DNA from: Clostridiales bacterium
GTDB lineage: Bacteria; Bacillota; Clostridia; Christensenellales; Borkfalkiaceae
NCBI GenBank assembly: GCA_015055545.1
Contig: SVHY01000020.1
Span: forward strand, 1 to 35,400
Length of the DNA stretch: 35,400 bases
Direction of reading: 5' to 3'
The position numbers and the translations under genes were made by a program. Numbering within the stretch: the stretch's first letter is position 1; every line of letters starts with the position of its first letter. This document shows, piece by piece, positions 1 to 35,400 of this stretch. The notes beneath the pieces were generated by a model, which saw only the letters and a program-made list of their open reading frames with translations, ran no database searches and was not told the origin of the DNA.

Positions 1-72
1 CTTCATCGTCCGCCTTGGCGTTCGATAACGCCGTAGAACCCGTTTTAACGAACGCCAAGGCGGACGATGAAG
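1..72. repeat. Perfect 24-bp inverted repeat at the window start
   Basis: Bases 1-24 are the exact reverse complement of bases 49-72, separated by 24 bases (25-48). The repeat lies inside an open reading frame. A perfect long inverted repeat at the very end of a sequence is typical of a contig-end fold-back artefact; a real DNA hairpin is the alternative. Confidence 0.9.
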
Positions 73-383
73 GTCCGTCGGCGGCGAATGTACAATCGCA
101 AAGCGTCGGTATCGTAGCGGAAAATACGTTGGATTACGGAAATACGGGTGCGGCCGTCGGAACGGAAAATGAAACCGTGGAAAACATCGACGAACTTTAC
201 GAAAAAGCGGCTCGAAACGAGAGCGTGCGACGGAAAATCATCGGCGAATATTTGTCGTCTTTGAATAAAAACGGCGCGCCGCTCATGCGCGGTGGAACGG
301 GTGCGTTTGCCGCGCCGCCTATGCGGGCGAAAAGCATTGACGAGGCGGGGAATATGGCTTTAAGGTTTTTCCAAAAAGCCTGA
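3..383 (+). CDS. Phage scaffold-like protein, C-terminal part (partial at window edge)
   Basis: The reading frame is open to the left edge, so only the C-terminal ~125 residues are visible. They are acidic and Asn/Ala/Val-rich at first, then form a probable helix (residues around ENIDELYEKAARNESVRRK) and a Gly/Pro/Ala linker, and end in a short helix. I do not recognise a family by sequence. Its place directly before the major capsid gene on the same strand is where scaffolding or head-maturation proteins sit in tailed-phage head operons, and the charged helical composition fits scaffolding. That role is inference from position. The first 24 bases are an exact inverted copy of bases 49-72, so the extreme N-terminal residues may be an assembly fold-back rather than real protein. 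A TTG at 15 is a possible but unsupported start. Confidence 0.5.
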   Translation, partial: SSSALAFDNAVEPVLTNAKADDEGPSAANVQSQSVGIVAENTLDYGNTGAAVGTENETVENIDELYEKAARNESVRRKIIGEYLSSLNKNGAPLMRGGTGAFAAPPMRAKSIDEAGNMALRFFQKA

Positions 384-525
384 GTCCTTCGTATAGGCGG
401 CGCAGGTCTTTGTCGTGCTTCGCGACCTGCTTGCCTCTACAAGGAACGATTCTTCGCTCGTAAATTTGGGACTTGTGTCCCGCAAAAAAAACAAAAAATT
501 CGTATAAAAAAAGGAGAAATTTATT
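384..525 (+). promoter_or_regulatory. Leader of the capsid gene with two hairpins and a strong RBS
   Basis: The gap has a hairpin with 7-bp arms at 402-408 and 424-430, and a second with 5-bp arms at 468-472 and 477-481. Neither is followed by a T run on +, so they are not clear terminators. AAGGAG at 511-516 lies nine bases before the capsid ATG at 526. Separating the abundantly needed capsid from the upstream gene by mRNA hairpins is common in phages; that role is inferred. Confidence 0.45.
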
Positions 526-1695
526 ATGGTAACTATTGAAACGGCTGATAACGCATTGAAATCTTTTTACTTGGACGCAATTACGGAAGCTTTGGATATG
601 AAAGCAAATCCCTTACTCGCGCAGTTCCAACGCTCGACGGCGGACGTTGTGGGTAAAGACGTTAAAAAACTGGTTAAATACGGCATGAACGGCGGTATTG
701 GCGCAGGTAGCGAAACGGGCGCGTTGCCCGAAGCGTCTTCGGACGGCAAAATGCTGCTTACGGCTACGCTTAAAAATTTGTACGGCACGATTGAAATTTC
801 GGATAAGGCGCTTAGAGCGTCCGCAAACAACGAAGGCGCGTTCGTCAATTTGCTCAACGACGAAATGCAGACGCTTGTAAAAAGTGCGTCCTTTAACTTC
901 GGTAGAATGTTATACGGCGACGGCACGGGTGAGCTTGCTCAAGTGAACGATATGCTTGAAAATAACGTATTAGAATTGTCCGACGTGCGAAACATTGTAG
1001 AAGGTATGCGCGTGGACTTCACCGACGTGGCGGATTATCTCATTCCCGACGTGGCAGGACGTAAGGTTATTGCCGTGGACAGAGCGAAAAAGAGAATTAC
1101 GGTGGACGGTTCGGATATTACCGATTTGATGCCCCCGGGAGGTAAAGTGTTCTTGCACAACTGCCGCGATTACGAAATTACCGGCTTGAAGGCAATTTTC
1201 GGCGACGGCGAACTCTACGGCGTGGACAGAAGCAAGTTCCCTGCGATGAAGCCGTATAAAAAGACGCTCGTGGGTACGATTTCTGAAAGCATCATTCAAA
1301 AAGCAATCGATACGATTGAGGAAAATTCCGGTAGTAAAATCAACTTTATCGTTTGCTCGTGGGGCGTAAAACGCGCTTTGGCGGAATGCTTCAGAGAATA
1401 CAAAGTGGCGATGCCGACCATTGAGCTTGCTGGCGGGTTCAAAACCGTAAGCTTTAACGGTATTCCCGTCGTTGCCGACAGATTCTGCCCCGAGGGAACG
1501 ATGTACCTTCTCAATACCGACGATTTCAAGATTTGTCAGCTTTGCGATTGGAAGTGGTTGGAAGGCGAGGACGGCAAGATTTTAAAACAAGTTCCCGGCA
1601 AGCCCGTTTATACCGCCACGCTTGTTAAATACGCGGAATTGATGTGCGAAAATCCCAGCGGTCAAGGTATGCTGGCAGGTATTACCGAAGCATAA
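526..1695 (+). CDS. Phage major capsid protein (HK97-fold type)
   Basis: A 389-residue protein that would form the icosahedral head shell. The length fits a phage major capsid protein. The N-terminal third has a hydrophilic helix followed by a Gly-rich segment (GGIGAGSETG, around residues 55-64) and an ISDKALRAS helix region. The motif FGRMLYGDGTGELA (about residues 125-138) is very similar to the spine-helix end and following loop seen in many Firmicutes phage capsid proteins. The C-terminal half alternates beta-strand and helix as expected for the P and A domains. There is no long N-terminal scaffold (delta) domain, which agrees with a separate scaffold gene upstream. The strong RBS at 511-516 supports the start. 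It is one of four intact phage-like genes on + without visible integration or lysis genes. The capsid assignment is firm at family level; the phage group is not determined. Confidence 0.85.
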   Translation: MVTIETADNALKSFYLDAITEALDMKANPLLAQFQRSTADVVGKDVKKLVKYGMNGGIGAGSETGALPEASSDGKMLLTATLKNLYGTIEISDKALRASANNEGAFVNLLNDEMQTLVKSASFNFGRMLYGDGTGELAQVNDMLENNVLELSDVRNIVEGMRVDFTDVADYLIPDVAGRKVIAVDRAKKRITVDGSDITDLMPPGGKVFLHNCRDYEITGLKAIFGDGELYGVDRSKFPAMKPYKKTLVGTISESIIQKAIDTIEENSGSKINFIVCSWGVKRALAECFREYKVAMPTIELAGGFKTVSFNGIPVVADRFCPEGTMYLLNTDDFKICQLCDWKWLEGEDGKILKQVPGKPVYTATLVKYAELMCENPSGQGMLAGITEA

Positions 1696-1719
1696 TAGCG
1701 GTTACGCGTAAGTAGTGAG

Positions 1720-1756
1720 ACGAGCGTCAAGCCGTGCGGTTTGACGCTCGTGTTTT
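1720..1756 (+). terminator. Weak intrinsic terminator/attenuator after the capsid gene
   Basis: An 11-bp perfect stem (1720-1730 with 1741-1751) and a 10-base loop are followed by GTTTT. The short T tract suggests partial termination, which would leave the downstream genes less expressed than capsid, as is usual in phage head operons. Confidence 0.55.
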
Positions 1757-1775
1757 AAAAAAGGAGATGAGATTT

Positions 1776-2327
1776 ATGACAGTGAAAGAATGTATTGCCG
1801 CCGCGGCGGTGGAGCTTGGAATCGGCGACGAGGTGCGCGATTGCTTGGACGGCGTTTCAAGCACGGCAAGCGGGGACGTGAAAAATTTATTGCAATGTTT
1901 TAACCTTGTGGAGAATGAACTGGCGCTCGATTATTTGCCGTTGCTTGCGGAGGATACCCTTGAAACGGATACGGGCACGGTGCGCTATAGCGAACTTTCC
2001 CGAGCCGTGGTGCGCGTTATCGGCGTGCGCGATCAGGCGGGAAACGACGTTGCCTATCAACTCTTCCCCGATTTTTTAAAGGCACAGGCGGGCACGCTGA
2101 CCGTGCGATATTCGTATACGCCTACGCCTAAAACGCTTTCGGGAAAAAGTGATTATACGCTCTACGCGTCCGTGCGGTTGTTTGCGTATGGTATGGCGGC
2201 GGAATATGCGGCGGCTACGGGACAATATGAAGCGGCGGCGGTTTGGGATAAAAAATATAAAGCGGCGATTACGGCGGCTTACCGCACGAACAAAGCTAAA
2301 AAAATACGCGCGAGAAGGTGGGTTTGA
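1776..2327 (+). CDS. Small phage protein, probable head-tail connector/head completion
   Basis: A 183-residue protein between the capsid gene and a large beta-rich protein. The ATG at 1776 is chosen because AAGGAG at 1761-1766 precedes it at ideal spacing; an upstream in-frame start at 1734 would fall inside the terminator stem. The N-terminus (MTVKECIAAAAVELGIG) is an amphipathic helix, the middle is acidic with short strands, and the C-terminus is basic (KAKKIRARRWV). Gene order right after capsid, size and an alpha/beta start followed by a helix resemble head-completion (adaptor) proteins such as P22 gp4 or HK97 gp6 types, but I see no diagnostic motif. The stop overlaps the next start by one base (TGATG), so the two are probably translationally coupled. 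Confidence 0.5.
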   Translation: MTVKECIAAAAVELGIGDEVRDCLDGVSSTASGDVKNLLQCFNLVENELALDYLPLLAEDTLETDTGTVRYSELSRAVVRVIGVRDQAGNDVAYQLFPDFLKAQAGTLTVRYSYTPTPKTLSGKSDYTLYASVRLFAYGMAAEYAAATGQYEAAAVWDKKYKAAITAAYRTNKAKKIRARRWV

Positions 2328-3724
2328 TGATTGGGTTTGATAAGAAAACGATAAAAGCAAAACAAAGGCGAACAATAAAAACCTTTTCAAGCTTTGCCAT
2401 CGATTACAGGGCGTTTGCGAGCGAGAAAACGGGCGAAAGCGCGCTCGTCGGAGCGTGGAGTAGGAATTGCCGAATCGTTGACGGGGTGTTGACCACGGGC
2501 GAGGATTTGACGGTGTATCGACCTGACGACGAGGTTATGGCGATTGCGGGTACGATGCCGACGACCGACGTGTTTTTCGATATGTATACCAAAGACTCGG
2601 ACGGGACTTACGCGCGGACGCTTGGGATTTTGTATGAAACGGGTATGGCGCGGACGTACAAGAAAAGTATCGGGACGTGGGCGATTATGAATAACTTCGG
2701 TTCGCGTATGAAAACCTTGCAATGTTTCGGCGCGGACGGTGTGCCCAATCAAGCGTTTGTCGGAACGCCCGGCGTTTTTACCTGTACGGGGCTTACGTTG
2801 GAAAAAGCGGAAGGCGTTGAAACGGCGTTACCGATTGCCTGTGCGTTCAAAGACAGGCTGTTTTGCGCGATAAACCCGTTTACGGTTGCGTATTCGGCTG
2901 CGCTTGAGCCGACCGATTTTTTGCCGTCGATTGACAACGGTGGACAAATCACATTCGCATCCGATAAGGGTGAGATCGTTGCGTTGCTCGGTTTTTGCGA
3001 CGGCGTGTATATTTTTTACGAACGCGGTATTAGTCGATTGGACGTTGCGGGTAAGGCACGGGATATGAAAGTGGAGCGTTTGGAATACGACGGCGGACGT
3101 ATTTTCGGGGAAACGGTTGCCGTATGTTCGGGAAAAGAAGAAAAGGCGTTTTTCTTGGCGGAAAGCGGTTTGTACGCGTTTGACGGGAAAAGCGCGAGAA
3201 TCGTTTGCGAGAATTTGCAAATTCGACCGACGAGAACGGGGCAGATTTGCAAAAGTGCGGCGGCGGAGCATACGTACAGCGTACAATACGTGGACAGGAC
3301 GGGAAAGAAACGGCGCGTCGTTATAGACGCTGAACGGGAAACGGGTTATGATTCGTTTATCACGGAGGGCTTGTCCGTGGTGCAAGGTCGGTTTACCTGC
3401 CGTTACGAGGGTGAACCGTATACCGTGAGCGCGGACAGCGCGGCGGGGGTATTGCCTGAGAACGAGGCGTATTCCTTTACGACGTACGATTTGGATTTCG
3501 GCGTTTCGGGGGAAAAACGTTTGCAAAGCGTAGAATTTTTCGGCGACGGGGAAATTACGGTTGCCGTGTCGTCGGAAAGAACAACGAAAACGTGCAAGCT
3601 TACGTTCGTTAACGGTAAAGCGAGTGCGCGGCTGTGGTTGAAAGGGAAACGGTTTTCCTTTTCCTTTGCGCTGGAAAAGGGTGCGAAGCTGCAAGCGATG
3701 TCCGCCGAACTACTGTACGAATAA
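2327..3724 (+). CDS. Phage-like beta-rich (propeller-type) structural protein
   Basis: A 465-residue protein, dominated by short beta strands separated by Gly/Asp turns. There are segments such as ITFASDKGEIVALLGF, VYIFYERGISRL and AFFLAESGLYAFDG that look like successive blades of a beta-propeller. No signal peptide or membrane segment is seen. In podophages of the P22 type a protein of nearly this length (gp10, about 470 residues) is also propeller-like and follows the small connector gp4, so a plug, tail-hub or DNA-stabilising role is a reasonable inference; sequence similarity to gp10 is not obvious by eye. The ATG at 2327 overlaps the previous stop; an in-frame GTG at 2318 is an alternative start. 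The next gene follows after an excellent RBS. Confidence 0.5.
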   Translation: MIGFDKKTIKAKQRRTIKTFSSFAIDYRAFASEKTGESALVGAWSRNCRIVDGVLTTGEDLTVYRPDDEVMAIAGTMPTTDVFFDMYTKDSDGTYARTLGILYETGMARTYKKSIGTWAIMNNFGSRMKTLQCFGADGVPNQAFVGTPGVFTCTGLTLEKAEGVETALPIACAFKDRLFCAINPFTVAYSAALEPTDFLPSIDNGGQITFASDKGEIVALLGFCDGVYIFYERGISRLDVAGKARDMKVERLEYDGGRIFGETVAVCSGKEEKAFFLAESGLYAFDGKSARIVCENLQIRPTRTGQICKSAAAEHTYSVQYVDRTGKKRRVVIDAERETGYDSFITEGLSVVQGRFTCRYEGEPYTVSADSAAGVLPENEAYSFTTYDLDFGVSGEKRLQSVEFFGDGEITVAVSSERTTKTCKLTFVNGKASARLWLKGKRFSFSFALEKGAKLQAMSAELLYE

Positions 3725-3735
3725 GGAGGTAGAGT

Positions 3736-4212
3736 ATGGTTATTGATATTATTTCGTATACCGAAGCGCAATACGCGGCGTTGAACGAGGAACTACTTTT
3801 AGAGGTGAAGTCGGCGCAGCTGAAAAAGAATACGTTGGATAGGAAACTGCAAGAGGATTTGGAAACGGAAAAACACCGACTTGTCAAAAACGGGATTTTC
3901 GATTCTAAAATTTGGAAGATATACAAAGACAAAAGACAAGCCGCACATGACGCGGAAGTGGAAACGTTGCGGGAATCGCTTCTCTTTTTCTTGCAATACG
4001 CCGCAAAAGCCGAACAGGAGTCTTCTACGCCCTATACCGTCGATTATTCGCTTACCATGCAAGAACGGTATAACGTCGTTAAAGATTATTATATGTCCGC
4101 GTACGATCAGCCTAACGCACGTTTGAATGCGTTCTTGAAAGATTCCGTCGCGACGGCGTATTTAGGCGAATGGTATTCGACGTTGTATAATTATTTGAAA
4201 GGCTTGGTGTGA
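3736..4212 (+). CDS. Helical protein at the end of the phage-like module, function unknown
   Basis: A 158-residue protein with a perfect RBS (AAGGAGG at 3723-3729) before ATG 3736. Nearly all of it is predicted alpha-helix by eye. Residues about 10-60 are Lys/Glu/Leu-rich and coiled-coil-like, and the C-terminus holds aromatic-rich helices (YNVVKDYYMSAYDQ, GEWYSTLYNYLKG). No signal peptide or transmembrane segment is visible. I do not recognise the family. By position it could be a tail, neck or chaperone protein of the head module. Its stop codon overlaps an ATG that opens a reading frame of only 11 codons, which hints that a further phage gene once followed. Confidence 0.5.
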   Translation: MVIDIISYTEAQYAALNEELLLEVKSAQLKKNTLDRKLQEDLETEKHRLVKNGIFDSKIWKIYKDKRQAAHDAEVETLRESLLFFLQYAAKAEQESSTPYTVDYSLTMQERYNVVKDYYMSAYDQPNARLNAFLKDSVATAYLGEWYSTLYNYLKGLV

Positions 4213-4247
4213 TGAAAGGAATTGCAAGCTACGTTTGCGGGAATTAA
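4212..4247 (+). pseudogene. Possible 11-codon remnant of a further phage gene
   Basis: An ATGA overlap with the preceding stop opens a frame reading MKGIASYVCGN and then stops. Tight coupling of this kind normally leads into a full gene, so this may be the 5' end of a truncated gene at the module edge. It could equally be chance. Confidence 0.25.
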
Positions 4248-4278
4248 AATTTTCAATGCACTATTTGTTGCCAAACGC

Positions 4279-4307
4279 TTGACGGGGGAAGAGGGAAGTG
4301 ATATAAT
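4279..4307 (+). promoter_or_regulatory. Sigma-A promoter of the GDSL hydrolase gene
   Basis: TTGACG at 4279-4284 and TATAAT at 4302-4307 are separated by 17 bases. A small CGGTG-AAAA-CACCG hairpin (4317-4330) lies just past the expected start of transcription. Confidence 0.8.
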
Positions 4308-4363
4308 AAATAACGGCGGTGAAAACACCGACTAAAACGTAAACGTAGGACGGAAATACTGTT

Positions 4364-5002
4364 ATGAAAATTATCACTTTCGGCGATTCCATTACCGACG
4401 CGGGGAGAAATCGCGAGGCGAACGTAAGAAGAAAAGAAGCACTCGGCTTTGGGTATCCTTTGTTGTTGCAAGCGGAGCTTGGGTTTGAGAACCCTGAAAA
4501 ATATTTGGTTATCAATCGTGGCATCGGTGGACACCGTATCGTCGATTTGTATGCGCGTGTGAAAAAGGACGTTTGGAATTTACAGCCTGACGTTTTGAGT
4601 ATTCTTATCGGCGTTAACGACGTTTGGCACGATTTGAGCGAACAGCCCAACGGTGTGGATTTGGTGCGTTTTGAAAAGGTGTACCGTATGCTCCTAGATG
4701 ACACGCTTGCCGTGCTTCCGAACGTGAAGATTATGCTTATCGAGCCGTTCGTGGCGCACGGTGTGACGACGGATTTGAACGTAGAACATTTTGCACAGGT
4801 GAAGGATTATGCGAAAGTGGTTAGAAAGTTGGCGGCGGAATATGATTTGCCGTTCTTGCCCTTGCAGGAAAAATTCGACGAGCTTGAACAAAAAGCCGCG
4901 CCTGAATACTGGACTGCCGACGGTGTGCACCCCACCGTAATGGGCGCGAAAATGATCGCAAACGAATGGATAAAACTCTTCAAAGCGGAAATCGATAAAT
5001 AA
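4364..5002 (+). CDS. SGNH/GDSL-type esterase or lipase, cytoplasmic
   Basis: A 212-residue hydrolase with all SGNH blocks. Block I is GDSITDAG with nucleophile Ser9; block II has the oxyanion glycines GIGG (53-56); block III is GVNDVW with Asn85; block V is DGVHPT with Asp186 and His189. It would hydrolyse an ester or acetyl group on a lipid, sugar or wall component; the substrate cannot be told. The length equals compact bacterial TesA/rhamnogalacturonan-acetylesterase-like members. There is no signal peptide, so it acts in the cytoplasm. It is transcribed alone, with a near-consensus promoter in front and a strong terminator behind, and it is the first non-phage gene after the head module. 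The family call is firm. Confidence 0.9.
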   Translation: MKIITFGDSITDAGRNREANVRRKEALGFGYPLLLQAELGFENPEKYLVINRGIGGHRIVDLYARVKKDVWNLQPDVLSILIGVNDVWHDLSEQPNGVDLVRFEKVYRMLLDDTLAVLPNVKIMLIEPFVAHGVTTDLNVEHFAQVKDYAKVVRKLAAEYDLPFLPLQEKFDELEQKAAPEYWTADGVHPTVMGAKMIANEWIKLFKAEIDK

Positions 5003-5034
5003 GCCGAACTGAAAAATCGAATAATCGTAGGTCG

Positions 5035-5069
5035 CTCCGACGGAAAATATCCGTCGGAGTGGTTTTTTT
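5035..5069 (+). terminator. Intrinsic terminator of the GDSL hydrolase gene
   Basis: A 10-bp perfect stem (5035-5044 with 5050-5059) with an AAATA loop is followed by TGG and seven T. Confidence 0.9.
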
Positions 5070-5082
5070 GTGCGTAAGCCGC

Positions 5083-5111
5083 TTGCTTTTTTTGCGAAAA
5101 TTTGTTATAAT
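5083..5111 (+). promoter_or_regulatory. Promoter of the dut-trmB-ABC-rex-adhE gene run
   Basis: TTGCTT (5083-5088), a 17-base spacer and TATAAT (5106-5111). No further clear promoter or strong terminator is visible before adhE ends, so this may drive a very long transcript. Confidence 0.65.
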
Positions 5112-5340
5112 AATGGAAACGGCTCTGTCGCGTTTCCCGTTTGATTTTTGACGGAAAAACGCTACGAAATACTTCGTTTTTTGCTTGGTTGCAGATATTT
5201 GCATTCTGCGCCCTCGCAAAATACTCGTCTTTCTTGTGTTTTTCTCGTCAAATCGTAAAAATTACTAATCAAACGTTAATCGTGACATTGCCTAGAAAAT
5301 TATCGATTGGCGGCTAACGTTGCCGCAAAAGGAGTGAATT
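5112..5340 (+). promoter_or_regulatory. Gene-free dut leader with hairpins and a shared repeat
   Basis: About 230 bases between the promoter and dut carry no credible gene. A 7-bp stem (5115-5121 with 5131-5137) sits at the expected transcript 5' end. A 5-bp stem (5164-5168 with 5173-5177) runs into six T and could be a weak attenuator. Bases 5267-5292 resemble bases 27148-27173 downstream of folA (about 21 of 26 identical). A GCGGC/GCCGC hairpin follows, then AAAAGGAG (5327-5334) as the dut RBS. Confidence 0.45.
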
Positions 5341-5781
5341 ATGCCGAAAATTGCCGTTAAGAAATTGGACGAAAGAGCCGTTTTGCCGACCTACGGTTCG
5401 GAATTTGCCGCGGGGGCGGATTTGTACGCGCTCACCGACGGGGAAGTGGTGTTTGCACCCAACGAAACCAAGCTCATTAGGACGGGGCTTGCTATGGAGA
5501 TACCCGAAGGGTACGCAGGGCTTATCTATGCGAGAAGCGGGCTTGCGTCCAAGCATGGGCTTGCGCCTGCAAACAAAGTGGGGGTAGTGGACGCCGATTA
5601 TCGCGGAGAAGTGATGGTCGCGCTCCATAACCATTCGGGCGTGGAACAAAAAATCGCGGCAGGTGAACGCATTGCACAGCTTGTCGTTGCGCCTTTTTTG
5701 AAAGCGGAATATTTTCAAGCGGAAGAACTTTCGGATACCGTACGCGGCGTAGGCGGGTTCGGGAGCACGGGGACGAAATAA
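5341..5781 (+). CDS. dut: dUTP diphosphatase (dUTPase, trimeric type)
   Basis: Hydrolyses dUTP to dUMP and pyrophosphate, which keeps uracil out of DNA and feeds dUMP to thymidylate synthase (thyA lies about 20 kb away). All five motifs of the trimeric family are present in order in 146 residues: motif 1 GADLYA (25-30), motif 2 ARSGLA (64-69), motif 3 GVVDADYRGEV (81-91, catalytic Asp84 and uracil-stacking Tyr87), motif 4 GERIAQLV (108-115) and the P-loop-like motif 5 RGVGGFGSTG (135-144). Length is normal for the family. The RBS AAAAGGAG fixes the ATG at 5341. trmB starts one base after the stop, so the two are co-transcribed. Confidence 0.97.
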   Translation: MPKIAVKKLDERAVLPTYGSEFAAGADLYALTDGEVVFAPNETKLIRTGLAMEIPEGYAGLIYARSGLASKHGLAPANKVGVVDADYRGEVMVALHNHSGVEQKIAAGERIAQLVVAPFLKAEYFQAEELSDTVRGVGGFGSTGTK

Positions 5782-5782
5782 T

Positions 5783-6475
5783 ATGTCGATGCGAATGAGA
5801 AAAAAGCGCAACTTTGACGCGCGTATGTTAGCGTGCGGGGATTTGTTATTGGCAAAGGGCGCGAACGGTATTTTGAATATGAAAGAGGCGGCGGAAAATT
5901 ACCGCGATTTGATTGATTTTTTCGCGGCGTTTGGGAATAATAATCCCGTGTGGTTGGAAATCGGTTGTGGAAAAGGCGGGTTCGTTTGCGCGCTCGCTGA
6001 AAAAGAACCGAGCGTGAATTTTTTGGCGTTGGAGAAGATGAGCAACGTTATTTTAACGCCCATGGAAGAGGTGAAAAAGCGCGGGATTCAGAATATACGT
6101 TTCCTTAATATCCGCGCCGAATGTTTGCCTTGTTATATCCCCGAAAACAGTCTGGACGGGATTTATTTGAATTTTTCTACGCCGCTGCCTAAACTTGGAT
6201 ATGCGTCGCAACGTTTAACGCATAGAAATTTTTTGGAAAAGTATAAAAAACTCTTGAAAAAGGGTGGACGGATTTTGCAAAAAACGGACGATAGAGATTT
6301 CTTCGATTTTTCATTAGAAGAATATAAAGCGTGCGGATTTGCGTTAGAAAACGTGAGCTATAATCTGCACGAAAAGGGTAATCCCGAATGGAACGTCGTA
6401 ACCGAATACGAGCAAAAATGGGTGGAACGTGGATTGCCTATTCACCGCGTGGAAGCGGTTTATTTGGGGGATTGA
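5783..6475 (+). CDS. trmB: tRNA (guanine-46-N7)-methyltransferase, divergent
   Basis: A 230-residue SAM-dependent enzyme that methylates G46 in the variable loop of tRNA. The family hallmarks are visible: an MRMRKKR start, the SAM-binding EIGCGKG loop (about residues 58-64), YLNFS at the end of the core strand, RLTH, the KTDD segment and the C-terminal TEYEQKW...GLPIHRVE signature. Unusual is the catalytic-loop region: the common SDPWPKKRH is STPLPKLGY here (about residues 130-138), so the conserved Asp, Trp and His are replaced while both Pro and one Lys remain. The rest is intact, so it is probably still a tRNA methyltransferase, but activity is less certain than usual. It is coupled to dut on the left and lies two bases from the ABC importer lipoprotein gene on the right. 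Confidence 0.88.
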   Translation: MSMRMRKKRNFDARMLACGDLLLAKGANGILNMKEAAENYRDLIDFFAAFGNNNPVWLEIGCGKGGFVCALAEKEPSVNFLALEKMSNVILTPMEEVKKRGIQNIRFLNIRAECLPCYIPENSLDGIYLNFSTPLPKLGYASQRLTHRNFLEKYKKLLKKGGRILQKTDDRDFFDFSLEEYKACGFALENVSYNLHEKGNPEWNVVTEYEQKWVERGLPIHRVEAVYLGD

Positions 6476-6477
6476 GC

Positions 6478-7491
6478 ATGAAATTCGGTCGGTTTTTAGC
6501 GCGGGCGTTGGCGATCGTTATCGTCGCTTGCGGTTTGTGTTTTTCGGGCTGTAAAGAAGACGTGCCCGAAGGCGAAACGACGGTGTATATGCCCGACGGC
6601 GCGCCTGCGTTGGCACTTGCAGGGGTGATGAAAGACGATACCGAAAGCGACGGCGTTACCTATCGCGTGGTTGCTCCTGCGCTTATCAAGACGAAAATTA
6701 CTTACTCGGATATGGACGAGAACGCGGATTTTTGCGTGTTGCCCGTAACGGCGGCTTGTAAGCTTGTCGGCGCGGGGACGGAATATAAAATGCTCGGCGC
6801 GCTCACGCAAGGGAATTTGTATCTGATATCCAAGACGGCAAAAGAGTATACGCAAGAGAATTTATCCGATTTGATTGGAAAAACGGTGGGCGTTTTGCAA
6901 ATCAACGAAGTGCCTGGGCTGACTTTGAAAGCAACGCTCTCTAAACACGGTTTACCGTACGCGGAGCTCGTGGACGGGGCAAGTGCGCAAGCGGATAAAG
7001 TCAATTTGAAAGGCGTTGCGGACGCGACGGCTATCGACGGGAGCTTGGATTGTTATTTGCTTGCCGAACCTGCCGTAAGCGTACAAGTGAACAAGAACGG
7101 GTATACCATCGTTGGGGATTTACAGGCTCTTTATTCAAGTGCGGAGATTGGATATCCGCAAGCGGTGTTGGTGGCGAAAACGTCTATTTTGCAAGAAAAA
7201 GCCGAGTGGACGAAAGCGTTCTTGGAAAAAATTTCGGCGGCGGGCGAATGGCTGAAAAGTGCAAGCGGCGAAGAAATCGTCCATACGGTAACGGCGCACT
7301 TGGAGGATGAGAATTATGCGACGAGCTTGAAAGCACCGCTGTTGACGGCGGACGTTTTGGCGCGGTGCGGCGTGCGGTTTTCCTATGCGCGCGATTGTAG
7401 GGCGGACGTGGACTCGTTTATGAGCGCTCTTAAAAGTGTGAACGCAAACGCGGCGGTAGTGCCGAATGCGGATTTTTATTGGACGGAATAG
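6478..7491 (+). CDS. ABC importer substrate-binding lipoprotein (NitT/TauT-like)
   Basis: A 337-residue extracellular receptor. It starts with a basic segment and a hydrophobic signal core, and ends the signal with FSGC, so Cys25 is the lipid-modified residue. The mature protein begins TTVYMPDGAPALALAGVM, the typical first strand and loop of NMT1/SsuA-like binding proteins. It continues with LPVTAACKLVGAG, GKTVGVLQINEVPGLTLK and the YPQAVLVAKTS strand of the second lobe. Family members bind sulfonates, nitrate, thiamine precursors and others; the ligand here is not readable. The ATG at 6478 is preferred because it gives a clean signal peptide and a GGGGGA RBS; longer starts run into trmB. It is followed directly by its permease and ATPase genes. 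Confidence 0.85.
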   Translation: MKFGRFLARALAIVIVACGLCFSGCKEDVPEGETTVYMPDGAPALALAGVMKDDTESDGVTYRVVAPALIKTKITYSDMDENADFCVLPVTAACKLVGAGTEYKMLGALTQGNLYLISKTAKEYTQENLSDLIGKTVGVLQINEVPGLTLKATLSKHGLPYAELVDGASAQADKVNLKGVADATAIDGSLDCYLLAEPAVSVQVNKNGYTIVGDLQALYSSAEIGYPQAVLVAKTSILQEKAEWTKAFLEKISAAGEWLKSASGEEIVHTVTAHLEDENYATSLKAPLLTADVLARCGVRFSYARDCRADVDSFMSALKSVNANAAVVPNADFYWTE

Positions 7492-7495
7492 AGTT

Positions 7496-8251
7496 TTGAA
7501 ATATTCGATTTTCAAAAACTGCATAGCGTGGGCGGCGGCACTTTTGACGATGCTTGCCGTTTGGGTGATTTTACACGCCGCGGTGGGGAACGAGCTTGTG
7601 TTTCCCGCTTTTTCCGATTGCGTAAAACAGGCGACTGAATTATTGCAAACGAGCGGGTTTTGGAAATCGCTTTTGCATACCTTTTTAAGGACGTTGGCGG
7701 CGTTTGGAATTTCCTTTCTCATAGCGGCTATTCTTGCCGTCCTTTCGTACATGCTGCCTACGTTTGGACGTTTTTTTGCTCCGTTTGCGGCGGCGATGCG
7801 GGCGATACCCACCCTTGCCGTGTTGCTAGTTATATTGCTGTGGGCAAAGGCGGCGATTGCGCCCGTCGTGGTGGCGACGTTGACGTTATTGCCCATGCTG
7901 TACGCGGGGTTTTTAGCGGCGATTGCGCGGACGGATAAAGATTTGCTTGAAATGAGCCGCGTGTATCAAGTGCCGTGGAAAAAACGGTTGATGAAATTGT
8001 ATCTGCCGACGGTTGCGCCGTATGCCGTCAAAGAAGGGACGGCGGCTTTGTCGCTTGGGCTGAAACTGGTTGCATCGGCGGAAGTGCTTGCCGCGACTGC
8101 CGTGGGCTTGGGCGGTATGATGCAGGAATCGAAGATTTATCTGGACGTGCCGCGATTGTTCGCGCTCGTTATCGTAACCGTTTGTATAGGGCTTATCGTA
8201 GAGCTTATCGGCGGGGCGATTGCACGCGCCGTGGAAAGGAGATGGGCATGA
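7496..8251 (+). CDS. ABC importer permease (BinPDT type)
   Basis: A membrane subunit of about 251 residues with roughly six hydrophobic segments. The first is AWAAALLTMLAVWVILHAAV near the N-terminus and the last is LVIVTVCIGLIVELIGGAI near the C-terminus. The cytoplasmic coupling loop appears as the EMSRVYQVPWKKRLMKLYLP region, which corresponds to the EAA motif of the TauC/SsuC/ThiX permease family. The TTG at 7496, just after the lipoprotein stop, is taken as start; an in-frame ATG at 7466 would overlap the upstream gene by 26 bases, so the N-terminus is uncertain. The stop overlaps the ATPase ATG (ATGA), showing tight coupling. Confidence 0.85.
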   Translation: MKYSIFKNCIAWAAALLTMLAVWVILHAAVGNELVFPAFSDCVKQATELLQTSGFWKSLLHTFLRTLAAFGISFLIAAILAVLSYMLPTFGRFFAPFAAAMRAIPTLAVLLVILLWAKAAIAPVVVATLTLLPMLYAGFLAAIARTDKDLLEMSRVYQVPWKKRLMKLYLPTVAPYAVKEGTAALSLGLKLVASAEVLAATAVGLGGMMQESKIYLDVPRLFALVIVTVCIGLIVELIGGAIARAVERRWA

Positions 8252-8910
8252 ACGTTCGCGTATCGAAATCGTACGGCGAAAAACGCGTGTTCGATAATTT
8301 TGCGCTGGATATACAAGACGGGGAAGTGCTTTGCTTGCTCGGGCGTTCGGGTGTGGGAAAGACTACGCTACTGCGGATTTTGGCGCGGTTGACAAGTTGC
8401 GACGGGGAAATGCGCGGCGTGCCCGATAAGGTGGGGTTCGTATTCCAAGAACCGCGGCTGTTAGCGCACGCGAGCGTTGTAGAAAACTTACGATATGCAG
8501 GTGCGGACGAACGGGAGATTGCGTGTACGTTGGAAAGGCTTGGGATTGCAGATTATGCCCAAACCAAAGCGGGAAAATTAAGCGGCGGGGAAAAGCAGCG
8601 CGTAGCGATTGCGCGGGCGTTTTTGTCGAACGCGGAATTGTTGCTTTTGGACGAGCCGTTTTCGGCTTTGGATTTGGGATGGAAAGTGCGGCTTTGGCAG
8701 ACGTTTGCTACGCTTTGGGAAGAAAAGAAACCCACGACCGTGTTGGTTACGCACGATATTGAGGACGCGTGGGCGTTAGGGCATAGAATCGTTCTGCTAA
8801 AAGATAACGAAATCGCGCTGGATATACAGCCCAAGCGTACGGCGTTTCCCGCACCGTACGGGGAAGTATCGGAGGAAAAGAGCGCGCTTATCAAAGCGGC
8901 GTTAGAATAA
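8248..8910 (+). CDS. ABC importer ATP-binding protein
   Basis: A 220-residue ATPase that powers the importer. It has Walker A GRSGVGKTT (32-40), the Q-loop Gln67 in FQEPRL, the signature LSGGEKQRVAIARA (111-124), Walker B LLLLDEP (131-137, catalytic Glu136), the D-loop SALD and the switch His169 in VTHD. It is close to TauB/SsuB/ThiZ-like subunits but slightly shorter. AAAGGAG at 8235-8241 supports the ATG at 8248 and excludes longer readings of the frame that run back through the permease gene. rex follows after nine bases with GGAG as RBS, so the importer, rex and probably adhE share a transcript. Confidence 0.93.
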   Translation: MNVRVSKSYGEKRVFDNFALDIQDGEVLCLLGRSGVGKTTLLRILARLTSCDGEMRGVPDKVGFVFQEPRLLAHASVVENLRYAGADEREIACTLERLGIADYAQTKAGKLSGGEKQRVAIARAFLSNAELLLLDEPFSALDLGWKVRLWQTFATLWEEKKPTTVLVTHDIEDAWALGHRIVLLKDNEIALDIQPKRTAFPAPYGEVSEEKSALIKAALE

Positions 8911-8919
8911 GGAGCGGTT

Positions 8920-9588
8920 ATGAAAGAGAAAAAAGTGGAAGAAGAAAAGTCGATATCCAAAGCGACGGTGGCGCGTATGCCGCTGTATTTGCATTTTTTG
9001 CAGGAAGAAACTGCCAAGGGTTCAAAATACATTTCCTCGACGGTAATTGCGCAAAATATTTCCGTATCGTCGGTGTTGGTGCGAAAGGACTTGGCGCTCG
9101 TTTCGTCCGAAGCGGGTAGACCGAGGCTTGGGTTCGCCGTCAACCGTTTGATTGTGGATATTGAAAAGTTTTTGGGGTATGATAACCTTTCCGACGTTAT
9201 CGTCGTGGGGGCGGGCGGTTTGGGTCGCGCGTTCCTTGGTTACGAGGGGTTTAAAAACAACGGCTTGAACGTCGTGGCGGCGTTCGACGTGGATAAGGAT
9301 TTAATCGGCACGAGCGTTTCGGGAAAACGGATTTTGGATTTGGAAGACTTGGAAACGTTTGTGAAAGAGAATAGTATCCGTATTGCCGTTATTACCGTAC
9401 CCAAACACGCCGCACAAGAAGTATTGAACCGTTTGATTGACGCGGGGATAGAGGCGGTGTGGAACTTTGCACCCGCGCCCTTGCGCGCGCCGAAAAATAT
9501 CGTGCTTAAAACGGAGGACTTAGCGGCGTCGCTTGCGATGCTTGCCGGCAAACTTTACCGCGCGGACGGCGATACCTCAAAAAGGTAA
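8920..9588 (+). CDS. rex: Redox-sensing transcriptional repressor Rex
   Basis: A 222-residue repressor that senses the NADH/NAD+ ratio; in Firmicutes it controls fermentation genes such as adhE and hydrogenases. The N-terminal winged-helix domain (about 12-85) carries the conserved SSVLVRKDLA recognition helix and the GRPRLGF wing. The NAD(H)-binding Rossmann fold starts with VVGAGGLGRAFLGY (95-108) and its acidic strand-end FDVDKD follows. The C-terminal helix (DLAASLAMLAGKLY) matches the domain-swapped helix of Rex dimers. It lies between an ABC importer and adhE on the same strand. I looked for a TTGTTAA...TTAACAA operator around it and before the hydrogenase gene and saw none of good quality, so direct control of these neighbours is inferred from family knowledge only. 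Confidence 0.92.
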   Translation: MKEKKVEEEKSISKATVARMPLYLHFLQEETAKGSKYISSTVIAQNISVSSVLVRKDLALVSSEAGRPRLGFAVNRLIVDIEKFLGYDNLSDVIVVGAGGLGRAFLGYEGFKNNGLNVVAAFDVDKDLIGTSVSGKRILDLEDLETFVKENSIRIAVITVPKHAAQEVLNRLIDAGIEAVWNFAPAPLRAPKNIVLKTEDLAASLAMLAGKLYRADGDTSKR

Positions 9589-9637
9589 ATCGCGGCGTAG
9601 CTTTCTTTTGTGGCGACGTGCCGCGTGGAGGAGAGTT

Positions 9638-12256
9638 ATGTCGGAAAATAAAAACGAAAAGAATTTGCGGGAATTGCTTCATAAAGTGCGCGTAGCGCAG
9701 GAAAAATTTGCGACCTATCCGCAGGAAAAAGTGGACGAGATTTTTCGCGCGGCGGCGATGAAAGCGAACGCGGCAAGGTTGGAACTTGCGCAAATGGCGG
9801 TGGATGAAACGGGTATGGGCGTCTTTGAAGACAAGGTGCTCAAAAACCATTACGCCGCCGAATATATTTATAACCGTTATAAAAACGAAAAAACCTGTGG
9901 GATAATCGAGCGCGACGAGGCGAACGGTTATACCCGTATAGCCGAGCCGATTGGGGTTGCGGCGGCAATCGTGCCGACGACGAATCCCACGTCTACGGCT
10001 ATTTTTAAAGCTCTAATTTGCTTAAAAACGCGCAATGGGCTTATCGTTTCGCCACATCCGCGCGCAAAAAACTGTACTGTCGCCGCGGCGAAAATCGTGC
10101 TCGATGCAGCGGTGGCGGCGGGTGCGCCCGAAGATATTATCGCGTGGCTGGACGAGCCGAGCGTGGAAAGCTCCGCATGGCTCATGCGTGAAGCGGATAT
10201 TATCTTGGCTACGGGTGGGCCGCAGATGGTGAAAGCGGCGTATTCGTCGGGAAAACCCGCTATTGGGGTGGGGGCTGGGAATACGCCCGCGGTGTTTGAT
10301 AAGAGTGCGAACGTGCGGCTTGCCGTATCGTCCGTGCTCCATTCTAAGACTTTTGATAACGGCGTGATTTGCGCGTCCGAACAGGCGGTGGTCGTTGCTA
10401 AAGAGATTTATGACGAAGTGAAAAACGCGTTCGCTATGCAAGGCGGGTATTTTTTAACCGACGAAGAAAAGGAAACCATGCGCGAAGTCATGTTCGGCGG
10501 GGGCAAGCTCAACGCCGCTATCGTAGGACAGACGGCGGGGCAAATAGCGAATCTTGCAGGGATAAGCGTTGGAAAGGACGTGAAAGTGCTCATCGGTGAA
10601 GTGGAAGATACGGGCGAAAACGAGCCGTTTGCAAAAGAGAAGTTGTCGCCTGTTTTGGCTATGTATAAAGCGGAAGATTTTACGGACGCGTTAGATAAAG
10701 CGGACGCGTTGGTGCGTGGCGGCGGTTTGGGGCATACGGCGGCGATTTATATCGACGAAGAAGGTGCGAAAGAGAATTTGGCTGCGTTTGAGCGGCGTAT
10801 GAAAGCGTGTCGGATTCTCGTCAACACGCCTGCGGCGCAAGGCGGTATCGGGGATTTGTATAATTTCCGCTTAACCCCGTCGCTGACTTTGGGTTGCGGG
10901 TCTTGGGGTGGCAACAGCGTTTGTGAAAACGTGGGAATTAAAGAGCTTATCAACGTCAAAACCGTAGCGGAGCGTAGGGAAAATATGCTCTGGCTTCGCG
11001 CGCCTGAAAAGGTGTATTTTAAACGCGGGTGTTTGAAAAGCGCGATAGAAGAACTTGGCGAAAACGTGTACGCACGTAAGCGTGCGTTCGTGGTTACGGA
11101 CAAGTTTTTATACGATCACGGCGTTTGTAAGAAAATTACGGACGAGCTGGACGGATTGGGGATTGCGCATACGGAATTTTTTGAGGTTATGCCCGACCCG
11201 ACTTTGGCTACGGCAAAAGAAGGAGCACGGCGTATGGCGGCGTTTGCGCCCGACGTGATTATTGCCTTAGGCGGCGGTTCGCCAATGGACGCGGCGAAGA
11301 TTATGTGGACGATGTACGAACACCCCGAAACGGCGTTTGAAGAGCTTGCAATGCGGTTTATGGATATCAGAAAGCGTGTGTACGCGTTTCCGAAAATGGG
11401 TAAAAAGGCGATGTTCGTCGCTATTCCCACGACGGCGGGGACGGGGAGCGAAGTAACGCCGTTTGCCGTTATTACGGACGAGAAAACGGGCGCGAAATAT
11501 CCGCTTGCCGATTACGAGCTCATGCCGACGATGGCGATTTGCGACGTGGAGCTTATGTTGGATATTCCCAAGGGTTTGACGGCGAATGCGGGTTTTGACG
11601 CGCTTTCACACGCGGTAGAAGCGGTGGCGTCCGTGGCGGCGAGCGATTTTACCGATGCGCTTGCGATTCATGCGATTGAACTACTCAATCAATACCTGCC
11701 CCGTGCCTACGAATATGGACGGGGAGATATCGAGGCGCGTGAAAAGGTAGCGAACGGGGCTACCATGTCTGGGTTGGCGTTTGCGAACGCATTCCTTGGC
11801 GTGTGCCATTCGATGGCGCATAAGCTGGGCGCGTATTGGCATTTACCGCACGGCATGGCGAACGCGCTGCTTTTGACGCACGTAATGAAATTCAATGCCT
11901 CGACAAAACCGAGAAAAATGGGTACGTTTCCGCAGTACGCTTATCCCGATTGCTTGGCGCGGTATGCGCGCATTGCAAAGGCGATAGGCTGCGAGGGGGA
12001 AACGGACGAGACGAGCTTTGCGAATTTGATTGCGAGAATCGAAGAATTGCGCCGTGTTCTCAATTTGCCTGAAAGTATTAAAGACGCGTTGAAAGAGAAA
12101 GCGACGGAACAAGAGTTCTTGCAGTCGGTGGACGAGATGAGTCGAGATGCGTTCGACGATCAGTGTACGGGCGCGAATCCGCGGTATCCGCTCGTGGAAG
12201 AAATTAAAGAAATGTATCTTGACGCGTATTACGGAAAATCGCGCGCGAAAGATTGA
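9638..12256 (+). CDS. adhE: Bifunctional acetaldehyde-CoA/alcohol dehydrogenase
   Basis: An 872-residue fusion that reduces acetyl-CoA to acetaldehyde and then to ethanol, oxidising two NADH; it forms spirosomes in the cytoplasm. The N-terminal aldehyde dehydrogenase half (1-~440) has PTTNPTST and the catalytic Cys245 in NGVICASEQ. After a linker the iron-dependent alcohol dehydrogenase half shows GGGSPMDAAK, IPTTAGTGSEVTPFAV, DALSHAVEA and the metal-binding His cluster HSMAHKLG...HLPHG. The length is full for AdhE. The ATG at 9638 has GGAGGAG before it; an in-frame upstream start at 9533 would overlap rex. Lying next to rex fits redox control of ethanol formation. The promoter of the hydrogenase gene overlaps its stop codon. 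Confidence 0.97.
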   Translation: MSENKNEKNLRELLHKVRVAQEKFATYPQEKVDEIFRAAAMKANAARLELAQMAVDETGMGVFEDKVLKNHYAAEYIYNRYKNEKTCGIIERDEANGYTRIAEPIGVAAAIVPTTNPTSTAIFKALICLKTRNGLIVSPHPRAKNCTVAAAKIVLDAAVAAGAPEDIIAWLDEPSVESSAWLMREADIILATGGPQMVKAAYSSGKPAIGVGAGNTPAVFDKSANVRLAVSSVLHSKTFDNGVICASEQAVVVAKEIYDEVKNAFAMQGGYFLTDEEKETMREVMFGGGKLNAAIVGQTAGQIANLAGISVGKDVKVLIGEVEDTGENEPFAKEKLSPVLAMYKAEDFTDALDKADALVRGGGLGHTAAIYIDEEGAKENLAAFERRMKACRILVNTPAAQGGIGDLYNFRLTPSLTLGCGSWGGNSVCENVGIKELINVKTVAERRENMLWLRAPEKVYFKRGCLKSAIEELGENVYARKRAFVVTDKFLYDHGVCKKITDELDGLGIAHTEFFEVMPDPTLATAKEGARRMAAFAPDVIIALGGGSPMDAAKIMWTMYEHPETAFEELAMRFMDIRKRVYAFPKMGKKAMFVAIPTTAGTGSEVTPFAVITDEKTGAKYPLADYELMPTMAICDVELMLDIPKGLTANAGFDALSHAVEAVASVAASDFTDALAIHAIELLNQYLPRAYEYGRGDIEAREKVANGATMSGLAFANAFLGVCHSMAHKLGAYWHLPHGMANALLLTHVMKFNASTKPRKMGTFPQYAYPDCLARYARIAKAIGCEGETDETSFANLIARIEELRRVLNLPESIKDALKEKATEQEFLQSVDEMSRDAFDDQCTGANPRYPLVEEIKEMYLDAYYGKSRAKD

Positions 12257-12281
12257 CAAACGGGTTGGGATTTAGTATAAT
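12253..12281 (+). promoter_or_regulatory. Strong promoter of the hydrogenase-tilS unit
   Basis: Consensus TTGACA (12253-12258), a 17-base spacer and consensus TATAAT (12276-12281). The -35 box overlaps the adhE stop codon, so readthrough and own initiation can both supply the hydrogenase gene. Confidence 0.88.
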
Positions 12282-12313
12282 AGACACGGATGAAACAATA
12301 GGAGCAACGAACG

Positions 12314-13822
12314 ATGAGAGGATTGAAAACTTCCGTGGTCAAATTACGCCGCGAGGTGTTTAGAGAAGTGGCGAGAGTCGCTTTTGACGCAGAACCCGAA
12401 AAGGTGAACGATGCGGTGGAGGCGATTCCGTATAAAATTACGCCCACGGAAGAACCGAGATTTAGAGAAAATATTTACCGTGAACGCGCGATTGCAGCCG
12501 AGCAGGTGCGGCTTGCAATGGGTATGTCCTTGCGACCTGCCGACAAGCCCGTGCATATCACGGCGGGAATTGACCAAAGTGATATTTCGGATAAATATTA
12601 CGAGCCGCCTTTGATGCAGGTTATTCCGTCGGCTTGTGATAAATGCCCTGATAACGTTTACGAAGTGAGTAATCAATGCCGTCAATGCGTGGCGAAAGCG
12701 TGCGTCGCGGCGTGTCCGAAAAACGCTATTACCGTCGTGGACGGGAAAACGGTTATCGACCAAGAAAAATGTATACGTTGCGGCAAATGCAAAAAGGCTT
12801 GTCCGTATGATGCGATTGCGCATAAGGAGCGACCTTGTTCTAAAGCTTGCGGGATTAAAGCCGTTTCGACGGACGAGCTGGGCAGAGCGAAAATCGATAA
12901 CGATAAATGCGTGGGTTGCGGGCAATGTATGGTAAGTTGTCCGTTCGGGGCAATTGCCGATAAGTCGCAAATTTTTCAGCTCATTCGCGCGATTAAGAAA
13001 GGCGATTACGTCGTGGCGGAGGTTGCGCCTGCGATTATGGGGCAATTCGGCGACGGGATTACGCCCGCGATTATTAAGGGCGCATTGCTTGAAATCGGGT
13101 TTAAAGAAGTGCACGAAGTGGCGAGCGGCGCAGACGTGGCGGCGGCGACGGAGGCGCATCAGTACGTGGACGAAGTGGCGAACGGGAAACTGCCCTTCCT
13201 TTTGACGTCTTGTTGTCCTGCGTGGGCTATGCTTGCGAAAAAGCAATTCCCGCAGCTTATTGACAAGGTTTCGCAATCGCTTACGCCTATGGTGGCTACG
13301 GCGCGGCGTATCAAACAAAAAACACCGAACGCGCGCGTGGTGTTCATAGGACCTTGCGCGGCGAAAAAGTTGGAAGCCTCGCGGGAATCGGTGCGCAGCG
13401 ACGTGGATTTCGTGATTACGTTTGAAGAACTTGCGGGGATATTTGAGGCGAAAAATATCGATTTTTCCAAGTACGTGGGCGAACGTTCGTTGCACGAGGC
13501 GACGGGCGCGGGACGCGGTTATGCCGTTGCGGGCGGCGTTGCCGCGGCGATTGAACAATGCATCCACGAATACTATCCTAGCGTTGACGTAAAAATTGAA
13601 CACGCGGAAGGGCTTGCCGATTGTAAGAAAGTGTTATTGCTTGCAAAAGCGGGTAAGTTGGACGGGTGTCTTATCGAGGGTATGGGTTGCCCCGGCGGGT
13701 GCATTGCGGGCGCAGGTACGAACGTATCCATTGAAAAGGCGGCGGCGGAAGTGAAGAAGTTCGTGGAAAATTCGTCTAATAAATTGCCGGCTAAGGATTT
13801 GTACGAAATTGATTTACCGTGA
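12314..13822 (+). CDS. [FeFe]-hydrogenase, group B-like monomeric type
   Basis: A 502-residue enzyme that reduces protons to H2, probably with reduced ferredoxin. The H-cluster loops are TSCCPAW (298-304), GPCAAKKLE (346-354) and EGMGCPGGC (455-463). In front lie Cys motifs for FeS clusters at 108/111, 122-134, 153-163 and 199-209, with an extra Cys pair at 175/179. The GPC form of the second loop, where MPC is usual, and the ferredoxin arrangement point to the group B hydrogenases of Clostridia rather than the bifurcating HydA of group A. There is no signal peptide, so it is cytoplasmic. No maturases (HydE, F, G) are in the window. It has its own consensus promoter and is followed by tilS after 31 bases. 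Confidence 0.93.
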   Translation: MRGLKTSVVKLRREVFREVARVAFDAEPEKVNDAVEAIPYKITPTEEPRFRENIYRERAIAAEQVRLAMGMSLRPADKPVHITAGIDQSDISDKYYEPPLMQVIPSACDKCPDNVYEVSNQCRQCVAKACVAACPKNAITVVDGKTVIDQEKCIRCGKCKKACPYDAIAHKERPCSKACGIKAVSTDELGRAKIDNDKCVGCGQCMVSCPFGAIADKSQIFQLIRAIKKGDYVVAEVAPAIMGQFGDGITPAIIKGALLEIGFKEVHEVASGADVAAATEAHQYVDEVANGKLPFLLTSCCPAWAMLAKKQFPQLIDKVSQSLTPMVATARRIKQKTPNARVVFIGPCAAKKLEASRESVRSDVDFVITFEELAGIFEAKNIDFSKYVGERSLHEATGAGRGYAVAGGVAAAIEQCIHEYYPSVDVKIEHAEGLADCKKVLLLAKAGKLDGCLIEGMGCPGGCIAGAGTNVSIEKAAAEVKKFVENSSNKLPAKDLYEIDLP

Positions 13823-13853
13823 GTATAAATGTATTATGAATTAAAATGGGGTT

Positions 13854-15173
13854 ATGGATTTAGCGGTTTTTAAAAACAAAAAAATATGCGTGGCGACGTC
13901 GGGCGGAGCGGATTCGACGGCGCTTTTGCATTATTTAAAATCGCAACAAGCAAAGCACGGGTATACGCTTTCCGCCGTGCATTGTGAGCACGGTATTCGC
14001 GGTGAAGAAAGCACAGCGGATATGCGGTTCGTGCAAGAGCTTTGCAAAAAGTGGGACGTGCCGCTTTATCTATTCCAAGAAAATTGCTTGCAAAAAGCCG
14101 AACGGGAAAAACTGAGTTTGGAAACGGCGGCGCGGGAGTTTCGCCGCGCGTGTTTTTTAAGCTTAATCCGTGAAAACAAAGCCGACTATATTGCGACGGC
14201 GCACCACGTTTCCGACGAAGCGGAAACGGTACTTTTCCGTATCGCGCGCGGTAGCGCGCTTGCGGGTGCAGGCGGTATGAAAGAAACGGACGGCGTGTTT
14301 ATTCGCCCGTTTCTTACTTGGACGAAAGCGAAAATTCTCTCTTACGCGCAAGAAAACGGTTTATCCTTTTGCACGGACGCGACGAATTTTACGCCGTGCG
14401 CAACGCGCAATAAATTGCGTTTGCAGGTGATGCCTATTTTAAACGAAACGGTTGCGGGTGCGGAAGAAAATATCGCGCGGTTCGCGTTTCTTGCTGCCCA
14501 AGACGACTCGTTTTTACAGCGCGAGAGCGAGAAACTCGTTTCGCGTAAGGATAAGGAAATTACCGTTGCGTTTAGCAACGAACCGTCGCTCTTTCGGCGG
14601 GCGTGTCTTACGGCGCTTAAAGAGTTGGGTGTGGAAAAAGATTATACGTTTGCGCATTTAGAGAGTTTGTTTGCGTTGCAAAATTTGGAGCGGGGCGCAA
14701 AGCTTACTATGCCACAGGGCGTGCAAGCGGAAAAGACTTTGGACGGGATCGCGTTTTACCGCGCAGAAGAAAACGGAGTTTTGACCAAGTTGGCGGACTG
14801 TGAAAAACCGTTTGACGAAAACGGGTTCGACGGGGGTATGTATGTGGTGAACGTGCAAAACGTACCCTTTGCGGAAGAAGAAAAGGAATGGAAAATTCTG
14901 CGGATAGACAAGGATAAACTGCCGAAAAACGCCGTGTTTCGTTTCCGCAGGGACGGGGATTATATCGAGAAGTTCGGCGGTGGAACGAAAACTTTGAAAA
15001 AGCTGTTCAACGAGAAAAAAATTCGGGTGGACGAGCGAGCGTATTTGCCGCTTATCGCGCAAGAGTCGGGGAATAAAGTGTTCGTCGTTTGCGGCGTGGA
15101 GATCGCCGACGCAATGAAAATAACGGACGAAACCAAACAAATTTTATATATTCGTTTAGAAAAGCAGGTTTGA
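13854..15173 (+). CDS. tilS: tRNA(Ile)-lysidine synthase
   Basis: A 439-residue enzyme that converts C34 of the tRNA-Ile CAU anticodon to lysidine with ATP and lysine, which is essential for reading AUA codons. The PP-loop SGGADSTALL lies at 16-25, HCEHGIRG and the ATAHHVSDEAET segment follow as in the N-type ATP pyrophosphatase domain, and the C-terminal TilS domain (FRFRRDGDYIEKFGGG...KTLKKLFNEKKI) is intact. The length is normal. The ATG at 13854 has an AATGGGG RBS. Its usual partners hpt and ftsH are not here; it appears to be carried on the hydrogenase transcript. Its stop codon is the loop of a bidirectional terminator. Confidence 0.95.
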   Translation: MDLAVFKNKKICVATSGGADSTALLHYLKSQQAKHGYTLSAVHCEHGIRGEESTADMRFVQELCKKWDVPLYLFQENCLQKAEREKLSLETAAREFRRACFLSLIRENKADYIATAHHVSDEAETVLFRIARGSALAGAGGMKETDGVFIRPFLTWTKAKILSYAQENGLSFCTDATNFTPCATRNKLRLQVMPILNETVAGAEENIARFAFLAAQDDSFLQRESEKLVSRKDKEITVAFSNEPSLFRRACLTALKELGVEKDYTFAHLESLFALQNLERGAKLTMPQGVQAEKTLDGIAFYRAEENGVLTKLADCEKPFDENGFDGGMYVVNVQNVPFAEEEKEWKILRIDKDKLPKNAVFRFRRDGDYIEKFGGGTKTLKKLFNEKKIRVDERAYLPLIAQESGNKVFVVCGVEIADAMKITDETKQILYIRLEKQV

Positions 15174-15184
15174 AACCTGCTTTT
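15160..15184. terminator. Bidirectional terminator between tilS and the deacetylase gene
   Basis: An 11-bp perfect stem (15160-15170 with 15174-15184), whose TGA loop is the tilS stop codon, ends in T runs on both strands. The deacetylase stop (15183-15185) overlaps the other arm. Confidence 0.88.
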
Positions 15185-16061
15185 ATATTTTTTGTTTACG
15201 AGCGCGGATATATACGCCGCCACGACGGAGCGGGCAGGCGTGCGCTTTGGACATAGCGGAAACGCTTGCCACTTGATAGCCCGCGGCGTATAAATCGGGC
15301 AGTAGAAGTTTGAGCGCGTCTACCGTGTTTTCGTAGCCGTCGTGCATAAGTACGATTGCGCCTGCGTATTTATTCGTCCATACGACGTCGTAAATTTCTT
15401 GCGCGCTTACGCCCGTCCAGTCGAGCGTGTCTATCGTCCAGTCGATGATAGGCGTTTGTACGATTTGTTTTACGCGCTCGTCAATACGACCGAACGGGGC
15501 GCGGAATAAGTGTCGCGGTTTGCCGTCGATTTTTTGTAGACGTTTATCTACGCTGTCGATTTCGCTTTGGATTTCAGATTCGGAAAGTTTGGAAAGATTG
15601 GGGTGCGAAAAGGTGTGATTGCCAAGTTCCATATTAAGAGTATGCGCAAGGCGCAAGGAATGTAAGGTGTGCGCGTTGAAAAAATGTCCGTTGCAAAAAA
15701 AGGTCGCCGTCGCTTTGCACGTTTCGTGCGTTTCGTTGTAGGCGGCGAATACGGCGAGTATGTTTTCAAACGTCTTGCTCGGCGCGTCGTCGAACGTGAA
15801 CGATATCAGCTTTCGCGATTGGTCTATATAGGATATATCCACGTCCGAAACGTCCCAAATATCGCTTACGGGCGTGGACGGGGTTTGTTCCGTTGCGGGC
15901 GGATCGGGCAATTCACGCGGGGCAGGAATGGGCAAAACGGGATAAATATGCTCTTCTTCGGGCGGCGGCGTTTGCGTGTTGGCTGCGTTTTGACAGCCGC
16001 AAAATAGAAAAGGTGTAATGCAAGAAAATAAGATAAAGCGTTTAAAAATACAGTTTTTCAT
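15183..16061 (-). CDS. Polysaccharide deacetylase (NodB homology) lipoprotein
   Basis: A 292-residue surface enzyme expected to remove N-acetyl groups from peptidoglycan or another glycan. The signal peptide ends in LFCGC, so Cys23 is lipidated. A Pro/Glu-rich linker (about 30-65) spaces the catalytic domain from the membrane. The NodB motifs are complete: TFDDAP (89-94, Asp91 base and Asp92 metal ligand), GNHTFSH (His149 and His153), RAPFG (187-191), the DWTIDTLDW segment and LMHD (His240). The length is short for the family, with a bare catalytic domain. It is transcribed alone; its upstream region shared with the divergent kinase gene contains an 11-bp inverted repeat. The family call is firm; the substrate is inferred. 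Confidence 0.92.
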   Translation of the reverse strand: MKNCIFKRFILFSCITPFLFCGCQNAANTQTPPPEEEHIYPVLPIPAPRELPDPPATEQTPSTPVSDIWDVSDVDISYIDQSRKLISFTFDDAPSKTFENILAVFAAYNETHETCKATATFFCNGHFFNAHTLHSLRLAHTLNMELGNHTFSHPNLSKLSESEIQSEIDSVDKRLQKIDGKPRHLFRAPFGRIDERVKQIVQTPIIDWTIDTLDWTGVSAQEIYDVVWTNKYAGAIVLMHDGYENTVDALKLLLPDLYAAGYQVASVSAMSKAHACPLRRGGVYIRARKQKI

Positions 16062-16098
16062 AGGAAAAGTATTTGTATTTTCGCTCGGTTTTATGCGA

Positions 16099-16143
16099 TA
16101 GCCAAGTCAATAAAATCAGGTTTTGGTTATACTGACTTGGCTA
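16099..16143. repeat. 11-bp inverted repeat between divergent genes, possible operator
   Basis: TAGCCAAGTCA at 16099-16109 and its exact reverse complement at 16133-16143 flank 23 bases. It lies upstream of the deacetylase gene (-) and about 55 bases before the kinase promoter (+). No T run follows on either strand, so an operator or mRNA structure is likelier than a terminator. Confidence 0.5.
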
Positions 16144-16198
16144 CGTATGCGCGAAAAACGGGCGAAAAGGGAAAAAACGGAAAAATAGCGATTTGTGT

Positions 16199-16227
16199 TT
16201 GACATTTGCACGGGGCTATGGTATAAT
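16199..16227 (+). promoter_or_regulatory. Promoter of the N-acetylhexosamine-kinase-like gene
   Basis: Consensus TTGACA (16199-16204), a 17-base spacer and consensus TATAAT (16222-16227). The leader to the ATG at 16314 is about 80 bases and ends with AGAGGAAA as RBS. Confidence 0.88.
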
Positions 16228-16313
16228 ATGATAGTAGTTATTTAATCTATTTCCGCGAAAAGCGTTTGTTTATATGGGGGAACGGGCGGAAATTTTAAAG
16301 AGGAAACATTGGA

Positions 16314-17423
16314 ATGAATAAAGAAGAAAGCCAAATTTTGGAAGTGTGTTCGCGGTTTGGTATCGGCGGGGAATACCGTTCGTATAAAGTAATCGAGAAC
16401 GGACACATTAACTGCACGTATCAAGTGTTTTTCTTCCGCGACGGGGAAATTAAGGATTATATCGTGCAAAAGGTGAATACCTACGTATTCAAAGATCCTG
16501 TTGCGATGATGGATAATATTGCGGCTGTTACCGAGTATATCCGTGCGAAGATTAAGGCGACGGGGGTTACGGCAAAACGCAACGTATTGCATTATTCGCA
16601 TACGGAGGACGGGAAATATTACACGGTATTGCCCGACGGCGGGTTTTGGCGGTGCTGTCGGTATATCGACGGTTCGGAGTCGTTTACGCAGACGGAGGAT
16701 TTGAATATTATCGAAGAATCGGGGAAAGCGTTTGGGAAATTCCAAACCTATCTTGCGGATTTTCCCGTGAAAGATTTACATATCGTAATCCCGCATTTCC
16801 ATAACACGGTGAATAGATACCGTGATTTGGATAAGGCTGTGGAACGCAACGCTGCGGGGCGCGTGGAAAGCGTGCGCGACGTGATTGAGGGATATAAGGA
16901 TTTGGAAGAGCTTGCGACCTATCCGTACAGACAGCAACGGCAGGGCGTTTTACCGCTCCGCGTTACGCATAACGATACGAAAACGAGCAACGTTTTGTTT
17001 GACGAACAAACGCACGAGTATTTGTCCGTTATTGATTTGGATACGGTTATGCCCGGGCTTGTGGCGTTCGATTTTGGGGACGCTATTCGCGTGGCGGCGT
17101 CTACGGTGGACGAAGACGAAAGGGATTTGTCCAAGGTTGCCGTGGATTTGGATAAGTACGAAGCGTTTACGCGTGGGTTTATGGAAGGCATAGGCGATAT
17201 GCTGACGGCGGCGGAAAAGAAATCGCTTGCGTTCGGTGCGCTTGCCATGACCGCGGAATGTGGCGTGCGGTTCTTGACCGATTATTTAGACGGCGATAAG
17301 TATTTCCGCGTGCATTACCCCGATCAGAACTTGGCGCGCGCGGCGTGTCATTTGGAGTTGACGCGGGATATGGAACGGAAATTACCGCAAATGCAAGCAA
17401 TCGTAGAAAAATATAGCAAATAA
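16314..17423 (+). CDS. Phosphotransferase, N-acetylhexosamine 1-kinase-like (APH fold)
   Basis: A 369-residue kinase of the aminoglycoside-phosphotransferase/choline-kinase fold. The catalytic loop is THNDTKTSNVLFD (Asp221 as base) and the metal-binding segment is VIDLDTVMPG (Asp241) followed by FDFGDAIR. The N-terminal lobe starts with a GHINCTYQV nucleotide loop. Overall length, the LRVTHNDTK loop and FDFGDAIR closely resemble NahK-type kinases, which phosphorylate N-acetylglucosamine or N-acetylgalactosamine at C1 in mucin-sugar salvage; the related bacterial sugar and homoserine kinases are alternatives. It is monocistronic with a strong promoter and terminator. It stands divergently from a glycan deacetylase, which fits amino-sugar metabolism but proves nothing. 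Confidence 0.82.
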   Translation: MNKEESQILEVCSRFGIGGEYRSYKVIENGHINCTYQVFFFRDGEIKDYIVQKVNTYVFKDPVAMMDNIAAVTEYIRAKIKATGVTAKRNVLHYSHTEDGKYYTVLPDGGFWRCCRYIDGSESFTQTEDLNIIEESGKAFGKFQTYLADFPVKDLHIVIPHFHNTVNRYRDLDKAVERNAAGRVESVRDVIEGYKDLEELATYPYRQQRQGVLPLRVTHNDTKTSNVLFDEQTHEYLSVIDLDTVMPGLVAFDFGDAIRVAASTVDEDERDLSKVAVDLDKYEAFTRGFMEGIGDMLTAAEKKSLAFGALAMTAECGVRFLTDYLDGDKYFRVHYPDQNLARAACHLELTRDMERKLPQMQAIVEKYSK

Positions 17424-17426
17424 AAG

Positions 17427-17457
17427 AAAAACGCTCACTTGACGGTGAGCGTTTTTT
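17427..17457. terminator. Bidirectional terminator after the kinase gene
   Basis: An 8-bp stem (17431-17438 with 17445-17452), extended by A:T pairs, has T runs on both strands. It serves the kinase gene on + and the small membrane-protein gene on -. Confidence 0.9.
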
Positions 17458-17548
17458 ACTGCCGTTTATTGATTTTTAAAAGCGTGATAAGCACGAAACC
17501 GATATTGCCGCCGATAAGTATCCCTACCGATAATCCGATCCAAAACAT
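17456..17548 (-). CDS. 30-residue single-span membrane protein
   Basis: A very small gene reading MFWIGLSVGILIGGNIGFVLITLLKINKRQ in two overlapping pieces: residues 1-20 are MFWIGLSVGILIGGNIGFVL, and the C-terminus is ITLLKINKRQ. One Gly-zipper-like transmembrane helix (about residues 3-24) is followed by a basic tail, so the C-terminus should be cytoplasmic. The evidence that it is real: a near-perfect Shine-Dalgarno GGAGGG seven bases before the ATG, a stop placed at the edge of a bidirectional terminator, and a stretch otherwise without any gene. The pattern (G-x3-G repeats, LLxIN+R end) is reminiscent of the small DUF3789 proteins, but this is a visual impression. Function unknown. Confidence 0.7.
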   Translation of the reverse strand: MFWIGLSVGILIGGNIGFVLITLLKINKRQ

Positions 17549-17646
17549 AATGCGCCCTCCGTATATTAGTATAACTCTTTTAATTTAGTTTAATACAGTA
17601 TATGTTTTTTTTGAGGTGGATTGTAACCATTTATACGCGTTTGCAG

Positions 17647-17652
17647 TATAAT
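17647..17652 (+). promoter_or_regulatory. -10 box of the nitrilase-fold gene
   Basis: TATAAT at 17647-17652 lies 16 bases before the ATG at 17669, with GGGAGG between. The -35 is poor (TTGTAA at 17621-17626 with an overlong 20-base spacer), so this is tentative. Confidence 0.4.
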
Positions 17653-17668
17653 AAATGGGAGGCGTGTT

Positions 17669-18337
17669 ATGCGGGTTGGGTTTGTTTGTAAGAATACGCT
17701 TGGGGCGTATAAAAAAGCGCAAAACGAAAGGGCGGACGGAGAAGAAAATCCGTCCGTGCTGTTGTTCGGGTTTAACGGACTTGGCGAAGTGGCGTACGAA
17801 CGCGAACTCAAAGGCGAAACGCGATGTTTTGAGGACGTGGCTACGCTTTCCAAACAGCAAAAATGCGTGGTGGTTTGCGGGTGTATTACCAACGCGCGCG
17901 GGCATAAACGTAAATCGGCTATCGTTGCTGAACAGGGGCGGCTTATCGGCGTTTCCGATGCTTTACACGCAGTAGACGGGGACGTAGCGAGCGGAGCAAC
18001 GCTACGGGTGTATGATACGAGCGTAGGAAAAATGGGCGTTGTGGTGGCGGATGATTTGGCGTTCCCTGAAACGCTTAAATCGCTTGCGGTGTGTGGTAGT
18101 GATTTTATCGTTTGTCCGTTTGGGCGGGTTGCGCCCGTACATTCGTCGCTCGTTCGTGCGTATGGTTATTGTTTCGGCGTACCGATATTCTTTTGCGGCG
18201 ACGGTGTGTGTATGATTGCCGACGTTTCGGGAGATCTTGCTTTTTCGTCGTCGCAAAGCCCCGCCGCGTTTGATTTTGAAATAGCGAAAGAATATCATTT
18301 AGTGCAAACGCGGCAACGCGGATTTTACGGATTATGA
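17669..18337 (+). CDS. Nitrilase-fold protein lacking catalytic Cys (probable pseudoenzyme)
   Basis: A 222-residue protein of the carbon-nitrogen hydrolase fold. The core elements are readable: LLFGFNGLGE near the position of the catalytic Glu (Glu40), GRLIGVSDALH at the Lys strand, and GVVVADDLAFPE...LAVCGSDFIVCP at the nucleophile elbow. The family elbow is normally ICYDLxFPE with a nucleophilic Cys; here that residue is Ala127. The Lys of the usual YRKxHL is also replaced, by Ala98. With two of three catalytic residues lost, amide hydrolysis is not expected, and a binding or regulatory role is inferred. It is shorter than active members (about 260-300 residues). GGGAGG supports the ATG at 17669. 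It is monocistronic and convergent with smpB. Confidence 0.7.
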   Translation: MRVGFVCKNTLGAYKKAQNERADGEENPSVLLFGFNGLGEVAYERELKGETRCFEDVATLSKQQKCVVVCGCITNARGHKRKSAIVAEQGRLIGVSDALHAVDGDVASGATLRVYDTSVGKMGVVVADDLAFPETLKSLAVCGSDFIVCPFGRVAPVHSSLVRAYGYCFGVPIFFCGDGVCMIADVSGDLAFSSSQSPAAFDFEIAKEYHLVQTRQRGFYGL

Positions 18338-18367
18338 AAAAACGCGGGCTTAAAAGCCTGCGTTTTT
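18338..18367. terminator. Bidirectional terminator between nitrilase-fold gene and smpB
   Basis: A 10-bp stem with one G-U pair (18342-18351 with 18354-18363) is flanked by A and T runs. The smpB stop lies inside it and the other stop directly beside it. Confidence 0.85.
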
Positions 18368-18802
18368 GATCTCACGTTCGACGGCGCGTTTGGTGTCGCG
18401 TTCGGCGATCGTTTGCTTTTTATCGTACGTGTGCTTGCCGCGACAAAGCGCGACTTCAATTTTCACGAGCGAGTCTTTGAAATATAATTTCAAGGGTACT
18501 AACGTATAGCCTTGGCGGTTGATTTTACCTGCTATTTTCGCGATTTCGTGGTTGTGGAGCAATAATTTTCTATCCCTACGGGTGTCGCGGGTAGAAAAGC
18601 CGTCCGATTTTTCATACAGCGCGATATGCATGTTTTTTACGCAAACTTCGCCCTCGCGTAAAAAGCAAAAACTGTCGTTCATGTTTACGTTGCCAAGGCG
18701 CAAAGACTTGATTTCGTTGCCTTGCAATACGATGCCTGCTTCGTATTTTTCTTCGATAAAATATTCAAACGATGCGTTTTTATTCGTTGCGATGATTTTC
18801 AT
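18350..18802 (-). CDS. smpB: SsrA-binding protein SmpB
   Basis: A 150-residue partner of tmRNA in trans-translation, which rescues ribosomes stalled on broken mRNA. The oligonucleotide-binding barrel is complete: ATNKNASFEYFIEEKYEAG at the start, LQGNEIKSLRLGNVNMNDSF, and RRDRKLLLHNHEI. The basic C-terminal tail KKQTIAERDTKRAVEREIK is the part that enters the mRNA channel. The tmRNA gene itself, often next to smpB, is not in the window. The start overlaps the rnr stop by four bases, giving the usual rnr-smpB coupling. Confidence 0.97.
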   Translation of the reverse strand: MKIIATNKNASFEYFIEEKYEAGIVLQGNEIKSLRLGNVNMNDSFCFLREGEVCVKNMHIALYEKSDGFSTRDTRRDRKLLLHNHEIAKIAGKINRQGYTLVPLKLYFKDSLVKIEVALCRGKHTYDKKQTIAERDTKRAVEREIKNAGF

Positions 18803-20913
18803 ACGTCGTTCTCCGTCGGTAGTTTTCGTAATAATTTGAGTTCCGTTCTGCGCCGTTCAAAATTGACGTCCGTTACTTCCACTTCCAAGCGTTCGCCTAA
18901 GGTGAATTTGTCTGTTCTGCCTATGAGTGTGAACCTGTCTTTGTCAAATTCGTATTCGCCGTAGAGCGTGTGTACGGGGATAAAGCCTTCAATGGTGTTG
19001 TCGAGTTCGGCAAAAATCCCAAAACTAGTTACGCCAGAAATAACGGCTTGGTATTTCTCGCCTATGCGTTCGTTCATATACATGGTTTTGTATAAATCGT
19101 CCACGTCGCGTTCGGCGTCGGTGGCTTTGCGTTCTTGCGCGGACGATTGCGCAGCCGCGCTGTCTACGAAATCACCGTAGCGAATTTGCGCCTGCTCGTA
19201 ACCGCCGTGCAAAATTTCTTTAATAATACGGTGGATACATAAATCGGGATAACGGCGGATAGGGGAAGTGAAATGACAATAACAATCGCTTGCTAATCCG
19301 AAGTGCCCGACGTTTTCGCTGGCATAACGCGCCTTTTGCATGGAGCGCAGCATAACGCGGTTGACCACCGAATAATAGGGTGTGTCCTTTGCCGCGTTTA
19401 AGACGTTTTTATAATCGTACGGTTTAATATCCGTAACGTTGAAACGGTTCTTAACACCGAGCGACGTTAAAAACGCGCGGAACGCCGTTGCTTTTTCTTC
19501 GTTCGGTTTTTCGTGGATACGGTAGATGAACGGCGCGTCGATAGACTGCATATATTCCGCTACCGTTTCGTTGGCAAGCACCATAAACGCTTCGATAATC
19601 TGATAGGAAAAGGGGCGGTCGTAGTCGGGGATTGTGATTTCATAGTTCTCTTTATTAAAGAAAATTTTCGTTTCCTTTACTTCCAGCGTTACGCTGCCTT
19701 TCTTCTCGCGCTTGGCTTGCAAAATATGGGTTAAATCGGTAAAGAGCCGTACCATGTCTAAAACGTCGGCGTATTTTTCAGAGGTTTGCTTATCGCCGTC
19801 TAATATTGCGCTCACTTCCGTATACGTCATTTTATGCGCGGAACGGATAACGCTTTCCACGATTTCACTTCCCTTTACGTTCCCTTTTTCGTCGATACGC
19901 ATAATACAGGAAAGCGCGAGTCGGTCTTCGTTTTCGTTTAACGAACATATCCCATTGGAAAGCGCGCGGGGGAGCATGGGTAAAACGCGGTCGGGAAAAT
20001 AAACGCTCGTGCCGCGTTTATACGCCTCGTCGTCCAAAGGACTGCGGTGGGTAACGTAATGGGAAACGTCTGCGATATGCACGCCTAACACGTATTCGCC
20101 GTTTTCCATTTTTAAGGATATCGCGTCGTCGATATCGCGCGTGTCTTCGCCGTCGATGGTAACGATACGCTCGTCCCTAAAATCCGTTCTGCCTTGCAGG
20201 TCGTCGCTTTTGATTCCGCGGCGCTCGTGGCGATCGGCGTCCTTTTCAACGTGCGCGGGGAACGTTTCGTACAGTTCGTAAGAACGGATAATGGACAGTT
20301 CTTCCGCGAAAAAGTCGTCTTCGTCGCCAAGTACTTCGATGATTTCGCCGCTTGGGGATTTGCCGTAGGGATAATCGGTGATTTTTGCAACCGCTTTTAC
20401 GCCGTTTTTGATATGCGAACATTCAGATAAAGGGATATAAATATCCGAGGAAAATTTCTTTTCGTCGGGGATAAGATAGCCCGCGCGCCGATCTCTGCGA
20501 AACGTGCCGACGATTTGCGTATAGCCACGGCTTACGATTTGTACGACCTGTACTTCGTCGCCGTACGTTTGCAATTTTGCGGCGAGTACCGTATCGCCAT
20601 GCAACGCGCCGTGTAAGTTCTTTTTAGGGATAAATAAATCGTTTTCAAAGCGCGCATTATCCTTGGGCGTTAAAAAGGCAAAACCGCGTTCGTTGCCCGT
20701 AACCGTGCCTTGGATAAGCCCTAACTGCTCGCTCGTGCCGTATACGCCGTCTACGGCGAAAATTTTATTCTCGTCGCAAAGCTCGCGCAAAATCGGAAAC
20801 AGTCGGTTTTTCTCGCGATAGGGGATTTCTAAAATTTTACAAATTTGAACGAGGTCTTTTTGGGCAAGCGAGCCGTCTAAAAACCGTTCGTAAATTTTTT
20901 CTTTTACACTCAA
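18799..20913 (-). CDS. rnr: Ribonuclease R (3'-5' exoribonuclease)
   Basis: A processive exoribonuclease of 704 residues that degrades structured RNA and, with SmpB-tmRNA, the faulty mRNAs of stalled ribosomes. Domains in order: an N-terminal helical region (1-~65), cold-shock domains with GTVTGNERGFAFL (about 70-220), the RNB domain with the catalytic acidic cluster DGEDTRDIDDAISL (about 253-266) and CHFTSPIRRYPD, and a C-terminal S1 domain (GVTSFGIFAELDN). A GTG three codons upstream at 20922 is part of GGGAGGT (20921-20927), itself the Shine-Dalgarno. The TTG at 20913, eight bases beyond GGAGG, is therefore the better start. It follows secG past a hairpin terminator. Confidence 0.95.
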   Translation of the reverse strand: MSVKEKIYERFLDGSLAQKDLVQICKILEIPYREKNRLFPILRELCDENKIFAVDGVYGTSEQLGLIQGTVTGNERGFAFLTPKDNARFENDLFIPKKNLHGALHGDTVLAAKLQTYGDEVQVVQIVSRGYTQIVGTFRRDRRAGYLIPDEKKFSSDIYIPLSECSHIKNGVKAVAKITDYPYGKSPSGEIIEVLGDEDDFFAEELSIIRSYELYETFPAHVEKDADRHERRGIKSDDLQGRTDFRDERIVTIDGEDTRDIDDAISLKMENGEYVLGVHIADVSHYVTHRSPLDDEAYKRGTSVYFPDRVLPMLPRALSNGICSLNENEDRLALSCIMRIDEKGNVKGSEIVESVIRSAHKMTYTEVSAILDGDKQTSEKYADVLDMVRLFTDLTHILQAKREKKGSVTLEVKETKIFFNKENYEITIPDYDRPFSYQIIEAFMVLANETVAEYMQSIDAPFIYRIHEKPNEEKATAFRAFLTSLGVKNRFNVTDIKPYDYKNVLNAAKDTPYYSVVNRVMLRSMQKARYASENVGHFGLASDCYCHFTSPIRRYPDLCIHRIIKEILHGGYEQAQIRYGDFVDSAAAQSSAQERKATDAERDVDDLYKTMYMNERIGEKYQAVISGVTSFGIFAELDNTIEGFIPVHTLYGEYEFDKDRFTLIGRTDKFTLGERLEVEVTDVNFERRRTELKLLRKLPTENDV

Positions 20914-20944
20914 TGGAATCACCTCCCGAATATGTAACGGGAAT

Positions 20945-20974
20945 AAAAAAGGCGGCTTAAAAAGGTAAGCCGCC
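20945..20974 (-). terminator. Terminator/attenuator between secG and rnr
   Basis: A 9-bp perfect stem (20951-20959 with 20966-20974) is followed on the minus strand by six T (20945-20950). It ends secG transcripts fully or partly; I see no good separate promoter for rnr, so readthrough is likely. Confidence 0.85.
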
Positions 20975-20991
20975 GAAGAGTTCGTTTTTTC

Positions 20992-21303
20992 TTAGGTCCA
21001 AATGGATTCGAGTTGCAAGATATAGAAAGCAATCGAGAAAATGATAAGAACGGTCAAACAAATCCACGTCCATTTCTTCATTTTCGCTTCAATCGATTTG
21101 CCTTTGTTTTTGCCAAAGAACGTTTCGCTTGAACCGCCGAGCGCGTCGATACCGCTGGAATTGCTCGGTTGCATTAAAACCAAAATAATCGCGGTGAGAG
21201 CGGCTACGCCCATTAAAACGATCATGACGACGCTTAACGTCATGTATAATTTATAAGAAGATTCTCCGTTTACGGGAACTAATAAATTGAATAATTGTAA
21301 CAT
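20992..21303 (-). CDS. secG: Protein translocase subunit SecG
   Basis: A 103-residue membrane subunit of the SecYEG channel that assists protein export. It shows the usual two transmembrane helices (about residues 20-45 and 80-98). Between them is the conserved loop LVLMQPSNSSGIDALGGSSETFFGKNKGKS, here given as LVLMQPSNSSGIDALGG and SETFFGKNKGKS. The N-terminal extension before the first helix is slightly longer than usual. Sitting before rnr and smpB is the classic Firmicutes order. Confidence 0.95.
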   Translation of the reverse strand: MLQLFNLLVPVNGESSYKLYMTLSVVMIVLMGVAALTAIILVLMQPSNSSGIDALGGSSETFFGKNKGKSIEAKMKKWTWICLTVLIIFSIAFYILQLESIWT

Positions 21304-21346
21304 ATTCTTTTTAATCCTTTTGCGTTTTTCTCAAAATACGATATAG

Positions 21347-21375
21347 ATTATACCACACAATCGCAAATATCGCAA
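21347..21375 (-). promoter_or_regulatory. Promoter of secG-rnr-smpB
   Basis: On the minus strand, TTGCGA (21370-21375), a 17-base spacer and TATAAT (21347-21352). It lies between gpmI and secG, which makes secG-rnr-smpB a unit separable from the glycolytic genes. Confidence 0.8.
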
Positions 21376-21420
21376 CTTTTTTTAAGCGTTTTTTAGAAAA
21401 ATTTTCATTTTCACGCGTTT

Positions 21421-22995
21421 TTATCGCTTAATTAACGATTTACCCGTCATTTCTTTGGGTTGTGCTACGTTCATCATGTCGAGCAGGGTGGGAGCAAGGT
21501 CGGCAAGCACGCCGTCGTTACGGAGCGTAGCGTTTTTGTATTCTTCCGATACCAAAATAACGGGTACGGGGAAGGTCGTGTGTTGCGTGAACGCGCCTAC
21601 GCCGTCGTCAGCCAGCATTTGGTCGGCGTTGCCGTGGTCTGCCGTAACGAGTGCGCTACCGCCCATCGCCAAGATTTTATCCGTTACTTTCTTCACACAT
21701 TCGTCCACCGTGTGAACGGCTTTAACTGCCGCGTCCATGATACCCGTATGTCCGACCATGTCGCAGTTGGCAAAGTTCAAAATGACTACGTCGTAAATAC
21801 CTTTATCGAGTTCTTCCAAAACCTTTTCGGTAACGGGATATGCGCTCATTTCCGGTTGTAAATCGTAGGTTGCTACTTTCGGGGAGGGGATTACGATACG
21901 CGTTTCGCCGTCTACGGGCGCTTCTAACTTCGCGTTGAAGAAGAAGGTTACGTGCGCGTATTTTTCCGTTTCCGCGATGTGCAGTTGTTTCATACCAAGC
22001 GACGCGATATATTGGGGCAGGGTGTTCGTGATTTCGTCGGGCGGGAACGCCACGCCGACGTTTTCAAACGAGGAATCGTATACCGCAAAACCCACGTAGC
22101 AGGGGGCAAGGAATCCCGTTTTTCTCTCAAAACCGAGCGTTGCGCCCGTTTTGGAGTCTACGAACGGGAATTTCTCTTGTGAGAACATTCTCGAAATTTG
22201 GCGCGCTCTGTCGGGGCGGAAGTTGAAGCAGATAATGCTGTCGTTCTTTTCGATAAGCGCAACGGGTTTGCCGTTTTCGGTCAAGTTGGTGGGCAGGATA
22301 AATTCGTCCGTTACGCCGCTAAGATAGGACGCGTTTGCCGCGGCTTCTGCGCTGCCTTCAAACTGTACGCCCGTGCCGAGTGTTAACATATCGTACGCCT
22401 TTTCTTCTCTATCCCAGTTGTTGTCGCGGTCCATAGCGTAATATCTGCCCGAAACGGACGCGATCTTACCGAAGCTGAGTTCGTCGAGCTTGGCTTGCAA
22501 GTCTTTTAAAAAGCTTGCGCCCGAAGTGGGGGCTACGTCGCGACCGTCGGTGAACGCGTGGATATACACGTTGTCCAAACCTTCCTTTTTCGCCATTTCA
22601 ACAAGCGCGTAAAGGTGTTCGGTGTGGCTGTGTACGCCGCCCGTGGAAACGAGCCCGTACAAGTGTAATTTCTTACCGTTCTTTTTCGCCGTGTGCATAG
22701 CGCGGAGCAGTTCGGCGTTTTTGAAAAATTCGCCGTTTCTAATATCTTTCGTGATTTTGGTCAAGTCTTGATACACGATACGGCCTGCACCGATATTGAG
22801 ATGTCCAACTTCGCTGTTGCCCATTTGACCGTCGGGAAGTCCAACCGACATACCGCTTGCGCCAAGCTGAGCGGAGGGGTATTCGGTTTTTAACTGATTG
22901 ACGTATTTGCTGCCGTCTTTTACGATAGCGTTGCCAACGGGCGACGGGTTGATGCCGTAGCCGTCCATGATAATAATTGCATAAGGTCTTTTCAT
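21421..22995 (-). CDS. gpmI: 2,3-bisphosphoglycerate-independent phosphoglycerate mutase
   Basis: A 524-residue Mn-dependent enzyme that interconverts 3- and 2-phosphoglycerate in glycolysis. It opens with the metal-binding IIIMDGYG (Asp11) and has the phosphorylated Ser61 in GQMGNSEVGHLNIGAGR. HAFTDGRDVAP, SGRYYAMDRDNNWDR, FRPDRARQ and the second metal site VTADHGNADQM...TQHT are all intact. The length is right for the family. It is the last gene of the pgk-tpiA-gpmI cluster; the 205 bases before it carry an unusual series of small hairpins. ATTTACTCCTGAA in front includes the minus-strand RBS CAGGAGT. Confidence 0.98.
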   Translation of the reverse strand: MKRPYAIIIMDGYGINPSPVGNAIVKDGSKYVNQLKTEYPSAQLGASGMSVGLPDGQMGNSEVGHLNIGAGRIVYQDLTKITKDIRNGEFFKNAELLRAMHTAKKNGKKLHLYGLVSTGGVHSHTEHLYALVEMAKKEGLDNVYIHAFTDGRDVAPTSGASFLKDLQAKLDELSFGKIASVSGRYYAMDRDNNWDREEKAYDMLTLGTGVQFEGSAEAAANASYLSGVTDEFILPTNLTENGKPVALIEKNDSIICFNFRPDRARQISRMFSQEKFPFVDSKTGATLGFERKTGFLAPCYVGFAVYDSSFENVGVAFPPDEITNTLPQYIASLGMKQLHIAETEKYAHVTFFFNAKLEAPVDGETRIVIPSPKVATYDLQPEMSAYPVTEKVLEELDKGIYDVVILNFANCDMVGHTGIMDAAVKAVHTVDECVKKVTDKILAMGGSALVTADHGNADQMLADDGVGAFTQHTTFPVPVILVSEEYKNATLRNDGVLADLAPTLLDMMNVAQPKEMTGKSLIKR

Positions 22996-23010
22996 AATTT
23001 ACTCCTGAAA

Positions 23011-23200
23011 ATGAATTGCAAGCAAAGCTTGCATGAATTGAAATAAATTTCATAAATTGCACTTTGTGCATGAATTGCAAAGCACTGCTTTGCATGATTG
23101 TAATATTTCCACAATGACGGCAAAGCCGTCTATTCACGAACGCAAAGCGTTCAATTCATGCGATTGACAATTGCAATTCACGCCCGTAGGGGCAATTCAT
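23011..23200. repeat. Array of six short stem-loops between tpiA and gpmI
   Basis: Six compact inverted repeats lie in about 180 bases: 23018-23032 (GCAAGC-AAA-GCTTGC), 23058-23070 (TGCAC-TTT-GTGCA), 23077-23093 (GCAAAG-CACTG-CTTTGC), 23116-23130 (GACGGC-AAA-GCCGTC), 23138-23152 (GAACGC-AAA-GCGTTC) and 23182-23193 (GCCC-GTAG-GGGC). The stems have different sequences but keep full pairing. Four have three-base AAA/TTT loops. Most are separated by variants of ATGAATTG or its complement CAATTCAT. There is no gene here. It is not a CRISPR array, because there are no identical long repeats. Confidence 0.85.
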
Positions 23201-23947
23201 TTACTTATCAAAGTTTACGATTGCCGCAAAGTCGGGGGCTTTGAGCGACGCGCCGCCGATAAGACCGCCGTCGATTTCTTCTTTCGCCATCAATTCTTTG
23301 CAGTTGCCTGCGTTCATGCTGCCGCCGTATTGGATACGAACTTTTTCCGCGCATTTGGGACAGAACATTTCGCCGATCGTTTTACGGATATACGCAATCG
23401 TTTCGTTGGCTTGATCTGCCGTAGCCGTTTTGCCCGTGCCGATAGCCCAAACGGGTTCGTAAGCGATAACCACTTGTTTAATGTCTTCGATATCTTTCAA
23501 ACCGTTTTTGATTTGCGTAGCAAGCACTTCTTCCGTTTTGCCCGTTTCTCTTTCTTCCAAGCTTTCGCCGATACATACGATAGGGGTTAAACCTGCTTTG
23601 AGCGCGGTGAGCGTACGTTTGTTCACCGTTTCGTCCGTTTCGCCGAAGTATTGACGGCGTTCGCTATGTCCGATGATAACGTATTCTACGCCGTATTCAA
23701 GGAGCATAGCCGCAGAGATTTCACCCGTGTACGCGCCTTTTTCCGCAAAGTGTACGTTTTCCGCACCGAGTTTGATGTTCGTGCCTTTCAAAGCCGCGCT
23801 TACAACGGGGATATCAATAGCGGGTACGCATACGACGACGTCGCAGTTTGCTTCCGTTACGAGGGGCGCAATCGCATTGACAAGGGCTACGCCTTCGGAG
23901 GCGGTGTTGTTCATTTTCCAGTTTCCTGCAATAATAGGTTTACGCAT
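23201..23947 (-). CDS. tpiA: Triose-phosphate isomerase
   Basis: A 248-residue TIM-barrel enzyme that interconverts dihydroxyacetone phosphate and glyceraldehyde 3-phosphate. Catalytic residues are present: Lys11 in AGNWKMN, His94 in IIGHSERR and Glu164 in AYEPVWAIGTG. The phosphate-binding GGSMNAGNCKE and GGLIGGASLK at the end are intact. The length is standard. It follows pgk by 64 bases containing a 9-bp stem-loop, and gpmI follows after the stem-loop array. Confidence 0.98.
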   Translation of the reverse strand: MRKPIIAGNWKMNNTASEGVALVNAIAPLVTEANCDVVVCVPAIDIPVVSAALKGTNIKLGAENVHFAEKGAYTGEISAAMLLEYGVEYVIIGHSERRQYFGETDETVNKRTLTALKAGLTPIVCIGESLEERETGKTEEVLATQIKNGLKDIEDIKQVVIAYEPVWAIGTGKTATADQANETIAYIRKTIGEMFCPKCAEKVRIQYGGSMNAGNCKELMAKEEIDGGLIGGASLKAPDFAAIVNFDK

Positions 23948-23977
23948 AATAATAGTTTCTCCTTTTTTTCGTAATGC

Positions 23978-23998
23978 TGGGGCGACATAGTCGCCCCA
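23978..23998 (-). repeat. 9-bp stem-loop between pgk and tpiA
   Basis: TGGGGCGAC at 23978-23986 and its exact complement at 23990-23998 enclose three bases. No T run follows on the minus strand, so it is not a standard terminator of pgk. Together with the tpiA-gpmI array it may protect or punctuate the operon mRNA. Confidence 0.75.
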
Positions 23999-24011
23999 AA
24001 TGATTTTTTTC

Positions 24012-25328
24012 TTATTTATCGTTCAAGCAAGCGATGCCGGGAAGGACTTTGCCTTCAAACAGTTCAAGCGACGCGCCGCCACCCGTGGAGATGTGCGTCA
24101 TCTTGTCTGCATAACCGAGTACTTGTACAGCCGCCGCGCTGTCGCCGCCGCCGATGATTGTCGTTGCTTTGCCGTGTACGCTTGCAAGCGCCGCCGCAAC
24201 CGCTTTCGTACCTTCTGCTAAAATGGGGTTTTCAAATACGCCCATAGGTCCGTTCCAAATTACCGCTTTCGCGCCCGCAACCGTCTTTGCGAACAGTTCT
24301 TTCGTTTCAGGACCGATGTCAAGACCCATCATGTCGTCGGGGATTGCGTTGGACGCTACCACCGTCGTTTCGATAGGTGCGTCGATAGGGTTGGGGAAAG
24401 ATTTCGCCGCAACCGTGTCTACGGGGAGCAAAATCGTCTTGCCGAGAGATTCCGCTTTTTTGAGCATGTCCGCGCAGTACGCGATTTTTTCGTCGTCAAC
24501 GAGCGACAAACCGATGTTGCCGCCTTGCGCTTTGATAAACGTATACGCCATACCGCCGCCGATAACGAGCGTGTCGCATTTTTCAAGCAAGTTGGAAATA
24601 ACGTTGAGCTTGTCCGCTACCTTTGCGCCGCCAAGGATTGCAACGAAGGGGTGTTCGGGGTTTTCAAGCGTATCAGCCATAACGGAAAGTTCTTTTTCGA
24701 TAAGGAAACCGCAAGCCGCCGTCTTTACCAAGCCTTCTTCTACGATACCAGCCGTGGAAGAGTGGGAGCGGTGCGCCGTACCGAACGCGTCGTTTACGTA
24801 TACTTCACAATAGCTTGCAAGCGCTTGCATAAATTCGGGTGCTTTCTTTTCTTCGCCCTTATGGAAACGCAAGTTTTCTAAAAGCACGCATTCGCCTTCC
24901 TTGCAAGCGGCTACTTTCGCTTTCGCGTCTTCGCCGATAACGTCGGTTGCGAACGTAACTTTGTTGTCCAAAAGTTCGTTCAATCTTGCCGCTACGGGCG
25001 CGAGCGTGAGTTTCTTCACGTCTTTTTTCGCCTTTTCTAAAAATTCTTCCGTTGCCGCAGCTTGTTCTGATTCGGGAAGAGCTGCAACTTTAGCCTTTTC
25101 CTTTTTGTTGAGTTCGAGTTTTGCATCGAAAACGTTGTGGGGCTTACCCATGTGCGAGCAAAGTACGACTTTCGCGCCTTGTTCCATCAAGTATTTGATG
25201 GTGGGAAGTGCGCCGACGATACGGTTTTCGTCGGTGATAGCGCCGTCTTTCATCGGCACGTTGAAGTCGCATCTAACAAGGACTTTTTTGCCTTTAACGT
25301 CTACGTCTTTTACGGTTTTCTTGTTCAT
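24012..25328 (-). CDS. pgk: Phosphoglycerate kinase, with an inserted charged segment
   Basis: A 438-residue enzyme that makes ATP from 1,3-bisphosphoglycerate and ADP. The typical start [14 protein letters not shown], the substrate motif [46 protein letters not shown] and the nucleotide-loop region [11 protein letters not shown]...STGGGASLE are all present. Bacterial Pgk is usually about 395-400 residues; the excess is a Lys/Glu/Ala-rich helical segment at about 64-107, right after SHMGKP and before the conserved APVAARL helix. It is the first gene of the cluster, behind a strong promoter; a gapA gene, often next to pgk, is absent. Confidence 0.97.
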
Positions 25329-25371
25329 ATTGAAAAATCTCCTTAAAGGTTATTATTTTTTATCCTTATAT

Positions 25372-25400
25372 ATAATACCCGTTTTTTTTGCGTTTGTCAA
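25372..25400 (-). promoter_or_regulatory. Strong promoter of pgk-tpiA-gpmI
   Basis: On the minus strand, consensus TTGACA (25395-25400), a 17-base spacer and TATTAT (25372-25377). AAGGAGA precedes the pgk ATG. Confidence 0.85.
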
Positions 25401-25468
25401 CTTTTTGGAAAAATAAACGAAAAAAAGATTTTGTTTTTCCTAAAATTTTCTAAAAAAAGCGCAAACCG

Positions 25469-25497
25469 TTGACGAATACGCGAAAATATGTTATACT
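25469..25497 (+). promoter_or_regulatory. Promoter of the TIGR04076-like gene, apparently leaderless
   Basis: TTGACG (25469-25474), a 17-base spacer and TATACT (25492-25497). Transcription would begin about 25503-25505, at the ATG of the gene (25505). There is no Shine-Dalgarno in front. Confidence 0.75.
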
Positions 25498-25504
25498 TAT
25501 GACT

Positions 25505-25810
25505 ATGGATTGTAAAATTACCGTAATGCGAAAAACGTGGTATAAAGATTTGTCGGAAAAGTATGAAAATCCTATTTCGCATGCTTGCGATTTGGAAGAA
25601 GGGCAGGTTTTTATATCGAAAGGCGGGCAAAAACCGCAAGGGCTTTGCGAGAGTGCGTGGGAGAGTATGCGCTTTTTCGTGGAAACGCTTGCAAGCGGCG
25701 GCGGGAATTTTTACGACGGGTGGATGAAAAACGAGAAATCGGCGATGATTTCCTGCAACGACGGGTTTCGTCCCGTGAGTTTTTATATAGAAAGCATAGG
25801 AGAAAATTGA
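25505..25810 (+). CDS. TIGR04076-family small protein
   Basis: A 101-residue protein with the layout of the uncharacterised TIGR04076 family: a KITVMRKTWYKDL start, HACDLEEGQVFIS, then KPQGLCESAWESM, a GGNFYDGWMK segment and SCNDGFRPVSFYIE at the end, with spaced Cys residues. The biochemical role of the family is unknown to me. The ATG at 25505 is preferred, because in-frame ATGs at 25469 and 25499 lie before the expected transcription start. The stop is one base from the thyA ATG and its 3' end contains the thyA RBS (AGGAGA), so it heads a small operon with thyA and folA. Confidence 0.75.
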   Translation: MDCKITVMRKTWYKDLSEKYENPISHACDLEEGQVFISKGGQKPQGLCESAWESMRFFVETLASGGGNFYDGWMKNEKSAMISCNDGFRPVSFYIESIGEN

Positions 25811-25811
25811 A

Positions 25812-26642
25812 ATGAGTAAGGCTGACGAGATTTTTGCGCAAAATATGACGGATATTATCGAAAACGGGTTTTGGGATACGCATTTAGACGTACGCCCGAA
25901 ATGGGAAGACGGTACGCCCGCGCACACCGTGAAAAAATTCGGCGTGGTCAACCGTTACAATCTGCAAGAAGAATTTCCTATTCTTACGCTCCGTCGCACG
26001 GCGTTTAAATCGTGCGTGGACGAGCTGCTTTGGATTTGGCAAAAAAAGAGCAACAATATCCACGATTTAAATTCGCATATCTGGGATAGCTGGGCGGACG
26101 AAACGGGCAGTATCGGCAAGGCGTACGGTTATCAGCTGGGAGTGAAGCATAAATACAAGGAAGGCGAATTCGACCAAGTGGATAGGGTGTTGTACGATTT
26201 GAAACATAACCCCGCAAGCCGTCGTATTATGACGAATATTTATAATTTCCAAGACTTGCACGAAATGAATTTATATCCTTGCGCCTATTCAATGACGTTC
26301 AACGTGACGGGCGATACGCTCAACGGAATTTTGAACCAACGCTCTAACGACATGCTCACGGCGAATAACTGGAACGTCGTGCAATACGCCGTTTTATTGA
26401 TTATGCTTGCGCAGGTTTCGGGCTTGAAAGCGGGCGAACTGGTGCACGTGATTGCCGACGCGCATATTTACGATCGGCATATTCCGCTCGTGAAAGAAGT
26501 GTTGTCTAAACCCCGCCACGCCGCGCCCAAGCTGATCGTGGATAAGAGCATTACGAATTTCTACGATTTCACGGTGGACAGCTTTGAGCTCGTGGATTAC
26601 GAATACGAAAAATTAGATAAAAAAATACCGGTGGCAATATGA
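25812..26642 (+). CDS. thyA: Thymidylate synthase
   Basis: A 276-residue enzyme that methylates dUMP to dTMP with methylenetetrahydrofolate, releasing dihydrofolate. Catalytic Cys157 lies in LYPCAYSM, and dUMP binders Arg177, Ser178, Asp180 in QRSNDM and the HIYDRH segment are intact. ELLWIWQ and IWDSWAD near the folate site are typical. The normal QRSxDMxLG reads QRSNDMLTANNWN, as in a subset of ThyA proteins. It overlaps folA by four bases, coupling dihydrofolate production to its recycling. AGGAGAA in front gives the start. Confidence 0.97.
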   Translation: MSKADEIFAQNMTDIIENGFWDTHLDVRPKWEDGTPAHTVKKFGVVNRYNLQEEFPILTLRRTAFKSCVDELLWIWQKKSNNIHDLNSHIWDSWADETGSIGKAYGYQLGVKHKYKEGEFDQVDRVLYDLKHNPASRRIMTNIYNFQDLHEMNLYPCAYSMTFNVTGDTLNGILNQRSNDMLTANNWNVVQYAVLLIMLAQVSGLKAGELVHVIADAHIYDRHIPLVKEVLSKPRHAAPKLIVDKSITNFYDFTVDSFELVDYEYEKLDKKIPVAI

Positions 26643-27139
26643 TTCGAGCAATCGTACACGCAGACAAAAAATGGGGGATAGGGAAGAACAATGATATGAT
26701 GTTTTCCCTGCCCAAGGATATGAAATTCTTCCGCGAAACGACGATGGGACATACCGTCGTAATGGGCGGGAATACGCTCCGTTCTTTCCCTAACGGGAAA
26801 CCGCTCAAAAACCGCGTGAATATCGTGCTTTCAAGGGGGCATGTATGCGATGAATGTGTTTTTGTACGGGATATGGACGCATTGAAAGCGGAAATGAAAA
26901 AGCGTGAAAACGAAGATATTTTCGTTATCGGCGGCGGCTCGATTTATAGAGAACTGTTACCCTATTGCCACGAAGCGCTCGTTACGAAAGTAGATGCGGA
27001 CGGCGGCGCGGAAGTGTTCTTTCCGAATTTGGATAAAGACGAAAATTTCCTTTGCGTTTATGAAAGCGAAACCATAGAAGATAACGGATATACCATTCGG
27101 TTTACGACTTATAAAAATAATGTCGTAAAACCGTTGTGA
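26639..27139 (+). CDS. folA: Dihydrofolate reductase
   Basis: A 166-residue NADPH-dependent enzyme that regenerates tetrahydrofolate after thymidylate synthesis. It has GIGKNNDMMFSLPKDMKFF, given as WGIGKNND (12-19) and LPKDMKFF (24-31, with the acidic active-site Asp27), the NADPH-binding VVMGGNTLRS, the FVIGGGSIYREL glycine motif and the C-terminal strand pair. The LPW common in the family is FSLP here, so the usual Trp before the second Leu is absent. The start overlaps the thyA stop (ATGA-type overlap). A strong terminator follows. Confidence 0.95.
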   Translation: MIRAIVHADKKWGIGKNNDMMFSLPKDMKFFRETTMGHTVVMGGNTLRSFPNGKPLKNRVNIVLSRGHVCDECVFVRDMDALKAEMKKRENEDIFVIGGGSIYRELLPYCHEALVTKVDADGGAEVFFPNLDKDENFLCVYESETIEDNGYTIRFTTYKNNVVKPL

Positions 27140-27147
27140 AAATTGCG

Positions 27148-27173
27148 AATCAAACGTTGATTGTTACATCACC
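27148..27173 (+). repeat. 26-bp element related to one in the dut leader
   Basis: AATCAAACGTT and the 15 bases after it match positions 5267-5292 at about 21 of 26 bases, and both are followed within ten to twenty bases by a GC-rich hairpin. Here it sits between the folA stop and its terminator. Confidence 0.5.
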
Positions 27174-27176
27174 AAT

Positions 27177-27204
27177 AAATTTCCGCCGTTGCGGAAATTT
27201 TTTT
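27177..27204 (+). terminator. Intrinsic terminator of the thyA-folA unit
   Basis: A 10-bp perfect stem (27177-27186 with 27191-27200) with a CGTT loop merges into a seven-T run. Confidence 0.92.
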
Positions 27205-27245
27205 GCGGATTTGAGAAAAAACTTGTCGCACGTATGCTTTTTTTC

Positions 27246-27274
27246 TTGCTATTTGCAAGCAAAAGTATTAAAAT
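27246..27274 (+). promoter_or_regulatory. Probable typA promoter
   Basis: TTGCTA (27246-27251), a 17-base spacer and TAAAAT (27269-27274). A TATAAT at 27295-27300 is a second candidate -10 but lacks a -35. Either leaves a leader of about 250 bases. Confidence 0.5.
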
Positions 27275-27309
27275 AATGTGGTTAACCAAACCAATATAAT
27301 TCGAACCCG

Positions 27310-27515
27310 CGCAAAAGGAGTCTTTTTGTCGCTTTTCGCGGAGCGCGGTTTTGCCGTATGTTCAATACGCCTACACCCGCGCTCCACAAAAATCACCTAA
27401 AAATACGCTCTTTTGCGTGCTCGCAATTTTCAGTAGTCGAATTTTAATGTCGGATAAGGTTTTTAATGCGGTATAGCGCAAAATCTCGCTACTGAAAATC
27501 GGGTGCGGATTATAT
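27310..27515 (+). promoter_or_regulatory. Long structured leader RNA upstream of typA
   Basis: The 345 bases between the folA terminator and typA contain no gene. They fold well: a 9-bp stem (27340-27348 with 27377-27385) encloses a small CGTAT/ATACG hairpin; an ACGC/GCGT hairpin lies at 27405-27418; and an 11-bp perfect long-range stem (27426-27436 with 27489-27499) encloses a TGCG/CGCA hairpin at 27467-27480. I do not recognise a known riboswitch, T-box, 6S or tmRNA signature. It may be a cis-acting leader of typA or a separate small RNA. Confidence 0.55.
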
Positions 27516-27549
27516 TAATTTGGTTAAAAATCAAACGGAGAATATACAA

Positions 27550-29376
27550 GTGATTAGAGAAGATTTGAGAAACGTAGCTATCATTGCGCACGTAGACCAC
27601 GGTAAAACGACGCTCGTCAACGAAATGTTGGCGCAAGGCGGGGTGTTCCGTGATAATCAACAGGTACAAGACAGGGTAATGGATTCTGGTGATTTGGAAA
27701 AAGAACGCGGTATTACCATTTTAGCAAAGAATACGTCGGCGCATTATAAGGGCGTGAAAATTAATATCATCGATACCCCGGGGCACGCAGACTTTTCGGG
27801 GGAAGTAGAACGCGTTTTGAAAATGGTAAACGGCGCGATTATTCTCGTCGATTCGGCGGAAGGTCCTTTGCCGCAAACGCGGTTCGTTATGCAAAAGGCG
27901 TTGGCGCTCGGCTTGAAAACGATTATCGTTATCAATAAAGTAGATAGACCCGACGCGCGTATTGACGAAGTTGTGGAAGAAATGCAACTTTTGATGATGG
28001 ATTTGGACGCGACGGACGAGCAGCTGGACAGTCCTATCGTGTACTGTTGCGGAAGAGAGGGTACGGCGTCGCTTACGCCTGATAAGCAGGAAGAAAACTT
28101 GAACCCGTTGTTCGATACGATTTTAGAAACCATTCCGCCTATGGATATGGACGTGGACGGCGCGGGGCAGTTGCTCGTTTCGTGTATCGATTACAACGAA
28201 TTCGTCGGACGTATCGGTATCGGGCGCATTGAACGGGGTGTGATTCGCGCGAACGAACCCGTTTCTATTTGTAATTTTAACGATTCCAAGGTTCGGACGA
28301 ATTGCAAAATCGTCAATCTTTATCAAATCGAGGGCTTGGAACGTGTTTCCGTACCGTCGGCAAAGGCTGGGGATATTGTCGTGTTCTCGGGTATTGACGG
28401 TTTGAATATCGGCGATACGGTGTGCGAACCGACCAAGGTTGAACCTGTGCAGTTTGTAAAAATCGAAGACCCGACGGTGGAGATGACCTTCTCCGTTAAC
28501 GACAGTCCGTTTGCGGGCAAGGAAGGGAAGTTCGTTACTACCCGCCAGCTCCGCGATAGATTGTATAAAGAATTGCTCCGCGACGTGTCCTTGCGCGTTT
28601 CGGATACCGATTTTGCGGACAGTTTCCGCGTTTGTGGGCGTGGAGAAATGCACCTTTCCATTCTCATTGAAACGATGAGAAGAGAGGGGTATGAATTCCA
28701 AGTTTCCACTCCCAAAGTGTTATATAAAGAAATTGACGGTGTGCGCCACGAACCCATTGAACGGTTCGTTGCCGACGTACCCGAGGATATGACGGGCCCC
28801 GTCTTTTCGGCGATGGGCAACAGAAAAGGGTCGCTTGTGCAAATGACGGCAATTGGCAACCGTATGCGTTTGGAATTTACCGTTCCGTCGCGTGGGCTTT
28901 TCGGGTATAAGAGCGAGTTCTTGACGGATACGAAAGGACAGGGGATTATGAACACTATCTTCTATTCCTACGAACCGTACAAAGGGGATATGCAACGCCG
29001 TAATACGGGTTCGCTCGTTGCGCATGAAACGGGTGAAGCGGTGGCGTACGGCTTGTTCAACGCGCAGGGCAGAGGGAATTTGTTCGTTACGCCCGGCACG
29101 CCCGTGTATCAAGGTATGGTCGTTGGGTATACCAACCTTTCCGACGACATCAACGTCAACGTTTGTAAAACCAAGCATTTGACGAATACCCGTTCTTCGA
29201 GTAGCGACGACGCGTTGACGCTTATTCCCGTTTCTAAAATGAGCTTGGAAGAATGTTTGGAATTTATTGCCGACGACGAATTGTTAGAGGTTACGCCCAA
29301 GTCTTTGCGTATTCGTAAGCGTATTTTGGATAGTGAATTGCGCGCAAAGGCAAGAGCCAAAGAGAAAAAGCAATAA
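27550..29376 (+). CDS. typA: Ribosome-associated GTPase TypA/BipA
   Basis: A 608-residue translational GTPase that binds ribosomes and supports 50S assembly and stress or cold adaptation. Domain order is standard: the G domain with AHVDHGKT (13-20), the RGIT switch I (GITILAKNT), DTPGHADF, and NKVDRPDA; then the beta-barrel domain II, the EF-G-like domains III and V (RGLFGYKSEFLTDTKGQG), and the BipA-specific C-terminal domain ending in a basic tail. The start is the GTG at 27550: CGGAG lies nine bases before it and the protein then begins MIREDLRNVAIIAHVDHGKT, as in relatives. A TTG ten codons upstream would be in the leader. It precedes the ribosomal-protein operon. Confidence 0.96.
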   Translation: MIREDLRNVAIIAHVDHGKTTLVNEMLAQGGVFRDNQQVQDRVMDSGDLEKERGITILAKNTSAHYKGVKINIIDTPGHADFSGEVERVLKMVNGAIILVDSAEGPLPQTRFVMQKALALGLKTIIVINKVDRPDARIDEVVEEMQLLMMDLDATDEQLDSPIVYCCGREGTASLTPDKQEENLNPLFDTILETIPPMDMDVDGAGQLLVSCIDYNEFVGRIGIGRIERGVIRANEPVSICNFNDSKVRTNCKIVNLYQIEGLERVSVPSAKAGDIVVFSGIDGLNIGDTVCEPTKVEPVQFVKIEDPTVEMTFSVNDSPFAGKEGKFVTTRQLRDRLYKELLRDVSLRVSDTDFADSFRVCGRGEMHLSILIETMRREGYEFQVSTPKVLYKEIDGVRHEPIERFVADVPEDMTGPVFSAMGNRKGSLVQMTAIGNRMRLEFTVPSRGLFGYKSEFLTDTKGQGIMNTIFYSYEPYKGDMQRRNTGSLVAHETGEAVAYGLFNAQGRGNLFVTPGTPVYQGMVVGYTNLSDDINVNVCKTKHLTNTRSSSSDDALTLIPVSKMSLEECLEFIADDELLEVTPKSLRIRKRILDSELRAKARAKEKKQ

Positions 29377-29537
29377 AAAAAGCGATATTTAGCAAATAAA
29401 GGGCGTTTTTGCGTCCTTTTTGCTTTACGCGCGCGTACGCGTATATATAATAAGGAAGTAAAATATGCCGCGTAAAAGAAAAATATTCCTTTTTTTGAAA
29501 AAATTTAAAAAAATTTAAAAATTTTTCGTTCAAACGC
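29377..29537 (+). promoter_or_regulatory. typA 3' region and A/T-rich UP-like element
   Basis: A weak terminator-like hairpin (29401-29405 with 29412-29416) is followed by five T. Bases about 29498-29527 consist of alternating A and T tracts just upstream of the S10 -35 box, as in UP elements that raise initiation at ribosomal promoters. No convincing gene is seen. Confidence 0.5.
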
Positions 29538-29566
29538 TTGACATGCTTTGATAAATTTGATATGAT
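29538..29566 (+). promoter_or_regulatory. Promoter of the S10 ribosomal-protein operon
   Basis: Consensus TTGACA (29538-29543), a 17-base spacer and TATGAT (29561-29566), with an A/T-tract region upstream. Confidence 0.88.
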
Positions 29567-29572
29567 AGATAG

Positions 29573-29815
29573 GCTGTGTGAAAATGCGGTGTATGGGTTG
29601 ATGCGGGAAGTTACTGAAATTTCAAGGAAAAAGCCCCTTGACAGATAATTTCCGTTGACAAAAGTGGGACTTAGATTCCTGCGACTAACCGAGGCTTTGC
29701 GGAAACGCTCGGCTGAACTACGAGAGTTTTTATTTTGCGGATGACCTCGATACACACGGATGAGTTGACACGGTAAATAAAAAGTTAGTATAAAAGGTAA
29801 AAGGAGTACAGAAAA
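29573..29815 (+). promoter_or_regulatory. Structured leader of the S10 operon
   Basis: About 240 bases without a gene. The best element is an extended stem from 29604 to 29654: CGGGAA pairs with TTTCCG, a bulged G follows, TTA pairs with TAA, CTG with CAG, and TCAAGG (29622-29627) with CCTTGA (29636-29641). A second hairpin closes with CCGAG/CTCGG (29689-29693 with 29708-29712). AAAAGGAG precedes rpsJ. No T run directly follows either stem. An autoregulatory ribosomal-protein site is an inference. Confidence 0.6.
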
Positions 29816-30115
29816 ATGGCAGTTCAAAAGATCAGAATTAAGTTGGCGGCGTACGACCACGAACTCGTTGACGAAGCGGCAAGCCGTATCGTTGAAACGA
29901 TGAAAAAGAGCGGAGCAAAAATCTCCGGTCCTATCCCCCTTCCCACGGAAAGAGAAATCGTAACGATTCTTCGTTCCCCCCACAAAGATAAGGATTCGCG
30001 CGAACAGTTCGAAATGAGAACGTATAAGAGAATTATCGATATCTATTCGCCGAACGCGAAGTTGCTTGATTCCATTCACTTGCCCGCTGGCGTGGATATC
30101 AAAATCAAGCTCTAA
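29816..30115 (+). CDS. rpsJ: 30S ribosomal protein S10
   Basis: A 99-residue 30S-head protein, also NusE in antitermination complexes. [27 protein letters not shown], the loop [24 protein letters not shown] and the end [11 protein letters not shown] are characteristic. First gene of the operon, with a strong RBS. Confidence 0.98.
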
Positions 30116-30185
30116 TCAACAATCAGCCGAGAAATACTTTACAAGGTATTCGAGAATAAATTTTTTAAAGGAGTGAACTTTATCA

Positions 30186-30821
30186 ATGAATAAAGCAATC
30201 ATCGGTCGCAAGGTTGGTATGACCCAACTCTTTGCAGAAGACGGAAAGGTAATTCCCGTCACGGTAGTAGAAGCAGGTCCCTGCCCCGTAGTTCAGGTAA
30301 AGACGGTGGCAAACGACGGGTACGCGGCGCTTAAACTCGGTTTCATCGAAACGAGCGAAAAGGCGCTTACGAAACCCGAACTCGGACAGTACAAGAAAGC
30401 GGGCGTTAAACCCCACAAGGTACTCAAAGAGATCAGAGTGGCAAACGCAGAAACGTACGAAGTAGGCGCAGAGCTGAAAGCGGACGTGTTCGCAGCGGGC
30501 GACAAAGTAGACGTATCGGGCGTGACGAAAGGTCACGGTTTCACGGGCGTTATCAAGAGATGGAATCAACAAAGATTGAAGATGACGCACGGTACGGGTC
30601 CCGTACACAGAGAACCCGGTTCTATGGGTTCCATCAGCGCACCTTCGAGAGTGTTTAAAAATAAGCACCTCGCCGGTCAATACGGTGTGGAGAACGTTAC
30701 GATCCAAAACCTTGAAATCGTTAAGGTTGACATGAACAGAAACGTACTTCTCATCAAGGGCGCTATCCCCGGTCCGAAAGGCAGCATCGTTACCGTATCG
30801 GACAGCGTGAAGAGCAAATAA
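30186..30821 (+). CDS. rplC: 50S ribosomal protein L3
   Basis: A 211-residue 50S assembly-initiator protein near the peptidyl-transferase centre. NKAIIGRKVGMTQLF at the start and GHGFTGVIKRW, THGTGPVHREPGSMG and the PGPKGSIVTV end are typical. A 70-base gap with a short AATAC/GTATT hairpin separates it from rpsJ; AAAGGAG is its RBS. Confidence 0.98.
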   Translation: MNKAIIGRKVGMTQLFAEDGKVIPVTVVEAGPCPVVQVKTVANDGYAALKLGFIETSEKALTKPELGQYKKAGVKPHKVLKEIRVANAETYEVGAELKADVFAAGDKVDVSGVTKGHGFTGVIKRWNQQRLKMTHGTGPVHREPGSMGSISAPSRVFKNKHLAGQYGVENVTIQNLEIVKVDMNRNVLLIKGAIPGPKGSIVTVSDSVKSK

Positions 30822-30836
30822 GGAGAGTGACGTAAA

Positions 30837-31460
30837 ATGGCTACTATGAAAGTATTGAATATGAGCGGCGCGGAAGTCGGTGAAATCGAACTCAACGAAA
30901 ACGTTTTCGGCGTCGAATATAAAGAAGCTTTGATTCATCAGGCAGTCGTTACCCGTCTGGCTAACGAAAGACAGGGTACGAAGTCTACCCTCACGAGAAC
31001 GGAAGTTAGAGGCGGCGGTATTAAGCCTTGGAGACAAAAGGGTACGGGTCGTGCTCGTCAAGGTTCTATCCGCGCACCCCAATGGATTAAGGGTGGCGTA
31101 GTGTTCGCACCTAAGTCCCGCGACTTCTCGAAGAAGATGAACGATAAGGCAAAGAAAGCGGCGCTTTACTCGGCGCTTTCCAAGAAGGTTGCGGACGGCG
31201 AATTTATCGTTGTAGACGAACTCAAAGTTTCCGCTCCCAAAACCAAGGAAATGGCTGCGTTCGCAAAAGCGCTCGGTTTGAACAAGACGGCGCTCGTAGT
31301 TATGGATAACGACGACGTGAACGTAATCCGCGCAGCGGCAAACCTTCCCAAACTTGCAACCTTGCCCGTAGCACAACTTAGCACCTATGAAGTTGTAGCA
31401 AACGGCAAAGTGGTTATGACGAAGGCTGCTGTTGAAAAAATTCAGGAGGTCAACGCGTAA
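30837..31460 (+). CDS. rplD: 50S ribosomal protein L4
   Basis: A 207-residue exit-tunnel protein. The tunnel loop [24 protein letters not shown] (given here in parts: [12 protein letters not shown] and [12 protein letters not shown]) is conserved. In Gammaproteobacteria L4 represses this operon; whether it does here is unknown. Its stop overlaps the rplW start. Confidence 0.98.
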
Positions 31461-31750
31461 TGTTTGCAGAAGATATTATTTTGAAACCCGTCCTCACTGA
31501 AAAGGGCTACGACGGTATCGCGTCCAAGAGATATACGTTCTACGTAAAGAAAGACGCAAACAAGATTGAAATTAAGCAAGCAGTTGAAAAGCTTTTCGGC
31601 GTACAAGTTGCAAAAGTGAACACCATGAACTGCAAAGGCAAGCTCAAGAGAATGGGCAGAAACGAAGGGTATACCCCCGATCGTAAGAAGGCGATCGTAA
31701 CGCTGAAAGAAGACAGCAAGACGATTGAATTCTTCGACTCGTTGACTTAA
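31460..31750 (+). CDS. rplW: 50S ribosomal protein L23
   Basis: A 96-residue protein at the tunnel exit, a docking site for trigger factor and [40 protein letters not shown] and [16 protein letters not shown] are typical. A one-base overlap with rplD and the RBS CAGGAGG inside rplD show coupling. Confidence 0.97.
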
Positions 31751-31767
31751 TCAGGAGGACGTAAGAA

Positions 31768-32598
31768 ATGGCTATTAAATCTTATAAACCGACTTCCGCA
31801 GGTCGTCGTTTCGTAACCGTTTTGACGAATGACGATTTGACGAAAGGCGCTAAGCCCGAAAGATCGTTGATGCACGACCAACGCCATAGCGGCGGTCGCA
31901 ACAACTTGGGCAGAATCACCACCAGACATATCGGCGGCGGCAACCGCAGAAAATACCGTATCATCGATTTCAAGAGAATTAAAGACGGTATCCCTGCTAC
32001 AGTGCAAAGCATCCAATACGACCCCAACAGAAGCGCGCACATTGCGCTCCTTGTATACGCAGACGGCGTGAAGAGCTATATCCTTGCTCCCGTTGGTCTG
32101 AACGTAGGGGACAAGGTAATGAGCGGCGTAACGGCTGACATCAAAGTTGGTAACGCATTGCCCCTTGAAAACATTCCCGTCGGTACGATGGTACACAACA
32201 TCGAACTTACCCCGGGCAAGGGCGGTCAGATTGCAAGAAGTGCCGGTATTTCCGCACAAATCATGGCAGTCGAAGGCAAGTATGCTACGCTCCGTATGCC
32301 CAGCGGCGAAATGAGATACGTTCTCTTAAAGTGCCGCGCGACCATCGGTCAGGTAGGTAACGTTGACCACGAACTCGTATCCCTTGGTAAAGCAGGTAAG
32401 GCAAGATACTTGGGACTTAGACCTGAAGTTAGAGGTTCGGTTATGAACCCTGTTGACCACCCTCACGGCGGTGGTGAAGGTAAGTCGCCTATCGGTCATG
32501 CTGGCCCGTTGACTCCTTGGGGTAAACCCGCTCTCGGCTATAAGACGAGAAAGAAGAAGAATGCAACCAACAAGTTCATTCTTAAGAGAATTAACTAA
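31768..32598 (+). CDS. rplB: 50S ribosomal protein L2
   Basis: A 276-residue protein needed for subunit joining and peptidyl transfer. The N-terminal [17 protein letters not shown], the central barrel and the highly conserved C-terminal [19 protein letters not shown] loop, with its functional His, are intact. Confidence 0.99.
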
Positions 32599-32613
32599 TC
32601 GGAGGATTGAAAA

Positions 32614-32889
32614 ATGTCAAGAAGCGTAAAGAAAGGACCTTACGTCGAAGCAAAGCTTTTGAGCAGAATTCAAGCGATGAACGAAGCGAACGAAAAGAAG
32701 GTTATCAAAACTTGGTCGAGAGCATCTACCATTTTCCCCGATTTCGTTGGGCATACGATTGCTGTATACGACGGACGTAAACACGTACCCGTATACGTTA
32801 CGGAAGATATGATCGGCTGCAAGCTCGGTGAGTTTGCTCCCACGCGTACCTTCCACGGCCACACGGCGAAAACGACCAACACCAAATAA
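32614..32889 (+). CDS. rpsS: 30S ribosomal protein S19
   Basis: A 91-residue protein of the 30S head that contacts S13. [39 protein letters not shown] and [14 protein letters not shown] are typical. Confidence 0.98.
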
Positions 32890-32902
32890 GGAGAAATAGA
32901 CA

Positions 32903-33304
32903 ATGGCAACGAATATGAAGAAAAAGACGGAAAGGGTTGCTCAAAACAGAGAAAAGCGCCCCTATGCAGTCGCTAAATATATCAGAGTTTCCCCTTACAA
33001 GGTGAGAACGGTTCTCGCTTTGATTCGTGGGAAGAGTTACAGGGAAGCGAAAGCGATTCTGGATTACAGCGTAAACGGAAGCGCGCTCGCAGTGAAGAAA
33101 GTTCTGATGTCCGCGGCGGCGAACGCAGAACACAACATGGGTATGGACAAGGCTGACTTGTACGTTGCGGAATGTTTCGCAGACGGCGGTCAAATGCTTA
33201 AAAGAATGCAACCCGTTTCCAAAGGAAGAGGTCATGCAATCTTGAAGAGAACGAGCCATATCACTGTTATTTTAGACGTTAAGAAATTGGAAGGAGAAGT
33301 ATAA
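32903..33304 (+). CDS. rplV: 50S ribosomal protein L22
   Basis: A 133-residue protein whose beta-hairpin lines the exit tunnel. [23 protein letters not shown] and the hairpin region [22 protein letters not shown] are conserved. An N-terminal Lys/Arg extension of about 15 residues precedes the usual start of the fold; AAGGAGA supports the ATG at 32903. Confidence 0.98.
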
Positions 33305-33306
33305 CA

Positions 33307-33975
33307 ATGGGACAAAAAGTTAATCCTCACGGTTTGAGAGTCGGCGTTATCAACGGTTGGAACACCACCTGGTATGCAGATAAGAAAGAATTCTCCAAAT
33401 TCCTTAAAGAAGACAACGTAATCCGTACGTTCATCAAGAAGAAGTATTATGCTGCTGCGGTAAGCAAAATCTTGATTGAAAGAGCGGCGCAAAGAATCGT
33501 CGTAACCGTTTACACGGCACGTCCCGGTGTTATCATCGGTAAAGGCGGCGCGGAAATAGAAGTTATGAAGAAAGAGCTTGCGAAAATCACGAACGGCAAA
33601 GCGGTTAGCATCAACATTACGGAAGTAAGAAAGCCCGATTGCGACGCGCAACTCGTTGCGGAAGGCGTTGCGGCTCAGCTTGAAAAGCGTATGTCGTTCA
33701 GACGTTGTATGAAACAAGCTATCGGCCGTTCGATGAGAGCGGGCGTTAAAGGCATCAAGATGATGGTAAGCGGCCGTCTTGACGGCGCGGAAATCGCAAG
33801 AAGCGAACAATACCACGAAGGTTCTATTCCCCTTCAAACGCTTCGTGCGGACATCGATTACGGCTTTGCGGAAGCGCACACCACGTTCGGTATGATCGGC
33901 GTTAAGTGCTGGATCTACAAGGGCGAAGTGATCAAAGCTGCTAAAAAGCCTGTGGTAGAAGGAGGCGAACAGTAA
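33307..33975 (+). CDS. rpsC: 30S ribosomal protein S3
   Basis: A 222-residue protein of the mRNA entry channel. [12 protein letters not shown], the KH-domain GKGGAEIE, the helicase-related Arg/Lys surface and [17 protein letters not shown] are conserved. Its last base is the first of rplP. Confidence 0.98.
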
Positions 33976-34424
33976 TGTTAATTCCCAAGAGAGTAAAAAG
34001 ACGTAGACAACATCGTGGTACGATGAAAGGTAAGGCTACGAAAGGTAACGTAATCGCGTACGGCGAATACGGTTTGGTGTCTGAAGAACTCGGCTGGATT
34101 AAATCCAACCAAATCGAAGCGGCGCGTATCGCTATGACGAGATTTATCAAGCGTGGCGGTAAAGTATGGATCGACATCTTCCCCCACAAGCCTATCACGA
34201 AGAAACCTGCGGAAACGCGTATGGGTTCTGGTAAAGGTTCGGTTGAATATTGGGTAGCCGTTGTTAAACCCGGCCGCGTAATGTTCGAAATGGCAGGTGT
34301 GAGTGAAGAAGTAGCAAGAGAAGCTATGCGTCTTGCGGCGCACAAACTTCCCGTAAAATGCAAGTTTGTTAAGAAAGAAGTCGTTGAGGCTGCAACCGAA
34401 ACGGCAGAAGGCGGTGAACAATAA
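33975..34424 (+). CDS. rplP: 50S ribosomal protein L16
   Basis: A 149-residue protein near the A site. [51 protein letters not shown] (in parts [14 protein letters not shown] and ETRMGSGKG) are hallmark. It overlaps both rpsC and rpmC by a single base and ends in a Glu/Ala tail. Confidence 0.98.
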
Positions 34425-34618
34425 TGAAAGCTAAAGAAGTGAAAGAAATGACGAGCGAAGAACTCGTTCAAAAGCTTGCGGAACTCAAGAGCGAACTTTT
34501 CAACCTTCGTTTCCGTTTAGCATCCGGTCAGCTTGATAACCCCGTTTCCATTAGAACCTGCAAGAGAGATATCGCTCGCGTAAACACGGAAATCCGTGCG
34601 AGAGAGCTCAAAGCGTAA
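34424..34618 (+). CDS. rpmC: 50S ribosomal protein L29
   Basis: A 64-residue two-helix protein at the tunnel exit beside L23. KEMTSEELVQKLAELKSELFNLRF and the DIARVNTEIRARE end are typical. RBS GGCGG within rplP; one-base overlap. Confidence 0.97.
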   Translation: MKAKEVKEMTSEELVQKLAELKSELFNLRFRLASGQLDNPVSIRTCKRDIARVNTEIRARELKA

Positions 34619-34636
34619 AATCGGAGGACAGCAATT

Positions 34637-34891
34637 ATGGAAAGAAATTTGAGAAAAGAAAGAGTAGGGCTTGTCGTATCCGATAAGATGGATAAGACGG
34701 TTGTCGTAGAAATCAGCGATAAGAGCAAGCACCCGCTTTACAAAAAGACCATTACGAAAACCAAGCGTATCAAAGCGCACGACGAAGCAAACGAATGTGG
34801 AATCGGCGACAAAGTACGCATCGTCGAGACGAGAAAACTCAGCAAGGACAAGAATTGGCGCGTTGCTGAAATCGTCGAAAAAGCTAAGTAA
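34637..34891 (+). CDS. rpsQ: 30S ribosomal protein S17
   Basis: An 84-residue primary 16S rRNA-binding protein with an OB fold. [37 protein letters not shown] and [20 protein letters not shown] are typical. Confidence 0.97.
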
Positions 34892-34913
34892 TTATAAAGG
34901 AGAGTAAGAAGTT

Positions 34914-35282
34914 ATGATACAACCTCAATCGAGACTCAAAGCAGCCGACAACAGCGGCGCAAAAGAGCTCATGTGCATCAGAGTACTCGGCGGCTCCTTC
35001 CGTAAGACAGGCAACATCGGCGACGTAATCGTAGCGTCCGTCAAGACGGCAACGCCCGGCGGCGCAGTAAAGAAAGGCGACGTCGTTAAGGCAGTCATCG
35101 TAAGAAGCGCAAAGGGTATTAGAAGAGCAGACGGTACGTTCGTTAAATTTGACGAAAATGCCGCAGTAATCATCGATAACCAAAAACAACCCAAAGGTAC
35201 GCGTATTTTTGGGCCGATCGCGAGAGAATTGAGAGATAAAGATTACATGAAGATTATCTCCCTTGCTCCCGAAGTACTGTAA
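34914..35282 (+). CDS. rplN: 50S ribosomal protein L14
   Basis: A 122-residue protein at the subunit interface. [38 protein letters not shown] and [15 protein letters not shown] are hallmark. Confidence 0.98.
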
Positions 35283-35302
35283 TTGTCAGGAGGACTAAAA
35301 CA

Positions 35303-35400
35303 ATGAACGTAAAAGTAAATGATAACGTACTTGTAATTGCCGGTAAAGACAAAGGCGTACAGGGAAAAGTCCTTGCCACGTCCCCTAAGGCAAATACGGT
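35303..35400 (+). CDS. rplX: 50S ribosomal protein L24, N-terminal part (cut by window end)
   Basis: CAGGAGG (35287-35293) precedes the ATG at 35303. The visible 32 residues include VNDNVLVIAGKDKGVQGKVL, the KOW motif of L24, in the expected place after rplN. The rest is beyond the window. Confidence 0.93.
   Translation, partial: MNVKVNDNVLVIAGKDKGVQGKVLATSPKANT

Follow-up and report, generated by a model that had tools for sequence, protein, structure and literature searches.

In bacteria, a family of palindromic repeats usually consists of copies of a single hairpin, and the arms of REP elements are alike within a genome. REP, BIME and REPIN elements are short extragenic palindromes next to a conserved tag, often arranged as inverted pairs and present in many copies per genome, a description drawn partly from an excerpt of PMC3733652 and partly from general background. 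Rows of palindromes occur at Streptomyces telomeres, for which an excerpt of PMC7205883 describes the terminal 180 nt as holding five to eight palindromic stems, many of them GNA-capped, together with compensatory changes, fold-back models termed 'rabbit ears' and 'clover leaves', and CTTG loops instead in some telomeres. According to an excerpt of PMC4496689, the early promoter hairpins of bacteriophage N4 have small stems, depend on closure by a C-G pair and on G..A loop bases in one strand, and are extruded at physiological supercoiling, the other stem bases being free if pairing is kept.

The gap between tpiA and gpmI in the window (the whole stretch of DNA analysed, 35,400 nucleotides) carries an element that behaves in part like REP elements and the packed palindromes of telomeres, and that differs from each in a defining trait. 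Like REPs and REPINs, its long copies pair tagged hairpins in inverted orientation, with TGAATTG on the left and CAATTCA on the right; unlike them, the tag is TGAATTG-like or another sequence, the hairpins vary by module and number about eight per long element, and there is no association with Y1_Tnp. In contrast to the Streptomyces telomeres, the element is internal, dispersed, built of two inverted halves with conserved spacers, and found in Clostridia; the source-genome copies read lie between genes and not at the end of a linear replicon. The N4 hairpins differ in being single promoter hairpins read by a phage RNA polymerase. With MITEs the element shares a non-coding sequence of ~200 bp, inverted ends, an intergenic position and presence or absence between relatives, but it contains an internal hairpin array, and inspection of the flanks of 12 long copies by eye showed no target-site duplication. 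Hairpin-forming or palindromic repeats are also reported for the intergenic DNA of Volvox and sponge organelle genomes (PMC2670323 and PMC2800124); these are organelle sequences, and the resemblance to the present element is a general one. Searches of the literature for the element itself and for mechanisms and analogues, with subscription papers mostly outside their coverage, found no description of this family.

We propose that the array belongs to a dispersed family of non-coding, mobile-type repeats of ~200 bp present in some uncultured gut Clostridia, in which two hairpin arrays meet head to head, the arms would be kept complementary at the DNA level, and spread would depend on an enzyme recognising spacer plus hairpin. 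We hold this reading with about even confidence. Here the joining sequence is conserved while the hairpin is free yet perfect, across species. This separates the need for a hairpin from the need for a particular sequence, and offers hundreds of natural replicates of how palindromes are written and kept, whether by template switching, by repair or by an enzyme.

The array between tpiA and gpmI

The element is 192 bases long and modular, with eight hairpin modules, and fills the tpiA-gpmI gap except for the gpmI ribosome-binding region. Its features, in window coordinates, are as follows.

21421..22995, minus strand: gpmI, 2,3-bisphosphoglycerate-independent phosphoglycerate mutase, downstream gene (NCBIfam TIGR01307 above cut-off)
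23010..23201, unstranded: whole element, left half-array, central palindrome and right half-array
23010..23018, plus strand: outer left spacer AATGAATTG, pairs with 23193-23201
23017..23033, unstranded: hairpin 1, TGCAAGC-AAA-GCTTGCA, perfect stem of 7 bp
23032..23040, plus strand: left spacer CATGAATTG, seen in the sequence
23039..23052, unstranded: hairpin 2, TGAAA..TTTCA, perfect stem of 5 bp
23051..23059, plus strand: left spacer CATAAATTG, one change, seen in the sequence
23058..23070, unstranded: hairpin 3, TGCAC-TTT-GTGCA, perfect stem of 5 bp
23069..23077, plus strand: left spacer CATGAATTG, second copy, seen in the sequence
23076..23094, unstranded: hairpin 4, TGCAAAGC-ACT-GCTTTGCA, perfect stem of 8 bp
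23095..23115, unstranded: central imperfect palindrome of ATTATGGAAATATTTCCACAATG type, conserved in the alignment of long copies
23116..23130, unstranded: hairpin 5, GACGGC-AAA-GCCGTC, perfect stem of 6 bp
23138..23152, unstranded: hairpin 6, GAACGC-AAA-GCGTTC, perfect stem of 6 bp
23152..23160, minus strand: right spacer CAATTCATG, seen in the sequence
23161..23173, unstranded: module 7, CGATTGACAATTG, with one G-T pair, from the module parse
23174..23182, minus strand: right spacer CAATTCACG, seen in the sequence
23182..23193, unstranded: hairpin 8, GCCC-GTAG-GGGC, stem of 4 bp
23193..23201, minus strand: outer right spacer CAATTCATT, last base within the tpiA stop codon
23201..23947, minus strand: tpiA, triose-phosphate isomerase, upstream gene (NCBIfam TIGR00419 above cut-off)

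The spacers are of the TGAATTG type in the left half and of its reverse complement, CAATTCA, in the right half, and the element is thus composed of two head-to-head half-arrays around a central palindrome. Its ends, AATGAATTG and CAATTCATT, form terminal inverted repeats of the kind that defines MITEs. A search for tandem repeats found none.

A sequence-only reading of this DNA had placed a row of six stem-loops between the two genes, and a row is indeed found there, well beyond what the surrounding sequence yields. The element contains six perfect stems that do not overlap, each with 5 bp or more and a loop of 3-4 bases, and a seventh has 4 bp, whereas 357 other 193-base windows of the contig contain none (212), one (117) or two (28) such stems, and 2000 dinucleotide shuffles of the segment gave a maximum of five, reached once. 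The motif ATGAATTG occurs five times in the whole window, always inside the element (shuffles: mean 1.4, maximum 4). The stems listed in that reading are present, and the flanking genes are the two it named, but the array, with eight modules, is larger than it described; the spacers are variants of a common motif, as it had said of most of them, and their inversion between the halves had been missed.

Copies in the source genome and its relatives

The element belongs to a family with many copies in the source genome. The first pattern tried there, CAATTCATGAATTG, gave no match. The spacer CATGAATTG occurs 37 times in the 1.95 Mb, in clusters, as against four occurrences of the reversed control. 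At E up to 1, BLAST of the element against the genome returned 60 pieces distributed over 40 places, of which 33 have E up to 0.01, and a model of the left half gave 44 matches among the matches listed, with halves counted apart. The proposal that the hairpins form a family of mobile palindromic units is supported, the family being dispersed and probably mobile; since units are this abundant elsewhere in the genome, the proposal stands, although the tpiA-gpmI gaps of 29 out of 29 relatives read are free of them.

The order of modules is the same in an alignment of 12 long copies (128-200 bp), each being composed of two inverted arrays of about four mini-hairpins that lie between copies of a conserved 7-9-base spacer; in shorter copies, whole modules are missing between spacers. 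By a crude gene caller, whose codon table was trained on eight genes of the window, all 12 long copies lie in gaps between same-direction genes, and 11 of them begin at most 9 nt from the upstream stop codon or provide that codon. Shorter fragments were found also between convergent or divergent genes. The gaps that hold copies include gyrB-gyrA, prmC-prfA, ybaB-recR and one after a threonine ammonia-lyase gene, so there is nothing special to glycolysis in the position between tpiA and gpmI.

A second repeat, with the motif CGCCATAGCGT in 12 of 292 loci and different hairpins (ACGCCATAGCGT.., GCAACCTACGGTTGC..), adjoins some elements in the source genome (loci L077, L084, L090 and L069).

At two operon gaps the source genome carries the element and the relatives read are free of it. 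For tpiA-gpmI, 33 relatives in the genus gave a tpiA match, and the gap was read in 29 of them and in the source genome, revealing the array in one of 30 gaps, that of the source genome alone; 13 of the 29 relatives without it there carry the family elsewhere, among the matches listed. The comparison across relatives that had been suggested for this gap therefore gave no further units and, in most cases, another hairpin: by eye, the tpiA-gpmI gap of nearly all 29 relatives (L032-L060) has a shared stem-loop of GGGGCAGGTATGCGTT..AACGCATACCTGCCCC type, with ATTTTG after it. This stem-loop is absent from the source gap, where the array stands in its place; it is gone and does not flank the element, which indicates replacement rather than clean insertion. 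The neighbouring pgk-tpiA gap has a hairpin of its own, TGGGGCGACATAGTCGCCCCA, at 23978-23998 of the window, and several relatives have a different hairpin there.

The prmC-prfA gap was read at 22 of 30 fetched loci (the source and 21 same-genus relatives). In the source genome it measures 214 nt with the element and 16 nt without, and it is 18 nt in the relative with the closest prfA. Among the 21 relatives it ranges from 7 to 258 nt, being at most 60 nt in 17, and none of these 21 gaps shows the array; in some of them another hairpin was seen by eye.

The spread of the family across the genus and order, as judged by matches to a model of the left half (R1, built from 19 sequences) under stricter filters that lose weak matches, is patchy. 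Among the matches listed, R1 was found in 24 of 57 genomes of the genus, the source included, with 1-65 matches each, in only two of the 12 genus genomes whose completeness reaches 90% and whose contamination does not exceed 5%, and in 29 of 297 genomes (13 of 125 genera) of the order. At the phylum level it was found in one of 398 genomes, the source genome only. A pattern scan of named genome contigs returned 91 stretches, and the 80 that were listed are all titled as Clostridia, Oscillospiraceae, Clostridiales or Ruminococcus MAGs, many of them from goat, sheep or deer gut. Putative viral contigs gave two stretches among those listed, both carrying, by eye, the same copy as locus L122. In a collected set of elements 64 were kept, with duplicates and matches without a recognised right end excluded. 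Loci L266 and L178 share one element copy together with its flank, so that genome G022 of the genus is apparently isolate RGIG4180, from roe deer colon.

One type of copy (L112-type, among L112-L201) is, in many of the cases listed, preceded by a GCGTGTTATCC..GGAGAACACGC hairpin and, again in many of those listed, followed by a terminator-like AGAGCAAGAATA..TCTTGCTCT hairpin, so the repeated block is longer there.

Arm variation, pairing and the type of hairpin

The arms vary freely while their pairing is kept. A set of 437 modules was collected by requiring an exact TGAATTG on both sides, and their spacers are therefore alike by choice. Their 1829 pairs comprise 1717 Watson-Crick pairs (94%), 24 G-U, 29 A-C and 59 others; 357 modules are perfect, as against a mean of 13 and a maximum of 24 after shuffling, and 65 distinct perfect arms are represented. 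In the alignment of left halves, 97.1% of cells pair (shuffles 85.9), 33 cells are changed on both sides (shuffles 7.7) and the covariation score is 0.282 (shuffles 0.099), values that none of 500 shuffles reached in any of the three cases. Two further measures do not stand out: 43 of 500 shuffles had at least as many pairs changed on both sides (6), and 242 of 500 at least as many further pair types (15).

Across genera, the arms are mostly different yet paired, and TGAATTG is unchanged, the modules being flanked by [CG][AG]TGAATTG. In 99 arrays found regardless of spacer, the common substring of arms within an array averages 1.83, identical to the value of 1.83 for random arms taken across all arrays, whereas spacers share 4.37 of 6 bases. 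The claim that arms differ with pairing preserved is thereby upheld. Its companion, that simple duplication is not the source, holds for the arms and fails for whole elements, which are homologous copies.

Arrays of the same build with other uniform spacers, of the CGATAT, AGTGAAGTT, CGTGAAATG, ATATCACG and ATGATG types, with TGAAGTT and TGAAATG also named, were found at L151:7732, L213:2546, L172:15, L189:1181, L205:1611, L225:1507 and L276:520. They suggest a wider class.

A trunk fold, with paired spacers and four-way junctions, is the minimum-energy DNA fold of one copy (L063) and is partial in others. In its support, copies starting with G end with C in 11 of 13 cases, as against two of 63 other copies. 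The pairing of left with right spacers is imperfect, however, with T-T mismatches common and some right halves carrying other, non-pairing spacers, and on these grounds we do not claim the trunk as a selected structure.

The hairpins could act as RNA or as DNA. The former was one role suggested by the sequence-only reading, in which a beaded mRNA could control RNA decay or differential expression. As a rival explanation it would be an intercistronic structure, selected because it guards the upstream message from 3' exonucleases, sets processing sites or tunes differential expression, functions that REP or BIME hairpins have in certain operons. The position of the long copies in same-direction gaps, 11 of 12 at or near the upstream stop codon, is in its favour, but tight gaps offer few other places for insertion. 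The other hairpins seen in most relatives between tpiA and gpmI, and in some between prmC and prfA, are also consistent with it. RNA folds of three copies lie far below those of shuffled sequences (z of -5.8 to -6.9), but DNA parameters give similar values (-5.3 to -7.5), so fold energy does not discriminate.

G-U pairs are far better tolerated in RNA stems than A-C mismatches. In the full set, counted in spacer orientation with mixed orientation to transcription, G-U is no commoner than A-C (24 and 29 in 1829 pairs), nor is it in the L112-type copies (9 and 13), as expected from single transitions; a smaller parse of modules points in the opposite direction (6 and 2). As a weak control, tRNAs contained 16 G-U in 168 pairs (9.5%), from eight tRNAs of the same loci and from ARAGORN-bracketed pairs only. 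The 12 long copies are divided 6:6 in their orientation to transcription. Rfam gave no match in the window at gathering score; the best sub-threshold match, FourU (20.1 against 60 bits), was set aside as likely chance.

The loops differ between strands. On the CAATTCA strand, GNA or GNNA loops occur in 64 of 134 distinct modules from genomes other than G000 and G020, with the mirror type in five; in G000 and G020 they are a minority (12 of 47 modules, with the mirror type in two). The apical pair has a 5' C in 121 of the 134 and in 37 of the 47. These counts exclude modules with fewer than two pairs or with imperfect stems, and since modules share ancestry, neither loops nor pairs are independent events. 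C(GNA)G and C(GNNA)G are exceptionally stable DNA loops. GNRA is not preferred among the tetraloops: GNNA has a purine as its third base in 19 and a pyrimidine in 18. The AAA loops of the tpiA-gpmI element recall a solved DNA AAA triloop, known here from a title cited in PMC5430850.

Together, G-U pairs no commoner than A-C and strand-biased loops without GNRA preference point to DNA rather than RNA hairpins. On this evidence an RNA role appears unlikely as the explanation of the arrays, and the role in mRNA that had been proposed for them is not supported; an effect on mRNA within operons is possible. The strand-biased, DNA-type loops suggest possible folding of single-stranded DNA at these gaps, for example in the gyrB-gyrA operon.

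Possible routes of spread and maintenance

We therefore return to the proposal of a mobile-type repeat with arms kept complementary as DNA hairpins. In this pathway, modules would fold when their strand is single-stranded, on the lagging strand or upon supercoil extrusion, many of them with a loop of the C(GNA)G or C(GNNA)G kind on the CAATTCA strand, and template switching or repair would then copy one arm onto the other. Whole elements would then be spread by an enzyme that recognises spacer plus hairpin and is not a RAYT, and copies would survive where harm is small, in the stretch from a stop codon to the following ribosome-binding site. Any consequences for mRNA would be by-products. Template switching, which can create and restore perfect hairpins according to an excerpt of PMC8794818, would explain arms that drift yet stay matched. 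Loop inversion, a footprint of template switching, was not significant, with three reverse-complement loop pairs of 301 as against one and one in controls. The conserved spacers and their inversion between the halves suggest that something recognises spacer plus hairpin.

A history without a mover or a function of its own, in which old repeats were spread by recombination and are palindromic only through mutation bias (template switching at quasi-palindromes), would account for arms that drift freely while pairing stays, through the same capacity of template switching to make and maintain perfect hairpins, and for the loss of whole modules between spacers. It leaves unexplained the conservation of spacers across genera, the strand-biased loop types, and the fact that some genomes have as many as 65 matches and other species of the genus have none (among the matches listed), and we consider it improbable.

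A bolder possibility, which we regard as rather doubtful, is a new class of element with a CRISPR-like layout, in which the spacer would be repeated by duplication and the hypervariable unit would in every case be a fresh mini-hairpin of DNA, perfect and frequently carrying a C(GNA)G or C(GNNA)G loop, with an enzyme writing a palindrome at the spacer and duplicating the spacer. Such an enzyme would explain the uniform spacers, the random-like arms and the same build with other spacers.

It is very unlikely that the element is a REP or REPIN member mobilised by a RAYT tyrosine transposase, with TGAATTG replacing the GTAG tag. The tag beside a hairpin, the inverted pairs, the intergenic position and the many copies fit such an origin, but no GTAG or CGTC tag is present at the hairpin foot, and the arms differ within a genome, unlike those of REPs. 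Y1_Tnp (PF01797), the sole family searched as a candidate mover, was not found in the source genome (83% complete), and scored above cut-off in three of 14 element-rich and five of 14 element-free genomes, all of them incomplete, with no association.

A row of transcription terminators or attenuators can be dismissed as barely credible, given that the one terminator-like consensus match in the element (23033-23017, minus strand) has the tail ATTCATTTTC, no long T-runs follow the stems, and gpmI, gyrA, prfA and recR, within what appear to be operons, each have a copy upstream.

Two further repeats were observed in the window. A weak, decayed fragment of the family (E 0.015) lies at 4215-4250, just past the stop codon of a gene ending at 4212, and a 28-nt inverted repeat, 96% complementary, occupies positions 1-72 at the start of the contig.
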